A stretch of 64,000 bases of DNA from Enhydrobacter sp. (GTDB lineage: Bacteria; Pseudomonadota; Alphaproteobacteria; Reyranellales; Reyranellaceae), in NCBI GenBank assembly GCA_026126105.1, contig JAHCJV010000002.1, positions 1 to 64,000 on the forward strand, written 5' to 3'. Of this stretch, positions 1-64,000 are shown piece by piece; position 1 is the stretch's first letter; each line of letters begins with the position of its first letter. A model generated the notes under the pieces. The model was given only the letters and a program-made list of their open reading frames with translations. It was not told the DNA's origin and did not search any database. Position numbers and translations under genes: made by a program.

Positions 1-46
1 GACGCATGGCAATCTCCTCGGGACACTCACAGGAGATAGTAGCCGT

Positions 47-1201
47 TCAGCCCTCTGCCGTGTCCAGCAGCACTTTCCAGTCGGTCAACTTCACACGGGG
101 GCGGCCGATCCTGGCACCGGAGGCAACCTCGGCCTTGTCGATCCGGCGCCAGCCGTCGGCGTCGACCGACAGCGGCAGCGGATCGGGGCCGCTCTTGAGA
201 TCCCGATCCTTGAGCCAGGCGATCACCTGCTGCGCCACGGCGTGGCTGTCACCGCGATTGGTCGGGATCGTGCCGGTCGGCCCCCGCTTGGCCCAACCGA
301 CGGGGAAGATGCCCTCACCCTTCGGAAGCTCCACACCCTCATAGCCGATACAAGTCAGCACCAAGTCGAACTCGCCGGGCTCAATTCGGGTGATCGGCCG
401 ATTGAAGACGAAATGAACCGTGATCGGCTTGCTGCCGGGAACGTTCTTGGAGAACCCCCGGAGGATCTCGAGGTTCTTGGCCTTGCGCAGCCGTTCCGGC
501 GTCGGATCTCCTGTCGGAGCCTCGACCGCAAGCGCCGCCGGGTCCGCCACCGCTACGGCGCGCGACAGGCGCCCCATCTCCGCCAGTTCGTTGCCGGTGA
601 AAGATGCCTGCTCGGGACCGCGCCGGCCGATGATGCAGATGTCGGTCAGCGGGGCAGCAGCGATTGCCTCTCCCGCCTCGGGCACGATGTCGCTCTTGCC
701 CATCTCCTCGGGCGACTTGGCCAGCACGCGGGCAACGTCCAGGGCGACATTGCCATTGCCGATCACGCCGACCTTCCTCACGGCCGAAAGATCCGGACCT
801 TGCCTGAAATCGGGATGACCGTTCAGCCAGGCGACGAACTTCCACGAGCCCCAGACGAACGGGAGATCCTCCCCCGGCACGCCGAGCTTACGGTCGATCA
901 CCATGCCGGTAGCGACAATCACCGCGTCGTAGCCGGCCTGCAGCTCGCCCCACGAGAGGTCGCGGCCGATTTCGACATTGCCGGCGAAGCGCACGTCCGG
1001 TTGGGTGAGCAAGCGCTCGAACTGCCGCACGACGGCTTTCGTGCCCTGATGGTCCGGAGCCACACCCGCACGTACCAGGCCGAACGGCGTCGGCAGGCGG
1101 TCGATCAGATCGATGCGCAGGTCGGGCCGGGTGCGCAGCAGGCCGTCAGCAGCGTAAAATCCCGATGGCCCCGCCCCCACGATGGCAACCCGATGGGTCA
1201 T
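47..1201 (-). CDS. Ferredoxin/adrenodoxin-NADP reductase-like flavoprotein
   Basis: FAD- and NADP-binding oxidoreductase of the adrenodoxin reductase / FprA type, which moves electrons between NADPH and a ferredoxin. The N-terminus has the FAD dinucleotide motif GAGPSG, a central GNGNVALD binds NADP, and the late GWAKRGPTGTIPTN segment is the family's conserved flavin-site block. At 384 residues it is shorter than typical FprA proteins (about 450). The start is placed at the Met (1201) just before the first beta strand; a Met six codons upstream is also possible. It is divergent from queF-queG. The family call is firm; its ferredoxin partner is not visible here. Confidence 0.85.
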   Translation of the reverse strand: MTHRVAIVGAGPSGFYAADGLLRTRPDLRIDLIDRLPTPFGLVRAGVAPDHQGTKAVVRQFERLLTQPDVRFAGNVEIGRDLSWGELQAGYDAVIVATGMVIDRKLGVPGEDLPFVWGSWKFVAWLNGHPDFRQGPDLSAVRKVGVIGNGNVALDVARVLAKSPEEMGKSDIVPEAGEAIAAAPLTDICIIGRRGPEQASFTGNELAEMGRLSRAVAVADPAALAVEAPTGDPTPERLRKAKNLEILRGFSKNVPGSKPITVHFVFNRPITRIEPGEFDLVLTCIGYEGVELPKGEGIFPVGWAKRGPTGTIPTNRGDSHAVAQQVIAWLKDRDLKSGPDPLPLSVDADGWRRIDKAEVASGARIGRPRVKLTDWKVLLDTAEG

Positions 1202-1230
1202 GGAGGCGTCGATTAGCATAGGATGGGCGC

Positions 1231-1686
1231 ATGGCTAAATACCCGAAACTCACTCAGCTCGGCCGCCCGGTCGCTCCGCCCGTTTCCCCCGAGGAGGCGG
1301 TGATCGAGTCCGTGCCGAACCCCCGGCCGCGCGACCTGTATCTCGTGCGCTTCGCCGCGCCGGAATTCACAAGCCTGTGCGCCGTGACCAGCCAGCCCGA
1401 CTTCGCCCATCTGGTGATCGATTACGCGCCGCGCGCCAAGCTGGTCGAGAGCAAGTCGCTGAAGCTCTTCCTCGGCAGTTTCCGCAACCATTGCGCCTTC
1501 CACGAGGAATGCACGCTGATGATCGGGCAGCGGCTGGCCAAGGAGATCGCGCCCCGCTGGCTGCGCATCGGCGGCTACTGGTATCCGCGCGGTGGCATGC
1601 CGATCGACGTGTTCTGGCAGACCGGCGTGCCGCCCAAGGGATTGTGGCTGCCCGACCAGGGCGTGCCCCCGTATCGCGGCCGCTAA
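1231..1686 (+). CDS. queF: NADPH-dependent 7-cyano-7-deazaguanine reductase QueF
   Basis: Reduces the nitrile preQ0 to the amine preQ1 in queuosine tRNA-modification synthesis. It is the short, unimodular QueF form (151 residues). The catalytic Cys is C50 in [13 protein letters not shown], with the partner Asp at D57, the seven-residue spacing usual for QueF. The QueF signature ESKSLKLF follows at about residues 74-81. Its TAA stop shares one base with the ATG of queG (TAATG), so the two genes are almost certainly co-transcribed and translationally coupled. Confidence 0.95.
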
Positions 1687-2786
1687 TGGCCCGCACGCCG
1701 CCCGCACCAAAGCGGCCGCCCCGCCGCGCCTCGCCGGCGGAGCTGCGCGATGCCATCCGTGACGAAGCTTTGCGGCTGGGTTTCGACGCGGTCGGGTTCG
1801 CTCCCGCTTCGCCCGCGCCCGAGGCGCGGCGCGAGCGGCTGGAGCAGCTGTCGGCCTTCGTCGGGCGGGGTTTTCACGGCGACATGGGCTGGCTCGGTCA
1901 GCGCACCGCCGAGCGTGTCGATCCGACGACCTTGTGGCCCGATGCCCGGACCGTCGTCTCGCTCGCGCTGAACTACGGGCCACGGAGCGATCCGCGTGCC
2001 GTGCTCGAGCAGTCCGAGCGCGGCTCGATCTCGGTCTATGCCCAGGGGCGCGACTACCATGAGGTAATGAGGAGCAGGCTCAAGGCCCTCGGCCGCTTCA
2101 TCTGGGACGACTATCGGCACAGCATCAAGGTGTTCGTCGATACCGCCCCTGTGATGGAGAAGCCTGCGGCCCAGATGGCCGGCCAGGGCTGGCAGGGCAA
2201 GCACACGAATCTGGTATCGCGGACGTTCGGCTCGTGGCTGTTCTTGGGGGAGTTGCTGCTTTCTGTCGAGCTGCCTTTCGATGCCCCGGAGACCGACCAT
2301 TGCGGCCGCTGCCAGGCATGCCTCGATGCCTGCCCCACGAACGCTTTTCCCGCACCGCGACAGCTCGATGCCAGGCGCTGTATATCCTACCTCACCATCG
2401 AGCACGAGGGACCGGTCGATGCGGAGCTCCGGCCCCTGCTCGGCAACCGCATCTATGGCTGTGACGACTGTCTCGCCGCCTGCCCGTGGAACAAGTTCGC
2501 TCAGGAGTCACGCGAAGCGGCCTTCGCGCCGCGCGGCGCGCTCACCGCGCCCTTGCTGGCCGAGCTCGCGACGCTCGATGATGCGGCCTTTCGCCAGCGC
2601 TTCGCCGGTACCGCCATCAAGCGCATCGGCCGCGACCGGTTCATCCGCAATGTCGCCTATGCGCTGGGCAACAGCAGGAGCCCCGCGACAGCCTTGCCGG
2701 CCCTTGCCCCTTTGCTGACCGACGCTTCTGCCCTGGTACGCGACGCGGCAAGCTGGGCGCATGCACACCTGACGAGATCTGCTTGA
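1686..2786 (+). CDS. queG: Epoxyqueuosine reductase QueG
   Basis: Iron-sulfur, cobalamin-dependent enzyme that reduces epoxyqueuosine to queuosine in tRNA, the last step of the pathway. The two 4Fe-4S binding blocks are CGRCQACLDACP and, after the break usual for this family, CDDCLAACPWNKF. The C-terminus (FRQRFAGTAIKRIGRDRFIRN, then a HEAT-like helical tail) also matches QueG. Length is 366 residues. The ATG overlaps the queF stop by one base. The enzyme needs a low-potential electron donor, and the divergent ferredoxin reductase-like gene next door is a candidate for part of that chain (inference). Confidence 0.95.
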   Translation: MARTPPAPKRPPRRASPAELRDAIRDEALRLGFDAVGFAPASPAPEARRERLEQLSAFVGRGFHGDMGWLGQRTAERVDPTTLWPDARTVVSLALNYGPRSDPRAVLEQSERGSISVYAQGRDYHEVMRSRLKALGRFIWDDYRHSIKVFVDTAPVMEKPAAQMAGQGWQGKHTNLVSRTFGSWLFLGELLLSVELPFDAPETDHCGRCQACLDACPTNAFPAPRQLDARRCISYLTIEHEGPVDAELRPLLGNRIYGCDDCLAACPWNKFAQESREAAFAPRGALTAPLLAELATLDDAAFRQRFAGTAIKRIGRDRFIRNVAYALGNSRSPATALPALAPLLTDASALVRDAASWAHAHLTRSA

Positions 2787-2801
2787 TCCTTCAATGCAGG
2801 A

Positions 2802-3025
2802 TCAGGCGTCGCGCAGATCGAGCCTTTGCTCTATCCGATCGAGCCCGTTCTCGAGCCTGTCGATCCGACCGATTGCGCGGCGAAGTCTCCGTGCAGATGA
2901 GCGACAGAAACTTCCACGGACGAGAGTCGCTGCTTTACCTCGCGCATATCATCCAGCAAGCGGTCGACTTTTCCGTCGAGCCTGCGGAGATAGCGCACGA
3001 TCAAGTTGTCAGGTTCGTCTGCCAC
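2802..3025 (-). pseudogene. Short coiled-coil protein gene, frameshifted near the 3' end
   Basis: The open frame runs 64 residues from ATG at 3025 to a stop at 2831 and begins MADEPDNLIVRYLRRLDGKVD. Heptad-like spacing predicts a coiled coil. It resembles a family of short hypothetical proteins common in Rhizobiales and relatives (recalled, not searched). The last 13 residues (SVGSTGSRTGSIG) do not fit. Reading on in the neighbouring frame gives GRIDRLENGLDRIEQRLD, which continues the coiled coil to a TGA at 2802. The break can be explained by loss of one G (C on the plus strand) around 2866-2871. It could be a real mutation or an assembly error. Function unknown. Confidence 0.6.
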
Positions 3026-3079
3026 GACCGCCTAGGTAATTGTCCCAACGGGCAAGGTCAATGATCCCTGCCGGATCGT

Positions 3080-3538
3080 TCAGCGCCGCTTGCGAAAGAA
3101 AGTGCGCAGAAGCTCTCCCGCTTCCCTCTCGCCGATGCCGGGATAGACCTCCGGGCGATGATGGCATGTCGGCTGGCTGAAGATGCGCGGACCATGCTCG
3201 ATGCCGCCGCCCTTCGGATCCGAAGCGCCGTAGTAGACGCGACGGAGGCGCGCGAAGGAAATCGCCTGGGCGCACATCGGGCAGGGCTCAAGCGTCACGT
3301 GGATATCGCAGCCCACCAGTCGCGAGGTCCCGAGCCGTGATGCGGCGGCGCGGATCGCCAGCATCTCGGCATGCGCCGTCGGATCGTGATCGGCTTCCGT
3401 GCGGTTGCCTGCTTCGGTCAGCACCGCGCCGTCAGGGCCGACGATCACCGCGCCGATCGGCACCTCACCCCGCTCTGCGGCTAGACGCGCTTGTCGAAGC
3501 GCGCGATCCATTGGAGAGAGCCTTGTCGGGACGGTCAT
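3080..3538 (-). CDS. tadA: tRNA-specific adenosine deaminase TadA
   Basis: Zinc deaminase that converts the wobble adenosine of tRNA-Arg(ACG) to inosine. Visible are the CDA-family zinc motifs: HAE (H56, E58) with the catalytic glutamate, and PCPMC (C86, C89). The length of 152 residues is normal. The chosen start is ATG at 3538; a second Met at residue 10 (MDRALRQARLA) is a plausible alternative because no strong ribosome site precedes either. The gene is divergent from the acyl-CoA dehydrogenase pair with a 54-base gap. Confidence 0.92.
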   Translation of the reverse strand: MTVPTRLSPMDRALRQARLAAERGEVPIGAVIVGPDGAVLTEAGNRTEADHDPTAHAEMLAIRAAASRLGTSRLVGCDIHVTLEPCPMCAQAISFARLRRVYYGASDPKGGGIEHGPRIFSQPTCHHRPEVYPGIGEREAGELLRTFFRKRR

Positions 3539-3592
3539 TCCGAGGAAAATAGCCGCAAACCGGTTAGCCTCAAACGAGGTGGGAGGAGAGTC

Positions 3593-4723
3593 ATGCGTTT
3601 CAGCTTCTCGGAGGAGCAGGAGGAATTCCGCGCGACCGTGCGGCGCGCTCTGGAGGCGCGCTCGCCGACGAAGGAGGTGCGCCGGCTGATGGCGACCGAC
3701 GCCGGATTTGAGCGGGAGGGCTGGCAGAAACTCAATCAGGAGCTCGGCCTCACCGCCCTCCACATTCCCGAGGCCTATGGCGGCGGCGGCTTCGGCTATT
3801 CCGAGCTGGGCATCGTGCTGGAAGAGATGGGCCGCGGCTTGCTCTGTGCGCCATACTTTTCGACCGCGGCGCTCGCGACCACGGCGATTCTCAATGCCGG
3901 CACCGAAGAACAGAAGAAGGCGCTGCTGCCCGGCCTTGCCGAGGGATCGGTAACCGCGACCCTCGCCTTTGCCGAGGAAGGCGGCAGCAGCGATCCGGCG
4001 AGCATCGAGCTGGCGGCCTCGCCCTCGGGGGCGACCTGGCGGCTGGATGGCACCAAGAGCTTCGTGCTCGACGGCCACACTGCCGATCTCGTGGTCGTGG
4101 TGGCGCGCCGGCCGGGCTCGCACGGTGAAGACGGACTCTCCCTCTTCACGGTCGACGGAAACGCCTCCGGCCTCGTGCGGCGGAAGCTCAAGACGATGGA
4201 CGAGACGCGCAAGCTCGCGCACCTCACCTTCAAGTCCGTCGAGGCACGGCTGCTGGGCTCGGAGGGTGCGGGGGCCGCAGCCTTTGCCAAAACCATGCAG
4301 CAGGCGCTGATCTGCCTCGCCAACGAAATGGTGGGAAGCGCCGAGCGGCTGCGCGAGGACGCGCTCGAATATGTCAAGATGCGCATGCAGTTCGGCCGCT
4401 CGATCGCCTCCTTCCAGACGACGAAGAACAAGGCGGCCGACATGCTGGTCGATGTTGAGCTGGCAAAATCGGCTGCCTACTATGCTGCTGCCGCGCTCGA
4501 CGAAGGCGACGAGGACATCGCCGCCCTCGCCTCATTGGCCAAGGCGTCCGCTGCGGAGGCCTGCGTGCAGACCGCTGTCCATGCGGTTCAGATGCACGGC
4601 GGCATCGGCTTCACCTGGGACAACGACACTCACCTCTGGTTCAAGCGCGCGAAGTCGAGCGAGATCCTGTTCGGCGATGCCAACGAGCATCGCGAGAAGA
4701 TGATGCAGGCCTGGAAGATCTGA
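3593..4723 (+). CDS. Acyl-CoA dehydrogenase, small-subunit type
   Basis: FAD-dependent acyl-CoA dehydrogenase fold, 376 residues, starting MRFSFSEEQEEFRATV. The start is supported by GGGAGGAG at 3581-3588. The C-terminal helix block MHGGIGFTWDNDTHLWFKR is typical of the shorter member of two-gene acyl-CoA dehydrogenases, such as PimD or the FadE28-like subunits. The usual YEGT catalytic-glutamate motif is not present. Twenty-one bases later a longer dehydrogenase starts, so the pair probably forms a heteromeric enzyme. The substrate (dicarboxylic, branched or ring-derived acyl-CoA) cannot be told from sequence alone. Confidence 0.85.
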   Translation: MRFSFSEEQEEFRATVRRALEARSPTKEVRRLMATDAGFEREGWQKLNQELGLTALHIPEAYGGGGFGYSELGIVLEEMGRGLLCAPYFSTAALATTAILNAGTEEQKKALLPGLAEGSVTATLAFAEEGGSSDPASIELAASPSGATWRLDGTKSFVLDGHTADLVVVVARRPGSHGEDGLSLFTVDGNASGLVRRKLKTMDETRKLAHLTFKSVEARLLGSEGAGAAAFAKTMQQALICLANEMVGSAERLREDALEYVKMRMQFGRSIASFQTTKNKAADMLVDVELAKSAAYYAAAALDEGDEDIAALASLAKASAAEACVQTAVHAVQMHGGIGFTWDNDTHLWFKRAKSSEILFGDANEHREKMMQAWKI

Positions 4724-4744
4724 AGGCGCAGCGAGGACATGACA

Positions 4745-6013
4745 ATGAGCACCACCGAACCCACCGAAGAGAGTGTCCGTGCCGAGGTCAGCGCCTGGCT
4801 GAAGGCCCACTGGAACCCCGACTACGGCCTCGTGGAATGGCGCGAGAAGCTGTGCGAATCGGGTTGGGGCGCGCCGCATTGGCCCAAGGAATGGTACGGC
4901 CGCGACCTGCCGGTGAAGTTCAACGCCATCGTCGACGAGGAGTTCGCCAAGGTTGGCGCGGTCGGCGTTGCCAAGGCCGGTATCCGCACGCTCGCCGCAG
5001 CGACGATCCTGGCGCACGGCACGGATCTCCATAAGCAGAAGTTCCTCAAGCGTATTCTCACCGGCGAGGATACCTGGTGCCAGCTGTTCAGCGAGCCGGG
5101 CAGCGGCTCTGACATGGCGGGCGCTGTCACGCGCGCCGACAAGCGGGGCAACAAGTGGGTGATCAACGGCCAGAAGGTCTGGACCACCTCGGCACACAAG
5201 GCGCATTGGGGCCTGCTGCTCGCGCGCGCGAACTGGGACGTCGCCAAGCACAAGGGGCTGGCCTACTTCGTGCTCGACATGAAGCAGCCCGGCGTGCAGG
5301 TCCATCCGCTGAAGCAGATGAACGGCCACGCGTCGTTCAACCAGGTATTCTTCACCGACGCCGAGGTCGAGCCGGAGATGATGATCTGCGACGTGGGCGA
5401 TGGCTGGACGGTGGCGACCACGACGCTGATGCACGAGCGGCGCGGCGCGGACGGCCTGCGCAGCTGGGCGACACCCTCCGACGCAAAGGGCCGCATCTAC
5501 GACGAGGAGCGGGCCGAGATCGCGACGGTGATGGAGCCCTACAAGTGGTATCCGCAGCGCGCCGGACGCGTCGACCTGGTGATGCAGCGCGCGAAGGAGA
5601 CAGGCAAGATCAACGACCCGGTGATCCGCCAGGAGATCGCCAAGCTCCTGATCATGTCGAAGTCGGCCGAATGGACGGCGCGCCGCGCCCGTGCCGCCCA
5701 GAACCAGGGCAAGCCGCAGGGCCCCGAAGGGTCGCTCGGCAAGCTGGTCGCCAGCCACGTGGCGCGCCAGGCCGCCCGGGTGCACACTTACATCACGGGC
5801 GCCGACGCGCTGCTGAGCGGCGAGGACAGCCCGATGAACGGCGTCATCGCCGAGATCCTGGTCTCGGTCCCGGCCTCCTCGATCGCCGGCGGCACCGACG
5901 AGATCCAGCGCAACATCATATCCGAACGCGTCCTCAAGATGCCGCGCGAGACCAGCGTCGACACCAACAAGCCCTTCAAGGACGTGCCGAGGAATATCGT
6001 GTCTTCGTCGTAG
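4745..6013 (+). CDS. Acyl-CoA dehydrogenase, large-subunit type
   Basis: Second acyl-CoA dehydrogenase of the pair, 422 residues. The FAD/substrate signature LFSEPGSGSDMAG is clear, and near the C-terminus SIAGGTDEIQRNIISERVL is the second family signature. In it the position before Gly-Thr is Gly, not the catalytic Glu of short-chain enzymes. ATG 4745 is preferred over ATG 4739 because GAGGA at 4733-4737 is seven bases upstream of the former and only one base from the latter. It most likely works with the preceding gene in an alpha2beta2 complex (family knowledge plus context). Confidence 0.88.
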   Translation: MSTTEPTEESVRAEVSAWLKAHWNPDYGLVEWREKLCESGWGAPHWPKEWYGRDLPVKFNAIVDEEFAKVGAVGVAKAGIRTLAAATILAHGTDLHKQKFLKRILTGEDTWCQLFSEPGSGSDMAGAVTRADKRGNKWVINGQKVWTTSAHKAHWGLLLARANWDVAKHKGLAYFVLDMKQPGVQVHPLKQMNGHASFNQVFFTDAEVEPEMMICDVGDGWTVATTTLMHERRGADGLRSWATPSDAKGRIYDEERAEIATVMEPYKWYPQRAGRVDLVMQRAKETGKINDPVIRQEIAKLLIMSKSAEWTARRARAAQNQGKPQGPEGSLGKLVASHVARQAARVHTYITGADALLSGEDSPMNGVIAEILVSVPASSIAGGTDEIQRNIISERVLKMPRETSVDTNKPFKDVPRNIVSSS

Positions 6014-6064
6014 GGCAACGACACTCAAGGACCTGCCGCCCAAAGTGCTCATCGCGCGCATTCC

Positions 6065-6154
6065 GTCATCCTGAGCGCAGCGAAGGATCTAGCGCCAATC
6101 CCAAAGGCGCTCTCTGGGGCAATCGTGAGGTCCTTCGCTTCGCTCAGGACGACA
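6065..6154. repeat. Dispersed palindromic intergenic repeat, copy 1
   Basis: An inverted repeat with arms at 6065-6090 (GTCATCCTGAGCGCAGCGAA, continuing GGATCT) and about 6128-6154 (AGGTCCTTCGCTTCGCTCAG, continuing GACGA). The central part starts GCGCCAATC. It lies between the acyl-CoA dehydrogenase stop and the puuD-like gene. Two related elements of almost the same size occur at 22.78 and 26.01 kb. It may form a stem-loop in RNA and act as a transcript-end element. The family name is not known to me. Confidence 0.75.
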
Positions 6155-6219
6155 GCACGAAGGATTCGAAGCCGGTCCCCCTCTTCGCTTCGCTCGCAGC
6201 GGCATGATATCCTTGCCGC

Positions 6220-6933
6220 ATGCCTCGTCCCCTGATCGGAGTCACGCTGGATGCTGAGAAGCCCGGCGGTTACTCGAAGTTTCCCTGGTATGCGCTGCGC
6301 CAGAACTATCTCGACGCGATCGACGCGGCGGGTGGGCTGGCGGTGGCTTTGCCGCACGAGCCCGACCGCGTCGCCGACTATCTCGAGCGGATCGATGCGC
6401 TGGTGGTCACCGGCGGTGCGTTCGACGTCGACCCGTCCTACTACGGCGGCGGAGCCAAGCACGCAACGGTGGTCACCAAGGACCGCCGCACCGCCTTCGA
6501 GTTCGACGTCACCAAAGGCGCTCTCGCTCAGAACAAGCCGGTGCTCGGCATCTGCGGCGGCCAGCAGCTGCTGCATGTCGTGCTGGGCGGCAAGCTGATC
6601 CAGCACATCCCCGACTCGGTAGCCGATGCGCTCGCGCACGAGCAGCCCAACCCGCGCGACGAGCCCGGCCACACGGTGAAGGTCTCACCGGGGACCCTGC
6701 TGCACCGGATCGTGGGCACCGAGGAGCTGTCCGTGAACAGCGCACACCACCAGGCGGCGGCGGACGCGCCCGAGGGCATCGTGATCAACGCGCTCGCCTC
6801 CGACGGCGTGATCGAGGGCATCGAGGCACCGCAATACCGCTTCTGCATCGGCGTGCAATGGCATCCCGAATTCCACATTTCGGAGGGCGACGCGAAGATC
6901 TTCCGCGCCTTCCTCGACGCCGCAAGCCCGTGA
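6220..6933 (+). CDS. Gamma-glutamyl-gamma-aminobutyrate hydrolase family protein (class I glutamine amidotransferase fold, C26)
   Basis: Class I amidotransferase-fold hydrolase related to PuuD, 237 residues. The nucleophile is C112 in LGICGGQQLLHV, and the His/Glu pair lies in GVQWHPEF near the C-terminus. PuuD relatives cleave gamma-glutamyl-GABA in putrescine breakdown, but related proteins act on other gamma-glutamyl compounds, so the substrate is open. It heads a four-gene run in which each stop overlaps the next start by four bases (GTGA or ATGA), pointing to one operon with rRNA-modification genes. That pairing is not an obvious metabolic match. Confidence 0.85.
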   Translation: MPRPLIGVTLDAEKPGGYSKFPWYALRQNYLDAIDAAGGLAVALPHEPDRVADYLERIDALVVTGGAFDVDPSYYGGGAKHATVVTKDRRTAFEFDVTKGALAQNKPVLGICGGQQLLHVVLGGKLIQHIPDSVADALAHEQPNPRDEPGHTVKVSPGTLLHRIVGTEELSVNSAHHQAAADAPEGIVINALASDGVIEGIEAPQYRFCIGVQWHPEFHISEGDAKIFRAFLDAASP

Positions 6934-7721
6934 GCGAGCCCGAACGCATCGCCAAGCGCTTGGCGCGCGCCGGACTCTGCTCGCGCCGCGACGCCGAGCG
7001 CTGGATCGCCGACGGCCGGGTCAAGGTCGATGACGCCGTGCTCACGACCCCCGCCTTCGTCGTCACCGACGCCAGCAGGATCGAGGTCGACGGCAAGCCG
7101 TTGCCGCAGGCCGACCGGGCGCGGCTGTGGCGCTATCACAAGCCCCCGGAGGAGATGGTGACGGCGCGCGACCCGCAGGGCCGGCGCACCATCTTCGACT
7201 CGCTGCCCAAGGGCATGCCGCGCGTGGTCACGGTCGGCCGGCTCGATTACTTTTCCGAGGGCCTGCTGCTGCTCACCAACGATGGCGGCCTCGCGCGCAA
7301 GCTGGAGCTGCCGGCGAACGGCTGGACGCGGCGCTATCGCGCCCGGGTGCACGGCACGGTGGACGTGGCGAAGCTGGCGGCCCTGGCGAACGGCATCACG
7401 ATCGAGGGCGTTCATTACGGCGCGATCCAGGCGAGCCTCGACCGCCAGCAACGATCCAACGCCTGGCTCGACATCGCGCTGACCGAGGGCAAGAACCGCG
7501 AGGTGCGCAAGGTGCTGGCTCATCTCGACCTGCCGGTGATGCGCCTGATCCGAGTCGCCTTCGGCCCGATCCACCTGGGCGAACTGCAGCCCGGCATGGT
7601 CGACGAGGTGCCGACTCAAGCCATGGAAACCCTGCTCGGCCTGCCGCGCGCACCACGCAAGGCGGGCTGGGCCAAGCCCAAGCCGCGCCCCGCCCAGCAC
7701 AAGCGGCGAACGCGCGGATGA
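6930..7721 (+). CDS. rRNA pseudouridine synthase, RsuA/RluB family
   Basis: 263 residues from a GTG start at 6930 that overlaps the preceding stop (GTGA). An N-terminal S4 RNA-binding domain (residues about 4-60, IAKRLARAGLCSRRDAERWI) precedes the RsuA-type catalytic domain, with the catalytic aspartate in GRLDYFSEGLLLLTNDG. The best guess is the RluB branch, modifying 23S rRNA near U2605, but RsuA and RluE-type relatives share these motifs. A basic proline-rich tail (KPKPRPAQHKRRTRG) ends the protein. It is translationally coupled to rsmD downstream by ATGA. Confidence 0.88.
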   Translation: MSEPERIAKRLARAGLCSRRDAERWIADGRVKVDDAVLTTPAFVVTDASRIEVDGKPLPQADRARLWRYHKPPEEMVTARDPQGRRTIFDSLPKGMPRVVTVGRLDYFSEGLLLLTNDGGLARKLELPANGWTRRYRARVHGTVDVAKLAALANGITIEGVHYGAIQASLDRQQRSNAWLDIALTEGKNREVRKVLAHLDLPVMRLIRVAFGPIHLGELQPGMVDEVPTQAMETLLGLPRAPRKAGWAKPKPRPAQHKRRTRG

Positions 7722-8287
7722 TCAAGGTCGTGGGCGGCCGGCATCGCGGCCGGTCGATCGCCACGCCCGCGGGCGACACGACGCGGCCGACCTCGAGCCG
7801 CGCCCGCGAATCGCTGTTCAACATCCTGACGCATGCCAGCTGGCGCGACGACGGCACCTCGCCGCTGATCTATGCGCGCGTGCTCGACGCCTTCGCCGGA
7901 TCGGGCGCGCTCGGCATCGAGGCGCTGTCTCGCGGAGCCGCGCACGCCACCTTCCTCGATAGCGACGCGACGGCGATCAAGCTGATCGGTGACAACCTGC
8001 GCAAGCTCGGCGAGACGGGCAACGCCAAGGTGATCCGCGCCGACGCTACGCGCCCCCCGTCGTCGCTCGAGGGCTGCGATCTCGCCTTCCTCGATCCACC
8101 CTATCGCTCCGGCAAGGCCGCGCCCACGCTGGCGGCGCTCGTCGAAGCAGGCTGGCTGAAGCCCGGTGCGATCGCGACGGTCGAGCTCGCCAACACCGAA
8201 GACATGCTGCCGCCCTCCGGTTTCATCCCGATCGACGAACGTCGCTATGGGTTGGCCAAGATCGTGATCCTGCGCCGTACGCCATGA
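7718..8287 (+). CDS. rsmD: 16S rRNA (guanine966-N2)-methyltransferase RsmD
   Basis: S-adenosylmethionine-dependent methyltransferase of 189 residues that modifies G966 of 16S rRNA in the 30S subunit. It starts with the typical MIKVVGGRHRGRSI, contains the SAM-binding DAFAGSGALGIEALSRGA and the N6/N2-methylase catalytic motif DPPY (FLDPPYRSGK). ATG at 7718 overlaps the stop of the pseudouridine synthase, and its own stop overlaps the next gene by four bases. Confidence 0.92.
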   Translation: MIKVVGGRHRGRSIATPAGDTTRPTSSRARESLFNILTHASWRDDGTSPLIYARVLDAFAGSGALGIEALSRGAAHATFLDSDATAIKLIGDNLRKLGETGNAKVIRADATRPPSSLEGCDLAFLDPPYRSGKAAPTLAALVEAGWLKPGAIATVELANTEDMLPPSGFIPIDERRYGLAKIVILRRTP

Positions 8288-8907
8288 CGCTCACCGCCCC
8301 GCTCTATCTCTTGCGGCACGGCGAGACGGCGTGGAACCTCGAGCGCCGCATGCAGGGCAGCAAGGATTCCCCCTTGACGGTGCGCGGCCGCGAGCAGGCC
8401 GCCGCGATGGGCCGTGCGCTCGCTGCAGAGCTTGCCCGCGAGCCCGGTCCGACACTGTTCCTGCGCAGCCCGCTCGGCCGTGCCCGCGAGACGGCGCTGA
8501 TCGTCGGCCGCGCCCTCGGCGTCGATCCTGCCGAATGGCGCGACGACATCCGCCTCGCCGAGCTGGGCTACGGACAGTGGGATGGCTTCACCTGGTCCGA
8601 GATCGAGGCCGACCACCCCGACGCGCTGGCAAGATGGCGCGCCGATCCAGAAGGCTTCTGCCCGCCCGGAGGCGAGACCCATCACGACCTGCGCCGCCGC
8701 TCCGCCGCGTTTCTCGCCGAGATCGCGGCTTCATCCGTGCGCGCCGTCGTGGTCGGCCATGGCGTCAGCGGCGCGGTCGTGCGTGGCCTGCATCTCGGCC
8801 TCGATGCGCGTGCCATGTTCGTGCTGGACAAGCCGCAGGACGCCTTCTTCCGCCTGCACGCAGGCCGCGAGGAGCGAATCCTGGCGATGGAGATGGCAAA
8901 ATTATAG
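8284..8907 (+). CDS. Histidine phosphatase (phosphoglycerate mutase-like) family protein
   Basis: 207-residue member of the histidine phosphatase superfamily. The phospho-accepting His is in the N-terminal LLRHGETAWN (H11). The second active-site His is in VVVGHGVSG, and the acid/base Glu is probably in LAELGYGQWDG. Family members include 2,3-bisphosphoglycerate mutases, cobalamin phosphatases and broad phosphatases; nothing here fixes the substrate. It is the last gene of the four-gene overlapping operon, starting in the ATGA of rsmD. Convergent with the minus-strand mutL group. Confidence 0.87.
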   Translation: MTLTAPLYLLRHGETAWNLERRMQGSKDSPLTVRGREQAAAMGRALAAELAREPGPTLFLRSPLGRARETALIVGRALGVDPAEWRDDIRLAELGYGQWDGFTWSEIEADHPDALARWRADPEGFCPPGGETHHDLRRRSAAFLAEIAASSVRAVVVGHGVSGAVVRGLHLGLDARAMFVLDKPQDAFFRLHAGREERILAMEMAKL

Positions 8908-8965
8908 AGCGCGTCACTCAGTGGCGCGTCTTGATCTCGCGGTCCGGGAGACCATGAGAAGCAGG

Positions 8966-9379
8966 CTACCCCCTCGACAGCCGGGCAGTGCGGCCGCAGC
9001 CGCTGCTTTCCGTGACGGTGAGCGTGCTGCCCTGGCTGGTGACGTTCAGCCGGCCCTCACGCCGATCGGTGCCCTTCACGGAGGCCACGGCGATCAGCGA
9101 GAAAGACCCGGGCTTCGCCAGGCCGTGTATCTGCCACAGGCCGGGGGTCGGCGCCGGCGGCGGCCCCTTCTTGGTGTTGGGCACGGGGCCGCGCGCGGTG
9201 GCATCGGTGGCGGTGCCCTCGACGAGGCCCGACTCGATGTAGATCATGTACTCGAGCGGCGCGTTGCACGAGCCGCCGTCGCTGCGGCCGCGCCATTCGC
9301 CGTCGAGCGGCCCGGGCGCCTGAGCCAGCACGGGAGGAGCGACAAGCGCTACACAAAGCGGCAGCAGCAATTTCTTCAT
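8966..9379 (-). CDS. Secreted protein of unknown function
   Basis: 137 residues starting with a clear signal peptide ([19 protein letters not shown], cleavage before QAPG). The mature chain is small, mostly beta-like, with two cysteines ([10 protein letters not shown] and [10 protein letters not shown]) that could form a disulfide in the periplasm. No known domain is recognised. The ATG overlaps the mutL stop by four bases (ATGA), so it is likely co-translated with mutL, though a link to mismatch repair is not implied by its export signal. Confidence 0.75.
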
Positions 9380-11169
9380 CGTCTTCCGAACAGCCGTTCG
9401 ATGTCGGCCAGCTTGAGTTCGACATAGGTCGGGCGGCCATGATTGCACTGTCCGGAATGCGGTGTCGCTTCCATTTGGCGCAGCAGCGCGTTCATCTCCT
9501 CGACAGTGAGCCGCCGGCCAGCCCGCACCGAGGTGTGGCAAGCCAGTGTGCCGCAGACCTCCTCGACCTTCTCCCTGAGCGACAGGTGATCCCCCATGTC
9601 GGCCAGCTCGTCGGCGAGATCGCGCACCAGCCCCTGAATGTCGGCCTCGCCCAGCAGCGCTGGTGTCTCGCGCACGACGACGGCGCCCAGTCCGAACGGC
9701 TCCAGCACCAGACCCATGTCGGCGAGCTCGGCGGCGCGTTGGGTGAGACGGCGGGCGCCCTCCTCGCCGACATCGACGACCTCGGGCAACAGCAGCGTCT
9801 GGCGCTTCACGCCCTCGGCCGCGAGCTGGTTCTTGAGCTTCTCGTGCAGCAGCCGCTCGTGCGCGGCGTGCTGGTCGACGATCACCACGCCGCCGTCGGT
9901 TTGCGCCACGATGTAGGTCTCGTGCAGCTGTGCACGTGCGACGCCGAGCGGATAGTGGCTGGCTTGCGCGTTGGCGGTGGGCTCTTCAGTGCGCGCAGAG
10001 AGCGGGGCCAAGGGGGGCGCCATGTACTGCATCGCTGCTTCCGCAAGGCCGCGCGGGATCGAAGAGCCATAGCGATTGCCCATCGGCAGCGACATCGAAA
10101 AGCCCGTGTGCGGGCGAAACGCTCCGAGCGCTGCGTCTGAAACCGTCGTGCTGGCACGGTGGCCAGCCGCGGAGAGTGCCGTCCGCAGCGCGCCCACGAT
10201 CAGCCCGCGCACGATCCCGGCGTCGCGGAAGCGTACCTCGGTCTTGGCCGGGTGGACGTTGACGTCGACCAGCTCCGGCGGCGCCTCGAGGAACAGCGCC
10301 ACCATAGGATTACGATCGCGCGCCAGGAAATCCTGGTAGGCGCCGCGCACCGCGCCGGCCAGCAGCTTGTCGCGCACCGGGCGGCCGTTGACGAAGAGAT
10401 ACTGGTGCTGGCTGGTCGGCCGGTTGAGCGTCGGCAGGCCGGCGAACCCGGTGAGCCGGAAGCCCTCGCGGTTGGCGTCGATCGCCACCGAGTTGTCGGC
10501 AAAATCGCGGCCCATGATCGACGAAAGCCGTTCCAGCCGGGCGGCATCTGGCCTGTCGAGAAGCGCGCGGTTGCACGCCGGCAGGTCGAACAGCGTGCGC
10601 TCCTCGCTTTCCAGCCGGAAGCCGATGCCGGGATGTGCCATTGCGAGGCGGCGCATCGCATCGGCGACGTGGCTCGATTCGGTGCGCGGCTCCTTCAGGA
10701 ACTTAAGCCGCGCGGGCGTGGCGAAAAAAAGCTCGCGCACTTCCACGCGCGTGCCCGGCGGATGCGCGGCGGGCCTGGGCTCGTCCTTGACGCCGCCGTC
10801 GATCGCCAGGGACCAGGCACTATCGGCCCCGGCCGGCCGCGAGGTGATGGTGAAGCGGCTGACCGAGGCGATCGACGGCAAGGCCTCGCCGCGGAAGCCA
10901 AGCGTGCGGATGTCGGTGAGATCATCCGCCGGCAGCTTGGAGGTGCAGTGCCGCTCGACGGCAAGGGCGAGTTCCTGTCGGTCCATGCCGTTGCCGTCAT
11001 CGACTACCGAGAGGAAGGTCCTTCCACCTTCCTTGAGGGTCACGGCGATACGCCGGGCGCGGGCGTCGATCGCGTTCTCGACCAGCTCCTTCACAGCGCT
11101 GGCCGGCCGCTCGACGACCTCGCCGGCGGCGATCTGGTTGACCAGATTTGAGGGAAGGCGGCGCAGCAT
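9376..11169 (-). CDS. mutL: DNA mismatch repair protein MutL
   Basis: 597 residues. The N-terminal GHKL ATPase shows [20 protein letters not shown], the DDGNGM motif and [12 protein letters not shown]. The C-terminal domain has [12 protein letters not shown], which fits the endonuclease motif DQHA-x2-E-x4-E, plus ACHTSVRAG and QCNHGRPT. MutL proteins with these motifs nick DNA themselves and usually occur in species lacking MutH (family knowledge), so this should be the nicking type. It lies 12 bases after pgi on the minus strand and overlaps a small secreted-protein gene at its 3' end. Confidence 0.96.
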
Positions 11170-11181
11170 CGCGCCGCCAGT

Positions 11182-12486
11182 CTACGACTTCCGCCGTTGG
11201 GAAAGATACTGGCGGGTGAGCACCTTGCCGTCCTCGACCGCCGGCTGGTCGAAAGCGTCGATGCCCCACAGCTCGGCGGCGAACATCGTCTCGAGCATAT
11301 AGTGCATCATCAGTGCGCCCATCACGCGTTCGTCGATCGCCTTGATGCGAATCACGCGCACCGGCCGGTCATCTTTGACCAGCGTGGCGGCCGTCGCGTC
11401 GGCCTCGGCCAGCAACAGATCACCCATCGTATGTCCGGCGAGATAATCGAGCGCCTTGTCACCGCCCAGCGTTGCCGGCGAGAGCGCGGTGCCCTGCCCC
11501 GCGGTGTCCTGGATGATGAACGTGTAGAGCTTGTCATGCGGTCCGCCGAGATAGAGCTGGACTTGGCTATGCTGATCGATCGTGCCCATGGCGCGGATCG
11601 GCGTCGTGCCCTTGCCCTGCTTGCCCAGGCTCTCCGCCCAGATCTGGCGGTACCAGAAGGCAAAGGTTTCCAGACGATCAACATAGGGCATCAGCACTGT
11701 GATGTTCGTACCGCGCTCCCGGGATAGGCCGACCGACAAGGCCGCACCGGTCGCCGGCGCCAGGTCCTTGGTGTCCTTCGCCGCAAGAACGGGATCGAGC
11801 ACGCTTGCCGCACCCTCGCGCACCGCTGCACCATCGACGCCCGCGATCATCGCCGGCAGCATGCCGACCAGTGACAGCGCCGAGTAGCGGCCGCCGACCT
11901 TGGGGTCGTGCTCCAGTATCGTGCAGCCGAGCCCAGTCATCAGCCGACGCAGCGGATTGTCGGATGCCTCGGTGATGGCGAGCATCTGGTTGCTGATCGC
12001 CGCCTTGCCGATCTTGGTCTCCAGAGCCCCCAGCGCGGTGAAGGTCGCCGCGAGCGTCTCCGGCGTGCCGCCGGACTTGGAAATCGGCAGGAAGCCGGTC
12101 CGGTCGAGCGGCAGGCGGCTGGTCATCGCCGCGAAGGTCGCCGGATCGACGTTATCCATGAAATGGAGCTTGGGCCGGCCGGGGGTCGGGCCGAAGCCCT
12201 GATCCTTCAGCGCCACCAGCGTCTTGCCGCTGAGGCTCGAACCGCCACTGCCCATGACGACGACATGCTCGAACTTCGCGAAGCGCTCGACGTGCGGCTT
12301 CAGCGCCTCGAGGTCGTCGCGCCGCCCGGGCAGCTTCAGCAGCGGCAAGGTGCCGTCGTCGCGCCAGCGGCGGATCTTGTCGAGTGCAGGCGTGGCGCGC
12401 TGAAGCTCGCGGTCGAGCGCCGCCTGCGACAGGCCGCCTTTGACCTTGGCTTCGAGCGCATCGTCGATGATATGCGAATAGAACAT
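11182..12486 (-). CDS. pgi: Glucose-6-phosphate isomerase
   Basis: 434 residues, the shorter bacterial form with sugar-isomerase (SIS) domains. It interconverts glucose-6-phosphate and fructose-6-phosphate. Conserved stretches include VVVMGSGGSSLSGKTL, FLPISKSGGTPETLA (phosphate binding), DPKVGGRYSALS and MGTIDQHSQVQLYLGGP with the catalytic region. The start ATG gives the expected N-terminus. It lies between mutL and the M16 protease genes, all on the minus strand with short gaps, so it may share their transcript. Confidence 0.93.
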   Translation of the reverse strand: MFYSHIIDDALEAKVKGGLSQAALDRELQRATPALDKIRRWRDDGTLPLLKLPGRRDDLEALKPHVERFAKFEHVVVMGSGGSSLSGKTLVALKDQGFGPTPGRPKLHFMDNVDPATFAAMTSRLPLDRTGFLPISKSGGTPETLAATFTALGALETKIGKAAISNQMLAITEASDNPLRRLMTGLGCTILEHDPKVGGRYSALSLVGMLPAMIAGVDGAAVREGAASVLDPVLAAKDTKDLAPATGAALSVGLSRERGTNITVLMPYVDRLETFAFWYRQIWAESLGKQGKGTTPIRAMGTIDQHSQVQLYLGGPHDKLYTFIIQDTAGQGTALSPATLGGDKALDYLAGHTMGDLLLAEADATAATLVKDDRPVRVIRIKAIDERVMGALMMHYMLETMFAAELWGIDAFDQPAVEDGKVLTRQYLSQRRKS

Positions 12487-12495
12487 CCGTGACCT

Positions 12496-13809
12496 CTAGG
12501 GTTCCGCAATGGCGCCGGCCGGCTTGCCGACGACGACCGTGGTCATTGCCTCCTCGCGCAGGATGCGACGCGCCACGCGTCGTACATCCTCCGCCTTGAC
12601 CGCGCCGATCAGCGCCGCCCGGCGGTCGAGATAATCGCGCGGCTGACGATCGACCTGCAAGCTGTGCAGCAGGTTCGCGACGGAGCTCGACGAATCGAGC
12701 AGCAGCGCCATCGATCCGCTGAGATAGGTCTTGGCCTCGGCGAGCTCCTGATCGGTCACGCCCTCGCGGATGCGCACCAGTTCGGCCTTGATGACCCGGA
12801 GCGAGTCGGCAACCCGCTCGCTGGCGCTCCCGGTCGCGACCACGAGCAGCGACGCATTGCGTTGCGTGCGCAGCGCCGAGGAGACACTGTAGGCGAGCCC
12901 GCGTTTCTCGCGCACCTCGGTGAACAGCCGCGACTGCTGACCGCCGCCCAGAATGTGCGCCAGCACGACCGCGGCATGCCAGTCCGGGTCGTCGCGCGGA
13001 ATCGCCGGCAGGGCGATCAGGACGGAGCTCTGCGGAACCGGCCGATCGACATTGACGCTTTGAGGCTTGGTGGGGGGTGTCCAGATCGGTAGTTCGGGCC
13101 GGGGCGCGCCCGCGGGCAGGCCGCCGAAGGCACGATCCAGCAGGCGCGACAACTCGGCAGCATCGATGTCACCCACCGCAGTCACGATCAGGCCGTTGCG
13201 CGTCAGTACGGATGCCGCCCGATCCCTGATCTGCTGCTGCGTGACCGTCGGCAGGTTCTCGCGCACGCCCGAGGAATTGGCGGCATAGGGATGCCCCGCG
13301 AAAACCGCCGCCATCATCGTGCGCTGAGCTACCGAGGCGGGACGCTGGTCCGCCTGGCTCAATCCGACAATGATCTGTGACCGACGCTGCTCGATCCGGT
13401 CCGAATCGAAGCGTGGTTCGGTCACTGCCAATCGCAACAGCTCGAACGCCTCGTCGCGATGAGCGGACAGCAGGCGCAGGCTGCCGGTGACATTTTCGAG
13501 CGAGGCACCGAAGCCCAGTCCGACAGACGCATCCTCCTGGCGCTGCTTGAAAGCCTGCGCATCGAGCGGCCCTGCACCGTCGGTCAGCAGGCTCGCCGTG
13601 AGGCTGGTCAACCCCTGCCCATTCTCGGGATCACTGGAGCTGCCGCTGGCAAAAGAGAAGGACAGCGCCACGACCGGTGTACTGCTGTCCTCGACCAGCC
13701 AGGCCTTGATGCCGAGCGGCGTCGTGATTTCCTTGATCTCGATGGCTTCGGCGCGCGACGCCGCCAGCGCGAGCCCAAGCGCCAGCGCCATGCACCGCAG
13801 CACTGTCAT
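12496..13809 (-). CDS. M16 family peptidase-like subunit lacking the zinc motif
   Basis: 437 residues with a signal peptide (about residues 1-23, ending ASRAEA). It has the two-lobed M16 fold, but where active members carry HxxEH the sequence reads SSDPENGQGLTSLTASLL. It is therefore the non-catalytic partner. The C-terminal half keeps the R/Y block of M16 proteins (FTEVREKRGLAYSV). ATG overlaps the stop of the active M16 gene (ATGA), consistent with a periplasmic heterodimer, a common two-gene arrangement in alphaproteobacteria. Confidence 0.88.
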   Translation of the reverse strand: MTVLRCMALALGLALAASRAEAIEIKEITTPLGIKAWLVEDSSTPVVALSFSFASGSSSDPENGQGLTSLTASLLTDGAGPLDAQAFKQRQEDASVGLGFGASLENVTGSLRLLSAHRDEAFELLRLAVTEPRFDSDRIEQRRSQIIVGLSQADQRPASVAQRTMMAAVFAGHPYAANSSGVRENLPTVTQQQIRDRAASVLTRNGLIVTAVGDIDAAELSRLLDRAFGGLPAGAPRPELPIWTPPTKPQSVNVDRPVPQSSVLIALPAIPRDDPDWHAAVVLAHILGGGQQSRLFTEVREKRGLAYSVSSALRTQRNASLLVVATGSASERVADSLRVIKAELVRIREGVTDQELAEAKTYLSGSMALLLDSSSSVANLLHSLQVDRQPRDYLDRRAALIGAVKAEDVRRVARRILREEAMTTVVVGKPAGAIAEP

Positions 13810-15167
13810 TTCCAACCCTCGGCCGGCGTGAGCAGCGAGGTGACCGCACCCTCGTCGCGCCAGATATGGCGCGCCGCGGCGACGACGTCGTTCGGTCGAA
13901 CCGCAGCGATCGCCCGGGGCCAATCGTCGAGCTCCGCAATGCTGCCTCCCGTGGAGAGTGCATTAGCGTAGAGACGCGTTCCGCTCGCGAGCGAGTCCTG
14001 CGAATAGATCGCGCTCGCCAGAAGCTGGTTCTGTGCCCGCTCGACCTCTTGCGCCGTGACGTCGCCGTCGAGGACCCTCTTCATCTGGTTGCCGACCGCC
14101 GTCTCGACTTCCGCTACGCTGCGCCCGCGCATCGGCTGGACGGTGATCTCGAAACTCGTGAGGCCAAGAGCCGTCGGGCCGTAGCCGGAGTATGCCGACA
14201 AGGCGATCTTGTCCTGTGCAACCAAAGCACGCGACAGGCGACTGGTCTCGCTGCCGCCGAACAGCCGCGTCAGCACCTGGAGCGCATGGGCATGGCGCGT
14301 TTCTCCCGCTCGATAGGAAGGGGCCAGGAAGTCCCGACTCCAGCGCGGCTCGGGCACCCGCACATCGGCGCGTGTTACGCGCTGAGGAAGCCCGGCGCCG
14401 CCTTCCGCCGGCCGTTTCCGCGGCACGATCGCGCGGGCCGGGACCGGTCCATAATGTTTCTCGGCGAGCTTGTGTACCGCCTCCGTCGTGGTGTCACCCG
14501 CCACGATCAGCACAGCGTTGTTTGGCGCATAGAAGCGGCGATAGAACGCGCTGAGATCGCCGACGCCGAGTCTCTTCACGTCGTCCGCATAGCCTGCTGT
14601 CGGCATTGCATAGGGTTTGTGCAGGCCAAACAGCTGCTCGCGCGCGGCCTCGTCGAGCATCGCGGACGGCACGTTGTCGACCCGCATGCGCCGCTCCTCG
14701 AGCACCACTTCGCGCTCGGGCCTGAGCTCGCTCTCGAGAATGCGAAGATTCACCATGCGATCGGCTTCCATGCGCATCACCAGCTCGAGGCGATCGGGCG
14801 CGATGGTCTGGTGGTACCCCGTCATGTCGAAGCCGGTGAAGGCATTGTCGCGGCCGCCGTTGCGCGCCACCGTTCGCGAGAATTCGCTCGCCGCCAGCAC
14901 GCCGGTGCCCTTGAACATCATGTGCTCGAGGAAATGGGCGATGCCGGTACGGCCGTAGGTCTCGTCGGCGCTGCCGACCCTGTATACCAGCAGCTGGGTC
15001 ACGATCGGGGCGCGGCTCGACGGCAGCACAACGACCTCGAGGCCATTCGGCAGGGTGAAGGTATCGGACGGTCGGCGACTTACGTGCAACAGACTCGCCA
15101 GGGCCGAGGCTCGCGGGGTCAGGAGCGTAGCGGCCAAGAGGCCGCCGAGAGCAGCACGGCGGCGCAC
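13806..15167 (-). CDS. M16 family zinc metallopeptidase (active subunit)
   Basis: 453 residues from a GTG start at 15167, with GGGAGC six bases upstream. The N-terminus (MRRRAALGGLLAATLL, ending PRASA) looks like an export signal and has adjacent arginines that could suit Tat. The zinc motif HFLEH lies in GIAHFLEHMMFKGT, and the third ligand is in the following acidic helix PEREVVLEERRMR. It is the catalytic member of the insulinase/processing-peptidase-like pair. Natural substrates are unknown; periplasmic peptide degradation is the usual view. Confidence 0.92.
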   Translation of the reverse strand: MRRRAALGGLLAATLLTPRASALASLLHVSRRPSDTFTLPNGLEVVVLPSSRAPIVTQLLVYRVGSADETYGRTGIAHFLEHMMFKGTGVLAASEFSRTVARNGGRDNAFTGFDMTGYHQTIAPDRLELVMRMEADRMVNLRILESELRPEREVVLEERRMRVDNVPSAMLDEAAREQLFGLHKPYAMPTAGYADDVKRLGVGDLSAFYRRFYAPNNAVLIVAGDTTTEAVHKLAEKHYGPVPARAIVPRKRPAEGGAGLPQRVTRADVRVPEPRWSRDFLAPSYRAGETRHAHALQVLTRLFGGSETSRLSRALVAQDKIALSAYSGYGPTALGLTSFEITVQPMRGRSVAEVETAVGNQMKRVLDGDVTAQEVERAQNQLLASAIYSQDSLASGTRLYANALSTGGSIAELDDWPRAIAAVRPNDVVAAARHIWRDEGAVTSLLTPAEGWK

Positions 15168-15181
15168 GGACGGGCTCCCTA

Positions 15182-15766
15182 TCAGAAGATGCCTTCGAGC
15201 AAACCGCGCTTGCGGCGCTGAATGGTCGGCGTCGCCGCATTGGACGGCTGTCCGGTCGCCTGCGCGTCGCGCAAGCGCTGCTGTTCCTTTTCAGGATCGA
15301 CGATCACGCCGGGCGGCGGCTTGTCCTGCCAGAAGATCAGGCTGTCGATGAAGGTATTGTCCTTCTCGGCCAAGGTGCGGGTGTCGCGATTGACTTGGCT
15401 GCGGATATTGGGGTCGACGCCGCCGGCCCCGGCCTTGGCGATCAACGACTGTTCCGAAGCGCCGCCCGCCACGGCCGGTGCGGTGCCTCCGCCGCCCCTC
15501 TGCTGCACCCGACCAGCCATGACCGGGGAGAGCGCTTCTTTAGCCTGGTCGGACGGCGTGGTCTCCTGCGGACGCGGTTCGCCGGGACGCGGTGGGCGAA
15601 GCTCGGCATTCGGCGGCATGGTGAGCGGTGAATGTGAAACGATCTTGAACTCGTCTGGCGAGAATTTCTTGCCACCGCCGAGATTCTCGAACGCGCTGCA
15701 GCCGCCGAGCGCAACGGCGCCGATGGCGGCAAAGATCACAGGAAAAAAGATCGTCCGTCGCATCAT
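15182..15766 (-). CDS. DUF3035 lipoprotein
   Basis: 194 residues. The N-terminus is a lipoprotein signal with lipobox LGGC (VALGGCSAFENL), so the mature protein should be lipidated at that Cys. Next comes the DUF3035 hallmark SPDEFKIVSHSPLTMPPN, followed by a low-complexity linker and a C-terminus rich in basic residues (RRKRGLLEGIF). Function unknown. The start is one of two adjacent ATGs (15766 or 15763), with AAGGA just upstream. It directly follows lspA, whose product would process it, an arrangement conserved in alphaproteobacteria. Confidence 0.85.
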   Translation of the reverse strand: MMRRTIFFPVIFAAIGAVALGGCSAFENLGGGKKFSPDEFKIVSHSPLTMPPNAELRPPRPGEPRPQETTPSDQAKEALSPVMAGRVQQRGGGGTAPAVAGGASEQSLIAKAGAGGVDPNIRSQVNRDTRTLAEKDNTFIDSLIFWQDKPPPGVIVDPEKEQQRLRDAQATGQPSNAATPTIQRRKRGLLEGIF

Positions 15767-15803
15767 TTGTCCTTGGAACTTCTGTCCGCCGATCATGGCC
15801 TAA

Positions 15804-16286
15804 TCAGGGCGCGCGCTGCTTCTCGCCGATGAGCGAATCGATGAGCATTAGCCCGACTCCTACCACGATCGCGGCATCGGCGACGTTGAATGCAGGCCAG
15901 TGCCACTCTCCCACGTGGAAATCGGCGAAATCGAACACCGCTCCCCACCGCGCGCGGTCGATAACATTGCCGATGGCCCCGCCCATGACAAGGCCGATGC
16001 CCCAGCCGGTCAGGGGGCGGTCGGTTCGCCGCAGCCACAAAAAAAGCCCGATGCAAACCGCGATGGCGACGCCGGACAGCAGCCAGGCCGGCAGCGCGCG
16101 GTCGCCGCCCAGCAGGCCGAAGCTGACACCGCGATTCCAGACGATGACCAGCCGGAAGAAGTCGTCGATCACAGGCACGACGTTGCCCACCTTCAGCAGA
16201 TAGCCGAGCAGCAGCTGTTTGCTCAGCTGGTCGATCACCAGCGTGGCCGCGACCAGTGCCATGGCCTGACGGTCAATGCGTCTCAT
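15804..16286 (-). CDS. lspA: Lipoprotein signal peptidase (signal peptidase II)
   Basis: 160-residue inner-membrane aspartyl protease with four predicted membrane segments, cleaving prolipoprotein signal peptides. The two catalytic aspartates are in GNVIDRARWGAVFDF and FNVADAAIVVG, both matching LspA. It lies 10 bases downstream of ileS and 37 bases upstream of the DUF3035 lipoprotein gene, in the common ileS-lspA order. Confidence 0.95.
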   Translation of the reverse strand: MRRIDRQAMALVAATLVIDQLSKQLLLGYLLKVGNVVPVIDDFFRLVIVWNRGVSFGLLGGDRALPAWLLSGVAIAVCIGLFLWLRRTDRPLTGWGIGLVMGGAIGNVIDRARWGAVFDFADFHVGEWHWPAFNVADAAIVVGVGLMLIDSLIGEKQRAP

Positions 16287-16296
16287 GCGAGGCGTC

Positions 16297-19152
16297 TCAT
16301 GCGAGGCTTTCCACCGCTCCTTCGCAGCGCTGGCAGATCAGCGGGTGCCTTGGCGACTGGCCGACCTCCTCGAGGACCTGCCAGCAGCGCGCACATTTCT
16401 CGCCTGCCGCCGGGGCCGGAACCACGCCGACTCCGGCAATGTCTGGCAAGCTGAAGGCGCCGGCAGGCGGATCACCCTGGACCAGCTCGCCACCCGAGGT
16501 GATGCAGATCTCCGCCAGATCGAGGCCTTTCATCGCCGCCAGATACTCGGGCGCCACATGGACCCGCGGCGCTGCCTGCAGGCTCGACCCGATGCGCTTC
16601 TCGGCCCGCTCGAGCTCCAGCGCCCCGGTCACGACCCGGCGCAGCGCCCGCACGGTCTTCCATTTCTCCCCCAACCCGGTGTCCAGCCAAGTGTTCGGGA
16701 TCGCGGGATAAAGCCGCAGGTGCACGCTTTCGGCCGCACCATCCGCCACATCCTTGGGCCGCATTAGCCAAGCCTCTTCGGTGGTGAAGCAGGTGATCGG
16801 CGCGAGCCAGGCCGTCAGGAAGGAGAATACCTCCGCCATAACGGTGCGCGCAGCGCGCCGGCGGAGCGCTTTCGGGGCGTCGCAATAAATCGAATCCTTG
16901 CGGATGTCGAAATAGAAGGCCGATAGATCGACGGAGCAGAAGGTGTGCAGCTCGGTCGCGATTGTGTGGAAGTCGAAATCGTCGACCGCCTGGCGCATGA
17001 TAGCATCGAGTTCGGCCAAGCGATGGAGCACCCAGCGCTCCAGTTCCGGCAACTGGGCGAACTCGACCTTCTCCGCTGCGGAAAAGCCATCGAGGCTGCC
17101 CAGCAGGTAACGCAAGGTATTGCGCAGACGGCGATAGGCTTCGGCCTGGTGCTTCAGGATCTCAGGACCTATACGCTGGTCCTCGGTGTAGTCAGTCCCT
17201 ACCACCCAGAGGCGCAGGATGTCGGCACCGTACTGATCGCATACCGCCTGCGGCGCGGTGATGTTGCCCAGTGACTTCGACATCTTGCGGCCCTGCTCGT
17301 CGAGCGTGAAGCCGTGCGTCAGAACGCCGTCGTACGGCGCGCGACCGCGGGTGCCGCAGCTCTCGAGCAGCGAGGAATGGAACCAGCCGCGATGCTGGTC
17401 CGAGCCCTCGAGATAGAGATCGGCTGGCCATTTCAAATCGGGATTGCCCTCCAGCGTGAAGGCATGCGTGCTGCCCGAGTCGAACCAGACGTCGAGGATG
17501 TCGCGCACCTGCTCGTAGTCGGCCGCCTTGTACTTGTTGCCGAGGAACCGCTCGGGCGGGCTTTCGAACCAGGAGTCGGCGCCCTCCGCCTTGAAGGCTT
17601 CTACCACGCGGACCATGACCTCGGGATCTCGCAGCGGCTCGCCGGTCGCCTTGTTCACGAACACCGCGATCGGCACGCCCCAGGCGCGCTGGCGCGACAC
17701 GCACCAGTCGGGGCGCGTCTCGATCATCGAGCGCAGCCGGTTGTAGCCGGCGCGCGGCACGAAGCGCGTCGCGTCGATCGCCGCCAGCGCTTTCTCGCGG
17801 AGGGTGCCGCCGATCTCGGCGATCGGCTTGTCCATGGCTATGAACCATTGCGGCGCGTTGCGGAAGATCACCGGCGCCTTGGAACGCCAGGAGTGCGGAT
17901 AGGAATGGGTGATGCGGCCGGCGCCCAGGAGCTTACCCGTCTTGTCGAGCGCCTCCGTCACGACCTTGTTCGCCGGACCCTTCTTGCCCACCGACGTATA
18001 GACCTGCAGCCCCGCGAACAACGGCACGTGCGGATAGTAGCTGCCGTCCTCCGCTACGGTATCTGGCACCTCCACACCGTTCGCGACGCCGAGCTCATAG
18101 TCGTCGGCACCATGGCCCGGCGCGATATGCACGAACCCTGTACCGGCGTCGGCGGTCACGAAATCACCCTGCAGCAGGCGCACGTCGAACTCGAAGCCCT
18201 GCCCGCGCAGCGGGTGCGCCGCAATCAGCCCTTCGAGATCTTCGGACGAGATTTCGGCCACGACCTTCGGCGTGAACTTGGTAGCCTCCGCGACTGGGCC
18301 GACGAGCTCCCGCGCAAGCACCATTCTTTCGCCGACCTTGGCCTTGCTGTCCTCGGCCGCCGCGGCGACCTCGACCAGCGCGTAGCCAATGTCCCTCCCG
18401 TAGGCGAGCGCGCGGTTGCCCGGCATGGTCCAGGGGGTGGTTGTCCAGATCACGACCGCCGCACCATCGAGCTTGCCGCCCTTCGACGACACGACCGGGA
18501 AACGGACATAGACGGTGTCCGACGTGTGGTCGTGATACTCGATCTCGGCCTCGGCCAGCGCCGTCTTCTCCACGACTGACCACAGCACGGCTTTCGAGCC
18601 CTTGTAGAGCCCGCCGTTCATCAGGAACTTGCCGAGCTCGTTGGCGATCACGGCCTCGGACTCGTACTTCATCGTCGAATAGTAGTTGTCCCAGTCGCCC
18701 TCGACGCCGAGCCGCTTGAATTCCTCGCGCTGGACACCGATCCAGTGGTCGGCGAACGCGCGGCACTCGCGGCGGAACTCGCCGACCGGCACCTTGTCCT
18801 TGTCCTGCTTCTTGGCGCGATACTGCTCCTCGATCTTCCACTCGATCGGCAGGCCGTGGCAGTCCCAGCCGGGAACGTAATGGGAGTCCTTGCCCAGCAT
18901 CTGCTGGGTCCGCGTGACGAGGTCCTTCAGGATCTTGTTGAGCGCGTGACCGATATGGAGGTTGCCGTTGGCGTACGGAGGGCCGTCATGGAGCACAAAC
19001 TTGGGACGGCCCTTGCTCTCGGCGCGCAGGCGCTCGAATAGCCTCATCTCGGCCCAACGCTTCAGCAGCTCAGGCTCCTTCTTGGGCAACCCGCCGCGCA
19101 TCGGGAAGTCGGTTTTCGGGAGGAAAACGCTGGATTTATAGTCGGTTGTCAC
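16297..19152 (-). CDS. ileS: Isoleucyl-tRNA synthetase
   Basis: 951-residue class I aminoacyl-tRNA synthetase. The ATP-site motifs are HIGHA (NLHIGHALNKI) and KMSKS (GRKMSKSLGN). The editing domain sits between them, and the C-terminal zinc finger is CARCWQVLEEVGQSP with ICQRCEG. Length and N-terminus (YKSSVFLPKTDFPMRGGLP) fit bacterial IleRS. The 254 bases upstream contain no recognisable T-box or gene. It heads the ileS-lspA-DUF3035-M16-M16 run. Confidence 0.97.
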   Translation of the reverse strand: MTTDYKSSVFLPKTDFPMRGGLPKKEPELLKRWAEMRLFERLRAESKGRPKFVLHDGPPYANGNLHIGHALNKILKDLVTRTQQMLGKDSHYVPGWDCHGLPIEWKIEEQYRAKKQDKDKVPVGEFRRECRAFADHWIGVQREEFKRLGVEGDWDNYYSTMKYESEAVIANELGKFLMNGGLYKGSKAVLWSVVEKTALAEAEIEYHDHTSDTVYVRFPVVSSKGGKLDGAAVVIWTTTPWTMPGNRALAYGRDIGYALVEVAAAAEDSKAKVGERMVLARELVGPVAEATKFTPKVVAEISSEDLEGLIAAHPLRGQGFEFDVRLLQGDFVTADAGTGFVHIAPGHGADDYELGVANGVEVPDTVAEDGSYYPHVPLFAGLQVYTSVGKKGPANKVVTEALDKTGKLLGAGRITHSYPHSWRSKAPVIFRNAPQWFIAMDKPIAEIGGTLREKALAAIDATRFVPRAGYNRLRSMIETRPDWCVSRQRAWGVPIAVFVNKATGEPLRDPEVMVRVVEAFKAEGADSWFESPPERFLGNKYKAADYEQVRDILDVWFDSGSTHAFTLEGNPDLKWPADLYLEGSDQHRGWFHSSLLESCGTRGRAPYDGVLTHGFTLDEQGRKMSKSLGNITAPQAVCDQYGADILRLWVVGTDYTEDQRIGPEILKHQAEAYRRLRNTLRYLLGSLDGFSAAEKVEFAQLPELERWVLHRLAELDAIMRQAVDDFDFHTIATELHTFCSVDLSAFYFDIRKDSIYCDAPKALRRRAARTVMAEVFSFLTAWLAPITCFTTEEAWLMRPKDVADGAAESVHLRLYPAIPNTWLDTGLGEKWKTVRALRRVVTGALELERAEKRIGSSLQAAPRVHVAPEYLAAMKGLDLAEICITSGGELVQGDPPAGAFSLPDIAGVGVVPAPAAGEKCARCWQVLEEVGQSPRHPLICQRCEGAVESLA

Positions 19153-19406
19153 GATGAACTCTCAGGAACATTACGGGAGGGGCCGGGATTCCGGCATTCA
19201 GGCAAGCGCACGCACCCGGCCGCTACATGCGGACCGGGCGGCTAATTCGCTCCCGAGAGGCCCTGATCGTCATGGGGCCGGCAATCTAGGGATGAGGGTG
19301 GTGGGGGTCAAGGCACATGCGAGGACCTGTGCCGCCACGAGGATTGCCGGTCTGGAGACGCCGAAGGACGGCGACAGGAAGCGTCACCGTCCTTCCGACG
19401 TCGGCA

Positions 19407-19766
19407 TCACTGGGTCGTGATTCTGCCGCTCGGGTCCAAGGCTACACTCACTTCGACACCATTCTTCACGGCACGGCCCATCCAGATCCCATCCGGAGTA
19501 CGCGAAAGCCCCCTCACGCTCGTGAAGCCTGCTTCCTGGATCTTCGACTGAGCCGCCGCCTGCGCGCCCGATACGCTCGTGGAGTCGAGCGCGCTCGAGC
19601 TGGGCGTCCCGGTCGTGGTGCCGGGGAGGACACTCGAACCGCTGTTGTTGCTTGTCGTGCCCGGCGGCGGATTCGTAGCTCCAGGCGGCATCTGTGCGTT
19701 CTGGGCAATTGCCGCACCCGAAATGCCGATAGCTGCCAGTGCGACCAAACTCGAAATGACTTTCAT
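19407..19766 (-). CDS. Secreted PepSY-like protein
   Basis: 119 residues with a signal peptide (MKVISSLVALAAIGISGAAIA). A low-complexity stretch rich in Pro, Gly, Thr and Ser (about residues 25-60) follows. The C-terminal 50 residues (SKIQEAGFTSVRGLSRTPDG, then WMGRAVKNGVEVSVALDPSG) have the helix-strand pattern of PepSY-like domains, which often act in the periplasm as binding or inhibitory modules. The domain call is by pattern only. The gene stands alone between ileS and ribF, with gaps of more than 160 bases on both sides that hold nothing else I can identify. Confidence 0.7.
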   Translation of the reverse strand: MKVISSLVALAAIGISGAAIAQNAQMPPGATNPPPGTTSNNSGSSVLPGTTTGTPSSSALDSTSVSGAQAAAQSKIQEAGFTSVRGLSRTPDGIWMGRAVKNGVEVSVALDPSGRITTQ

Positions 19767-19931
19767 ATGGTGCCTCCGATTCTCACCGCAGATCGCGGCA
19801 GGTGAGTAACCCTCGGCCACCGACCAAGGTTGCGCAGCGCGCCCCCAGAGACACGCGGCTCGCCTTTGCGTGCAAGCTGCCGGCTGCATCTCGCACTGTG
19901 TTCCCACTCGGCCTGGACAGGCGGAGACGGG

Positions 19932-20864
19932 CTACGCCAACGCCGCCAGGATGTCGCGAGCGGCTTGGCCGTCGGTGGCGATCTGCGCCTTCAGCGCATC
20001 GAGGCCGGCGAACTTCATCTCGGGGCGGATGAAATCGATCAACGCCACCCTCAGGGTCTGCCCGTAGAGATCGCCCGCGAAATCGAACAGATGGACTTCG
20101 AAGTTTTCCTGCAGCTTACCCACAGTCGGGCGTTTACCGAGGTTGGCCACGCCGTTGCGCCAATTGCCGCCAACCAGCGCCCGCACGGCGTAGACGCCGA
20201 AGTGCGGACGCAGATGCTCGCCCAGGGCGACGTTCGCCGTCGGAAACCCGATGGTGCGGCCGCGCTGGTCGCCTTGCTCGACCACACCCTCGATCTCCCA
20301 GGGATGGCCCAGCAGCTCCGAGGCTTCTGTCGGCCAGCCGGCGCGCAGCGCCTCGCGAATACGGGTCGAGGAATAGATCTCGCCTTCATGCATCACCGGG
20401 TCGAGCACCGTGACCCCCAGCGCGCGCTCGGCCGCAAGCTCGCGCAGCCGTTCGACGTTGCCGCTGCGGCGGGCGCCGAAGGTAAAGTCGTACCCACAGA
20501 CCACATGGCGTGCGCCAAGGCCTTGCAGCAGCACACCGTCCACGAAGGCGTGAGCCGTGATCGCCGCGAACGCCGCATCGAAGCGCTGTGCCAGCACGGC
20601 CTGCACGCCATGCTGCTTGAGCAAACGAACCTTGCCCGGCGGCAGGGTGAGGCGGAACGGTCCGGTGTCGAGCACGAAGAAGCGCCGCGGATGCGGCTCG
20701 AAGGTGAGTGCCAGGAGCGGAGCGTCGAGCGCGGAGGCCTGCTGCGCTGCAGCTGCCAGCAAGGCCTGATGGCCGCGATGCACGCCATCGAAGTTTCCGA
20801 GCGCCACGACGCCGCCCGTCCATTCGGCAGGCACCGACTGCCAGTCGTCGAACACCGGTATCAT
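19932..20864 (-). CDS. ribF: Bifunctional riboflavin kinase / FAD synthetase
   Basis: 310 residues. The N-terminal FMN adenylyltransferase domain starts GVVALGNFDGVHRGHQALL, with the nucleotidyltransferase GxFDGxHxGH signature and the later YSSTRIREAL. The C-terminal riboflavin kinase domain shows GRTIGFPTANV and the FEVHLFDFAGDLYGQ block. It makes FMN and FAD from riboflavin. The start is set at ATG 20864; ATGs at 20891/20888 would overlap the MaoC gene upstream. Order MaoC-ribF on the minus strand suggests read-through. Confidence 0.94.
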   Translation of the reverse strand: MIPVFDDWQSVPAEWTGGVVALGNFDGVHRGHQALLAAAAQQASALDAPLLALTFEPHPRRFFVLDTGPFRLTLPPGKVRLLKQHGVQAVLAQRFDAAFAAITAHAFVDGVLLQGLGARHVVCGYDFTFGARRSGNVERLRELAAERALGVTVLDPVMHEGEIYSSTRIREALRAGWPTEASELLGHPWEIEGVVEQGDQRGRTIGFPTANVALGEHLRPHFGVYAVRALVGGNWRNGVANLGKRPTVGKLQENFEVHLFDFAGDLYGQTLRVALIDFIRPEMKFAGLDALKAQIATDGQAARDILAALA

Positions 20865-20877
20865 ATCAGGCCGTGCC

Positions 20878-21324
20878 TCATGCCACATCACGGCGCGGTA
20901 CGAGGACCGTCGCCTCGCCGTCGATCACGACCTTGTCGCCGTTGAGACACTGGGTCTTGAGGATCACCCGCCGGCGCTTCTCGTCGATCGCGATGATCGT
21001 GGCCACTGCTGTTATCGTCTCGCCGATCAAGACCGGCGCCGTGAAGTTCATGGTCTGCGAGATATAGACCGAACCAGGGCCGGGCAGCTTGGTGCCGATT
21101 ACCGTGGAAATGAAGCTGCCGCTCAACATGCCGTGCGCGATGCGCTGGCCGAAGCGCGTCGAGCGCGCGAAGCCGTCATGCAGGTGGATGGGGTTGGTAT
21201 CGCCGGAGACTCCGGCAAAAGCCATGATGTCCGCCTCGGTGACGGTCTTGCCGAACATCGCCGACATGCCGACCTTGAGGTCTTCGAGATAGAGGCCGTT
21301 CATGGCCGCGAAGGCATTCGCCAC
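20878..21324 (-). CDS. MaoC family (R)-specific enoyl-CoA hydratase-like protein
   Basis: 148-residue hot-dog fold protein. The hydratase motif, with catalytic Asp and His, is visible in GDTNPIHLHDGFARSTRFGQRIAHGM. Family members hydrate trans-2-enoyl-CoA, as in PhaJ or MaoC. A GTG start at 21324 is chosen because AGGAGA lies seven bases upstream; ATG at 21303 is possible. It probably feeds fatty acyl-CoA or polyhydroxyalkanoate metabolism, in keeping with the many acyl-CoA genes nearby. Divergent from the phosphotransferase gene. Confidence 0.88.
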   Translation of the reverse strand: MANAFAAMNGLYLEDLKVGMSAMFGKTVTEADIMAFAGVSGDTNPIHLHDGFARSTRFGQRIAHGMLSGSFISTVIGTKLPGPGSVYISQTMNFTAPVLIGETITAVATIIAIDEKRRRVILKTQCLNGDKVVIDGEATVLVPRRDVA

Positions 21325-21390
21325 GCCGTGTCTCCTGCGTTGGGGTCGCCCTCTTACCACGCGGCGGGGCCTGTGCCACAGTCCGGGTAA

Positions 21391-22416
21391 ATGACCATTC
21401 ACACCGCAAACGAAGCCGAAATCGTCGCGGCAGGGCTCGCCTCTGCCGCCTCCCGGCATTTTGGCGGGCCGGCCACGATCGAGGGCCTGCGTCGGGAATC
21501 GGGCGGGGCCTCGCGTCAAACATGGTGCTTCGACGCCCTCGTCGGCGATCAGAGGCACGAGCTGATCTTGCGCCGCGATCCGCCGACCACCGGGGCCGCC
21601 GAGCGGGCGAGTGCCACCGCGCTCGATCGGGCCACCGAATTCGGAGTTCTGCGGGCGGCATTCAGAAGCGGCGTTCGCGCACCGGAGGTGCTCTTCGAGC
21701 TTGCCGCGCAAGATGGACTCGGCGAAGGCTTCGTCATGCGCCGCGTCGGCGGCATCGCCATTGCCCGCAAGCTGCTGCGCGACCCTCCCTATGCCGATGC
21801 CCGCGGGAAGATCGCGCGCCAGCTCGGCGAGATCGTGGCGCGCATCCACGCCGTCGACACAGCGGGGCTACCGCCGCTCCCGCATCGCGAAGCGGCCGAT
21901 CAGGTCGCGGCCCTGCGTACTGCCCTGGACTCGCTCGACCAGCCACAGCCGGTCTTCGAGCTGGCGCTCTCCTGGCTCGACCGGCGCCGACCCGCCCCAA
22001 CCGCCCGACCACTGCTGGTGCACGGCGATTTTCGCACCGGCAACTACCTCGCCGACGAGCACGGCGTGACCGCGATCCTGGACTGGGAGGGCGCCCATCT
22101 CGGCGACCCGATCGAGGATCTCGGGTGGCTGTGCGTCAAGAGCTGGCGCTTCGGCTCGATCGACAAGCCGGCCGGCGGCTTCGGCAGCCGCGAGGAACTG
22201 TGGTCGGCCTACGAGAACGCCGGCGGCATCGCGGTCGATCCCGCGCGGGCGCATTGGTGGGAGGTGTTCGGCACGGTGCGCTGGGGCGTGATCTGCCTCA
22301 CCCAGGCGTGGCGCCATCTCTCGGGATCGGTGAAGTCGATGGAGCTGGCGTCGATCGGGCGCCGCGCGGTCGAGACCGAGGTCGACCTGCTTCAGCTCCT
22401 GAAGGAGGCAAGCTGA
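21391..22416 (+). CDS. Phosphotransferase family protein (aminoglycoside phosphotransferase fold)
   Basis: 341 residues with the APH/choline kinase-like fold. The catalytic loop is LLVHGDFRTGNYL and the metal-binding segment AILDWEGAHLGDP. It belongs to the branch often encoded with acyl-CoA dehydrogenases (ACAD10/11-like), thought to phosphorylate hydroxyacyl-CoA or related compounds rather than antibiotics (family knowledge, not proved here). The stop overlaps the next ATG (TGATG). No strong Shine-Dalgarno sequence precedes ATG 21391. Confidence 0.82.
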   Translation: MTIHTANEAEIVAAGLASAASRHFGGPATIEGLRRESGGASRQTWCFDALVGDQRHELILRRDPPTTGAAERASATALDRATEFGVLRAAFRSGVRAPEVLFELAAQDGLGEGFVMRRVGGIAIARKLLRDPPYADARGKIARQLGEIVARIHAVDTAGLPPLPHREAADQVAALRTALDSLDQPQPVFELALSWLDRRRPAPTARPLLVHGDFRTGNYLADEHGVTAILDWEGAHLGDPIEDLGWLCVKSWRFGSIDKPAGGFGSREELWSAYENAGGIAVDPARAHWWEVFGTVRWGVICLTQAWRHLSGSVKSMELASIGRRAVETEVDLLQLLKEAS

Positions 22417-22775
22417 TGGCGCAGGACCGTCCGACGACCTCGGAGCTTCTCAGCGCCATCGGCGACTTCCTGCGCGAGGAGGCGACGCCCGCACTGGACC
22501 GCGCCGAGCCGCGGCTCGGCTTCCAGATGCGCGTGGCGGTGAACTCGCTCGCCATTCTCGAACGTGAGTCGCGCCTCGGTCCGGCGGCCGATGCGCGCGA
22601 GCATGCCCGGCTGGTCGCACTGATCGGCCGCGACGGCACGCTGGCCGAGTTGAACCGCGAGCTCGCGCGCCAATTGCGTGCCGGCGAGCGCGACGAGCGC
22701 GACGCCGCGCTGATGACCCATCTCGACGCGACGACCGCCGACAAGATCGCGATCGCCAATCCCAAGTGGCGTTAG
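22416..22775 (+). CDS. DUF6285-type protein
   Basis: 119 residues, mostly alpha-helical and acidic/basic. It starts MAQDRPTTSELLSAIGDFLR and includes the typical GFQMRVAVNSLAILERE. AAGGAGG at 22401-22407 precedes the ATG, which overlaps the phosphotransferase stop. Proteins of this kind are commonly encoded immediately after such phosphotransferases and beside acyl-CoA dehydrogenases, suggesting a joint role. The biochemical function is unknown. Confidence 0.75.
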   Translation: MAQDRPTTSELLSAIGDFLREEATPALDRAEPRLGFQMRVAVNSLAILERESRLGPAADAREHARLVALIGRDGTLAELNRELARQLRAGERDERDAALMTHLDATTADKIAIANPKWR

Positions 22776-22782
22776 CCCAACT

Positions 22783-22873
22783 GTCGTCCTGAGCGAAGCG
22801 AAGGACCTTGCGCCAGATTCAAAGAACTCCGTGGGAGATGGCGTTAGATCCTTCGCTTCGCTCAGGATGACAA
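22783..22873. repeat. Dispersed palindromic intergenic repeat, copy 2
   Basis: Left arm 22783-22809 (GTCGTCCTGAGCGAAGCGAA, continuing GGACCTT) and right arm 22847-22873 (GATCCTTCGCTTCGCTCAGG, continuing ATGACAA) pair over most of their length. The middle begins GCGCCAGATTC, like copy 1. It starts only eight bases after the DUF6285 stop, so it may end that operon's transcript. Same family as copies at 6.07 and 26.01 kb. Confidence 0.78.
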
Positions 22874-22971
22874 GAGGCTGCCGTCTCGTCGGCCGGAGGC
22901 AAGACGACACTTCGGCACTTACCGAACTATTGGCCGTGGCGCGTGCGTGAGGACGGACCTAGATTTGATCC

Positions 22972-23670
22972 ATGGTCACGGTCAACGCCCTCTCCGAAGT
23001 GGCTGCCCTGATGGGCGATCCGGCGCGCGCGTCCATGCTGCAGCTGCTGATGGATGGTCGCGCGCACACTGCCTCCGATCTCGCCCATGCCGCCGGCGTC
23101 ACCGCGCAGACGGCGTCGGGCCATCTCGCACGCATGGCCGAGGCCAACCTCCTCGCCGCCCGCGCGCAGGGCCGCAACCGCTTCTATCGCCTCGCCTCCG
23201 GCGAGGTGGCGCATGCCATCGAATCGCTCATGGCGCTGGCCGGCGAGCGCGTCCAACCGGCGTCGAAGACCGCGGCGTGGCGGCGCGATCCCGACCTCCG
23301 CTTCTGCCGCACCTGCTACGACCATCTCGCCGGCCAGGTCGGCATGGCGGTCACGGATTCCCTGACCCGGCATGGCCATCTCGAGCCCCAGGGGGCGCGC
23401 GACTGGTCGCTCACCGATTCGGGAGCGCTGTTCTGCCAGCGGCTGGGCGTCGATCTCGAGGGCGCCAGGCGCGCCGGCACGCGCCACTTCGCGCGCCAAT
23501 GCCTCGACTGGAGCGAGCGGCGGCCGCACATATCCGGCGCGCTGGGCGCGGCGATCGCCGACACCTTCTTCAAGAAGGGCTGGGCCGAACGCCTGCGTCG
23601 CGGCCGCACGGTGCGTCTGACCGACTCAGGCCGGCGGGCTCTTGGCAGCCACTTCGGCGCCTCGGTCTAG
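22972..23670 (+). CDS. ArsR-family winged-helix transcriptional regulator
   Basis: 232 residues. The N-terminal 90 residues form a winged-helix domain (MGDPARASMLQLLMDGRAHT, then SDLAHAAGVTAQTASGHLARM). The longer C-terminal part is a second, less studied domain with RFCRTCYDHLAGQVG, whose two cysteines could bind metal or sense redox, and FARQCLDWSERRPHISGALG. This two-domain type is common in proteobacteria. Its operator and effector are unknown. The 3' end overlaps the convergent thioesterase gene by 45 bases. Confidence 0.85.
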   Translation: MVTVNALSEVAALMGDPARASMLQLLMDGRAHTASDLAHAAGVTAQTASGHLARMAEANLLAARAQGRNRFYRLASGEVAHAIESLMALAGERVQPASKTAAWRRDPDLRFCRTCYDHLAGQVGMAVTDSLTRHGHLEPQGARDWSLTDSGALFCQRLGVDLEGARRAGTRHFARQCLDWSERRPHISGALGAAIADTFFKKGWAERLRRGRTVRLTDSGRRALGSHFGASV

Positions 23671-24144
23671 CCGGGCGCGCCCGAAGGCCAGGCCGTCGCC
23701 CGACGGGATCTTGGCGATCGCCGAGGCGCGCAGGATCTTCTCCTCGCCGACCGTGAGGTAGATGTTGGTGAAGAGCAGCGAGCGCGTCTGGCGCACCAGC
23801 TCGGGCCGTCCCTCGACCCAGTCGCCGAGCCGGGCCGGCGCCACGAAATCGCAGGTCACGCTCACCGTCGGCAGGAACTTTCGCAGGCCGGCCAGGGCGC
23901 CGCCACCCATCGTACCGACGAGATCGGCCGCCAGCATCATCATGCCGCCATGCAGCCCGCCCGCCGGATTGCACATGTGCTGGGCGACGCGAAAACCGAG
24001 CACGAACTCGTCGCGCGTGCCCTTGGCGCCGCGCCGGACATAGAGGTTGCCGACATGGCTGTTGAAGGTGGTCTCGGGCCGGCCGCGATCGAAATCGACG
24101 CGCAGGAAGCCTTCGGGCGGATTGTCGTCGGTCGCCAAAATCAC
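23626..24144 (-). CDS. PaaI-like hot-dog thioesterase
   Basis: 172 residues from a GTG start, with GGAGAG upstream. The hot-dog fold thioesterase block NPAGGLHGGMMMLAADLVGTM holds the active-site region (N/H/G pattern), followed by TVSVTCDFVAPARLGD. Probably hydrolyses acyl- or aryl-acyl-CoA. It lies two bases after the PD-(D/E)XK-like gene and is the last of four minus-strand genes that start at 25920, so all may be one operon. Its 3' end overlaps the ArsR gene. Confidence 0.82.
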   Translation of the reverse strand: MILATDDNPPEGFLRVDFDRGRPETTFNSHVGNLYVRRGAKGTRDEFVLGFRVAQHMCNPAGGLHGGMMMLAADLVGTMGGGALAGLRKFLPTVSVTCDFVAPARLGDWVEGRPELVRQTRSLLFTNIYLTVGEEKILRASAIAKIPSGDGLAFGRARLDRGAEVAAKSPPA

Positions 24145-24146
24145 AA

Positions 24147-24713
24147 CTATCTCTCCGACACTATCAGCTTACGATGAAACAAATGCGCCTTTGGGTTTCC
24201 AGTCAGAAGTCGACTTAGGGTCCTAGACGCTTCGACTTCCTCCTTGAGCAGGCGACATAGCTGATCGCGATCAGATCCTTCCATCGCCTCCGACGACAGC
24301 ATGAGCATGAAGTCGAAATCGTGACCGTGCCAAAGTAGCTTCGGCAAAAGGCTCTTACGCTTTCCAATAACCAGGCCGTATCGTAGATGTGGGTAAAGGC
24401 GCTTGTGGGTAGCAGCTTTGGCCGAATAGGTCAGAACGTCATGCGTGGTAACGCCGTCAAACTTGAACTCAACGACGACGCGCGGCGTCCAACTCGCCGA
24501 AGTCGTCTCAGCAATCAACAGGTCGGTCTCATAAGAACGACTATCGAATTCTTCGATGTCTGCAAGCGCAGTGCCGCTCGGCCGCACCTTATGGGATTTG
24601 ATGGTGAGCGCGTAGGCCAATCTAAACGATGTATCAACTGACAGCTTTGCATCCTGCAAGTCCGCCTCTATGCAAGGTCGGAGTGCCTTAACCCAATCTG
24701 TTTCCGCTGACAT
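24147..24713 (-). CDS. Orphan protein with a PD-(D/E)XK nuclease-like core
   Basis: 188 residues starting MSAETDWVKALRPCIEADLQ. Residues 62-84 show Glu-Thr-Asp (D64) followed after 17 residues by Glu-Phe-Lys (E82, K84) at the end of a strand (PRVVVEFKF). This is the layout of a PD-(D/E)XK nuclease core; a conserved-looking helix with YSAKAATHKRLYPHLRYGL follows. No methylase or helicase is adjacent. The DNA is poorer in GC than its neighbours (30 of 60 bases G/C at 24361-24420, against 41 of 60 at 23761-23820), suggesting transfer. AGGAGGA abuts the ATG unusually closely, so the start could be slightly different (TTG 12 bases upstream). Function unknown. Confidence 0.6.
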   Translation of the reverse strand: MSAETDWVKALRPCIEADLQDAKLSVDTSFRLAYALTIKSHKVRPSGTALADIEEFDSRSYETDLLIAETTSASWTPRVVVEFKFDGVTTHDVLTYSAKAATHKRLYPHLRYGLVIGKRKSLLPKLLWHGHDFDFMLMLSSEAMEGSDRDQLCRLLKEEVEASRTLSRLLTGNPKAHLFHRKLIVSER

Positions 24714-24739
24714 TCCTCCTCCCAAGGGCTCCCCTAGCC

Positions 24740-25165
24740 TTACGTAACTTTTCTGGGCCCCGAGCGAAGGCGGCTCAGCAGGGCGAAAGAGCCCAGGGCG
24801 GTCAGCGTGTCGTGGCGCGCACCATAAACACGGGCTCTCACCTGGGCCATGTTCTCGTCGTAGCCGACGACCTCGGCTTCGGCCTGCAGCCAGTCGCCGA
24901 TGCGGCCCGGCATCAGATAGTCGAGCGACAGCCGGACCGTGACGCAGCGGCGCTCCAGGACACGGGAAACGGTCGAGCCCATGGCCGAATCGATGAAGGT
25001 CGCGAGCATGCCGCCATGCACGATCCCGTGTGAATTGGCGTGGCGCGGCCCCGGCAGGAAGCCGCGGATCAGGCGGCCATCCTCGATCTTCTCGAACCAC
25101 GGCCCGTTGGCTTCAGCAAAGCCGGATGCGTTGGCAACGAGGTGGAAGCCTGGAGGTAAGGACAC
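24740..25165 (-). CDS. PaaI-like hot-dog thioesterase
   Basis: 141 residues from a GTG start at 25165, eight bases after the TSUP stop. The hot-dog thioesterase motif is in HGIVHGGMLATFIDSAMGSTV, followed by VTVRLSLDYLMPGRIGD. It is only loosely similar to the thioesterase at 23.6-24.1 kb, so the two are not a recent duplication. Likely an acyl-CoA thioesterase of unknown specificity. The PD-(D/E)XK-like gene begins 26 bases beyond its stop. Confidence 0.8.
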   Translation of the reverse strand: MSLPPGFHLVANASGFAEANGPWFEKIEDGRLIRGFLPGPRHANSHGIVHGGMLATFIDSAMGSTVSRVLERRCVTVRLSLDYLMPGRIGDWLQAEAEVVGYDENMAQVRARVYGARHDTLTALGSFALLSRLRSGPRKVT

Positions 25166-25173
25166 GCCGTATC

Positions 25174-25920
25174 TTAGGCGATGCCCACCATCAGAACCAA
25201 GCCATAGCCGACATAGTAGCTGGCGAGCGCGGTGATCAGCCGGTTCGACCAGATGCGGAACTCCGCATCGGAAAGCTTCTCGAGCAGCAGCTTGCCGAGC
25301 GAGGTGCCGATCATCGACGAGGCGACGGCAATGGCGAGAAACCACGGCTCGACCTGGCCGGCCTGCTCGATCAGCGCACCGAAATAGATGAGCTTGAAGC
25401 CATGGCCGAACACCTGGCAGGCGGCCTTGGTAGCGATGATCTGCCGCCGCTCGAGCGGCGAGCGCAGGAACATGGTGTCGAGCAACGGGCCTGTAACCCC
25501 GGTCAGCAGCATCAGCATCATCGAAAGCACGCCGGTCGCGGCGACCTGCAGCGGGCCGAAGGTTCGCGGCAGGATCCTGTCGGGGATGGCGCGGATGACG
25601 AAGGGCGAGAGGCCGAGGAGCAGCAGCGCCATCGCCTTGTCCGGCACATAGAGCGTGATCGACCACAGCCCGACCGAGACGAGGCAGCCGGCGACGTAGA
25701 AGGCCATGCTCTTCCAGACGATGTGCTTGAACCACAAGATGGCACGCCAGCCGTTGGAGGCCATCTGCGTGATCGCGTGTAGCACCATGGCGGTGGGCAG
25801 GGGGAAGATCACCAGCAGAACGCCGATCAGGATCAGCCCGCCCGCCATGCCGAAGATGCCCGACAGGAACGCCGTCCCGATCATCAGGAGGCTGAGCCCC
25901 GCCGCCATCAATGCCGTCAT
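25174..25920 (-). CDS. TSUP (TauE/SafE) family membrane transporter
   Basis: 248-residue integral membrane protein with about eight hydrophobic segments and the TSUP-like glycine-rich start (FLSGIFGMAGGLILIGVLL). Family members export or import sulfite, sulfoacetate or other organosulfur anions. Nothing nearby points to sulfur metabolism, so the substrate is open. It is the first gene of the minus-strand group that contains the two thioesterases. Divergent from the LysR gene across a 194-base gap that holds repeat copy 3. Confidence 0.85.
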   Translation of the reverse strand: MTALMAAGLSLLMIGTAFLSGIFGMAGGLILIGVLLVIFPLPTAMVLHAITQMASNGWRAILWFKHIVWKSMAFYVAGCLVSVGLWSITLYVPDKAMALLLLGLSPFVIRAIPDRILPRTFGPLQVAATGVLSMMLMLLTGVTGPLLDTMFLRSPLERRQIIATKAACQVFGHGFKLIYFGALIEQAGQVEPWFLAIAVASSMIGTSLGKLLLEKLSDAEFRIWSNRLITALASYYVGYGLVLMVGIA

Positions 25921-26011
25921 TCTCGCCTCCCCCGAATGGTGAGCGAGGTTTATGGCCGGCTTATCCAGTGTTCAAATATATGGTAGATAGCGGACCGATA
26001 TCTTCCACCTC

Positions 26012-26099
26012 TGTCTCCTGAGCGCAGCGAAAGACCTAAGGGTCCGACCGAAGGTCCTGTTGCTATCCTTAGGTCCTTCGCTGCGCTCAGGACGACAGT
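26012..26099. repeat. Dispersed palindromic intergenic repeat, copy 3
   Basis: Left arm 26012-26040 (TGTCTCCTGAGCGCAGCGAA, continuing AGACCTAAG) and right arm about 26069-26098 (TTAGGTCCTTCGCTGCGCTC, continuing AGGACGACAG). The arms extend further inward than in copies 1 and 2 (CCTAAG/CTTAGG). It lies between the divergent TSUP and LysR genes, with its right end 15 bases from the LysR ATG, so here it would sit in a promoter or leader rather than at a transcript end. Confidence 0.78.
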
Positions 26100-26114
26100 T
26101 TGATGGGAAACTCC

Positions 26115-27002
26115 ATGGAACTGCGCCATCTCCGCTATTTCGTCGCCGTCGCGCACGAAGGGCACGTCACCCGCGCGGCCGAGAAGTTGCACATCCAGCA
26201 GCCACCGCTCAGCCAGCAAATCCGCGCGCTCGAGCGAGAGATCGACGCTGCGCTGTTCGTCCGTCATCCGCGCGGCGTCAGCCTGACCGACGCCGGCCGC
26301 TCCTTCCTGGTCGACGCCGAGGCGATCCTGGCCCAGGCCGAGCACGCCAAGATCCGCGCCCGACGCACCGCGCGCGGCGAGGTGGGCCGCATCGCCGTCG
26401 GCTTCACTACCTCCGCGCCCTTTCATCCGCTGGTCGCGCGCGCCATCCGCGAATTCCGCCAGACGCGGCCCGACGTTTCGTTCGGGCTGGAGGAGAGCAG
26501 CTCCGGCGACATGGTGAGCGGTCTGCGCGACGGCCGGCTGGACGTGGCTTTCATTCGCTCGGGCCTGGTCGATCCGCAGGGCATTACAGTTCATCCGCTG
26601 CTGCAGGAGGACATGGCCGCCGCCTTCCCCGGGCGGCATCGGCTGACCCGGCTGAAGCAGCTTACCCTCAAGGACCTCGCCGACGAGACCTTCATCCTCT
26701 ACCGCCGGCCCGACGGACGCGGACTCTACGACGTCATCGTCTCCGCCTGTGCCGAGGCCGGCTTCAGCCCGCATGTCGGGCAGGAGGCACCGCGCATCGT
26801 CTCGACCCTCAACCTCGTGGCGGCGGGCCTCGGCATCACCATCGTGCCGGCATCGCTGAGCCGTCTGCCATTGGAAGGTGTAACCTATCGCCCGCTCACC
26901 GGGCGGCCGGCGATCAAGGTGCCACTCAATCTCGCCTGCCGCAGCGACGAGCGCTCCGCCGCGACCTTGGGCTTCATCGAGCTGGTGCGACACCTGTCAT
27001 GA
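26115..27002 (+). CDS. LysR family transcriptional regulator
   Basis: 295 residues. The N-terminal helix-turn-helix is MELRHLRYFVAVAHEGHVTR, then AAEKLHIQQPPLSQQIRALE, with the usual dimerisation helix. The effector-binding domain continues from about residue 90 (VGRIAVGFTTSAPFHPLV). It resembles the BenM/CatM-like branch of LysR proteins that respond to small aromatic or organic acids. ATG 26115 is chosen (GGGA at about 26105) over ATG 26103. The stop overlaps the DUF488 start (ATGA). Its own divergent target could be the TSUP-led operon. Confidence 0.88.
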   Translation: MELRHLRYFVAVAHEGHVTRAAEKLHIQQPPLSQQIRALEREIDAALFVRHPRGVSLTDAGRSFLVDAEAILAQAEHAKIRARRTARGEVGRIAVGFTTSAPFHPLVARAIREFRQTRPDVSFGLEESSSGDMVSGLRDGRLDVAFIRSGLVDPQGITVHPLLQEDMAAAFPGRHRLTRLKQLTLKDLADETFILYRRPDGRGLYDVIVSACAEAGFSPHVGQEAPRIVSTLNLVAAGLGITIVPASLSRLPLEGVTYRPLTGRPAIKVPLNLACRSDERSAATLGFIELVRHLS

Positions 27003-27571
27003 AACCGATCAAGACCATCGGCCATTCCAACCATCCCGTCGAACGCTTCATCGCGCTGCTGAGACAGGGCGGCGTCGAGCGGCTGGTCGACGTGCGCTCC
27101 ATGCCGTGGTCCCGCCGCTTCCCGCAGTTCGGTCGCGAGCAGCTCGCCAGGAACCTCGCCGAAGCGGGCATCGCGTATGTCTGGGAAGGCGAGACACTCG
27201 GCGGCAAGCCGAAGGCGGGCGGCGGCTACGACGATCTGGCCGCGCGGCCCGAATTCAAGGAGGCGATCGGCCGGCTGATTGCCGAGCGCGCGGGCAGGAG
27301 CCTTTGCCTGATGTGCGCGGAGAAGGAGCCGCTCGATTGCCATCGCACCGTGCTGGTGTCGCGACGGTTGGCCGAGCGCAAGATACCGGTCGAGCATATT
27401 CTGGCGGACGGCACACTGAAGCCGCACGTCGAGATCGAGGAAGCGCTGCTGAAGAAGGCAGGCTGTGATGCCGACCTGTTCGAGGATCGCAACGCACGTC
27501 TCGCCCGTGCCTATCGGGCGCGCGAACAGGCGATGAAGGGCAAAGCAGGCTCGCAACAGCATCCCGGCTAA
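26999..27571 (+). CDS. DUF488 domain protein
   Basis: 190 residues. DUF488 signatures are clear: TIGHSNHPVERFIALL at the start, VDVRSMPWSRRFPQFG, and LMCAEKEPLDCHR with a conserved Cys pair. No reaction has been assigned to most members. It is coupled to the LysR gene through ATGA, so the regulator may control it. A strong stem-loop lies 70 bases past its stop. Confidence 0.82.
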   Translation: MKPIKTIGHSNHPVERFIALLRQGGVERLVDVRSMPWSRRFPQFGREQLARNLAEAGIAYVWEGETLGGKPKAGGGYDDLAARPEFKEAIGRLIAERAGRSLCLMCAEKEPLDCHRTVLVSRRLAERKIPVEHILADGTLKPHVEIEEALLKKAGCDADLFEDRNARLARAYRAREQAMKGKAGSQQHPG

Positions 27572-27641
27572 CGCGCGCACGGTGAACCCGTCGCAAATTG
27601 CGTCGCGCAATTGGAAGAACGCGACGCAATACGCAATCGGT

Positions 27642-27674
27642 GTCTGCTCCCGAAAGCACTTTCCGGGAGCAGAC
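27642..27674. terminator. Strong stem-loop between convergent genes
   Basis: An inverted repeat with outer arms GTCTGCTCCCG and CGGGAGCAGAC (11 perfect pairs), extended inside by AAAG/CTTT with one bulged C and a two-base loop. It has no long T-run on either strand. It sits between the DUF488 stop (27571, plus) and the stop of the exosortase-substrate gene (27694, minus), so it could end transcripts from both sides. Confidence 0.6.
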
Positions 27675-27693
27675 GAGCGACATCGAATCCCTC

Positions 27694-27936
27694 CTAGGAA
27701 GAGCGCGCGCGGCGACGCCGCCTCGCGACGAGCGCCGCACCGAGCGCCGCGAGCGCCAGAGGGCCGGCGCCGAGCAGCGGCAGCGGAGCATCCGAACTCC
27801 CTGAATCTGCGCAGTTATTCAAGAACGACGCCTGACAATTGGCATTCTCATATGCCGTTTCGCTCTGGGCCAGTGCGCCGCCGAAGGCGACAGTCGACAG
27901 AATGAGGCCCGACAGAAGGGCCAACTTGACGTTCAT
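27694..27936 (-). CDS. Short exosortase substrate with a PEP-CTERM/VPLPA-like sorting tail
   Basis: 80 residues. Residues 1-23 are a signal peptide (MNVKLALLSGLILSTVAFGG, ending ALA before Gln24). The mature segment is only about residues 24-49 and holds two cysteines (C34, C42). The C-terminus has the three parts of an exosortase signal: a short motif (APLP, residues 50-53), a hydrophobic stretch (about 54-71) and a basic cluster (five Arg, 72-76). The start is fixed by GGAGAG six bases before ATG 27936; an ATG six codons upstream lacks such a site. It is divergent from an exosortase gene 100 bases away, the natural partner. The role of the tiny product is unknown. Confidence 0.72.
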   Translation of the reverse strand: MNVKLALLSGLILSTVAFGGALAQSETAYENANCQASFLNNCADSGSSDAPLPLLGAGPLALAALGAALVARRRRRARSS

Positions 27937-27993
27937 TTCAGTCTCTCCGTTCAAGGCGCGAACAGCCGCGCCGCGGCCGAAACAGCAGGGCCC

Positions 27994-28015
27994 ATGCCAC
28001 CGTCACGCGTGGCAT
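27994..28015. promoter_or_regulatory. Inverted repeat in the divergent exosortase/substrate intergenic region
   Basis: ATGCCAC and GTGGCAT are perfect 7-base arms separated by eight bases (CGTCACGC). It lies within the only 100 bases separating the substrate gene (minus) from the exosortase gene (plus), ending 21 bases before the exosortase ATG. It may be an operator for coordinated control or a leader hairpin. No known binding site is recognised. Confidence 0.4.
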
Positions 28016-28036
28016 CGCAATTGCTGCTCGCGGCGG

Positions 28037-28861
28037 ATGTTCGGTTCATTGGCGGCGTCCGCCTTCACCCCTCGCACGGCAACGGCCGCGACATCTCTCC
28101 TGCTCACCGGCGGCTGCATCAACGGCTGGATGTTCAGGATCATCGAGGCTTGGAAGGCAGACGGCGTTGCCGCTACCGCCGGGCTATTCGCCATCAGCCC
28201 CTTCGAGTTGATCGTCATGGCGGTGGCGCTGCGCCTGCTGTGGAACGCACAGAGCAATCCCGATGCGACGTCCTTGACCATGCCGGCCTTGGCCTTCGCC
28301 GGCCTGGTATTGTGGCCCAGCAGCCTGGCCGCCTGGGTCGCCATCGTCCTGTTCGGCTTCTGGCTCGCGCTCAAGTACAAGGGTTCAGTCCGCGCAGCGG
28401 CTCTTCTCTTCGCCGGGCTTGGCGCCTGTGCCCTGTGGTCGACCATGGTTGAACCGCTCGTAAGTAACGTCCTGCTGCCGCTCGACGCCTCAGCGGCCGC
28501 CAGTCTGCTCGGCTGGGTCCGAGCCGACGTCATTCGTACCGGCAACATCGTTAGTGTCGACGGACACAGCATCGTCGTTCTCGCTGGCTGCTCTTCGTTT
28601 CATGCCCTGCCGCTGGCGCTGCTTTCCTGGCTTGCGCTACGCCTCGCCTGGGATCGTCCCGTCGATGCCCGCAGCGGATGGATCGCGGTTTCGCTCGCTC
28701 TCGCTCTCGTCGCCGGCAACGTCGTACGCCTTGCCGTGATGGGCTGGTCACCCTCTGCCTATGCCGCGGCGCATGGCGCGATGGGCGGCATGCTGTTCGA
28801 TGGATTGACCACGGTGGCAGTGCTCGCCGCTGCAATCCTGCCGGTGCCGCGCCATGATTAG
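28037..28861 (+). CDS. Exosortase/archaeosortase family membrane transpeptidase
   Basis: 274 residues with multiple membrane segments. The three catalytic residues of the exosortase family are present in order: Cys185 in VVLAGCSSFHAL, Arg231 in AGNVVRLAV and His246 in AAAHGAMGG. Such enzymes cut at C-terminal PEP-CTERM-like signals in the inner membrane and probably attach the protein to another molecule. The frame stays open upstream, but the first sensible start is ATG 28037; earlier codons encode non-membrane, Arg/Cys-rich sequence antisense to the substrate's leader. Size fits single-domain exosortases. Its 3' end overlaps the next gene by eight bases. No polysaccharide synthesis genes are adjacent. 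Confidence 0.85.
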   Translation: MFGSLAASAFTPRTATAATSLLLTGGCINGWMFRIIEAWKADGVAATAGLFAISPFELIVMAVALRLLWNAQSNPDATSLTMPALAFAGLVLWPSSLAAWVAIVLFGFWLALKYKGSVRAAALLFAGLGACALWSTMVEPLVSNVLLPLDASAAASLLGWVRADVIRTGNIVSVDGHSIVVLAGCSSFHALPLALLSWLALRLAWDRPVDARSGWIAVSLALALVAGNVVRLAVMGWSPSAYAAAHGAMGGMLFDGLTTVAVLAAAILPVPRHD

Positions 28862-29339
28862 CCGCACGATCCTGTTCCTCGTGGCGGCGTGGCTTGCAGT
28901 CAGCATTACCGTGAAGCTCGCGCGCTATCTGCCGGAGCGGGAGACCGCCGTAGCCCGCGCGGAGAGGATCGTATCGGCCCTCCTCGCCCAAGAGGGTTGG
29001 CAAGCAGGCGCACGCATTTCTCTCACCAAGGCAGCAGTCTACCAGGCGCACCTGTTCGTGAAGCCGGGTTGCCCGCGCCCCATCGCAATCGTCGTGCTGG
29101 GAAGCTCGGACGAGGCCGAATCCCTGATCTCCCAGCGCCTCGGCTCCAACGTGGCCTACATCGGCGCCGCAGGAGCGAGCGCGCACCAGGACATTCCCGC
29201 CTTCGTCGGCCACGCCCTGATGGCCGGTAGCACGTTTCGCCACGCACTACCGACCATCGCGGTGTCGCCGGCGCCGACGATCGAGCCACAACCCTGTGCC
29301 CCGCCGGTGCAGGCTGCCTGGACCGCGCTAGGGCGCTGA
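28854..29339 (+). CDS. Exosortase-linked membrane-anchored protein
   Basis: 161 residues. An N-terminal hydrophobic segment (residues 3-22, SRTILFLVAAWLAVSITVKL) would anchor it in the inner membrane, followed by a periplasmic domain with HLFVKPGCPRPIAIVVLGSS and a Pro-rich C-terminus containing one further Cys. It starts inside the exosortase gene (eight-base overlap), so co-translation is likely. In other exosortase loci an EpsI-type partner (DUF3485) takes this place; I see no clear DUF3485 motif, so the similarity is positional only. Confidence 0.7.
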   Translation: MISRTILFLVAAWLAVSITVKLARYLPERETAVARAERIVSALLAQEGWQAGARISLTKAAVYQAHLFVKPGCPRPIAIVVLGSSDEAESLISQRLGSNVAYIGAAGASAHQDIPAFVGHALMAGSTFRHALPTIAVSPAPTIEPQPCAPPVQAAWTALGR

Positions 29340-29401
29340 CAACGCACCCATTGTCACCGTCCGGCAAGCCGGAGACACTGGGTCGCAACAGAGGAGGGCC
29401 A

Positions 29402-30667
29402 GTGGACACGATGAGCTTGGCTGCCGGCAGCGCGCTGTCGGACCGGATTTCGGAAGCAGCGCTTGCGATAGAAGACAAGGTCATCGCCTGGCGGCGGGAC
29501 ATCCACGAGCATCCCGAACTCTCCTACCAGGAGACGCGCACCGCCTCGCTCGCGGCCGACCACCTCAAGAAGCTCGGCATCGAGGTCAAGACCGGCGTCG
29601 GCCTCACCGGGGTGCTGGGCATCCTGAAGGGCGGCAAGCCGGGCCCGGTCGTGGCCTTGCGCGCGGACATGGATGCGCTGCCGGTCGAGGAGCGGGTCGA
29701 CGTTCCGTTCAAGTCGAAAGCCAAGGCGACATGGCTCGGCCAGACTGTGCCGGTGATGCATGCTTGCGGGCACGACGCGCATGTCGCGATCCTGATGGGT
29801 GTCGCCGAGGTGCTGGCCGGAATGCGCGAGGAGATCACCGGGACGGTGACGTTCCTATTCCAGCCCAACGAGGAAGGCGCCTATGACGGCAGGCCGAGCG
29901 GCGCACAGGCGATGATCGACGACGGCGCCCTGTCAGATCCGACGCCTTCGGCGATCTTCGGCCTGCACGTCACGTCGGCCCAGGCCTCGGGCGTCATCGC
30001 GCTGCGGCCCGGCGGGCTGATGGCGAGCGCGGACAGCCTCAAGATCAACATTCACGGCCGGCAGACCCACGGCTCCTCGCCGTGGCGCGGCGTCGATCCC
30101 GTGGTGACTGCGGCACAGATCATCCTGGCGCTGCAGACCATCCCGAGCCGGCAGCTCGATGCGACACTCACCCCGTCGGTGCTGACGATCTCGACGGTGC
30201 ATGGCGGCGTGCGCGCCAACATCATTCCCGACACCGTCGAACTGCAGGGCACCATGCGCATCCACGACGAGGGCGTGCGGGCGGACATCTGGAGGCGGAT
30301 CGAGAAGACCACGACGGCGATCGCCGAATCGCAGGGCGCGCGAGCCGAGGTCAAGGTCCAGGAGGGCGTGCCGGTGACCTATAACGACCCGCCACTCACG
30401 GCCTGGGGCACGCGCAGCCTGGGCCGCGGCGTCGGCGAGGAGCGGGTGACCGAATCGCGGCCGGTGATGGGCGCGGAGGATTTCTCGATCCTCGCACAGC
30501 AGGTGCCGGGCATGTTCTTCTTCCTCGGCGTCACGCCGCCCGACGAGGATCCCCTGCAAGCGCCGGCCAACCATTCGCCGCTGTTCCATGTCCACGAGCC
30601 GGCGCTGAAGTACGGCGTGCGCGCCCTCGCCTATCTCGCGATCGATTACTTGCGCCGCGGCGCGTAG
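29402..30667 (+). CDS. M20 family amidohydrolase
   Basis: 421 residues from GTG 29402 (GAGGAGG at 29391-29397; ATG 29411 is too far from it). M20D/hippurate hydrolase-like family: metal ligands in MHACGHDAHVAIL and the acidic PNEEGAYDGRPSGAQ segment, with a dimerisation domain in the middle and the late GAEDFSILAQQVPG block. Members remove acyl groups from N-acyl amino acids or p-aminobenzoyl-glutamate. The actual substrate is unknown. The enoyl-CoA hydratase follows 36 bases later. Confidence 0.88.
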   Translation: MDTMSLAAGSALSDRISEAALAIEDKVIAWRRDIHEHPELSYQETRTASLAADHLKKLGIEVKTGVGLTGVLGILKGGKPGPVVALRADMDALPVEERVDVPFKSKAKATWLGQTVPVMHACGHDAHVAILMGVAEVLAGMREEITGTVTFLFQPNEEGAYDGRPSGAQAMIDDGALSDPTPSAIFGLHVTSAQASGVIALRPGGLMASADSLKINIHGRQTHGSSPWRGVDPVVTAAQIILALQTIPSRQLDATLTPSVLTISTVHGGVRANIIPDTVELQGTMRIHDEGVRADIWRRIEKTTTAIAESQGARAEVKVQEGVPVTYNDPPLTAWGTRSLGRGVGEERVTESRPVMGAEDFSILAQQVPGMFFFLGVTPPDEDPLQAPANHSPLFHVHEPALKYGVRALAYLAIDYLRRGA

Positions 30668-30703
30668 CGTGCCCGGACGAGACGCAACAAGGGGGAAATG
30701 CCC

Positions 30704-31552
30704 ATGGGTCCCAAGCTGGTCGACTATCTCACCTATGAGCCGGAAGACAGCGGCATCCTCTGGATCAAGTTCAATCGTCCGGACCGGCTGAACGCGCTCG
30801 TCGGGACGGCCGAAGAGAATGGCACCGTCGCCAAGGTTGGCGAATACATGCGAGCGGGCGACGACGATCCGAACATCCGGGTTATAGTCCTGACCGGCGT
30901 CGGTCGGGTCTTCTGCGCGGGAGCCGATCTGCGGTCGCGAGCTCCTGCCGACGTCACCGGTCCGGATTTTTCAGGCGCGCGCGGCTCACACGAAGGCCCC
31001 GATGCCATGCGTCAGCATTTTTATCACGGACTCACCAAGCTTCACCGGGACATCTCGCTGATCCGCAAGCCGACGATAGCGATGATCAATGGCCCGGCCG
31101 TCGGAGCGGGCATGGACATGGCCCTGCATTGCGACATTCGGATGGGCTGCGAGAAAACGCGATTCGTCGCTTATCACAACGCCGGACAGATCATCGAGAA
31201 CGGCGGCTCGTATTATCTGCCGAAAATGGTCGGGCTGGGTCGCGCCCTGGAGTTTGCCTATACCGGCGAACTGGATGCCGACCGCGCGCTCTCCTGGGGT
31301 ATTCTCAACCATCTGGTTCCATCGGAACAGCTCGAGGAAGCGACGCGGGCATTGTGCAAGCGCATCGTGGCCGTTCCCCCACTGGTGCAATGGGTCGGCA
31401 AGAGGATCATGCGCGCTGCGCTCGACAGTTCGCTGGAGACGACGATGGTCCTGACCTCGAATGCCGGCGGAATCCTGCAAAGCTCCGAGGATGCCAAGGA
31501 GGCGCGGCGTGCCTTCGCCGAGAAGCGCCCTCCGGTGTTCAAGGGGCAATAA
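30704..31552 (+). CDS. Enoyl-CoA hydratase/isomerase family protein
   Basis: 282-residue crotonase-fold protein. The oxyanion-hole segments are CAGADLRSR and INGPAVGAGMDMALHCDIR. The usual second acidic residue would lie in AGQIIENGGSYYLPKMVGLG. ATG 30704 is preferred because AAGGGGG at 30689-30695 is eight bases upstream; ATG 30698 is too close. Likely hydrates an enoyl-CoA in fatty or aromatic acid breakdown, and may be co-transcribed with the M20 hydrolase. Confidence 0.87.
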   Translation: MGPKLVDYLTYEPEDSGILWIKFNRPDRLNALVGTAEENGTVAKVGEYMRAGDDDPNIRVIVLTGVGRVFCAGADLRSRAPADVTGPDFSGARGSHEGPDAMRQHFYHGLTKLHRDISLIRKPTIAMINGPAVGAGMDMALHCDIRMGCEKTRFVAYHNAGQIIENGGSYYLPKMVGLGRALEFAYTGELDADRALSWGILNHLVPSEQLEEATRALCKRIVAVPPLVQWVGKRIMRAALDSSLETTMVLTSNAGGILQSSEDAKEARRAFAEKRPPVFKGQ

Positions 31553-31575
31553 GGTTCGCAGCAGTCTTTCGCAGC

Positions 31576-32784
31576 CTATACCGTCCAGAGTGGATCGTCG
31601 GGCCGGAAGGCGAAGTGCGTCATGTCTACGACATGGCGGTCGGCGCCGAGCACGACCTGCTTTTCGCCCATCGCCATCTGCGCAAGCACATCGCCCACAC
31701 CGCCGGAATGCTTGAAGCCGTGGCCGGAACAGGGTGACGCGACGATGATCCTGTTCCGGCCGGGCAGGCGATCGAGGATGAAGCGCGCAGCATTCACCTC
31801 GGTGTAAAGACAGACCTTCGCCCTGACGCAATCCGGCGACAGGCCCGGAAAGAATCGGCCGAACGTGCCGACCATCGCCTCGATCTCGCGCCGCGACACG
31901 GTGCGATCGACGATCTCAGGATCGACGACGTCGTGGCCCTCCGTGGCGATCTTGACCCCTTCCTCGAACGGCCCCACCGCGGGGAAACCGTAGAACACGC
32001 CGCCCGCGTCGGACGGCTGCCAGATGAAGACGGGAAAGCGCTCCGGCGCGAAAGCCTGGTGCTCGGTTGGAGTCTTGGCTCTGAACCAGTAGAGGACTTG
32101 GCGCGTGACGCCGAACTGCCGCGCCAGCGCAGGTTCGAGGAAGCGCGGCAGCCAGGCGCCCGCGGCGACGATCAGCTGCGCGGCGCGATAGGTTCCGCTC
32201 ACGGTCGTCACCACCACCGCGCCAGCGTCCTGCCGGAAAGAAACGACCTTCTCGCCCATCCGCAGCTCGGCGCCGAGCGCCCGGGCCTGCTCGAGTTGCG
32301 CTCCGATGCAGGCCTCGGGACGGACGTAGCCACCGAACCGGTCGAGGTAGGCCCGATCGCCGTCGGTGACGGCGAAGGCCGGAAAGCGCCGTTCGATCTC
32401 GCGGCCGTCGAGAATCTCGTGGTCGATGCCCCACGCCTCAGCCGCGGCGACGGTTGCTTCGAGGAATTTCGGCACGCCATGGCTCGGCGCGATCTTGCCA
32501 GTGCCGGCGATGACCAGAATTCCGTTCTGACGCAGCAGCGACAGGCCGGTTTTCTCTTCCAGGGACTTCCAGATCTCATGCGAGCGTTGGGCGAACGGTG
32601 TGTATTGCGGACCCTCGCCGCAGGCCAGGCGGGTGATGCGCGTGTCCCCGTGCGTCGAGCCGTGCTCGTGGGGCGGATGGAATTGGTCCAATCCGAGAAC
32701 CGACGCGCCACGCATGGCGAGCTGGTAACTGGCCGAGGCGCCCATCGCACCCAGCCCGAGGACGATGACGTCATACCGCGCCAT
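31576..32784 (-). CDS. FAD-dependent oxidase, sarcosine/N-methyltryptophan oxidase (SolA-like) family
   Basis: 402 residues. The N-terminal FAD-binding motif is VIVLGLGAMGASASYQLA. Near the C-terminus, SPCSGHGFKHSGGVG has the Cys to which FAD is covalently bound in monomeric sarcosine oxidase and SolA. It should oxidise a secondary amine such as an N-methyl amino acid, releasing hydrogen peroxide. GGGAGAG lies about eight bases before ATG 32784. It is convergent with the enoyl-CoA hydratase and divergent from the MBL-fold gene. Confidence 0.88.
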   Translation of the reverse strand: MARYDVIVLGLGAMGASASYQLAMRGASVLGLDQFHPPHEHGSTHGDTRITRLACGEGPQYTPFAQRSHEIWKSLEEKTGLSLLRQNGILVIAGTGKIAPSHGVPKFLEATVAAAEAWGIDHEILDGREIERRFPAFAVTDGDRAYLDRFGGYVRPEACIGAQLEQARALGAELRMGEKVVSFRQDAGAVVVTTVSGTYRAAQLIVAAGAWLPRFLEPALARQFGVTRQVLYWFRAKTPTEHQAFAPERFPVFIWQPSDAGGVFYGFPAVGPFEEGVKIATEGHDVVDPEIVDRTVSRREIEAMVGTFGRFFPGLSPDCVRAKVCLYTEVNAARFILDRLPGRNRIIVASPCSGHGFKHSGGVGDVLAQMAMGEKQVVLGADRHVVDMTHFAFRPDDPLWTV

Positions 32785-32973
32785 CAAACCACTCTCCCTG
32801 CTGCAACAAATAAGGCTTCGCGCCTTGCGCAGCAGCATGGCGTTTCGCCCGCCGCCAAGGCGCTCTCGATGTCGAACTCACGTTGCACCGCAGGTGCGAC
32901 ATTTGGGATGATGAACGAGGACGGCGAATGGGGGAAGCCCTGTCGTGCCGACTCGAGGAATGCAGGGTTGCGA

Positions 32974-34335
32974 ATGCAAAAAATCGCCACGACGGGCAAT
33001 GCGACGATGATCGTCTATGACGACGCGCCCCTGCTTGCGACCGATCCGTGGATCGGCGACGAGGAGCCGGCTTATTTCGGCAGCTGGGTGCTCTCCCATC
33101 GCATCCCGCAGAATCTCAAGGACGATATCGCCGCCTGCCCGTACATCTGGTTCTCGCACGGTCATCCCGACCATCTGAATCCGACCAGCATCGAGCGCTT
33201 CAAGGGCAAGAAGATTCTCCTGGCCGACCATGTCGGTAGCCGCATCTACAAGGATATCTCCCCGAACGGCTTCGACGTCACCATCCTGCCGGACCGGCAA
33301 TGGGTGCCGCTTTCCGACAATGTGAAAATTCACTGCATCACGACCAAGATCCAGGATTCGATCCTGCTCATCGATGTCTGCGGCAAGCTGTTCATCAACT
33401 TGAACGACGCCGGCACGCGCGACTGCTCGCGCTACATTCGCCGCATCACCAGGAATTACAAGGACTCCTATGTCCTGCCGCTGTCGGGCTACGGCGATGC
33501 CGACATGATTCATCTCTTCAACGAGGACGGCACCTTCATCGTGCCCCGCGCCGCGCGACGGCCGTCGGTCGGCGCCCAGCTCAACAACCTCTGCAAGGCC
33601 ACCGGCGCGCGGGCGGTCCTCCCCTTCTCCTCGTTCCACCAGTACCAGCGGGAAGATTCGATGTGGGCGCAGGCCTACACGACGCCGTTCGACGCCTTCC
33701 AGCACGGGCTGTCACGGGACATCGAGTTCATCCCGCCCTTCTCGTCGATCGATTGCCGCACCGGTGCCGTCGAGACGCCGCACCACGAGGAGCTCGTCGT
33801 GGACGCGCCGCGGCCGTCGACCGACTTCGGCGACAATTGGTCGGACCAGCTCGAACCGAAGGACGTCGCCGCCATCGAGGCCTATTTCGCGCGCAAGGAA
33901 GCGGTGCGGAAGTTCCTCGGCTTCGTCACCTTCAAGGTGGGCGGCCACGAGCACACGATCAGGATGGAGGGCCGCAAGTCGCGCGGCGTCACCTTTGAGG
34001 TGCCGCGCGGCAGCCTGATGACCTGCGTCGACTATCGCATCTTCGACGATCTGCTGATCGGCAATTTCATGAAGACGACCCTGCACGGCATTCAGTCGCT
34101 GAACGAGGCGCCGGGCGAGTTCAACTATCACGTCGCCAAATATGCCGATAACGGGCAGGCCGAGACCGAAGCGGAGGTCGAGAGATATCTCGCCGAGTAC
34201 CGCCGACGCTCGGGTATCGACTATTTCATCAATTCGCTCGAGGACCAGTCGCGCAACTTCCTCACCCGCTTCGCCAAGCAGGACACGCCGATCTACAAGA
34301 TGATGAAACAGCTCTACGTATCGCTGGTGCGCTGA
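32974..34335 (+). CDS. MBL-fold metallohydrolase (CMAH/UlaG-like)
   Basis: 453 residues. The metallo-beta-lactamase core includes LATDPWIGDEEPAYFGSW and the metal motif WFSHGHPDHLNP (HxHxDH). The order and wording of these blocks recall the CMP-sialic acid hydroxylase / UlaG branch of MBL enzymes, but no Rieske domain is attached. The C-terminal 200 residues (YFARKEAVRKFLGFVTFKVG) form a separate domain I do not recognise. ATG 32974 is a tentative start; an in-frame ATG at 32908 exists. The 189-base gap upstream, shared with the divergent oxidase, shows nothing else. Confidence 0.75.
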   Translation: MQKIATTGNATMIVYDDAPLLATDPWIGDEEPAYFGSWVLSHRIPQNLKDDIAACPYIWFSHGHPDHLNPTSIERFKGKKILLADHVGSRIYKDISPNGFDVTILPDRQWVPLSDNVKIHCITTKIQDSILLIDVCGKLFINLNDAGTRDCSRYIRRITRNYKDSYVLPLSGYGDADMIHLFNEDGTFIVPRAARRPSVGAQLNNLCKATGARAVLPFSSFHQYQREDSMWAQAYTTPFDAFQHGLSRDIEFIPPFSSIDCRTGAVETPHHEELVVDAPRPSTDFGDNWSDQLEPKDVAAIEAYFARKEAVRKFLGFVTFKVGGHEHTIRMEGRKSRGVTFEVPRGSLMTCVDYRIFDDLLIGNFMKTTLHGIQSLNEAPGEFNYHVAKYADNGQAETEAEVERYLAEYRRRSGIDYFINSLEDQSRNFLTRFAKQDTPIYKMMKQLYVSLVR

Positions 34336-34351
34336 ACGATTTGGGCTGCGC

Positions 34352-34426
34352 TGGCTGGGGCGCCAGGGATCGAACCTGGGAATGGGGGAATCAAAATCCC
34401 CTGCCTTACCGCTTGGCTACGCCCCA
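34352..34426 (-). tRNA. tRNA-Gln (anticodon TTG)
   Basis: Read on the minus strand the 75-base sequence folds as a full cloverleaf: acceptor TGGGGCG pairing with CGCCCCA, T arm with GGTTCGATCC, anticodon stem GGGGA/TCCCC and loop TTTTGAT giving anticodon TTG (complement at 34392-34394). The CCA end is encoded. TTG reads the glutamine codon CAA. It stands between the MBL-fold gene and the flavin reductase gene. Confidence 0.95.
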
Positions 34427-34466
34427 TCCGGCGGCGGCGGAACATAGTCGGTTGCGGTCCGGCGCG

Positions 34467-34982
34467 CTAGGCGGCTTGCGCAGCCTTCTTCAGCAACTCA
34501 CCGTGCACAAAGTTGCCGTCGGCATAGAGCAGGCAATGTGCATCCGGATCGAGGGCGAGGTCGACGATCTCGCCGATATAGATCGTGTGGGTGCCAGCAG
34601 CGACCTTCGTCACCAGGCGGCAGTCGAACGACACCGGGCAACCCTTCAGCACCGGCGCCCCGGTCGACAGGCTGGACCATTCACCCATGTCGTTGAAGCG
34701 CTCGTCACCCTCCACGCCGTCCATGCCGGCGAAGCGCTCGGCGATCTTGCGGTGGCTGGGGCAGAGGATGTTGACGCAGAAGAAGCCGGCTTCGGCGATC
34801 GGATCGTGCGCCGAGGCGGTCTTGTTCACGCACACCAGAATCTGGGGCGGCTCGGCCGAGACCGAGCACACCGCCGTGGCGGTAAGCCCGCCGCGCAGTT
34901 CGCGGTGGCGGGTGGTAATCAGGGTCACGCTCGCCGCAAGGTGGCGCATGCCCTTCTTGAAGGCAGCCGCATCGATACTCAT
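34467..34982 (-). CDS. Flavin reductase family protein (HpaC-like)
   Basis: 171-residue FMN-binding split-barrel protein. It starts FKKGMRHLAASVTLITTRHR, continues GGLTATAVCSVSAEPPQILV (flavin-binding region), and has the late GTHTIYIGEIVDL block. Members reduce FMN or FAD with NAD(P)H to supply two-component monooxygenases. No monooxygenase partner is next to it. ATG 34982 is the likely start. Confidence 0.87.
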   Translation of the reverse strand: MSIDAAAFKKGMRHLAASVTLITTRHRELRGGLTATAVCSVSAEPPQILVCVNKTASAHDPIAEAGFFCVNILCPSHRKIAERFAGMDGVEGDERFNDMGEWSSLSTGAPVLKGCPVSFDCRLVTKVAAGTHTIYIGEIVDLALDPDAHCLLYADGNFVHGELLKKAAQAA

Positions 34983-35135
34983 TGTCAAACTCTAGGACAG
35001 TCGCGTGGCAGGCCGCCACCGGAAAGAGAATGCTACCACCCTGCTGGCCTCTGAAACCGAAATGACATAAAACCTTCATCAAAATGTAGGCGATTGCAGT
35101 TGCCCGGTAGCCTTTGGCCGCTAGGGTCCCCCGGC

Positions 35136-36008
35136 ATGCCTCCGCTCGCCCCCGATACCCCGCCCGATACGGCTTTGCGGCAAATCGTTGCGGAATGCCA
35201 TGCCGACCTGTTGAAGCATCGAATTGCGGTGCTGGCTGGCCGCAGGGCGACGGGTATCCACCAGACACGCGTAGCACTGCGCCGCATGCGCGCAGCGCTT
35301 AGCCTGTTCCGAGGCGCGGTCCACGGTCCGGGCGAGGGCCGCATGCTGCGCGCATTGGCGGCCGAGGCGAAATGGCTGGCCAGCGAATGCGGCCCGGCCC
35401 GCGACCTGCATGTCTTCGTGACCGAGACTGTCCAGGAGGTCCCGCCGGAGGTGAAGCGCATCGCCTCTCGCCTGGCACGCCTGCACTACGACCGCGCCCG
35501 CACGGCCCTGTCGGGCGCGCGCTACAACAGCTTCGACGGCCAGCTCACCGCCTTCGTGCAGGCCGCGCCCGCGGCTTCGCCGACGGAGGCGTCGAACCGG
35601 CTGGACGACTTCGGTCGCATCCTGCTCGGGAAGCGGCACGCCAAGGTCCTGCGGCGCGGCCAGCATCTCGGCAGCCTCGACGACGAAGAGCTGCACGAGC
35701 TGCGTATCGCCATCAAGAAGCTGCGCTATGCCGCGACATTCCTGCGGCCGGTCTTTGCCTCGGAAGAGGCTAAAGCCTATATCGATGCAACAACGCGCCT
35801 GCAGGGCGCGCTCGGTGCCATGAACGACCGCGCGGTGGCCGCCCAGATGCTGGACGACATCGCCGTGGCGGCTCGCCCGACGGAAAACGTCGAGCCGCTG
35901 CTGCGCCAGCTCGCCAAGCAGGCCGCGTCCGGCGACAAGCGCCGGCGCGCCAAGGTCCAGCAGGCGTGGAAGCAGTTCAAGGAGGTCCAGCGCTTCTGGC
36001 AGGCTTGA
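35136..36008 (+). CDS. CHAD domain protein
   Basis: 290 residues made almost entirely of a CHAD (conserved histidine alpha-helical) domain: GIHQTRVALRRMRAALSLF in the first half and ELHELRIAIKKLRYAATFL in the second are the repeated His/Arg-rich helices. CHAD proteins bind polyphosphate (family knowledge); no CYTH triphosphatase domain is present. The start is ATG 35136, because nearer initiation signals are lacking. The CobW GTPase gene begins 11 bases after its stop, so the two are probably co-transcribed. Confidence 0.83.
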   Translation: MPPLAPDTPPDTALRQIVAECHADLLKHRIAVLAGRRATGIHQTRVALRRMRAALSLFRGAVHGPGEGRMLRALAAEAKWLASECGPARDLHVFVTETVQEVPPEVKRIASRLARLHYDRARTALSGARYNSFDGQLTAFVQAAPAASPTEASNRLDDFGRILLGKRHAKVLRRGQHLGSLDDEELHELRIAIKKLRYAATFLRPVFASEEAKAYIDATTRLQGALGAMNDRAVAAQMLDDIAVAARPTENVEPLLRQLAKQAASGDKRRRAKVQQAWKQFKEVQRFWQA

Positions 36009-36019
36009 ATGGAGTAGAC

Positions 36020-37183
36020 ATGAGCAATACGCAAACCGCTGCCGAAGAACGCATTCCCGTAACCGTGCTGACGGGCTTCCTGGGTAGCGGCAAGACTACG
36101 CTCCTGAACAAGCTGCTGCGCCGGCCGGAGCTTGCCGACACAGCCGTGATCATCAACGAGTTCGGCGAGATCGGGCTCGATCACCTGCTGGTCGAGAAAT
36201 CCGACGACGAAGGCATGGTCACGCTCAATTCCGGCTGCCTGTGCTGCACCGTGCGCGGCGATCTGGTGCGGACCATGAGCGAGCTGTTCCTCAAGCGCGC
36301 CAAGGGCGAGGTTTCCCAGTTCAGGCGCATGGTGGTTGAAACCACCGGCTTGGCCGATCCCGCGCCGATCCTCCACACCTTGATGACCGATCCGCTGCTC
36401 GCCACGCGCTACCGCCTCGACGGCGTGGTCACGACGGTCGACGGCGTGAACGGGGGCAGCACGCTCGACAACCACGAGGAGGCGGTGAAGCAGGCCGCGG
36501 TTGCCGACCGGCTGCTGCTCACAAAGGTGGACATCGCCGACGCGCCCAAGCTCGACGAACTGAAGCACCGGCTGCAGCATCTCAACCCCGGCGCATCCGC
36601 GATGCCGATCGCCGATGGCGAGATCGATCCCAACGCGATCCTCAATGCCGGCCTCTACAATCCCGAGACCAAGACAGCCGACGTGAAGCGCTGGCTGCAC
36701 GACGAAGCCTACGAAGGCGGCCGCGATCACGGTCATGGGCACCATCATCACGGCCATGACCATCATGGCCACGATCATGGCCACAAGCATGAGCACGGCC
36801 ATGGTGAGCAGGACCCGCACAACGTCAATCGCCACGACGATCGCATCAAGGCGTTCTGCATGACGTTCGACGAGCCGATGAGCTGGGCGACCGTGGCAGC
36901 GGCATTCGATGCCCTGGTGACCTATCGCGGTCCCGACCTGCTGCGCATGAAGGGTATCCTGAACGTCAAGGACACAGACAAGCCGGTCGTGATACACGGC
37001 GTGCAACACGTCTTCCATCCGCCCGCCACGCTCGACGCCTGGCCCGAGGGCGACGACCGCAAGAGCCGTGTGGTGTTCATCACCCGCGACATCGCCGAGA
37101 GCACCATCCGTAAGGTCTTCGCCTCGTTCTTCGATGCCGAGAAGAAGGGCTGGGGCCAGCAAGAGGCGCCAAAACAGGCATAG
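36020..37183 (+). CDS. CobW/COG0523 family metal-linked GTPase
   Basis: 387 residues. The G3E GTPase core has the P-loop GFLGSGKTTLLNKLL, the metal-binding GCLCC motif (CxCC) and the LLLTKVD base-recognition motif. A histidine-rich loop (about residues 233-262, repeats of GHDHHGH) links to the CobW C-terminal domain. COG0523 proteins deliver or insert metals, often zinc. GGAG at 36011-36014 precedes the ATG. No Zur-like operator was recognised upstream; transcription probably comes from in front of the CHAD gene. Confidence 0.88.
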   Translation: MSNTQTAAEERIPVTVLTGFLGSGKTTLLNKLLRRPELADTAVIINEFGEIGLDHLLVEKSDDEGMVTLNSGCLCCTVRGDLVRTMSELFLKRAKGEVSQFRRMVVETTGLADPAPILHTLMTDPLLATRYRLDGVVTTVDGVNGGSTLDNHEEAVKQAAVADRLLLTKVDIADAPKLDELKHRLQHLNPGASAMPIADGEIDPNAILNAGLYNPETKTADVKRWLHDEAYEGGRDHGHGHHHHGHDHHGHDHGHKHEHGHGEQDPHNVNRHDDRIKAFCMTFDEPMSWATVAAAFDALVTYRGPDLLRMKGILNVKDTDKPVVIHGVQHVFHPPATLDAWPEGDDRKSRVVFITRDIAESTIRKVFASFFDAEKKGWGQQEAPKQA

Positions 37184-37223
37184 CCGCCTGTTCTCGCGCC
37201 AAAAGCCGAAAGACTCTCTGTCG

Positions 37224-38483
37224 CTATGCCACGCGCTGCCGTGTCGGCCAGGACAGAGTGCGGCCGGTGCCACCTGTGCGCATCACGAGGAAGCCGACGA
37301 TCGCGAGATTGAGCAGGTTGAAAAGGACGCCGAGCCCGAAGGCCCAGGCGTAGAAGCCGAAGTGATCGTAGAGGGTTCCCGCGAACCAGCTGCCGAAGGC
37401 CATGCCGCTCATCGCCGTGAACAGGGTGAGCGGCATGCGCCACGATGCTTCCGAGCCCGGAAAGAGATCGCGGATGGCGACGCTGTAGGACGGGATAATT
37501 CCGGCGAACCCCAGGCCAAAGGCGGCGGATACGGCGAACAGGCCAGCCTCGTCCTGGGTAAGCAGAAAGCAGGCAATGGCGACGGCCTGGCAGGCCGAGC
37601 CGGCCAGCACCGTACGGAGGCCGCCGATCCGGTCGGCCAGCGCACCCCAGGCCTGGCGCGCGATGAAGGCGCACCCGAGCATGACCGACAGCATCGCGGC
37701 ACCATGGGTCGGCTTGATGCCGATATCGCCGCAGAAGGCCACGATATGCGCCGACGGGATCGCCATGGGGACACAGCAGCAGAAGCCTGCCACGCAGATC
37801 AGCGCCTGCGCCACGTTCGGATGAAGCCCTGCCACGCGATGACGTTCGCCAGGAGCCGTATTCGCGCGGCGCGGCGCGGCCGCAACCGGCGCCTTCGGCG
37901 GCGGCTTCAGGAATAGAATCGCCGGCAGCATGAACGCGACCACGAGCCCGCCATAGGCGAGCATCAGGATCTGCCAGCCGATTGCGCCCAGCCCCAGCTC
38001 GAACAGCGAGGGCCACAATACGCCCGCGACGTACTGGCCCGAGGAAATGAACGCAATCGCCGCGCCTCGACGACGCTCGAACCAGCGGCTGACATAGACC
38101 AGCAGCGGCGCATAGACCCCGCCATTGCCGAGCAGCCCGATCATCAGCCCGTGGCCGACATAGAGGGCCCAAATCGAGCCCAGCGACGAGAGCGCCAGGC
38201 CGCCGGCGATCATGCAGGCGCCAATGCTGACGGTAGTTCGCAAACCGATCCGGTCGGCCAGCCAGCCCATCAGGATGCCGCCCGAACCCGTGCCGACCCA
38301 GACCAAGGCACCGGCGAGCGCCAGCACCGAGCGCTCGGTGCCGAGCGCTTCCTGCATCGGCTTCATGCCGACCACGATCAGCAGCGGCGACCCGTAGGAG
38401 ACCGTGAGGATGGCGAGCACGAGCCACGCCGTTCTCCACGCGGCGCGGCTGTCTACGCCGCCGCTGCCCGCCGCTCCGTCCAT
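37224..38483 (-). CDS. Major facilitator superfamily transporter
   Basis: 419 residues with about 12 membrane segments and the MFS loop motif GWLADRIGLRTT between segments 2 and 3, repeated in weaker form in the second half (GALADRIGGLRTV). It resembles the monocarboxylate/oxalate-formate (OFA) branch, judging by FISSGQYVAGVLWP. The substrate is not predictable. Divergent from the OsmC gene with a 68-base gap, convergent with the CobW gene. Confidence 0.83.
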   Translation of the reverse strand: MDGAAGSGGVDSRAAWRTAWLVLAILTVSYGSPLLIVVGMKPMQEALGTERSVLALAGALVWVGTGSGGILMGWLADRIGLRTTVSIGACMIAGGLALSSLGSIWALYVGHGLMIGLLGNGGVYAPLLVYVSRWFERRRGAAIAFISSGQYVAGVLWPSLFELGLGAIGWQILMLAYGGLVVAFMLPAILFLKPPPKAPVAAAPRRANTAPGERHRVAGLHPNVAQALICVAGFCCCVPMAIPSAHIVAFCGDIGIKPTHGAAMLSVMLGCAFIARQAWGALADRIGGLRTVLAGSACQAVAIACFLLTQDEAGLFAVSAAFGLGFAGIIPSYSVAIRDLFPGSEASWRMPLTLFTAMSGMAFGSWFAGTLYDHFGFYAWAFGLGVLFNLLNLAIVGFLVMRTGGTGRTLSWPTRQRVA

Positions 38484-38551
38484 TCACCGTTCCTCCAGCG
38501 CCGGGCGGCAGGCTTCTCTGGTACCATCGCCAACCCGATCGAGGAGGCACT

Positions 38552-39031
38552 ATGGCTGAGAACGTGACACGACGCGATACGGCGGCGTTGCAGGCACTGA
38601 CGCTGGGCGGAACGGTGGTGGTGTCTTCCACGGGCAACGGCGCGTTCGAGCAGGTGCTGTTGAATGGCCGACACACGACGCTGGCCGACGAGCCGAAGGC
38701 GGTGGGAGGCAACGATGTCGGCCCCGGCCCCTACGAGTTCCTCCTGATGGCGCTCGGCAGCTGCACCTCGATGACCCTGCAGATGTATGCGGGCCGCAAG
38801 AAGTGGCCGCTCGCGCAGGTCGTGGTGCGCCTGCGCCATGCCAAGGTCTATGCCGAGGATTGCGAGAACTGCGAAATGCCTACGGCAAAGATCGACCGGA
38901 TCGAACGCGAGATCGAGGTGATCGGCGCCCTCGATGCCGAGCAGCGGTCACGTCTGCTGGAGATTGCCAATCAGTGCCCGGTCCATCGCACGCTGTCGTC
39001 CAAGATCGACATCAAGACGACGGCCGTCTGA
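38552..39031 (+). CDS. OsmC family peroxiredoxin-like protein
   Basis: 159 residues. The two reactive cysteines of OsmC/Ohr proteins are in MALGSCTSMTLQMYA and IANQCPVHRTL. Such proteins reduce organic hydroperoxides with thiols. It is of the OsmC/YhfA rather than the Ohr type (inference from the GPYEFLLMALGSC context). The CENCEM segment adds two more cysteines. A GGAGG site precedes the ATG. Confidence 0.88.
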   Translation: MAENVTRRDTAALQALTLGGTVVVSSTGNGAFEQVLLNGRHTTLADEPKAVGGNDVGPGPYEFLLMALGSCTSMTLQMYAGRKKWPLAQVVVRLRHAKVYAEDCENCEMPTAKIDRIEREIEVIGALDAEQRSRLLEIANQCPVHRTLSSKIDIKTTAV

Positions 39032-39084
39032 CCGACCAGCCCTCCGGGGCACCTCGAAGACCGTCCGGCTCATCGCCCGCGCCC

Positions 39085-39642
39085 TCAGCTCCATAGCAGC
39101 ACCACCACGCCGAGCAGGACGAAGGAGATTGCCGCGCAGATGCGCACGAGCGTCAGCGGGATCTTGCGGGCCAACACCTCGCCGAACAGCACCGCCGGGA
39201 CGTTGGCCAGCATCATACCCGCCGTCGTGCCGGCGGTGACAATCGCAATGGACTGAAAGCGGGCGGCCAGCGCGACGGTGGCCAGCTGGGTCTTGTCGCC
39301 CATCTCGACCAGGAAGAAGGCGACCGTAGTGGCGAGGAACGCGCCCATGCTGCCGACCGCCTTCGGCCCCTCGTCCTCCTTGTCGGGAATCAGGCACCAG
39401 CCGGCCATGACGATGAACAGTCCACCGATGATCCAGCGCATGGCGTCGGGTCCGAGCCAGGCGGCGACTGCGGCCCCAACGGAGGCGGCAATCGCGTGGT
39501 TGGCCATGGTTGCCGCGAAGATGCCGAGGATGATGGGGATCGGCCGCCGATAGCGCGCGGCCAGCAGCATGGCCAGCAGCTGCGTCTTGTCGCCGATCTC
39601 CGCGATCGCCACGAGACCGGTGGAAACGAGCAAGGCTTCCAT
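39085..39642 (-). CDS. TMEM165/GDT1 (UPF0016) family Mn/Ca transporter
   Basis: 185-residue membrane protein with six predicted segments and the two family signature motifs EIGDKTQ (residues 15-21) and EMGDKTQ (about 112-118), which form the cation path. Bacterial members export manganese. The gene lies behind a yybP-ykoY-type Mn-sensing riboswitch (39780-39853), strongly supporting that role. A long imperfect hairpin (39658-39702) ends about 16 bases before the ATG and could be part of the switch's output. Confidence 0.9.
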   Translation of the reverse strand: MEALLVSTGLVAIAEIGDKTQLLAMLLAARYRRPIPIILGIFAATMANHAIAASVGAAVAAWLGPDAMRWIIGGLFIVMAGWCLIPDKEDEGPKAVGSMGAFLATTVAFFLVEMGDKTQLATVALAARFQSIAIVTAGTTAGMMLANVPAVLFGEVLARKIPLTLVRICAAISFVLLGVVVLLWS

Positions 39643-39657
39643 GAAACGTCACATGCG

Positions 39658-39702
39658 GGGATCGAGCGCGCATACCATTGGCCGTGCGCGCCGCCCGATC
39701 CC
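39658..39702 (-). promoter_or_regulatory. Hairpin in the GDT1 leader
   Basis: GGGATCG (39658-39664) pairs with CGATCCC (39696-39702), and inside it GCGCGCA (39666-39672) pairs with TGCGCGC (39685-39691). It lies between the riboswitch aptamer and the start codon at 39642, so it is a candidate expression platform or control hairpin. Its role is inferred from position. Confidence 0.45.
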
Positions 39703-39779
39703 ACGGGTGAAGACGCGAACAAGCCAAAGGTCTCGCCAAGCACGAATGCCGAACCCGCCAAGGTACGATGCGAAGCATC

Positions 39780-39853
39780 GGGCCTAGTCTGTTGACGGTT
39801 CCGCCTCTGGGGTGAGGCCGGCTACTCCCCAATGACGGCGTGGGTATAGGCCC
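39780..39853 (-). promoter_or_regulatory. yybP-ykoY (manganese) riboswitch aptamer
   Basis: On the minus strand the closing stem is GGGCCTA (39853-39847) with TAGGCCC (39786-39780). Inside are the hallmarks of the yybP-ykoY aptamer: GGGGAGTAGCC in the first internal loop and GTCAACAGACT in the second (close to the usual GTCAACATACT). A CGATGC-TTC-GCATCG hairpin follows at 39766-39780. This RNA senses Mn(II) and typically turns on exporters, matching the GDT1-family gene downstream. Recognised by eye, not by covariance search. Confidence 0.8.
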
Positions 39854-39913
39854 GTCGGAACCCGCGTGCAAGTCGTCTCGCTGCGGCCCTTTGGGCCGTG
39901 CTAGACCTAGGGC

Positions 39914-42865
39914 ATGGCGAAGACCAAGGACTCGGCGGCGCCGGCGGCGGCCGCTTCGGACGACAAATCGTTCGGCGACAAGCCGCTCAAGCATCTCTGG
40001 CTGATCGACGGCTCGGGCTACCTGTTCCGCGCCTATCACGCCCTGCCGCCCATGACGCGGCCCGACGGCACGCCGATCAACGCGGTCTACGGCTTCTGCC
40101 GCATGCTCGCGCTGCACCTCGACGATCCCGAGGTCGATCACATCGCGATGATCCTCGATGCCGGACGCACCACCTTCCGCAACGAGATCTACGACAAGTA
40201 CAAGGCGAACCGGCCCGAGCCGCCGGAGGATCTGACGCCGCAGTTCCCGCTGATCCGCGAGGCGGCCAAGGCTTTCAACGTCACGGTCTGCGAGCTCGAC
40301 AATTACGAGGCCGACGACCTGATCGCCACCTATGCTCGTCTCGCTGTGGAAGCCGGTGGCACCTGCACCATCGTGTCGTCCGACAAGGACCTGATGCAGC
40401 TGATTCGCCCGGGCGTGGAGATGTTCGATCCCATCAAGCAGAAGCGGCTCGGGCCGGACGCGGTAATGGAGAAGTTCGGCGTCACGCCGGAAAAGGTCGT
40501 CGACGTGCAGGCGCTTGCCGGCGATTCGACGGACAATGTGCCCGGCGTGCCGGGCATTGGCGTCAAGACTGCGGCCCAGTTGCTGGGCGAGTACGGCGAC
40601 CTCGAGACCCTCCTGGCGCGGGCCGGTGAGATCAAGCAGCCCAAGCGGCGGGAAGCGCTGCAGCAGAACGCCGAACTTGCCCGCATCTCCAAGAAGCTCG
40701 TGCAGCTGAAGGACGATGTCCCTGCTCCCGCCGACCCCGACTCTTTCGACAAGCGCCGGCCCGACCCGAATGTGCTGCTGCCGTGGCTCGAGCAGCAGGG
40801 CTTCAAGAGCCTCGTCGCCAAGTACAGCAAGGAGCTCGGTGAGGCGACCAACCCGGTCGCGCCGGCGCTGACCACGGCGGCGGTGGCGAAGCCCGGACCG
40901 GCCGAGACCCGGCCCGCGCCGGCGGCACACGCGAAGCCCAACCGCGCCTTCACCTCGGCCGACTACGAGACGATCCGCACCGAGGCAGCGCTCGACGACT
41001 GGATCGCCGAGGCGACCAAGGCCGGTGTGGTCGCCTTCGACTGCGAGACCGACGCGCTCGACTCGAACAATTCAGGCCTGGTCGGCCTGTCCCTCGCCCT
41101 GCTCGACGGGCCGTGGGGCAACGTGAACTCCAGCCGCCGGCGCGCGGCCTACCTGCCGATCGGCCATCGGGCGCCCGGCGAACAGCCGCCCAGGGGGACA
41201 CAAGGTGCGCTCGATCTCGGCGGCGACGCCGAGAAGACGGGCGACGGAAAGCTCCTGCCCGACCAGCTGCCGCTCCGGACGGTGATCGACCGGCTGAAGC
41301 CGCTGCTCGAGGACCCCGGCGTGCTCAAGGTTGGCCAGAACATCAAGTACGACATGTGCGTGCTCGAACGGCACGGCATCACGATCGGACCCGTCGACGA
41401 CACGATGCTGCTCTCCTTCGTGCTCGACGCCGGCAAGCACGGTCACGGCATGGACGAGCTGGCCGAGCGCTATCTCGGCCAGAAGACGATCAAGTTCTCC
41501 GATGTGGCGGGCTCAGGCGCAAAGCAGGTGAGCTTCGACAAGGTGCCGATCGAGCGTGCCATGGAGTACGCGGCGGAGGATGCCGATGTGACCCTTCAGC
41601 TCTGGGCACGTTTCAAGCCGCGCGTCGTCGCCGAACGCATGGTGACGCTGTACGAGACGATCGAGCGGCCGCTGATCCCCGTCCTTCTCGCGATGGAACA
41701 GGCGGGGATCAAGGTCGATGCGCCGGCACTAAAGGCGCTGTCGGCCGACTTCGAGAAGCGGCTGGGCGAGCTGGAGATCGAGATCCACAAGATCGCCGGC
41801 CGCGAATTCAATGTCGGCTCGCCCAAGCAGCTCGGGGAGATCCTGTTCGACGAGCAGAAGCTGCCGGGCGGCAAGCGTAACAAGAGCGGCACCTGGGCCA
41901 CCGACGCCCAGGTGCTCGACGACCTCGCCGCGCAAGGCCATCCGCTGCCAGTCAAGATCCTCGAGCATCGCCAGCTCTCGAAACTCAAGGGAACCTACAC
42001 CGACGCGCTGGTGCGCGAGCTCGACGCCAGGACCGGCCGCATTCACACGTCGTATCACATGACCGGCGCGGCGACCGGTCGGCTCGCCTCGACCGATCCC
42101 AACCTGCAGAACATCCCGGTCCGCACCGAGGAAGGTCGCAAGATCCGCGAAGCCTTCATCGCCGAGAAGGGACACAAGCTGCTGAGCGCCGATTATTCGC
42201 AGATCGAGCTGCGGCTGCTGGCGCATGTCGCCGACCTCACCTCGCTCAAGGAGGCCTTCGCGCGGGGCGACGACATCCACGCGATCACCGCCTCGGAGAT
42301 GTTCGGCGTGCCGGTCAAGGGCATGGACCCATTGGTCCGCCGCCGCGCCAAGGCGATCAACTTCGGCATCATCTACGGCATCTCGGCCTTCGGCCTTGCC
42401 AACCAGCTCGGCATCGGCCAGCAGGAAGCGCGCGAGTACATCGCCAGGTATTTCCTGCGCTATCCTGGCATCCGCGACTACATGGAGACGACCAAGAACT
42501 ACGCGCGCAGGCACGGCTACGTGCGCACGCCGTTCGGGCGCAAGATCCATCTGAAGTACATCAACGAGAAGAACCAGGGCATGCGCGCTTTCTCCGAGCG
42601 TGCGGCGATCAACGCGCCGCTGCAGGGCGGCGCGGCCGACATCATCAAGCGCGCGATGATCCGCGTGCCGGGCGCGCTCGCCGCGGCAAGCCTCAAGGCC
42701 AGGATGCTGCTGCAGGTCCACGACGAATTGCTGTTCGAGGTTCCCGACGAGGAGATCGACAGGACCAAGGACGTCGCCCGCAAGGTGATGGAAAGCGCCG
42801 CGACGCTCTCGGTGCCGCTGGTCGTCGACACCGGCGTCGGCCTCACCTGGGCGGCCGCGCATTGA
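39914..42865 (+). CDS. polA: DNA polymerase I
   Basis: 983 residues with all three domains. 5'-3' exonuclease: LWLIDGSGYLFRAYHALPPM, VSSDKDLMQL and GDSTDNVPGVPGIGVKTA. 3'-5' exonuclease: VVAFDCETDALD through YAAEDADVTLQLW, with its acidic residues kept, so proofreading is probably active. Polymerase: SADYSQIELRLLAHV (motif A), RRRAKAINFGIIYGISAFGL (motif B) and QVHDELLFEVP (motif C). It fills gaps in excision repair and replaces Okazaki primers. It starts divergently from the Mn riboswitch transcript and ends at a good hairpin terminator. Confidence 0.97.
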   Translation: MAKTKDSAAPAAAASDDKSFGDKPLKHLWLIDGSGYLFRAYHALPPMTRPDGTPINAVYGFCRMLALHLDDPEVDHIAMILDAGRTTFRNEIYDKYKANRPEPPEDLTPQFPLIREAAKAFNVTVCELDNYEADDLIATYARLAVEAGGTCTIVSSDKDLMQLIRPGVEMFDPIKQKRLGPDAVMEKFGVTPEKVVDVQALAGDSTDNVPGVPGIGVKTAAQLLGEYGDLETLLARAGEIKQPKRREALQQNAELARISKKLVQLKDDVPAPADPDSFDKRRPDPNVLLPWLEQQGFKSLVAKYSKELGEATNPVAPALTTAAVAKPGPAETRPAPAAHAKPNRAFTSADYETIRTEAALDDWIAEATKAGVVAFDCETDALDSNNSGLVGLSLALLDGPWGNVNSSRRRAAYLPIGHRAPGEQPPRGTQGALDLGGDAEKTGDGKLLPDQLPLRTVIDRLKPLLEDPGVLKVGQNIKYDMCVLERHGITIGPVDDTMLLSFVLDAGKHGHGMDELAERYLGQKTIKFSDVAGSGAKQVSFDKVPIERAMEYAAEDADVTLQLWARFKPRVVAERMVTLYETIERPLIPVLLAMEQAGIKVDAPALKALSADFEKRLGELEIEIHKIAGREFNVGSPKQLGEILFDEQKLPGGKRNKSGTWATDAQVLDDLAAQGHPLPVKILEHRQLSKLKGTYTDALVRELDARTGRIHTSYHMTGAATGRLASTDPNLQNIPVRTEEGRKIREAFIAEKGHKLLSADYSQIELRLLAHVADLTSLKEAFARGDDIHAITASEMFGVPVKGMDPLVRRRAKAINFGIIYGISAFGLANQLGIGQQEAREYIARYFLRYPGIRDYMETTKNYARRHGYVRTPFGRKIHLKYINEKNQGMRAFSERAAINAPLQGGAADIIKRAMIRVPGALAAASLKARMLLQVHDELLFEVPDEEIDRTKDVARKVMESAATLSVPLVVDTGVGLTWAAAH

Positions 42866-42887
42866 GGCGTACCCGGCATCCCGACTC

Positions 42888-42910
42888 GCGCGAAGTAACC
42901 TTCGCGCTTT
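42888..42910 (+). terminator. Intrinsic terminator after polA
   Basis: GCGCGAAG (42888-42895), loop TAAC, CTTCGCGC (42900-42907), then TTT: eight perfect pairs 23 bases after the polA stop. The T-run is short. A second weaker dyad (CCTCGT ... ACGAGG, 42931-42958) follows before the GST gene. Confidence 0.6.
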
Positions 42911-43003
42911 AGCGAAGCGGAGCGGAGAGACCTCGTTTTCGTCGCCGACAAGACGAGGCTCCTCGGCTACCCTCGAGGTGACGGAGCTTGGGAGTAAGTC
43001 GAG

Positions 43004-43621
43004 ATGAAAATCTGGGGTCGGGCGAATTCGATCAACGTGATGAAGGTGCTGTGGTGCGCCGACGAATGCGGCGTCGCGTACGAGCGCGAGGATGTCGGCA
43101 TGGCGTTCGGCGGCAACGACCAGAAATGGTACCTCGACATGAACCCCAACGGCGTGGTGCCGACCATCGACGACGGTGGGCGCGTGATCTGGGAGAGCAA
43201 TTCGGCGGTCCGCTATCTCGCCGCAAAGTATGCCGCCGGCACGCTGTGGCCCAACGATCCCGGCCAGCGCAGCGAGGCGGACCGCTGGATGGACTGGCAG
43301 CTCTCGACCATCTCCGAGCCTATGCGCCAGGTGTTCTGGGGCCTCGTCCGCACGCCCGCCGACAAGCGCGACATGGCAGGGATCAAGAAGGCCGCGGCGG
43401 AGGCCGGCAAGCTATGGGGCCGATTGGACCAGAAACTCGAGGGCAAGCTCTACGTTGCAGGCACTCACCTCACGATGGGTGACATCCCGGTAGGCTGCTT
43501 CGTCCATCGCTGGTACGCGCTCGATATCGAGCGGCCCGAGCTCAAGAACGTAAAGGCCTGGTACGAACGGCTGAAGACGCGGCCGGCCTATGTCAAATAC
43601 GTCATGCCGCCGCTGACGTGA
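43004..43621 (+). CDS. Glutathione S-transferase family protein
   Basis: 205 residues. An N-terminal thioredoxin-like domain (MKIWGRANSINVMKVLWCAD) has the cis-Pro and glutathione-binding region NPNGVVPTIDDGGRVIWESN (the 'ESN' SNAIL-type motif). The all-helical C-terminal domain contains LTMGDIPVGC. The N-terminal RANSINV pattern suggests the Ser/Asn type of catalytic residue. Substrate unknown. The 3' end overlaps the convergent Rieske gene by 20 bases. Confidence 0.88.
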   Translation: MKIWGRANSINVMKVLWCADECGVAYEREDVGMAFGGNDQKWYLDMNPNGVVPTIDDGGRVIWESNSAVRYLAAKYAAGTLWPNDPGQRSEADRWMDWQLSTISEPMRQVFWGLVRTPADKRDMAGIKKAAAEAGKLWGRLDQKLEGKLYVAGTHLTMGDIPVGCFVHRWYALDIERPELKNVKAWYERLKTRPAYVKYVMPPLT

Positions 43622-44630
43622 GCAGGCCATCGACCAGCTTGCGGAACTGGGTTGGACCGGCATCGAGGCTGGTCGGCAGCATTGCGCGATCGGGCTCGAG
43701 GTCGATCAGCTTTTGTTGTGCCTCGATGATGCGCTTGTCCTCGTAGAACGCCGCGGTCGTCACGCCGAACAGGCGATCAAGCTTACCCGGGTCGATATCC
43801 TGCGCCCGCGTCCCGACTGCGTAGAAGTAGCGTGAGGTCCGGCGGCTGACCGGCGTCACCGCCTGCTCGTCGATCCTATGGAACAGCGGCGCGATCGCAG
43901 GTGCTCTGCCTTCGCTCTGCTCGGCGGTGCCGGCAGGATAAAACCCGGTGCGCTGCAGGAAGACTCCGGGGAACAGGAAATCATAGCTGTTCCAAACGTC
44001 GACCCGCTCGCCGAGCTTCCGCATGAAGCCGCGCGGCGGATGGTTGCGCAGCCAGCGCTGGAAGCGCAGTCCGCGCTCGAGCGACACCGTGCGCGGCCGC
44101 TCGTCGGCCCATTGCGGCATATCGAGGCCCAGTGTCTTCTCGTGCGTGAAGCTGAGATGCGAGAGGTCGAGCAGGTTGTCGTCGATCAGCAGATAGTGCG
44201 CGTCGTAGTCCAGCTGCCCGGCCTGCAACCGGTAGGCCGGATCGTCCAATGCGAGTGACGGCGGGATGATCGCGGCGTCAGCCTTGTCGGCGTCGCCCAT
44301 CCAGACCCAGACCCAGCTGCCGACGACCCGCAGCGGATAGCGCCGCACGCAGGCGCTTTGCGGGATCAGCTTCTGGCCGGGGATCTCGATGCACCTGCCG
44401 TCCGGCGCGAACTTCAGCCCGTGATACATGCAGCGCAGCGCCTCGCCCTCCAGTCGCCCCATCGACAGCGGCGCGAAGCGATGCGGACAGCGATCCTCGA
44501 GAGCGACAATCTCGCCGCTGCCCGTGCGATAGATCACCAGAGGCTGGTCGATGATCGTGCGGGCGTGGACGACACCCGGCTCGATTTCGTGAGTCCAGGC
44601 GGCGACGTACCAGGCATTGCGAATCCACAT
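43602..44630 (-). CDS. Rieske non-heme iron oxygenase, VanA-like
   Basis: 342 residues. The N-terminal Rieske 2Fe-2S site is CPHRFAPLSMG ... CMYHGLKF (CxH, CxxH). The catalytic domain has the mononuclear iron ligands in DDNLLDLSHLSFTH. Length and the opening MWIRNAWYVAAW match vanillate O-demethylase and related aromatic demethylases/hydroxylases. It needs a reductase that is not adjacent. Convergent with the GST gene, and followed upstream by the adenylate cyclase gene on the same strand. Confidence 0.88.
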   Translation of the reverse strand: MWIRNAWYVAAWTHEIEPGVVHARTIIDQPLVIYRTGSGEIVALEDRCPHRFAPLSMGRLEGEALRCMYHGLKFAPDGRCIEIPGQKLIPQSACVRRYPLRVVGSWVWVWMGDADKADAAIIPPSLALDDPAYRLQAGQLDYDAHYLLIDDNLLDLSHLSFTHEKTLGLDMPQWADERPRTVSLERGLRFQRWLRNHPPRGFMRKLGERVDVWNSYDFLFPGVFLQRTGFYPAGTAEQSEGRAPAIAPLFHRIDEQAVTPVSRRTSRYFYAVGTRAQDIDPGKLDRLFGVTTAAFYEDKRIIEAQQKLIDLEPDRAMLPTSLDAGPTQFRKLVDGLLTSAAA

Positions 44631-44650
44631 GACGCCAGAGTAGCCCAGCC

Positions 44651-46498
44651 TCAGACCAGCCGGTAGACCTCGACGGGAGCGTCGCGGCCTTTGACCTGGT
44701 GCCTCTCGGGCGGCGGCAGGTCGAGACCGAGCGAGCCACTGTCCTTCACCATGCCCAGGGTGGCGCCACTTACCAGCACGACGACCTCGTCATCGGGACC
44801 CATGAATTCCTTCCCGAGCTGCTCGAAACGCTGAGCAACGTTCACGGTGTCGCCGACCACTGTAAAATTCACCCGGCCGGGCGCGCCTATATTGCCGACC
44901 ACGGCCGGTCCCGAATGGAGGCCGATGCGCACGCGGATCGGCGTCTTCCCGGCCACCCGGCGCATCCGGTTGTCTTCGCGGATCACTCGCGCGATCTCGA
45001 GTGCCGCGCGTATCGCGGCCGCGGCATGATCGGCCGAGCCGGAAAGCGAGCCCCATACCGCCATCACCGAATCGCCGATGTATTTGTCGATGATGCCATG
45101 CTCATGCTCGATGCAGGCTCCGAGCAATGCGAAGTGATGGTTGAGCATTTCGGCCGTCTCTTGCTCGGGCAGGTCCTCCGCCTGGGGCGTGAACTCGACG
45201 ATGTCGGTGAACATCACCGTCAGGTTGACTCGCCGCGAGGCGATGCCGTCCTCGCCCACTTCCATCAAACGGCGCACCAGCCGCTGCGGCACGTAAGCGC
45301 CGAACCACCGCAGCGCGCCACGCGCCTTGTCGAGGCTGCGTGCGGCATCGTCGATCTCCCGCAACCGCGATCGCTGGTTGAGTGGCTGGTCGAATTCGAG
45401 CCTCTCGATCGCTTCGGCCGCGGTAGTGATGGTCCGGATCGAGCGCGCCATGCGGATGCCCATCAGGATCGCCAGCGCGAGCGCCACCGCCAGCGTAGTG
45501 GCGCCGACGATCGCGCCGTTAGTCAGCCGGTTGAGGTCGGCCGTGGCGTCCTCGATCGGGAAATATTGCCCGACCAGCCAGGGCTGGGGGCCGTAGCCCT
45601 CAACCTCGCGGTAGACGAATACCCATCGCCGGCCATCCGCCTCGACGACATGGCCGAGCGTTCCGAGCGCGCGATCGATGCGTGGGCTGTACGCTGGGTT
45701 GTCCCAGATGCGGGCGAGCACCGGATCGCCGAGTTCCTTTATCGTCGGCAGCTGGCGATTCTCGTTGAGGTTGAAGCTGTGCGGATCGACCAGGAGGCGG
45801 TGCGCCAGCACCTTGTCATGATCGACGAGGATGAAATAGCGGCCGTCGCGGCCGTGGTTCGGATCGCCGATCAGCGCCGACAGGTCGCCGACGGCGACCG
45901 TAGCGACCAGGCCGCCGATAAAGGCGTCGTCGATGCGCCGCACCGGTGTCCGCACGTTCAGCACCGGTTGCTTCTGCGATTCACTCCAGAACAGCGCCCC
46001 CCAGAAGGTGATGTGGCTCGTCTGCAGCTCACGGAAGCGTTCGAGGCCACGCTGCAGCCCGGTGAGAGGAATCGTATCGCGTGTGATTTCGCCATCGGAA
46101 TGGCGCACGGCGCGATGGAGCTGAAGGTCGAGCGTCCCGAAGGCAGCCACCGAAATCGCCGGCGCCTGCATCATCATCACCGCCAGCGCCTCGCGCACAT
46201 CGACCGGAGAATCGACCGCGACCCGACCTGCGGCCATCAGCGCGGCCAGCAGCTCGAGCTTATCCGTCACCGGATCGAGCCGGCCCTTGATCAGCGCGAC
46301 CTGCCTCTCGATCACGCCGTCGGCACGATCGACGAGCAGCCGCTCGGCAGTGCCGGTGGCGCCGGCCAGCACGGCGATGTAGGCGATCCCGGAGATCAGG
46401 GCCAGCGACGCGAACGCCAGCGCCAAGGCAGCGATCAGCGGCAGCCGGAGAGGACCGCGCACAGCCGCGGCCGTCGTAGCGTCAGGGAGCGTGCTCAA
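44651..46498 (-). CDS. Class III adenylate/guanylate cyclase with periplasmic sensor region
   Basis: 615 residues. A membrane segment near residue 20-45 and another around 325-350 enclose a periplasmic region of about 280 residues with Cache-like features (WVFVYREVEGYGPQPWLVGQ). A HAMP linker follows, then the catalytic domain with metal-binding MFTDIVEFT and KYIGDSVMAVWG and the transition-state block GDTVNVAQRFE. It makes a cyclic nucleotide, most likely cAMP, in response to an extracytoplasmic signal. Signal and effector are unknown. It lies between the Rieske gene and pckA, all on the minus strand. Confidence 0.88.
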   Translation of the reverse strand: MSTLPDATTAAAVRGPLRLPLIAALALAFASLALISGIAYIAVLAGATGTAERLLVDRADGVIERQVALIKGRLDPVTDKLELLAALMAAGRVAVDSPVDVREALAVMMMQAPAISVAAFGTLDLQLHRAVRHSDGEITRDTIPLTGLQRGLERFRELQTSHITFWGALFWSESQKQPVLNVRTPVRRIDDAFIGGLVATVAVGDLSALIGDPNHGRDGRYFILVDHDKVLAHRLLVDPHSFNLNENRQLPTIKELGDPVLARIWDNPAYSPRIDRALGTLGHVVEADGRRWVFVYREVEGYGPQPWLVGQYFPIEDATADLNRLTNGAIVGATTLAVALALAILMGIRMARSIRTITTAAEAIERLEFDQPLNQRSRLREIDDAARSLDKARGALRWFGAYVPQRLVRRLMEVGEDGIASRRVNLTVMFTDIVEFTPQAEDLPEQETAEMLNHHFALLGACIEHEHGIIDKYIGDSVMAVWGSLSGSADHAAAAIRAALEIARVIREDNRMRRVAGKTPIRVRIGLHSGPAVVGNIGAPGRVNFTVVGDTVNVAQRFEQLGKEFMGPDDEVVVLVSGATLGMVKDSGSLGLDLPPPERHQVKGRDAPVEVYRLV

Positions 46499-46556
46499 GA
46501 CGGGACATCATATGGTGCCCCGCCGGGACAACGGAAAGCCCCCTCAGGGAGGGTTG

Positions 46557-48164
46557 TCAGGCAGCGGCGCGGATCGCCGCTTTCTTGACATCGCTGTCGA
46601 CGTGAGGCTCGAACTGCTGGAAGTTCTTTTCGAAGCGCTGCGCAACGTCTCGCGCGGCGCTTTCGTACGCCTTCTTGTCAGCCCAGGAGTCCTTGGGATT
46701 GAGCACGTTGCCCGGTACGTCCGGGCACGCGCTCGGCACCTGCATGCCGAAGTGAGGATCGGTCGAGGACGCGACCGATGCGAGCGTGCCGTCGAGCGCA
46801 GCCCGCACCATGGCGCGGGTGTGCCGGATAGACGTGCGCTGGCCGACGCCGAAGCCGCCGCCCGACCAGCCGGTGTTGACCAGCCAGCAGTTGACGTTCT
46901 GCCGCGCCATCTTCTCGCCCAGCATCTTGGCATACACCGTCGGATGCCGCGGCATGAACGGCGCACCGAAGCAGGTCGAGAAAGTCGCCTGCGGTTCGGT
47001 GACTCCCTTCTCGGTGCCGGCAACGCGCGCGGTATAGCCGGAGAGGAAATGATACATCGCCTGTTCCGGGGACAGCCGCGAGATCGGCGGCAGGACACCG
47101 AAGGCATCTGCGGTCAGCATCACGATATTGGTCGGCGTCGCAGCAATGCCGCTCGGCAGCGTATTGGGAATGAAGTCGATCGGATAGCAGGCACGGGTGT
47201 TCTCGGTGTACCGGCCGTCATCGAGATCGAGGCCGCCGGTCGCGGGATCGATGACGACGTTTTCCAGCACGGTGCCGAAGCGTTCGGTCGTGGCATAGAT
47301 CTCGGGTTCCGCTTCGCGCGACAGCTTGATCACCTTGGCGTAGCAACCGCCCTCGAAGTTGAAGAGAGAATCCTCGGCCCAGCCGTGCTCGTCGTCGCCG
47401 ATCAGCGTGCGCGCCGGATCGGCCGACAGTGTGGTCTTCCCGGTGCCGGAGAGGCCAAAGAAGATCGCGACGTCGCCTTTCGGTCCCATGTTCGCCGACG
47501 CATGCATCGGCAGGACGTTCTTCTCCGGCAGGAGGTAGTTCAGGATCGTGAACACCGACTTCTTGATCTCGCCGGCATACCAGGTGCCGCAGATCGCCAC
47601 GACGCGATCGGTGAAGTTCACGAGGATGGCGCAGTCCGACGCCGTGCCGTCGACCGCCGGATCGGCCTGGAAGCCCGGCAGGTTCAGGATGGTGAAGTCG
47701 GGTTTGAAGCCTTCCAGCTCCTCGGGTTTCGGGCGCAGGAACATGTTGCGGGCGAACATGTTGTGCCACGCCGTCTCGGTGACCACGCGGACGCCGATAC
47801 GATGCGCGGGATCGGCGCCAGCCCAGCAATCGCGCGCGAAGAGATCGCGGCGTTGGGCGTAGCCGATCAACCGATTGTAGAGGGCACGATAGCGCTCCGG
47901 AGAGATCGGCTTGTTGGTCTTGCCCCAATCGACGGTGCCGCGGGTTACCGAGTCCTCGACAAAAAACTTGTCGTTCGGCGAACGGCCCGTATGGACGCCG
48001 GTGCGCACCACCAACGCTCCGCCCTCGCCGAGCTGTCCCTCGCCGCGCCGGATCGCCTCTTCATACAAGGTCGGTACATTGAGATTCCAATGCACCCTGC
48101 CGGGGTTCCTGAGCCCAAGCGCGCCAAGGCCAAGTTTGGGAACGACGAAACCCGCCTGTGTCAC
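46557..48164 (-). CDS. pckA: Phosphoenolpyruvate carboxykinase (ATP)
   Basis: 535 residues from a GTG start at 48164, with AGGAGAG six bases upstream. It turns oxaloacetate and ATP into phosphoenolpyruvate, the entry to gluconeogenesis. ATP-binding GLSGTGKTTLSADP, metal and substrate residues in MHASANMGPKGDVAIFFG, and NTGWSGGGFGVGQR are all present. In alphaproteobacteria it is normally next to chvGI, as here. A perfect palindrome lies 120 bases upstream (48284-48301) and may be a control site. Confidence 0.96.
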   Translation of the reverse strand: MTQAGFVVPKLGLGALGLRNPGRVHWNLNVPTLYEEAIRRGEGQLGEGGALVVRTGVHTGRSPNDKFFVEDSVTRGTVDWGKTNKPISPERYRALYNRLIGYAQRRDLFARDCWAGADPAHRIGVRVVTETAWHNMFARNMFLRPKPEELEGFKPDFTILNLPGFQADPAVDGTASDCAILVNFTDRVVAICGTWYAGEIKKSVFTILNYLLPEKNVLPMHASANMGPKGDVAIFFGLSGTGKTTLSADPARTLIGDDEHGWAEDSLFNFEGGCYAKVIKLSREAEPEIYATTERFGTVLENVVIDPATGGLDLDDGRYTENTRACYPIDFIPNTLPSGIAATPTNIVMLTADAFGVLPPISRLSPEQAMYHFLSGYTARVAGTEKGVTEPQATFSTCFGAPFMPRHPTVYAKMLGEKMARQNVNCWLVNTGWSGGGFGVGQRTSIRHTRAMVRAALDGTLASVASSTDPHFGMQVPSACPDVPGNVLNPKDSWADKKAYESAARDVAQRFEKNFQQFEPHVDSDVKKAAIRAAA

Positions 48165-48283
48165 AGTACTCTCTCCTGCTTTACCGATTGAACGGCCATT
48201 TACCCTATCTGTATCACCGTCGGCAGGCATAAAATCCAGTGCGGCTGCGACAGTTCGCGTCCAACCACCGCAGTACGAATGGG

Positions 48284-48301
48284 CTTTCGCACATGCGAAA
48301 G
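48284..48301. promoter_or_regulatory. Perfect palindrome upstream of pckA
   Basis: CTTTCGCACATGCGAAAG has 8-base arms (CTTTCGCA/TGCGAAAG) around two bases. It lies 17 bases after the hugZ-like stop and 120 bases before the pckA GTG, on the same transcript direction. It could be a regulator's operator for pckA or a hugZ transcript-end hairpin; there is no T-run, which favours the operator idea slightly. Confidence 0.4.
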
Positions 48302-48318
48302 AATGTTGCGTCGCACAC

Positions 48319-49038
48319 TCAGATGCCGCGGGCCGTCTTTAGCAAGGAAATCAGGGCAGTGCGCGCCTCGACTGCAGATGCCAACGGTGTTTGAAAAGCC
48401 AATCGAGCGACTTGGCCTCCCTGCCTGAGGTCGATGCCTTCAGCGTCGATTCCGGTCATGGTCCAGCCCGTGCCGGGCAAGCCCAGGAGCTTTGTGGCAT
48501 AAAGCTGGATCGCGTCCGAGTGGTCCTCGTTCATATGGCGCACGATGCTCTCCTCGCCTTCCGCCAATTCAGGCAACGGCGCCATGTTCAGCATCTCCGA
48601 CGCTCCGATCCAATGTATCTTGCCGAAACCGGCCACCAGGTGAGCCCGCTCCGGCGTCACCTTGTAAAAGCGGAAGTCCTTGAAGCCGGCATAAAGCGCC
48701 GCGTCGGGATGCCGCGCGAGGAAGCGCTGCTTCAGGCGTCGGTCATGGGTTTCCGCTATCGTCCCCAGCAGGGACAGCCGAGCCCCCGTGAGCGGCTGGG
48801 TCAGCCCCACGGTACCGTCGAACAGCAATGAAACTCTGCCGTCGGCGGCGATCCCCTTGCTGTGCTCGGCGAGGTCGCTCAGCAGCAGGATCGGCGACAA
48901 ATCGTGGTCTACAGCCACGAGCACGAGTGAAACGTACGGCCACGCAGGGTTTCCTGCCGTGGGCAGCAGCGTGGCGAGCGACGCGCGATCGCAGCTCCGG
49001 ATAAGACCGCGTGCTACTTGGGCGAATTCATCCGTCAT
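48319..49038 (-). CDS. HugZ-like pyridoxamine-phosphate-oxidase-fold protein with DUF2470 domain
   Basis: 239 residues. The N-terminal split-barrel FMN-binding-like domain (LIRSCDRASLATLLPTAGNP, then PYVSLVLVAVDHD) is followed by a C-terminal DUF2470 domain (SIVRHMNEDHSDAIQLYA). This two-domain layout is that of HugZ-type heme oxygenases and of related heme-binding proteins. Heme breakdown for iron is plausible but not shown. Divergent from chvI across 131 bases. Confidence 0.82.
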   Translation of the reverse strand: MTDEFAQVARGLIRSCDRASLATLLPTAGNPAWPYVSLVLVAVDHDLSPILLLSDLAEHSKGIAADGRVSLLFDGTVGLTQPLTGARLSLLGTIAETHDRRLKQRFLARHPDAALYAGFKDFRFYKVTPERAHLVAGFGKIHWIGASEMLNMAPLPELAEGEESIVRHMNEDHSDAIQLYATKLLGLPGTGWTMTGIDAEGIDLRQGGQVARLAFQTPLASAVEARTALISLLKTARGI

Positions 49039-49169
49039 TGTCTATCCCGCTCGGGAAGTGAAAGCGCCCAAACTTGGGCGGAGCCATGGCAAAACCGCCC
49101 TGAACAAGCAACCGCAAGACTGTGGTAACGTTGCAGACCGACTTTGAGACTGTCAGGAGATACTCCATC

Positions 49170-49868
49170 GTGCGCAAGAACATCGCCTTGGTCGACGACG
49201 ACCGCAATATCCTGACCTCCGTCTCGATGCTCCTCGAAGCGGAGGGCTTCCAGGTCAAGACTTACTCCGACGGCGCCGCGGCCCTCGAAGGCCTCAACCA
49301 GTCCCCGCCCGACATGGCCATATTCGACATCAAGATGCCGCGCATGGACGGCATGGAGCTGCTGAACCGTATCCGCAAGACGCAGCAGTTTCCGGTGATA
49401 TTTCTGACCTCCAAGGACGAGGAGATCGACGAGGTCCTCGGTCTACGGATGGGCGCCGACGACTTTATCCGCAAACCGTTCTCCCAGCGATTGCTGCTCG
49501 AGCGTATCCGTGCCGTGCTGCGCCGGGCCGACGGTGCGGGCCCGAAGGGAGAGGGCCAGGCCGAACGCATCGTGCGCGGCGAGCTGGTCCTCGATCCGAG
49601 CCGCCACCAATGCACCTGGAAGGGCAAGGAGGTGCATCTCACGGTCACCGAGTTCCTGCTGCTGAAGTCGCTCGCCGAGCGGCCCGGCCACGTCAAGAAC
49701 CGCGACCAGCTGATGGATGCCGCCTACGGCGAGACGATCTACGTCGACGACCGCACGATCGATAGTCATATCAAGCGCGTGCGCCGCAAGTTCCGCGAGG
49801 TAGACGGCGAATTCGAGCAGATCGAAACCCTGTATGGCATCGGATATCGATACCGCGACGCCGCCTGA
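49170..49868 (+). CDS. chvI: Response regulator ChvI
   Basis: 232 residues from a GTG start (AGGAGA at 49155-49160, nine bases upstream). The receiver domain has the acidic pocket VDDD, the phosphorylated D53 in [12 protein letters not shown], and the conserved Thr/Lys (FLTSKDE, RKPFS). The OmpR-type winged helix ends [12 protein letters not shown]. With chvG it forms the acid- and envelope-stress two-component system of alphaproteobacteria, tied in many species to exopolysaccharide, motility and host interaction. chvG starts 35 bases before its stop. Confidence 0.94.
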
Positions 49869-51588
49869 CCGGCCGCCCCGCCGGTCGCTCGCTTCCCTGC
49901 TGCGACGCCTGTTGCCGACGTTCCGTCGGCGCGTGAGGACCATCACGCGCCGCGAGACGCCATCGATGCTCCGTCGACGACGGAGCCACGGCCGGCGGCA
50001 CTCGCCGCTCACCCGGCGTATCCTGCTGCTGAACATCGTGCCGGTGGCGCTGCTCGCGCTGGGCGCGGTATATCTCGGCGACTACGAGGATGAGCTGATC
50101 GACGCCGAGCTCGCGTCGCTGCTGGTCCAGGGCGAGATGGTTTCGGCCGGTATCGCGGAGGTCGCGGTCGTCGGTGGCGAAACAACGGTCAATCGGCTCG
50201 ATGCGGAAGCGGCGCGCCAGCTTCTGACACGACTCGTCCGACCGACGGGTGTACGCGCTCGACTGTTCAGTGAGACCGGCGAGGTATTGGGAGACTCCGC
50301 GGTGCTTGGCGACACCGGCCGCATCCATGTCTCGCCTCTGCCGCCGCCCGAGGAAGCGGCGCTGCCCCTTCCGCCGCGCTGGGCCGACCGGATCGGTGAC
50401 TGGATCGCGCACCAGCTCTCGCGCTCCGACCGTTTCCCCGAATACGTCGAGCGGCCAACCCCGACCCTGCGTGACTTCCCCGAGGCGGCCAGCGCGCTAC
50501 GAGGCTTCAACGCCTCGGCGGTGCGGATTGCGGGCGAAGGACGGCTGTTGCTCAGCGCCGCGGTGCCGGTGCAGCGCTACAAGCAGGTGATCGGCGCGCT
50601 TGTGCTGACGCGCGACAATCGCGCGATCGCCGCTTCGCTGCGCGAGGTGCGCTACGACATGCTGACCATCGCGGTGGCAGCGCTCGGCATCACCGTGCTG
50701 CTGTCGCTCTACCTCGCCGGCACCATCACCCAGCCCATCGTGCGACTCGCCCGTGCCGCCGACGAAATTCGTCTAGCGCGAGAGAGCCGGCCGGAGATTC
50801 CAGATCTCGGAAAACGCGGCGACGAGATTGGCGACCTGAACGACGCGTTACGATCGATGACCGAGGCCCTGTGGCAGCGCATCAACACGATCGAGAGCTT
50901 TGCCGCCGATGTGGCCCACGAGCTCAAGAACCCGCTGACTTCGCTGCGGTCGGCGATCGAGGTCGCGGCGCGTCCCGACCTCGCGCCGGAGCGTCGCGCC
51001 AAGCTCATGGCCATCGTGGTCGAGGACATCGAGAGGCTGAACCGGCTGATCTCCGACATCTCCGACGCCTCGCGGCTCGATGCCGAATTGATGCGCGGCG
51101 AGATCAAGACGGTCGACCTCAAGGTGCTGCTGAGCGATATGGTGCAGCACTACGCCGCCATCTCCGCGCAGAGCGCCGGCGTCGCGGTCGAACTGCGGCT
51201 GTCGGCCAACCCGCCATACGACGCGCACGGTCATGACGGCCGCTACGGCCAAGTGTTCCGGAACGTCATCGACAACGCCCTGTCGTTTAGTCCCCCCGGT
51301 TCGCGCATCACCATCGAGCTGACCCGGGAGCCGCGCAAGGGACCATTCGTGGTCACCGTCGACGACGAGGGGCCAGGCATTCCCGAGGACAATCTCGAAT
51401 CGATTTTCCAGCGCTTCTATTCCGAGCGCCCAACCGAGAATTTCGGTCAGCATTCGGGTCTGGGCCTGTCGATCTGCCGCCAGATCATGGAAACTTACGG
51501 CGGCTCGATCACCGCCACCAACCGCAAGGCAGCCGACGGCAAGATCGTGGGCGCCCGGTTCACCGTGCGCGTGCCCGCGGCGTCATGA
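49834..51588 (+). CDS. chvG: Sensor histidine kinase ChvG
   Basis: 584 residues. A basic cytoplasmic N-terminus (about 58 residues, Arg-rich), a membrane segment (about 60-82), a periplasmic sensor region, a second membrane segment (about 270-290), HAMP, then the kinase. The phospho-accepting His is H362 in [20 protein letters not shown]-binding boxes include [28 protein letters not shown] and [11 protein letters not shown]. In relatives the periplasmic inhibitor ExoR binds ChvG; no exoR is in this window. The long overlap with chvI implies coupled translation. Confidence 0.94.
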
Positions 51589-51667
51589 ACGCATCGGGAG
51601 CACGCCTCTCGCATGGGACACAAGATCACGCGATGAGCGCCAGCAAATCCGCGCGCGCTCTGCTCTG

Positions 51668-52105
51668 ATGTTGGTTCACGCCACCTGCGTCGCTTGGTCT
51701 TCCGGCAAGCGCTGGCGCGCCGCGCTGCTGCGCGGCCCATCGGGTGCCGGCAAGTCCGACCTCGCGCTACGCCTGATCGACACCGGCGGCCGGCTCGTGG
51801 CGGACGATCAAACCGAGGTTGCCAGGATCGGCCGCACCCTCGTCGCCACATCGCCGCCAACCCTGGCCGGCATGATCGAGGTGCGGGGAATCGGAATCGT
51901 CAAGCTCCACCGCGGCCAGCTGCTGGTGCGCGCGCCCGTCGTCCTGCTGGTCGATCTCGTCACCGCCGACCAGATCGAGCGACTTCCGGACCCGGCACAG
52001 GAGACGCTGCATGACGTCGAGCTGCCGCGCCTCGACCTCGCTCCGTTCGAAGCCTCGTCTGTAGCGAAGTTGCGTCTTGCCTTGGCCCGAATCGGGATCG
52101 CATGA
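51668..52105 (+). CDS. hprK: HPr kinase/phosphorylase (short alphaproteobacterial form)
   Basis: 145 residues, lacking the N-terminal domain of Gram-positive HprK, as is normal in alphaproteobacteria. The Walker A motif GPSGAGKS is at residues 23-30; VADDQTEV and the signature region IEVRGIGIVKL follow. It phosphorylates HPr on serine. It is grouped with rapZ, EIIA and HPr in the PTS regulatory set, next to ChvGI. Confidence 0.9.
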   Translation: MLVHATCVAWSSGKRWRAALLRGPSGAGKSDLALRLIDTGGRLVADDQTEVARIGRTLVATSPPTLAGMIEVRGIGIVKLHRGQLLVRAPVVLLVDLVTADQIERLPDPAQETLHDVELPRLDLAPFEASSVAKLRLALARIGIA

Positions 52106-52121
52106 TCGGGCCGTTGTGGCC

Positions 52122-53078
52122 ATGCCAGATTGCCCGAGTCCGTCCGCGGCTCCTGCCCCTCCCGAGCGTACGCGTCGACCGTTCGTGGTGGTCACAGGCT
52201 TGTCCGGGGCAGGCCGCGGGACAGCCCTGCATGCGCTCGAAGATCTGGGATATGTTGCCGTCGACAACCTGCCGCTGCCGCTGCTCGGCGAACTGGTGCG
52301 CTCTACGGCAGGCAGTATTCCCGAAACGGCCGTGCCGCTCGCATTCGGGGTCGACACGAGGACCTACGGTTTCGATGCGCAAGACCTGGTGCGCCGGCTC
52401 CAGCAGCTTCGTCAGCGGTCGGATCTGATGGCGCGTCTGCTCTATCTCGATTGCGACACCGAGACCCTGCAGCGCCGCTATACCGAGTCGCGGCGGCCGC
52501 ATCCGATGGCACCCGACCGGCCAGTCGTCGACGGCATCGTCGATGAACGGCGCCAGATCAGCGGGATGCGGGACTCTGCGGACGTGGTGATCGACACGTC
52601 GGCTCTTTCGCCGCATCAGTTCAAGCAGATCCTGGCTGGTCACTTCTCGCTCGGCGACCGCGCGGGTATGCGGATTTCCGTCATGTCGTTCTCCTACCGC
52701 CGCGGAGTGCCGCGCGAGGCGGACATCGTGTTCGACGTCAGGTTCCTCAAGAACCCCCACTACGTCTCTGAATTGAAGGTGCTTACCGGGGCCGACGCTG
52801 CTGTCGCGGCGTACATCGCCACGGATCCCGAGTACGAGCCGTTCATCTCCCGGCTGGAGGGGTTGATTGGTCCGCTGCTGCCGCGATTCGACGCGGAGGG
52901 GAAGAGCTATCTGACCGTCGCGGTGGGCTGCACCGGCGGCCGGCATCGCTCCATCGCGGTCGCCGAACGTCTTGCAGACTGGTTGCGAACCGCGGGCCGC
53001 TCGGTCACTGTGATGCACCGCGACACCAATGTCAGGGGGAATTTGGTGGCGAACAACGATTCAGGCAGGGGTGCATGA
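52122..53078 (+). CDS. rapZ: RNase adapter RapZ
   Basis: 318 residues. The N-terminal nucleotide-binding domain starts FVVVTGLSGAGRGTALHALE: the Walker A lysine is replaced by arginine and the next residue by glycine, so ATP binding may be changed. The rest follows RapZ (GYVAVDNLPLPLLGELV, SFSYRRGVPREADIVFDVRF, TVAVGCTGGRHRSIAVAE). In E. coli RapZ directs RNase E to the small RNA GlmZ and controls amino-sugar synthesis; its role in alphaproteobacteria is less certain. ATG 52122 is the chosen start; its stop overlaps the EIIA start (ATGA). Confidence 0.9.
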   Translation: MPDCPSPSAAPAPPERTRRPFVVVTGLSGAGRGTALHALEDLGYVAVDNLPLPLLGELVRSTAGSIPETAVPLAFGVDTRTYGFDAQDLVRRLQQLRQRSDLMARLLYLDCDTETLQRRYTESRRPHPMAPDRPVVDGIVDERRQISGMRDSADVVIDTSALSPHQFKQILAGHFSLGDRAGMRISVMSFSYRRGVPREADIVFDVRFLKNPHYVSELKVLTGADAAVAAYIATDPEYEPFISRLEGLIGPLLPRFDAEGKSYLTVAVGCTGGRHRSIAVAERLADWLRTAGRSVTVMHRDTNVRGNLVANNDSGRGA

Positions 53079-53479
53079 TCGGAATCGTACTGGTTACTCA
53101 CGGCAATCTGGCACGTGAATTTCTGGCCGCGCTGGAGCATGTCGTCGGTCCGCAAGAATGCATCTCGCCGGTGTGCATCGGCGCGGAAGACGACATGGAA
53201 AAGCGCCGCAACGAAATTCTCGAACGGGCGCGCGCCTGCGACACGGGAGATGGCGTGATCGTGCTGACGGACATGTTCGGCGGAACGCCGTCCAATCTTG
53301 CGATCTCGATCATGGAGCATGCCCGCATCGAGGTGCTGGCGGGCGTCAACCTGCCGATGCTGGTGAAGCTCGCGTCAGTGCGCAACCGGCCGATCGCTGA
53401 GGCCGTGCGCATGGCCCAGGAGGCCGGCCGCAAGTACATTACCGTCGCCTCGCGCATCCTGGCCAAGGAAGCCTCGTGA
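53075..53479 (+). CDS. PTS EIIA component, mannose family (ManX-like)
   Basis: 134 residues. The phosphorylated histidine is H9 in MIGIVLVTHGNLAREFLAAL, and VIVLTDMFGGTPSNLAISIM is the second family hallmark. No transporter (EIIB/C/D) genes are present, so this is a regulatory EIIA that exchanges phosphate with HPr. Overlaps with rapZ before it (ATGA) and HPr after it (GTGA) make a tight operon. Confidence 0.92.
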   Translation: MIGIVLVTHGNLAREFLAALEHVVGPQECISPVCIGAEDDMEKRRNEILERARACDTGDGVIVLTDMFGGTPSNLAISIMEHARIEVLAGVNLPMLVKLASVRNRPIAEAVRMAQEAGRKYITVASRILAKEAS

Positions 53480-53772
53480 CCGGCGCCGCAGGCGATACGG
53501 CCAGCACACTTAAACGGACGCTGCGGATCGGCAACAAACGCGGTCTGCACGCCCGGGCCGCGGCCAAGTTCGTTCGCACCGCCGGCCAGTTCGACGCCAT
53601 CATCCGGGTCAGCTTCAAGGGCCAGGACGTTTCGGGCCTGTCGATCATGGGCCTGATGATGCTGGCCGCCGGTATCGGCAGCTCGATCGAGCTCTCCTGC
53701 TCCGGCCGGCAAGCCGTGGAAGCCATGACGGCGTTATCGACCCTCGTCGAAGGCAAGTTCGGCGAGGACTGA
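53476..53772 (+). CDS. Phosphocarrier protein HPr
   Basis: 98 residues from a GTG start. The EI-phosphorylated histidine is H25 in RGLHARAAAKF, and the HprK-phosphorylated serine is S56 in SGLSIMGLMMLAAG. HPr passes phosphate to the EIIA encoded just before it. EI itself is not in this window. It ends the hprK-rapZ-EIIA-HPr set; ahcY follows after a 137-base gap. Confidence 0.92.
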   Translation: MTGAAGDTASTLKRTLRIGNKRGLHARAAAKFVRTAGQFDAIIRVSFKGQDVSGLSIMGLMMLAAGIGSSIELSCSGRQAVEAMTALSTLVEGKFGED

Positions 53773-53798
53773 CCGGCCCGCACGCATAAAGCCTCCTG

Positions 53799-53880
53799 CA
53801 TATCGCGATAAAATCTTGCTTATATGTTGATCCCGCAAGTTGAGGCGGGTCAGGGCCGCTGTTAAACACGGCGCGCATTC
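53799..53880 (+). promoter_or_regulatory. AT-rich dyad and hairpins upstream of ahcY
   Basis: The 137-base HPr-ahcY gap is AT-richer than its surroundings. It holds an imperfect CATAT ... ATATG dyad (53799-53826) and a perfect small hairpin, CCCGC-AAGTTGAG-GCGGG (53832-53849). A GCCG ... CGGC pair follows at about 53854-53873. These may mark the promoter/operator and a structured leader. I could not match it to a known SAM or SAH riboswitch. Confidence 0.35.
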
Positions 53881-53909
53881 TATCCCACCAGATTTGCCGG
53901 GAGCGACGC

Positions 53910-55301
<1,392 letters not shown>

Positions 55302-55348
55302 TGACCCACAGGGCACGTAACTGCCCACAGGCACCCGCGTGCTAGAAA

Positions 55349-55375
55349 GCCGGCATCGAAAGATGTCGGCTTTTT
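55349..55375 (+). terminator. Intrinsic terminator after ahcY, overlapping the tsaE start
   Basis: GCCGGCATC (55349-55357), tetraloop GAAA, GATGTCGGC (55362-55370), then TTTTT (55371-55375): nine pairs, one of them G-U, flanked on the left by AAA that can extend the stem into the T-run. This is a textbook factor-independent terminator for ahcY. The ATG of tsaE (55363-55365) lies in the right arm. Confidence 0.75.
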
Positions 55376-55782
55376 CCATCTCCCTGCCCGACGAACGCGC
55401 GACCGACCAGCTCGGCGCCACGCTCGCCGCGCGCCTGCGGATCGGCGACGTCGTCGGGCTGAAGGGCGAGCTCGGCGCGGGCAAGACGACGCTGGCCCGG
55501 GCGATCCTGCGTGCGGCGGCGGAGGACGCGCAGCTGATCGTGCCCAGTCCAACCTTCACCCTGGTCGAGGTCTACGAGACGCCGCGCGGCAGCTTCTGGC
55601 ATTTCGATCTCTATCGTCTCGAGACGCCCGAGCAGGTCTTCGAACTCGGCTGGGAAGAGGCTCTGGCCGAGGGCATCTCGCTCATCGAATGGCCGGAGCG
55701 ACTGGGTCCGCTCCTACCCAGGCATCTCAGCGTCACGTTGGAAGTGGATGGTGATGGACGGCGCGCGCTCCTCGACGTCTGA
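55363..55782 (+). CDS. tsaE: tRNA threonylcarbamoyladenosine synthesis ATPase TsaE
   Basis: 139 residues. The Walker A motif GELGAGKTTLARA and the later PSPTFTLVEVYETP and HFDLYRLETPEQVFELG blocks are characteristic. It energises the TsaBD complex that makes t6A37 in tRNA. ATG 55363 gives the usual N-terminus; a GTG at 55339 is the alternative. Either way the start region falls in the ahcY terminator hairpin. Its 3' end overlaps the next gene by 35 bases. Confidence 0.93.
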   Translation: MSAFSISLPDERATDQLGATLAARLRIGDVVGLKGELGAGKTTLARAILRAAAEDAQLIVPSPTFTLVEVYETPRGSFWHFDLYRLETPEQVFELGWEEALAEGISLIEWPERLGPLLPRHLSVTLEVDGDGRRALLDV

Positions 55783-56770
55783 TCGCAGCGCCCTGCGCGC
55801 CGCCTTCATCGACCGCGCCGGCTGGAGCGATGCCGACGAGCGGCCGCTGGCGGTCGATGCGTCGTTCCGGAAGTATTTCAGGCTGACGCGTTCAGGTGGA
55901 ACTGCCGTCGTTATGGATGCGCCACCTCCGCAGGAGGATATCCGGCCTTTCGTACGCATCGGCCGGCATCTCTTGGCGATGAAACTCAGTGCGCCGGAAA
56001 TCTTTGCCGAGGACCCAGCCAACGGCTTCCTGCTGCTGGAGGACCTCGGCGACGACACCTTCGCCCGGGTTCTTGCGGCGGGAGGCGACGAAGCCGAGCT
56101 TTATGGGCGTGCCACCGACGTGCTGGTCGCCGCCCATGCCGCGCCCGATCACGGGCTCCTCCCGGAGCTTAGTAGATACGAGGGGGAAGCGCTGATCGAC
56201 GCGGCGATGCTGCTCGCCGAATGGTACCTGCCCGAGGCGACCGGCCGCGCAGCGACGATGGAAGAGATCGAGGAGTATCGCGCCGCCTGGCGCTCGGCCC
56301 TGGCCGCTCTGCCGCCCAGCGCCAGCACCTTGATGCTGCGCGACTACCACAAGGACAATCTGATGTGGCTGCCGAAGCGGCCGGGGGTGCGCGCCTGCGG
56401 CCTGCTCGATTTCCAGGACGCACAGCGCGGCCATCCGGCGTACGACCTGGTCTCGCTGATCGAGGATGCGCGGCGCGACGTGGCGCCGGCTGTCCAGGCG
56501 GCCTGCACCCAACGTTATCTCGCCACCACCGGCCTCGACGCCAAGGATTTCCGCACCGGCTTCGCACTGATGGCCGCGCAGCGCCACGCCCGCATCATCG
56601 GCCTGTTCGTCCGCCTGCTCAGGCGCGACGGCAAGCCCGAATACCTGCAACACCTGCCGCGGGTCTGGAGGCTGTTCGAGCGGTCGCTCGAGCATCCGGC
56701 GCTCGAGCCTCTGCGTCTTTGGGTCGACCGGCATCTGCCGCCGCCGCTGCGGCGCATCGGGGCGCCGTGA
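55748..56770 (+). CDS. amgK: Sugar kinase of the APH fold, probable N-acetylmuramate/N-acetylglucosamine kinase AmgK
   Basis: 340 residues with the phosphotransferase catalytic loop LRDYHKDNLMWLP and metal segment LLDFQDAQRGHPAYDL. The gene is followed directly by a sugar-phosphate nucleotidyltransferase (murU), the same pair that in Pseudomonas recycles cell-wall MurNAc to UDP-MurNAc, bypassing fosfomycin-sensitive MurA. ATG 55748 or 55754 is the start. The assignment rests on family plus gene order. Confidence 0.82.
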   Translation: MVMDGARSSTSDRSALRAAFIDRAGWSDADERPLAVDASFRKYFRLTRSGGTAVVMDAPPPQEDIRPFVRIGRHLLAMKLSAPEIFAEDPANGFLLLEDLGDDTFARVLAAGGDEAELYGRATDVLVAAHAAPDHGLLPELSRYEGEALIDAAMLLAEWYLPEATGRAATMEEIEEYRAAWRSALAALPPSASTLMLRDYHKDNLMWLPKRPGVRACGLLDFQDAQRGHPAYDLVSLIEDARRDVAPAVQAACTQRYLATTGLDAKDFRTGFALMAAQRHARIIGLFVRLLRRDGKPEYLQHLPRVWRLFERSLEHPALEPLRLWVDRHLPPPLRRIGAP

Positions 56771-57459
56771 TCCGCACCGCCATGATCTTGGCCGCGGGCC
56801 GTGGCGAGCGCATGCGGCCGCTGACCGATTCGGTACCCAAGCCGCTGATCCCCGTGGCCGGTACATCGATGCTCGACCGCGCGATGGAACGCCTCCGGGC
56901 GCATGGTGTCGACAACGTCGTGGTGAACGTCCATCACCTCGGCGAGCAGATCGCGGCGCACCTCGATGGCCGGGCCCGGATCGTGCGCGAGGACAGGCTG
57001 CTCGAGACGGGTGGCAGCGTGAAGAATGCCCTGCCGCTGCTGGGAAAGGGTCCGTATTTCATCCTGAACGGCGACGGCTTGTGGCGGGACGGTCCGACGC
57101 CGATGTTGTCGCGTATGGAAGCGCTCTGGGATCCTGCCCGCATGGACGCGTTGCTGCTGCTCCATCCGCTTGACGCGGCGATCGGCCGGGAAGCCAAGGA
57201 TCGCGGCGACTATTTCCTCGACGCCGACAACCGTGCACGCCATCGCGCTACAGCAGACCGCGCGCCGTTTCTCTTCGCCAGCGTCTCGGTATGCGACGCC
57301 CGCCTGTTGCACGACTCGCCTGACGGCCCGTTTTCGCTGCTGAAGCTCTGGAGCCGTGCCGAAGCCGCAGGCCGTCTTTTCGGCCTCGTCCATGACGGAC
57401 AATGGTTTCATGTCGGCACGCCGCAGGCGCTCGCCGAAGCCGAGCGGGCGCTGCGGTGA
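56767..57459 (+). CDS. murU: Sugar-1-phosphate nucleotidyltransferase, probable MurNAc-1-phosphate uridylyltransferase MurU
   Basis: 230 residues from a GTG start overlapping the amgK stop (GTGA). The nucleotidyltransferase signature is MILAAGRGERMRPLTDSVPK, with the acidic active-site segment FILNGDGLW and the late WFHVGTPQALAEAE. With AmgK it would turn MurNAc-1-phosphate into UDP-MurNAc. Mannose-1-phosphate guanylyltransferase-like activity cannot be excluded from sequence, but the context favours MurU. Confidence 0.83.
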   Translation: MIRTAMILAAGRGERMRPLTDSVPKPLIPVAGTSMLDRAMERLRAHGVDNVVVNVHHLGEQIAAHLDGRARIVREDRLLETGGSVKNALPLLGKGPYFILNGDGLWRDGPTPMLSRMEALWDPARMDALLLLHPLDAAIGREAKDRGDYFLDADNRARHRATADRAPFLFASVSVCDARLLHDSPDGPFSLLKLWSRAEAAGRLFGLVHDGQWFHVGTPQALAEAERALR

Positions 57460-60383
57460 AGGGCGTTTTTTCAATCGGCATCGATCGCCGCTTCGCCGAC
57501 GAACTGGCAGCCGGCGTGCTGGCTGAATTCGGCCGCGATCCGCTCACGCTGTCGGACACGCTGATCCTGGTGCCGACGCGCCGGTCTGTGCGTGCCTTGC
57601 GCGAGGCCTTCCTGCGCGCCACCGGCGGGAAGCCCACCCTGCTGCCCCGCATGGCGCCCCTCGGGGATCTGGACGAGAGCGACTGGGAGGGGCTGTCGGG
57701 CAATGACGCACTCTCCCTGCCGCCCGCCATCGACGGCTCCGAGCGCGAGGCGCTGCTCACCGAGCTGGTCGCCGCCTTCAAGGGCGACGATGGCCAGCCG
57801 ATCGCGCAGTCGCCCGCTCAGGCGTTGAAGCTGGCGCGCGAGCTGGCGAGCCTGCTCGACGAGCTGGCGATCGATGGTGTGCCGTTCGACCGCCTCGAGG
57901 CGCTGGTGGAAGGCAATTTCGCCAGCCACTGGCGCCGCACTCTCGAATTCCTCGCCATCGTCGGCGAGCATTGGCCGAACATCCTGAACTCGCGCGGTCA
58001 GATCGACGCCCTCGATCGGCGCACCCGCTCGATCCGCGCGCAGGCCGCGCGCTGGCGCGAGCGGCCGCCCGCTACGCCGGTGATCGCGGCCGGCTCGACC
58101 GGCTCCCAGCCTGCGACGCGCGATCTGCTGGCCGCCGTCGCCGGCTTGCCGCAGGGCGTCGTCATCCTGCCCGGCCTCGATCGCGAGATCGACGAGGAGA
58201 GCTGGACGAAGCTCGATCCCACTCATCCTCAGTTCGGCCTGCGCGACCTGCTGCTCGCGCTGGACTGCGCCCGCGAGGACGTTGGCGACTGGCCGGGGGG
58301 ATCGGGCGATCTCGCCCGCCGCCAGCTGATCGCCGAGCTGATGCGACCTGCCGAGACGACCGACGCCTGGCAGCGCCCCGAACCCGCCGCGCTCGATCAC
58401 GTGACTCGCGCCGACTGCGCAACGCCGCACCAGGAGGCGCTGGTGATCGCGCTCGCGCTGCGCGAGGCGCTGGAGACCCCCGGGCGCACGGCCGCGCTGG
58501 TGACGCCCGACCGCGACCTCGCCCGCCGCGTCGCCGCCGAGCTGCGGCGCTGGAACGTCGATATCGACGACTCCGCCGGCCAGAGCCTCGCCGACACGGC
58601 GCCGGCGACGTTGCTTCGCGCGGTGGTCGCCGCCGTCGACTCGGGCTTCGCGCCGATCGACCTGCTGGCGCTGCTCAAGCATCCGCTGTGCACGCTGGGC
58701 TTGCCGCGCGCCGAGTTGCTCGACGCGGCCCGCCGCCTCGACCGCAAGTGCCTGCGCGGCCTCAAGCCCGAAACCGGAGCGGAGGCGCTGCGGCTCCGTG
58801 TGGCGGACTGCAAGTTCGGCAACGAAGACGATCGGCGCAGGGTCATCGATCTGGTCGAGCGGATTCACGCAGCGACCGCTCAGCTCGTGATTGCCATGTC
58901 CAAGGGCGCATCGCCGCACGCGCTGCTGGGGGAGAGCATCGCGTCGGCGCAAGCCTGCGCCTCCGGCGATGCGCTCTGGACTGGTGAGGCCGGCGAGGCA
59001 CTTGCCGACGCTTTGGCACGACTGCGAGCGGCATGGACGGGCCGCACGCCGATCGAAGGCGGCGAATGGCCGGCGCTGCTCGCGACGATGCTGGCGACCG
59101 AAACCATCCGGCCGCGTTTCGGCCGCCATCCTCGGCTCGCGATCTGGGGACCGCTGGAGGCGCGGTTGCAGCGCGCCGACCTCCTGGTGCTCGGAGGGCT
59201 CAATGAAGGCAGCTGGCCGCCTGCGGTGGAGACCGGCCCTTGGATCAACCGGCCGATGCGCGCCGCGCTCGGCCTGCCTCAACCCGAGCGGCGCATCGGC
59301 CTGTCGGCGCACGACTTCGCGGCGGCACTGGCTGCGGAACGCGTGCTGCTGACCCGCGCCGAACGCGAAGGCGGCGCGCCGACCGTGCCGTCTCGCTGGC
59401 TGGCGCGGCTGGATGCCTTGTTCGGATACGATCCGGAAAGCCCCGCTGCCCCGCCCGAATACATCCAGCGCGGCCGACGCACCTATGTTGCCTGGGCGGA
59501 GACGTTCGACGATGCGGACTACCGGCCGTGGCCGCGGCCCGAGCCGCGACCGCCGCTCGCGGCACGGCCGAAGAAGCTGTCGTTGTCGAACATCGAGCAG
59601 TGGCGGCGTGATCCCTACGGCCTTTATGCGCGCAAGATACTCGAGCTCAAGGTCCTCGATCCTCTTGAGCAGGAGCTAGGCGCGGCCGAACGCGGCTCTC
59701 ACCTGCATGATGCGCTCGATGAGTTCCTGAAGGCCTACCCCAGCGGCGCCCTGCCATCCGACGCCTTGTCGCAGTTTGAACGCATGGCTGAGAGGCATCT
59801 CGCATCGGTGCTGGCGGCCCCCGCCGAGCGCGCCTTCTGGTGGCCGCGCTTCCAGCGGCTGGCGCGCTGGTTCATCGCCACCGAGACGGCGCGCCGCAGC
59901 GCGGGCACCAAGCTGCTCGCGAGCGAGACCACAGGTGCAGTCACGCTCGGCCAACTGACGGTCGAGGCGCGCGCCGACCGTATCGACGAGATCGAGCCGG
60001 GCGGCTGGGAGATCATCGACTACAAGACCGGCCGCGTGCCGTCGCCCAAGGAGCTCGAAGGCCTGTTTGCGCCACAGCTCCTGCTGGAAGCGGCGATCGC
60101 CCTGCACGGTCGCTTCGAGAACATCGATGGGCCGGCGCGCGCCGTGCATCTCTCCTATTGGCAGGCAAACGGGCTGGGCGACGGCGGCACGGTCAAGGAA
60201 ATCGAGGATGGCGAGGCGTTGGTGCCGGCGATGATCGCGCTGCTGCACAAGATGATCGAGCATTTCGGCAACCCAGCGACGCCCTACACCGCCCTCCCCT
60301 GGCCCGAGTTCATCCCCCACTTCAACGACTACGCGCATCTCGAGCGCGTCGCCGAATGGTCGACAACGGGGGGCGAGGAATGA
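57456..60383 (+). CDS. addB: Double-strand break repair protein AddB
   Basis: 975 residues from GTG 57456, overlapping the murU stop. The alphaproteobacterial AddB type: a degenerate helicase-like N-terminal part (TLILVPTRRSVRALREAFLR, LLPRMAPLGDLDE) and a C-terminal PD-(D/E)XK nuclease domain with VEARADRIDEIEPGGWEIID then YKTGR (motif D ... D-Y-K). With AddA it forms the helicase-nuclease that processes broken DNA ends for RecA, in place of RecBCD. addA begins in its stop codon (ATGA). Confidence 0.93.
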   Translation: MKGVFSIGIDRRFADELAAGVLAEFGRDPLTLSDTLILVPTRRSVRALREAFLRATGGKPTLLPRMAPLGDLDESDWEGLSGNDALSLPPAIDGSEREALLTELVAAFKGDDGQPIAQSPAQALKLARELASLLDELAIDGVPFDRLEALVEGNFASHWRRTLEFLAIVGEHWPNILNSRGQIDALDRRTRSIRAQAARWRERPPATPVIAAGSTGSQPATRDLLAAVAGLPQGVVILPGLDREIDEESWTKLDPTHPQFGLRDLLLALDCAREDVGDWPGGSGDLARRQLIAELMRPAETTDAWQRPEPAALDHVTRADCATPHQEALVIALALREALETPGRTAALVTPDRDLARRVAAELRRWNVDIDDSAGQSLADTAPATLLRAVVAAVDSGFAPIDLLALLKHPLCTLGLPRAELLDAARRLDRKCLRGLKPETGAEALRLRVADCKFGNEDDRRRVIDLVERIHAATAQLVIAMSKGASPHALLGESIASAQACASGDALWTGEAGEALADALARLRAAWTGRTPIEGGEWPALLATMLATETIRPRFGRHPRLAIWGPLEARLQRADLLVLGGLNEGSWPPAVETGPWINRPMRAALGLPQPERRIGLSAHDFAAALAAERVLLTRAEREGGAPTVPSRWLARLDALFGYDPESPAAPPEYIQRGRRTYVAWAETFDDADYRPWPRPEPRPPLAARPKKLSLSNIEQWRRDPYGLYARKILELKVLDPLEQELGAAERGSHLHDALDEFLKAYPSGALPSDALSQFERMAERHLASVLAAPAERAFWWPRFQRLARWFIATETARRSAGTKLLASETTGAVTLGQLTVEARADRIDEIEPGGWEIIDYKTGRVPSPKELEGLFAPQLLLEAAIALHGRFENIDGPARAVHLSYWQANGLGDGGTVKEIEDGEALVPAMIALLHKMIEHFGNPATPYTALPWPEFIPHFNDYAHLERVAEWSTTGGEE

Positions 60384-63300
60384 GCGACGTGCTCGACGCA
60401 CTCCGCATGGCTGGTGAGGCACAACGCCTGGCCACCACACCCGGCCATTCCGCCTGGGTGGAGGCCAATGCCGGCACCGGCAAGACCAAGGTGCTGACCG
60501 ACCGGGTGACGCGCCTGCTGCTCAACGGTGTGCGGCCCGAGCGCATCCTCTGCCTCACTTTCACCAAGGCCGCGGCAGCGGAAATGCGCAACCGGCTGGC
60601 CGGCCAGCTCGGCCGCTGGGCGATGGCCGACGATGCGACGCTTGGCAAGGAGATCACCGCGCTGATCGACGAGGTCCCGCAAGCCGAGGAGCGCAGCTTG
60701 GCGCGTCGGCTGTTCGCGCGCGTGCTCGACGCGCCCGGCGGCATCAACATCCTCACCATCCATGCCTTCTGCCAAGCGCTGCTGAAGCGCTTCCCACTGG
60801 AGGGAGGTGTCACGCCGGGCTTCGAGGTGCTGGACGAGGCCGAAGCGACGACGCTGCTGCGGGCGGCACAGGACGAGCAGATCGAGGCGCTGGCGCGGAC
60901 CGACGCCCCGCAAGAATTGCGAACGGCGCTGGACACCGTCGCCCGCCGGATCTCGATCTCCGAGTATGCCGAGCTGATGAAGCGCCTGCTGGGCGAACGG
61001 GCCTGGCTGCTCGCCCGCTTGGGCAACGAGGCCGGCCTCAAGCGCCTCGCGCGCCGGCTGCGTCGGCGGCTGCAGTGTGAGCTCGAACCCGCCATTGACG
61101 AGCCGAGCCTGCGTGCCGCGGCGCGTGCGCTGATCGAGGCGGGCGGCAAGAGCGACGGCGCGCGCGGCGAGGCAATGGCCGCGTGGCTGGCGGCTGACAG
61201 CGATCGCGACGCATTGCTGCCGGCCTATCGTGCCGTGTTTTTCACGACCCAAGGCCAGGTTCGCAAGACTCTGGCCACCAAGCCCGCAATCAAGCGCCTG
61301 CCCGGAATCGAGGCGATCCTGACAGCCGAGGCCCAGCGGCTGGAATGCGCACGCGGTGTGGCGCTGGTCGAGCTCACGGTGGCGCTGCTGCGGCTCGGCC
61401 TCGACATCACCCAGCGCTATGCCGCGGCCAAGCGGCGCCGCGGCCGGCTCGACTACGATGACCTGATCGTCGCCACGCGCCGCTTGCTGGAAAGCGCCGA
61501 GAGCGCCTCTTGGGTGCTCTACAAGCTCGATGGCGGCATCGACCATGTGCTGGTCGACGAGGCGCAAGACACCAACCCGGACCAGTGGGAGGTGATCCGC
61601 CGTTTGACGGAGGAGTTCTTCGCCGGCGAAGGCTCGGTCGATCGAGATCGCACGATCTTCGTGGTCGGCGACACCAAGCAATCGATCTTCGGCTTCCAGC
61701 GTGCCGATCCGGCGAAGCTCGCCGAGATGCGCGATCTGTTCGGGGACAGGATCAGGGTCGCACGCAAGGGCTTCGAGCCGGTCAACCTTACTGTCTCCTT
61801 CCGCTCGACGCCCGCCGTACTCGACGCGGTCGATTGGGTGTTCGGCGAGGAAGCGGCCGCGAGCGGCCTCGCGCCCCCCGGCGACGTGAGCCACCAGCAC
61901 AGCCGCAAGCAGGATCCCGGTCGGGTCGAGCTCTGGCCGCTGGTCGCCGCCGAGAAGGTCGAGACCGACACGACCGCCGTCGAGCCGGCGGGCGGCGTGC
62001 TGACGCCGCCGCACCAGCGGCTGGCCCGGCTGATTGCCGTGCATGCCAAGGGCCTGATCGGCAAGGAACGGCGCGCCCGCAAGGGCGAGCTGCTGCATGA
62101 AGGCCACTTCATGGTGCTGGTGCGCCGGCGCAACGCGTTCGTGAATGCGCTGGTCCGCGAACTCAAGCGCGAGCAACTCCAGGTGGCCGGTGTCGACCGG
62201 CTGAATCTGGGCGAGGAGCTCGCCATCCAGGACCTGCTGGCGATGGCACGCTTCGCGCTGCTGCCGCAGGACGATCTCAACCTCGCCTGCCTCCTGAAGT
62301 CGCCGCTGGTCGGGCTCGACGAGGACAAGCTCTTTACCCTGGCGTGGAATCGCTCCGGCCATCTCTGGAGTGCGCTACGCCGCCGTGCGCACGAGCCGGA
62401 CTTCGCCGCGGCGAACGCGCAGCTGTCGCGCTGGCTCGCCCGTGCGGACTTCACAACGCCGTTCGACTTCTTCGCCGAAGCGCTGGGGCCCGAGCACGGC
62501 CGGCGGCGGCTGCTCGAACGGCTGGGCCGCGAGGCGTCCGATCCGATCGACGAGCTGCTGGCCCGCGCGCTGCAGTACCAGCGGGCCGAGGCGGGCTCGC
62601 TGCAGGGCTTCCTGCGCTGGTTCGAAGCGGGAGGCGGCGAGATCAAGCGCGACCTCGACGCAAACCGGCGGCAGGAAGTCCGCATTCTGACCGTGCATGC
62701 CTCGAAAGGCCTGCAGGCACCCATCGTCTACCTGCCGGACACCACCCGGGTGCCGCGCGACACCGACCGCTTGTTGGCCGCACGAGACGGCGAGACGCGG
62801 CTATGGCTGCCGCGCAGCGACGATGCGAACGAAGCCGCCCGTGCCTGGCGCGCCGAGGCGCGCGACCGTTCGTTGCAGGAGCAGAACCGCCTGCTTTATG
62901 TCGCCATGACGCGCGCCGAAGATCGCCTGTATGTCGGCGGCTGGATTGGCACGAAGAAGCAGGACGCCGGCTGCTGGTACGATCGCATCGCCGCCGGGCT
63001 CGCCGCCAGCATCGAAGGCGACAGTCTCGAGCCGCGGGTGCGGGCGGTTCCCAAGGTCTTCGACTTCACCGCGCAGCTTGGCGCCGCCGGCTGGGCGGGC
63101 GACGGCTATGAGCTGGTCAATGCCGGTCGCATCGTCGTGCCCGAGCAGCAGGAGCTGGCGCTGGAACCAATGGCGCGGCTCGAGTCCTGGGCGCGCGCCG
63201 CAGCACCCGGCGAGCCAAATCCACCCACGCCGCTGGCACCGTCACGACCGTTGCCTGACGAAGCGGTCCACGAGCCCCGGGCCTTCAGTCCGCTTGCCTC

Positions 63301-63826
63301 GGACGACCACAAGCGCTGGCAGCGCGGCCGACTTATGCATGAGCTGCTGCGCCACCTTCCGACGCTTCCGGCAGCGGATCGAGCTGCCGCCGCGCGTCGC
63401 TACCTTGGCCAAGCCGCCCATGGTCTTGACGAGCAGGAGATCGCGTCCTGGTCGGCCGAGGCTTTGGCCGTCATCCAGGCGCCTGCTTACCAGGCCTTGT
63501 TCGCGGAAGGCTCGAGCGCCGAGGTGCCGCTGATAGGTTCGATCCGGACGCCCGGGGGCGTTTTCACGGTGAGTGGTCAGGTCGACCGGCTCGCCGTCAC
63601 AAGCCGCGACGTGATGATCGTCGACTACAAGACCAATCGTCCACCGCCGGCTGACGCGAAAGACGTGGCGCTCACCTATCGTCGTCAGCTTGCGCTTTAC
63701 CGCGCGCTGCTCGCCGAAATCTATCCATCGCACACGGTGCGAGCTTTTCTGCTTTGGACGGCAACGCCGAAGTTGATGGAAGTCGATGCAGAAACGCTCG
63801 ACAGTTCAATGCCTTACACAGGGTGA
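60380..63826 (+). CDS. addA: Double-strand break repair helicase AddA
   Basis: 1148 residues. UvrD-type superfamily 1 helicase: Walker A WVEANAGTGKTKVLTDRV, motif Ia CLTFTKAAAAEM, Walker B HVLVDEAQDTNPDQWEV, motif III FVVGDTKQSIFGFQRA, motif V/VI RILTVHASKGLQAPIV and LLYVAMTRAEDRLYVGG. The C-terminal nuclease domain ends VDRLAVTSRDVMIVDYKTNR. It starts in the addB stop (ATGA). Start codons overlap from amgK through addA, a translationally coupled chain. Confidence 0.95.
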   Translation: MSDVLDALRMAGEAQRLATTPGHSAWVEANAGTGKTKVLTDRVTRLLLNGVRPERILCLTFTKAAAAEMRNRLAGQLGRWAMADDATLGKEITALIDEVPQAEERSLARRLFARVLDAPGGINILTIHAFCQALLKRFPLEGGVTPGFEVLDEAEATTLLRAAQDEQIEALARTDAPQELRTALDTVARRISISEYAELMKRLLGERAWLLARLGNEAGLKRLARRLRRRLQCELEPAIDEPSLRAAARALIEAGGKSDGARGEAMAAWLAADSDRDALLPAYRAVFFTTQGQVRKTLATKPAIKRLPGIEAILTAEAQRLECARGVALVELTVALLRLGLDITQRYAAAKRRRGRLDYDDLIVATRRLLESAESASWVLYKLDGGIDHVLVDEAQDTNPDQWEVIRRLTEEFFAGEGSVDRDRTIFVVGDTKQSIFGFQRADPAKLAEMRDLFGDRIRVARKGFEPVNLTVSFRSTPAVLDAVDWVFGEEAAASGLAPPGDVSHQHSRKQDPGRVELWPLVAAEKVETDTTAVEPAGGVLTPPHQRLARLIAVHAKGLIGKERRARKGELLHEGHFMVLVRRRNAFVNALVRELKREQLQVAGVDRLNLGEELAIQDLLAMARFALLPQDDLNLACLLKSPLVGLDEDKLFTLAWNRSGHLWSALRRRAHEPDFAAANAQLSRWLARADFTTPFDFFAEALGPEHGRRRLLERLGREASDPIDELLARALQYQRAEAGSLQGFLRWFEAGGGEIKRDLDANRRQEVRILTVHASKGLQAPIVYLPDTTRVPRDTDRLLAARDGETRLWLPRSDDANEAARAWRAEARDRSLQEQNRLLYVAMTRAEDRLYVGGWIGTKKQDAGCWYDRIAAGLAASIEGDSLEPRVRAVPKVFDFTAQLGAAGWAGDGYELVNAGRIVVPEQQELALEPMARLESWARAAAPGEPNPPTPLAPSRPLPDEAVHEPRAFSPLASDDHKRWQRGRLMHELLRHLPTLPAADRAAAARRYLGQAAHGLDEQEIASWSAEALAVIQAPAYQALFAEGSSAEVPLIGSIRTPGGVFTVSGQVDRLAVTSRDVMIVDYKTNRPPPADAKDVALTYRRQLALYRALLAEIYPSHTVRAFLLWTATPKLMEVDAETLDSSMPYTG

Positions 63827-63828
63827 CC

Positions 63829-63857
63829 TTGACTTGGCCCCACTCCGTTCCTAGCTT
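63829..63857 (+). promoter_or_regulatory. Probable trxA promoter
   Basis: TTGACT (63829-63834) and TAGCTT (63852-63857) are spaced by 17 bases, a good sigma70-type match just downstream of the addA stop. Transcription would start near 63864, giving a leader of about 50 bases before the trxA ATG. Confidence 0.55.
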
Positions 63858-63873
63858 TTGCCACAAGGGCGGC

Positions 63874-63905
63874 GCCGGTCCATCGACCGGCTCAACTGTT
63901 TTTTT
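63874..63905 (+). terminator. Hairpin with T-run in the trxA leader
   Basis: GCCGGTC (63874-63880), loop CATC, GACCGGC (63885-63891), then seven bases and a run of seven T (63899-63905). It lies after the addA stop and could end that transcript. It also lies downstream of the probable trxA promoter, so it would be transcribed as part of the trxA leader, 11 bases before the ATG. Confidence 0.45.
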
Positions 63906-63916
63906 GGAGACCCACG

Positions 63917-64000
63917 ATGACCGTCAAAGCGACCGACGCCTCCTTCGAGCAGGAAGTCCTGAAGTCCGACACGCCGGTGCTGGTCGATTTCTGGGCCGAG
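63917..64000 (+). CDS. trxA: Thioredoxin, 5' part only
   Basis: The first 28 codons, cut off by the end of the window: [20 protein letters not shown] followed by VLVDFWAE. This is the standard thioredoxin N-terminus, and the WCGPC active site would come next. GGAGA at 63906-63910 gives a good ribosome site. trxA after addA is a common alphaproteobacterial order. Confidence 0.9.

Follow-up and report, generated by a model that had tools for sequence, protein, structure and literature searches.

The window analyzed here (64,000 nucleotides; G000:C112:1-64000) belongs to a 6.3-Mb, 221-contig assembly that is ~92% complete with 4.4% contamination. Rereading of the sequence showed that the three genes named in the original prediction are real and have the coordinates claimed for them: intact frames encode an exosortase, a membrane-anchored partner, and a divergently transcribed small protein with a C-terminal sorting tail (Table 1). 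The partner and exosortase genes overlap by 8 nt, and the partner has an N-terminal membrane helix, in agreement with the predicted membrane anchor; the 100-base spacing of the two opposite-strand genes is likewise as predicted. The exosortase length is counted from the ATG at position 28037; a TTG-started frame that begins at position 27839 overlaps the small gene and probably does not mark the real start. The neighbors are ordinary chromosomal genes, including the expected DUF488 and M20 amidohydrolase genes, and no glycosyltransferase is present among the window families listed (25 of the 62 from the second scan), in line with its predicted absence. The M20 hydrolase, which is found near the cassettes of both the window and locus L025, was considered as a fourth part of the module and rejected: the two M20 proteins read as differing types, their genes are oppositely oriented, and no such gene was seen at the other loci.

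Table 1. Features of the exosortase locus (positions in the window)
Feature	Position	Strand	Description
Micro-substrate gene	27694..27936	-	80 aa, signal peptide, tail
C-terminal sorting tail	27703..27801	-	PxPxxGxG motif, hydrophobic helix, Arg cluster; tail profile A5
Divergent intergenic region, 100 bp	27937..28036	.	Separates starts of substrate gene and exosortase gene
Exosortase gene	28037..28861	+	274 aa, Cys185/Arg231/His246
Partner gene	28854..29339	+	161 aa, N-terminal membrane helix, predicted periplasmic domain

The small protein consists of a signal peptide (MNVKLALLSGLILSTVAFGGALA; cleavage site read by eye), a ~27-residue mature part with two Cys residues, and an APLPLLGAG-helix-RRRRR tail, so that a motif, a membrane helix, and a basic cluster follow an N-terminal signal peptide. 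This short open reading frame is more than a chance occurrence: it has a Shine-Dalgarno sequence (GGAGAG) ahead of its ATG, the signal peptide, GC content by codon position that is coding-like (unlike that of the opposite-strand frame), and a tail that a profile still recovers when this sequence is left out of its training set (E value of 2e-4; 60,000 ORFs, leave-one-out). In its own genome, the tail is matched by profile A5 with an E value of 5.6e-10. The PEP-CTERM model TIGR02595 includes the window tail neither in its matches in this genome nor in the NCBIfam matches of the protein. No significant similarity was seen between the mature part and any other, and the CX7C pattern that is common to the small proteins of the window and locus L021 was rejected as a sign of homology, as it fails a composition-preserving shuffle (p 0.13).

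The predicted Cys185, Arg231, and His246 residues are exactly in place in the window enzyme and are invariant in all 12 aligned members of its group; their presence in what a helical structure model (pLDDT 78, pTM 0.79) and hydropathy indicate to be a membrane protein supports the assignment of this protein to the exosortases. Its PF09721 score is 24.9 bits versus a cutoff of 25.7, and TIGR04178 (E value of ≤0.01) matches 5 of 10 group members, the window member not being among them. A search against the known Xrt subfamilies brought it near the cutoff of no named NCBIfam model, the best being cyanoexosortase C (24.4 of 225 bits) and XrtN (17.2 of 200). By these sequence comparisons, the enzyme represents an alphaproteobacterial exosortase group that is not named by any NCBIfam Xrt model. 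A fold search of the structure models of the exosortase and the partner against solved structures revealed nothing similar to either.

Homologs of this exosortase, at ~21 to 40% identity, are scattered among the Alphaproteobacteria. When 385 genomes of the class were searched with a profile, the enzyme was detected in 12 (its own genome included); among 398 genomes of the phylum it was detected in 5, all five of them alphaproteobacterial, and a public scan with a four-sequence exosortase alignment added a Rhodospirillales MAG (L025, the closest relative at ~40% identity) and Acidisphaera (L027). Together with these two, the class and phylum searches yielded 17 distinct loci, the window included; no homolog was found in the plasmids searched. 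The source order is represented by 76 genomes in the collection sampled, and none of the other 74 genomes of the source family has the enzyme. It is on the ground of this absence alone that the module is considered to be probably horizontally acquired; the composition of the cassette lies inside the range of the genome.

A homolog of the window partner adjoins or is fused to the exosortase in 16 of the 17 loci (L027 is the sole exception, and the match in G398 is weak, with an E value of 0.011), and in each of 11 leave-one-out tests the profile scored the true partner above every other ORF of the locus (E values of 2.5e-6 to 7e-23). In L025 (positions 5563-6882), the two proteins form a natural fusion encoded by a single 439-aa ORF. 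The partner, in which Cys73 and Cys148 are conserved, has no match to any Pfam or NCBIfam model, and none of 10 partner members matched as EpsI (DUF3485 / TIGR02914). Still, in the PEP-CTERM system EpsI adjoins or is fused to EpsH (PMC1569441), and in Flavobacterium johnsoniae deletion mutants of xrtF and of the XrtF-associated gene next to it share their phenotypes (PMC10936215). Because of these two precedents, the partner is read as a putative EpsI-type cofactor, a role guessed from its conservation and fusion.

A tail-bearing gene, with a product whose C terminus runs from PxP through a Gly-containing step and a hydrophobic helix to basic residues, lies within about 1 kb of the exosortase in 9 of the 17 loci (the window, L018, L019, L020 with two such genes, L021, L024, L025, L027, and L132), and no linked tail of this type was seen in the other 8. 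The three-gene arrangement is conserved in part, with the partner at 16 and the tail gene at 9 of the 17 loci. Only one relative (L024) has its small gene divergently oriented as in the window. Locus L132 (genome G676) was held out of all model building and was recovered by all three models, with E values of 2e-52 for the exosortase, 1e-17 for the partner, and 6e-9 for the tail, which in this case belongs to an Asn-Gly repeat protein (L132:4268-4576) encoded directly after the other two genes. In L025, the upstream gene is coupled to the gene for the fused enzyme, the stop codon of the former overlapping the start of the latter. Its product is an exosortase-dependent surface protein of the Npun_F0296 family (64.6 bits versus a cutoff of 29), which ties this tail type to a recognized exosortase target family.

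Most of the carriers are tiny, with about 5 (in G350) to 65 residues from the signal peptide to PxP, and their mature parts are often of low complexity, being Asn/Gly- or Pro/Lys-rich; in L024 and L027 the signal peptide of the carrier is not clear. Two very small unlinked tail proteins were observed in G350 (L056, L067), one with ~5 residues between the signal peptide and PxP. Mature parts this small would also suit a regulatory or leader peptide, not a cargo, with its cleavage serving as a readout of exosortase activity or as a control on the partner. This reading is highly unlikely, given that in L025 and G284 similar tails are borne by ordinary proteins of 240 to 320 aa and that no conserved regulatory feature was found nearby.

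Five of the related loci (L016, L017, L021, L023, and L024) are surrounded by what look like polysaccharide genes (GlmS, glycosyltransferase-like, polysaccharide export, Glf), an assignment made by eye with part of the genes scanned. Together with the absence of the enzyme from all family relatives, such neighborhoods could suggest that the window holds the decaying remnant of a former polysaccharide-linked exosortase locus, with three genes left and their function lost. Such decay is hardly credible in view of three intact frames, invariant catalytic residues, a normal coding signature, and similarly compact gene sets in L018, L025, and L132.

The genome-wide tail scan identified one target of this tail type: the whole assembly contains one exosortase and one strong tail, that of the window, and the next profile match (E value of 0.375) is not a tail. 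This count comes from the 150 of 262 first-look candidates that were scored, in an assembly that is 92% complete. As the profile contains linked tails, the informative part of the result is that there are no further strong matches, and as it was built mostly from such tails, unlinked tails of differing sequence could escape it. Four relatives (G278, G169, G181, and G457) likewise have one strong tail each, adjoining the exosortase. In G428, which encodes two exosortases, all three of the strong tails lie beside these enzymes. In contrast, G350 and G398 have unlinked tails and the tail of G284 is located ~9 kb from its exosortase, so that single-target use is not universal.

The PEP-CTERM model detected two proteins elsewhere in the assembly, on contigs C73 (27.1 bits) and C147 (26.5 bits), and none in the 74 family relatives, as would be expected if the two were targets of the sole exosortase found. 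It is conceivable, then, that this is an ordinary PEP-CTERM-like system, in which the enzyme is not dedicated and serves both the linked small protein and unlinked PEP-CTERM proteins (PxP includes PEP). The two contigs make this rather unlikely. The 5.5-kb contig C73 (L092) has a tetranucleotide signature below those of all 67 control segments and carries, besides the PEP-CTERM gene, a transposase-like ORF and a gene for a BipA with extremely high similarity to solved BipA chains from E. coli. Owing to this composition and this BipA, C73 is probably foreign contamination of the assembly, and its PEP-CTERM protein was rejected as a target. The other protein, of the PEPxxWA type and 270 aa long (L094:1-790 and the end of L093), lies on a contig that mostly resembles the host but has an atypical end: in the last 20 kb, where the PEP-CTERM protein is encoded, GC3 averages ~0.91 versus 0.83, and the extreme end has a low signature. 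The C147 protein could be a second target in this genome. Separately, contig C145 (L117; 175 kb, first 20 kb read) has a tetranucleotide correlation with the window of only 0.60 and probably represents either contamination or a replicon of foreign origin, and contig C139 (L047) encodes a 75-aa exported Cys-rich protein with ACKGQ-type repeats that resembles small metal-binding (bufferin-type) peptides.

The proposal that the locus is a dedicated one-enzyme, one-substrate sorting system thus holds in a restricted form. On its side are the single exosortase and single tail of this genome, the four one-to-one relatives, and the all-adjacent tails of G428; the five relatives in polysaccharide loci, the unlinked targets in G350 and G398, and the candidate second target on C147 speak against it. 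Since some relatives lie in polysaccharide loci and some have unlinked targets, the dedicated state is not universal; one enzyme with one substrate is one state of this exosortase family, and this genome has one adjacent tail of this type as well as the candidate PEP-CTERM target on C147.

The evidence as a whole favors, with reasonable though far from complete confidence, a compact, nearly dedicated, and probably horizontally acquired module of an unnamed alphaproteobacterial exosortase group, with one linked substrate, possibly one more, and the partner as an EpsI-like cofactor. In such a module, the small protein would be exported via its signal peptide, and its C-terminal helix and Arg cluster would keep it in the inner membrane. 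The exosortase would recognize PxPxxGxG and cut nearby with Cys185, and the ~27-residue peptide might be passed to an envelope acceptor, probably a lipid or glycolipid; this last step is a guess by analogy with archaeosortase A, whose substrates have a lipid attached at the processed C terminus (PMC7157517). From its conservation and fusion, the partner would be an obligatory cofactor like EpsI, its periplasmic domain positioning the substrate or the acceptor. The module would serve one linked substrate here and possibly one more elsewhere. A bolder reading, which can be offered only tentatively, is that the main job of the enzyme is to process peptide-sized products (a signal peptide, 5 to 65 often low-complexity residues, and a tail), not surface proteins, which would make it a distinct exosortase class. 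Its sorting signal, PxPxxGxG, would then be new, as would its obligatory and fusible partner family.

Several features of the favored module have counterparts in known systems. Similarly to EpsH/XrtA and EpsI, it combines a multi-helix membrane protein carrying invariant catalytic-type residues, a companion gene directly downstream or fused at the C terminus, and targets with a tripartite tail (PMC1569441), but its enzyme reaches no NCBIfam Xrt model, its partner is without a Pfam or NCBIfam match, the tail motif is PxPxxGxG instead of PEP, and the targets are few, tiny, and linked, compared to a median of eight per genome. F. johnsoniae XrtF is also an exosortase variant with an adjacent partner, needed there for the same phenotype (PMC10936215); it comes from another phylum and has no known targets, and the window enzyme and partner match no named model of the XrtF system. 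A single target adjoining its sorting enzyme is typical of rhombosortase/GlyGly-CTERM pairs, as single-target genomes tend to have the two as neighbors, which makes the single-target "dedicated" sorting enzyme with an adjacent target an established idea (PMC3237569); rhombosortase itself is a rhomboid protease, unrelated to the window enzyme. Finally, a member of the Npun_F0296 family (NF050191) is the coupled probable substrate in L025, whereas the window substrate lacks such a domain and its cargo is ~27 residues. No description of the exosortase group, the partner family, the PxPxxGxG tail, or the peptide-sized cargo was found in the databases and the open-access literature searched.

Exosortases are hard to study, as each usually has many scattered targets and the attached or released product is rarely known. 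A three-gene module with a single ~27-residue product comes close to the smallest possible exosortase system, and it is small enough for mass spectrometry of the whole product, identification of the acceptor, and a test of the role of the partner. For annotation, it would provide a new type of sorting signal and a new partner family.
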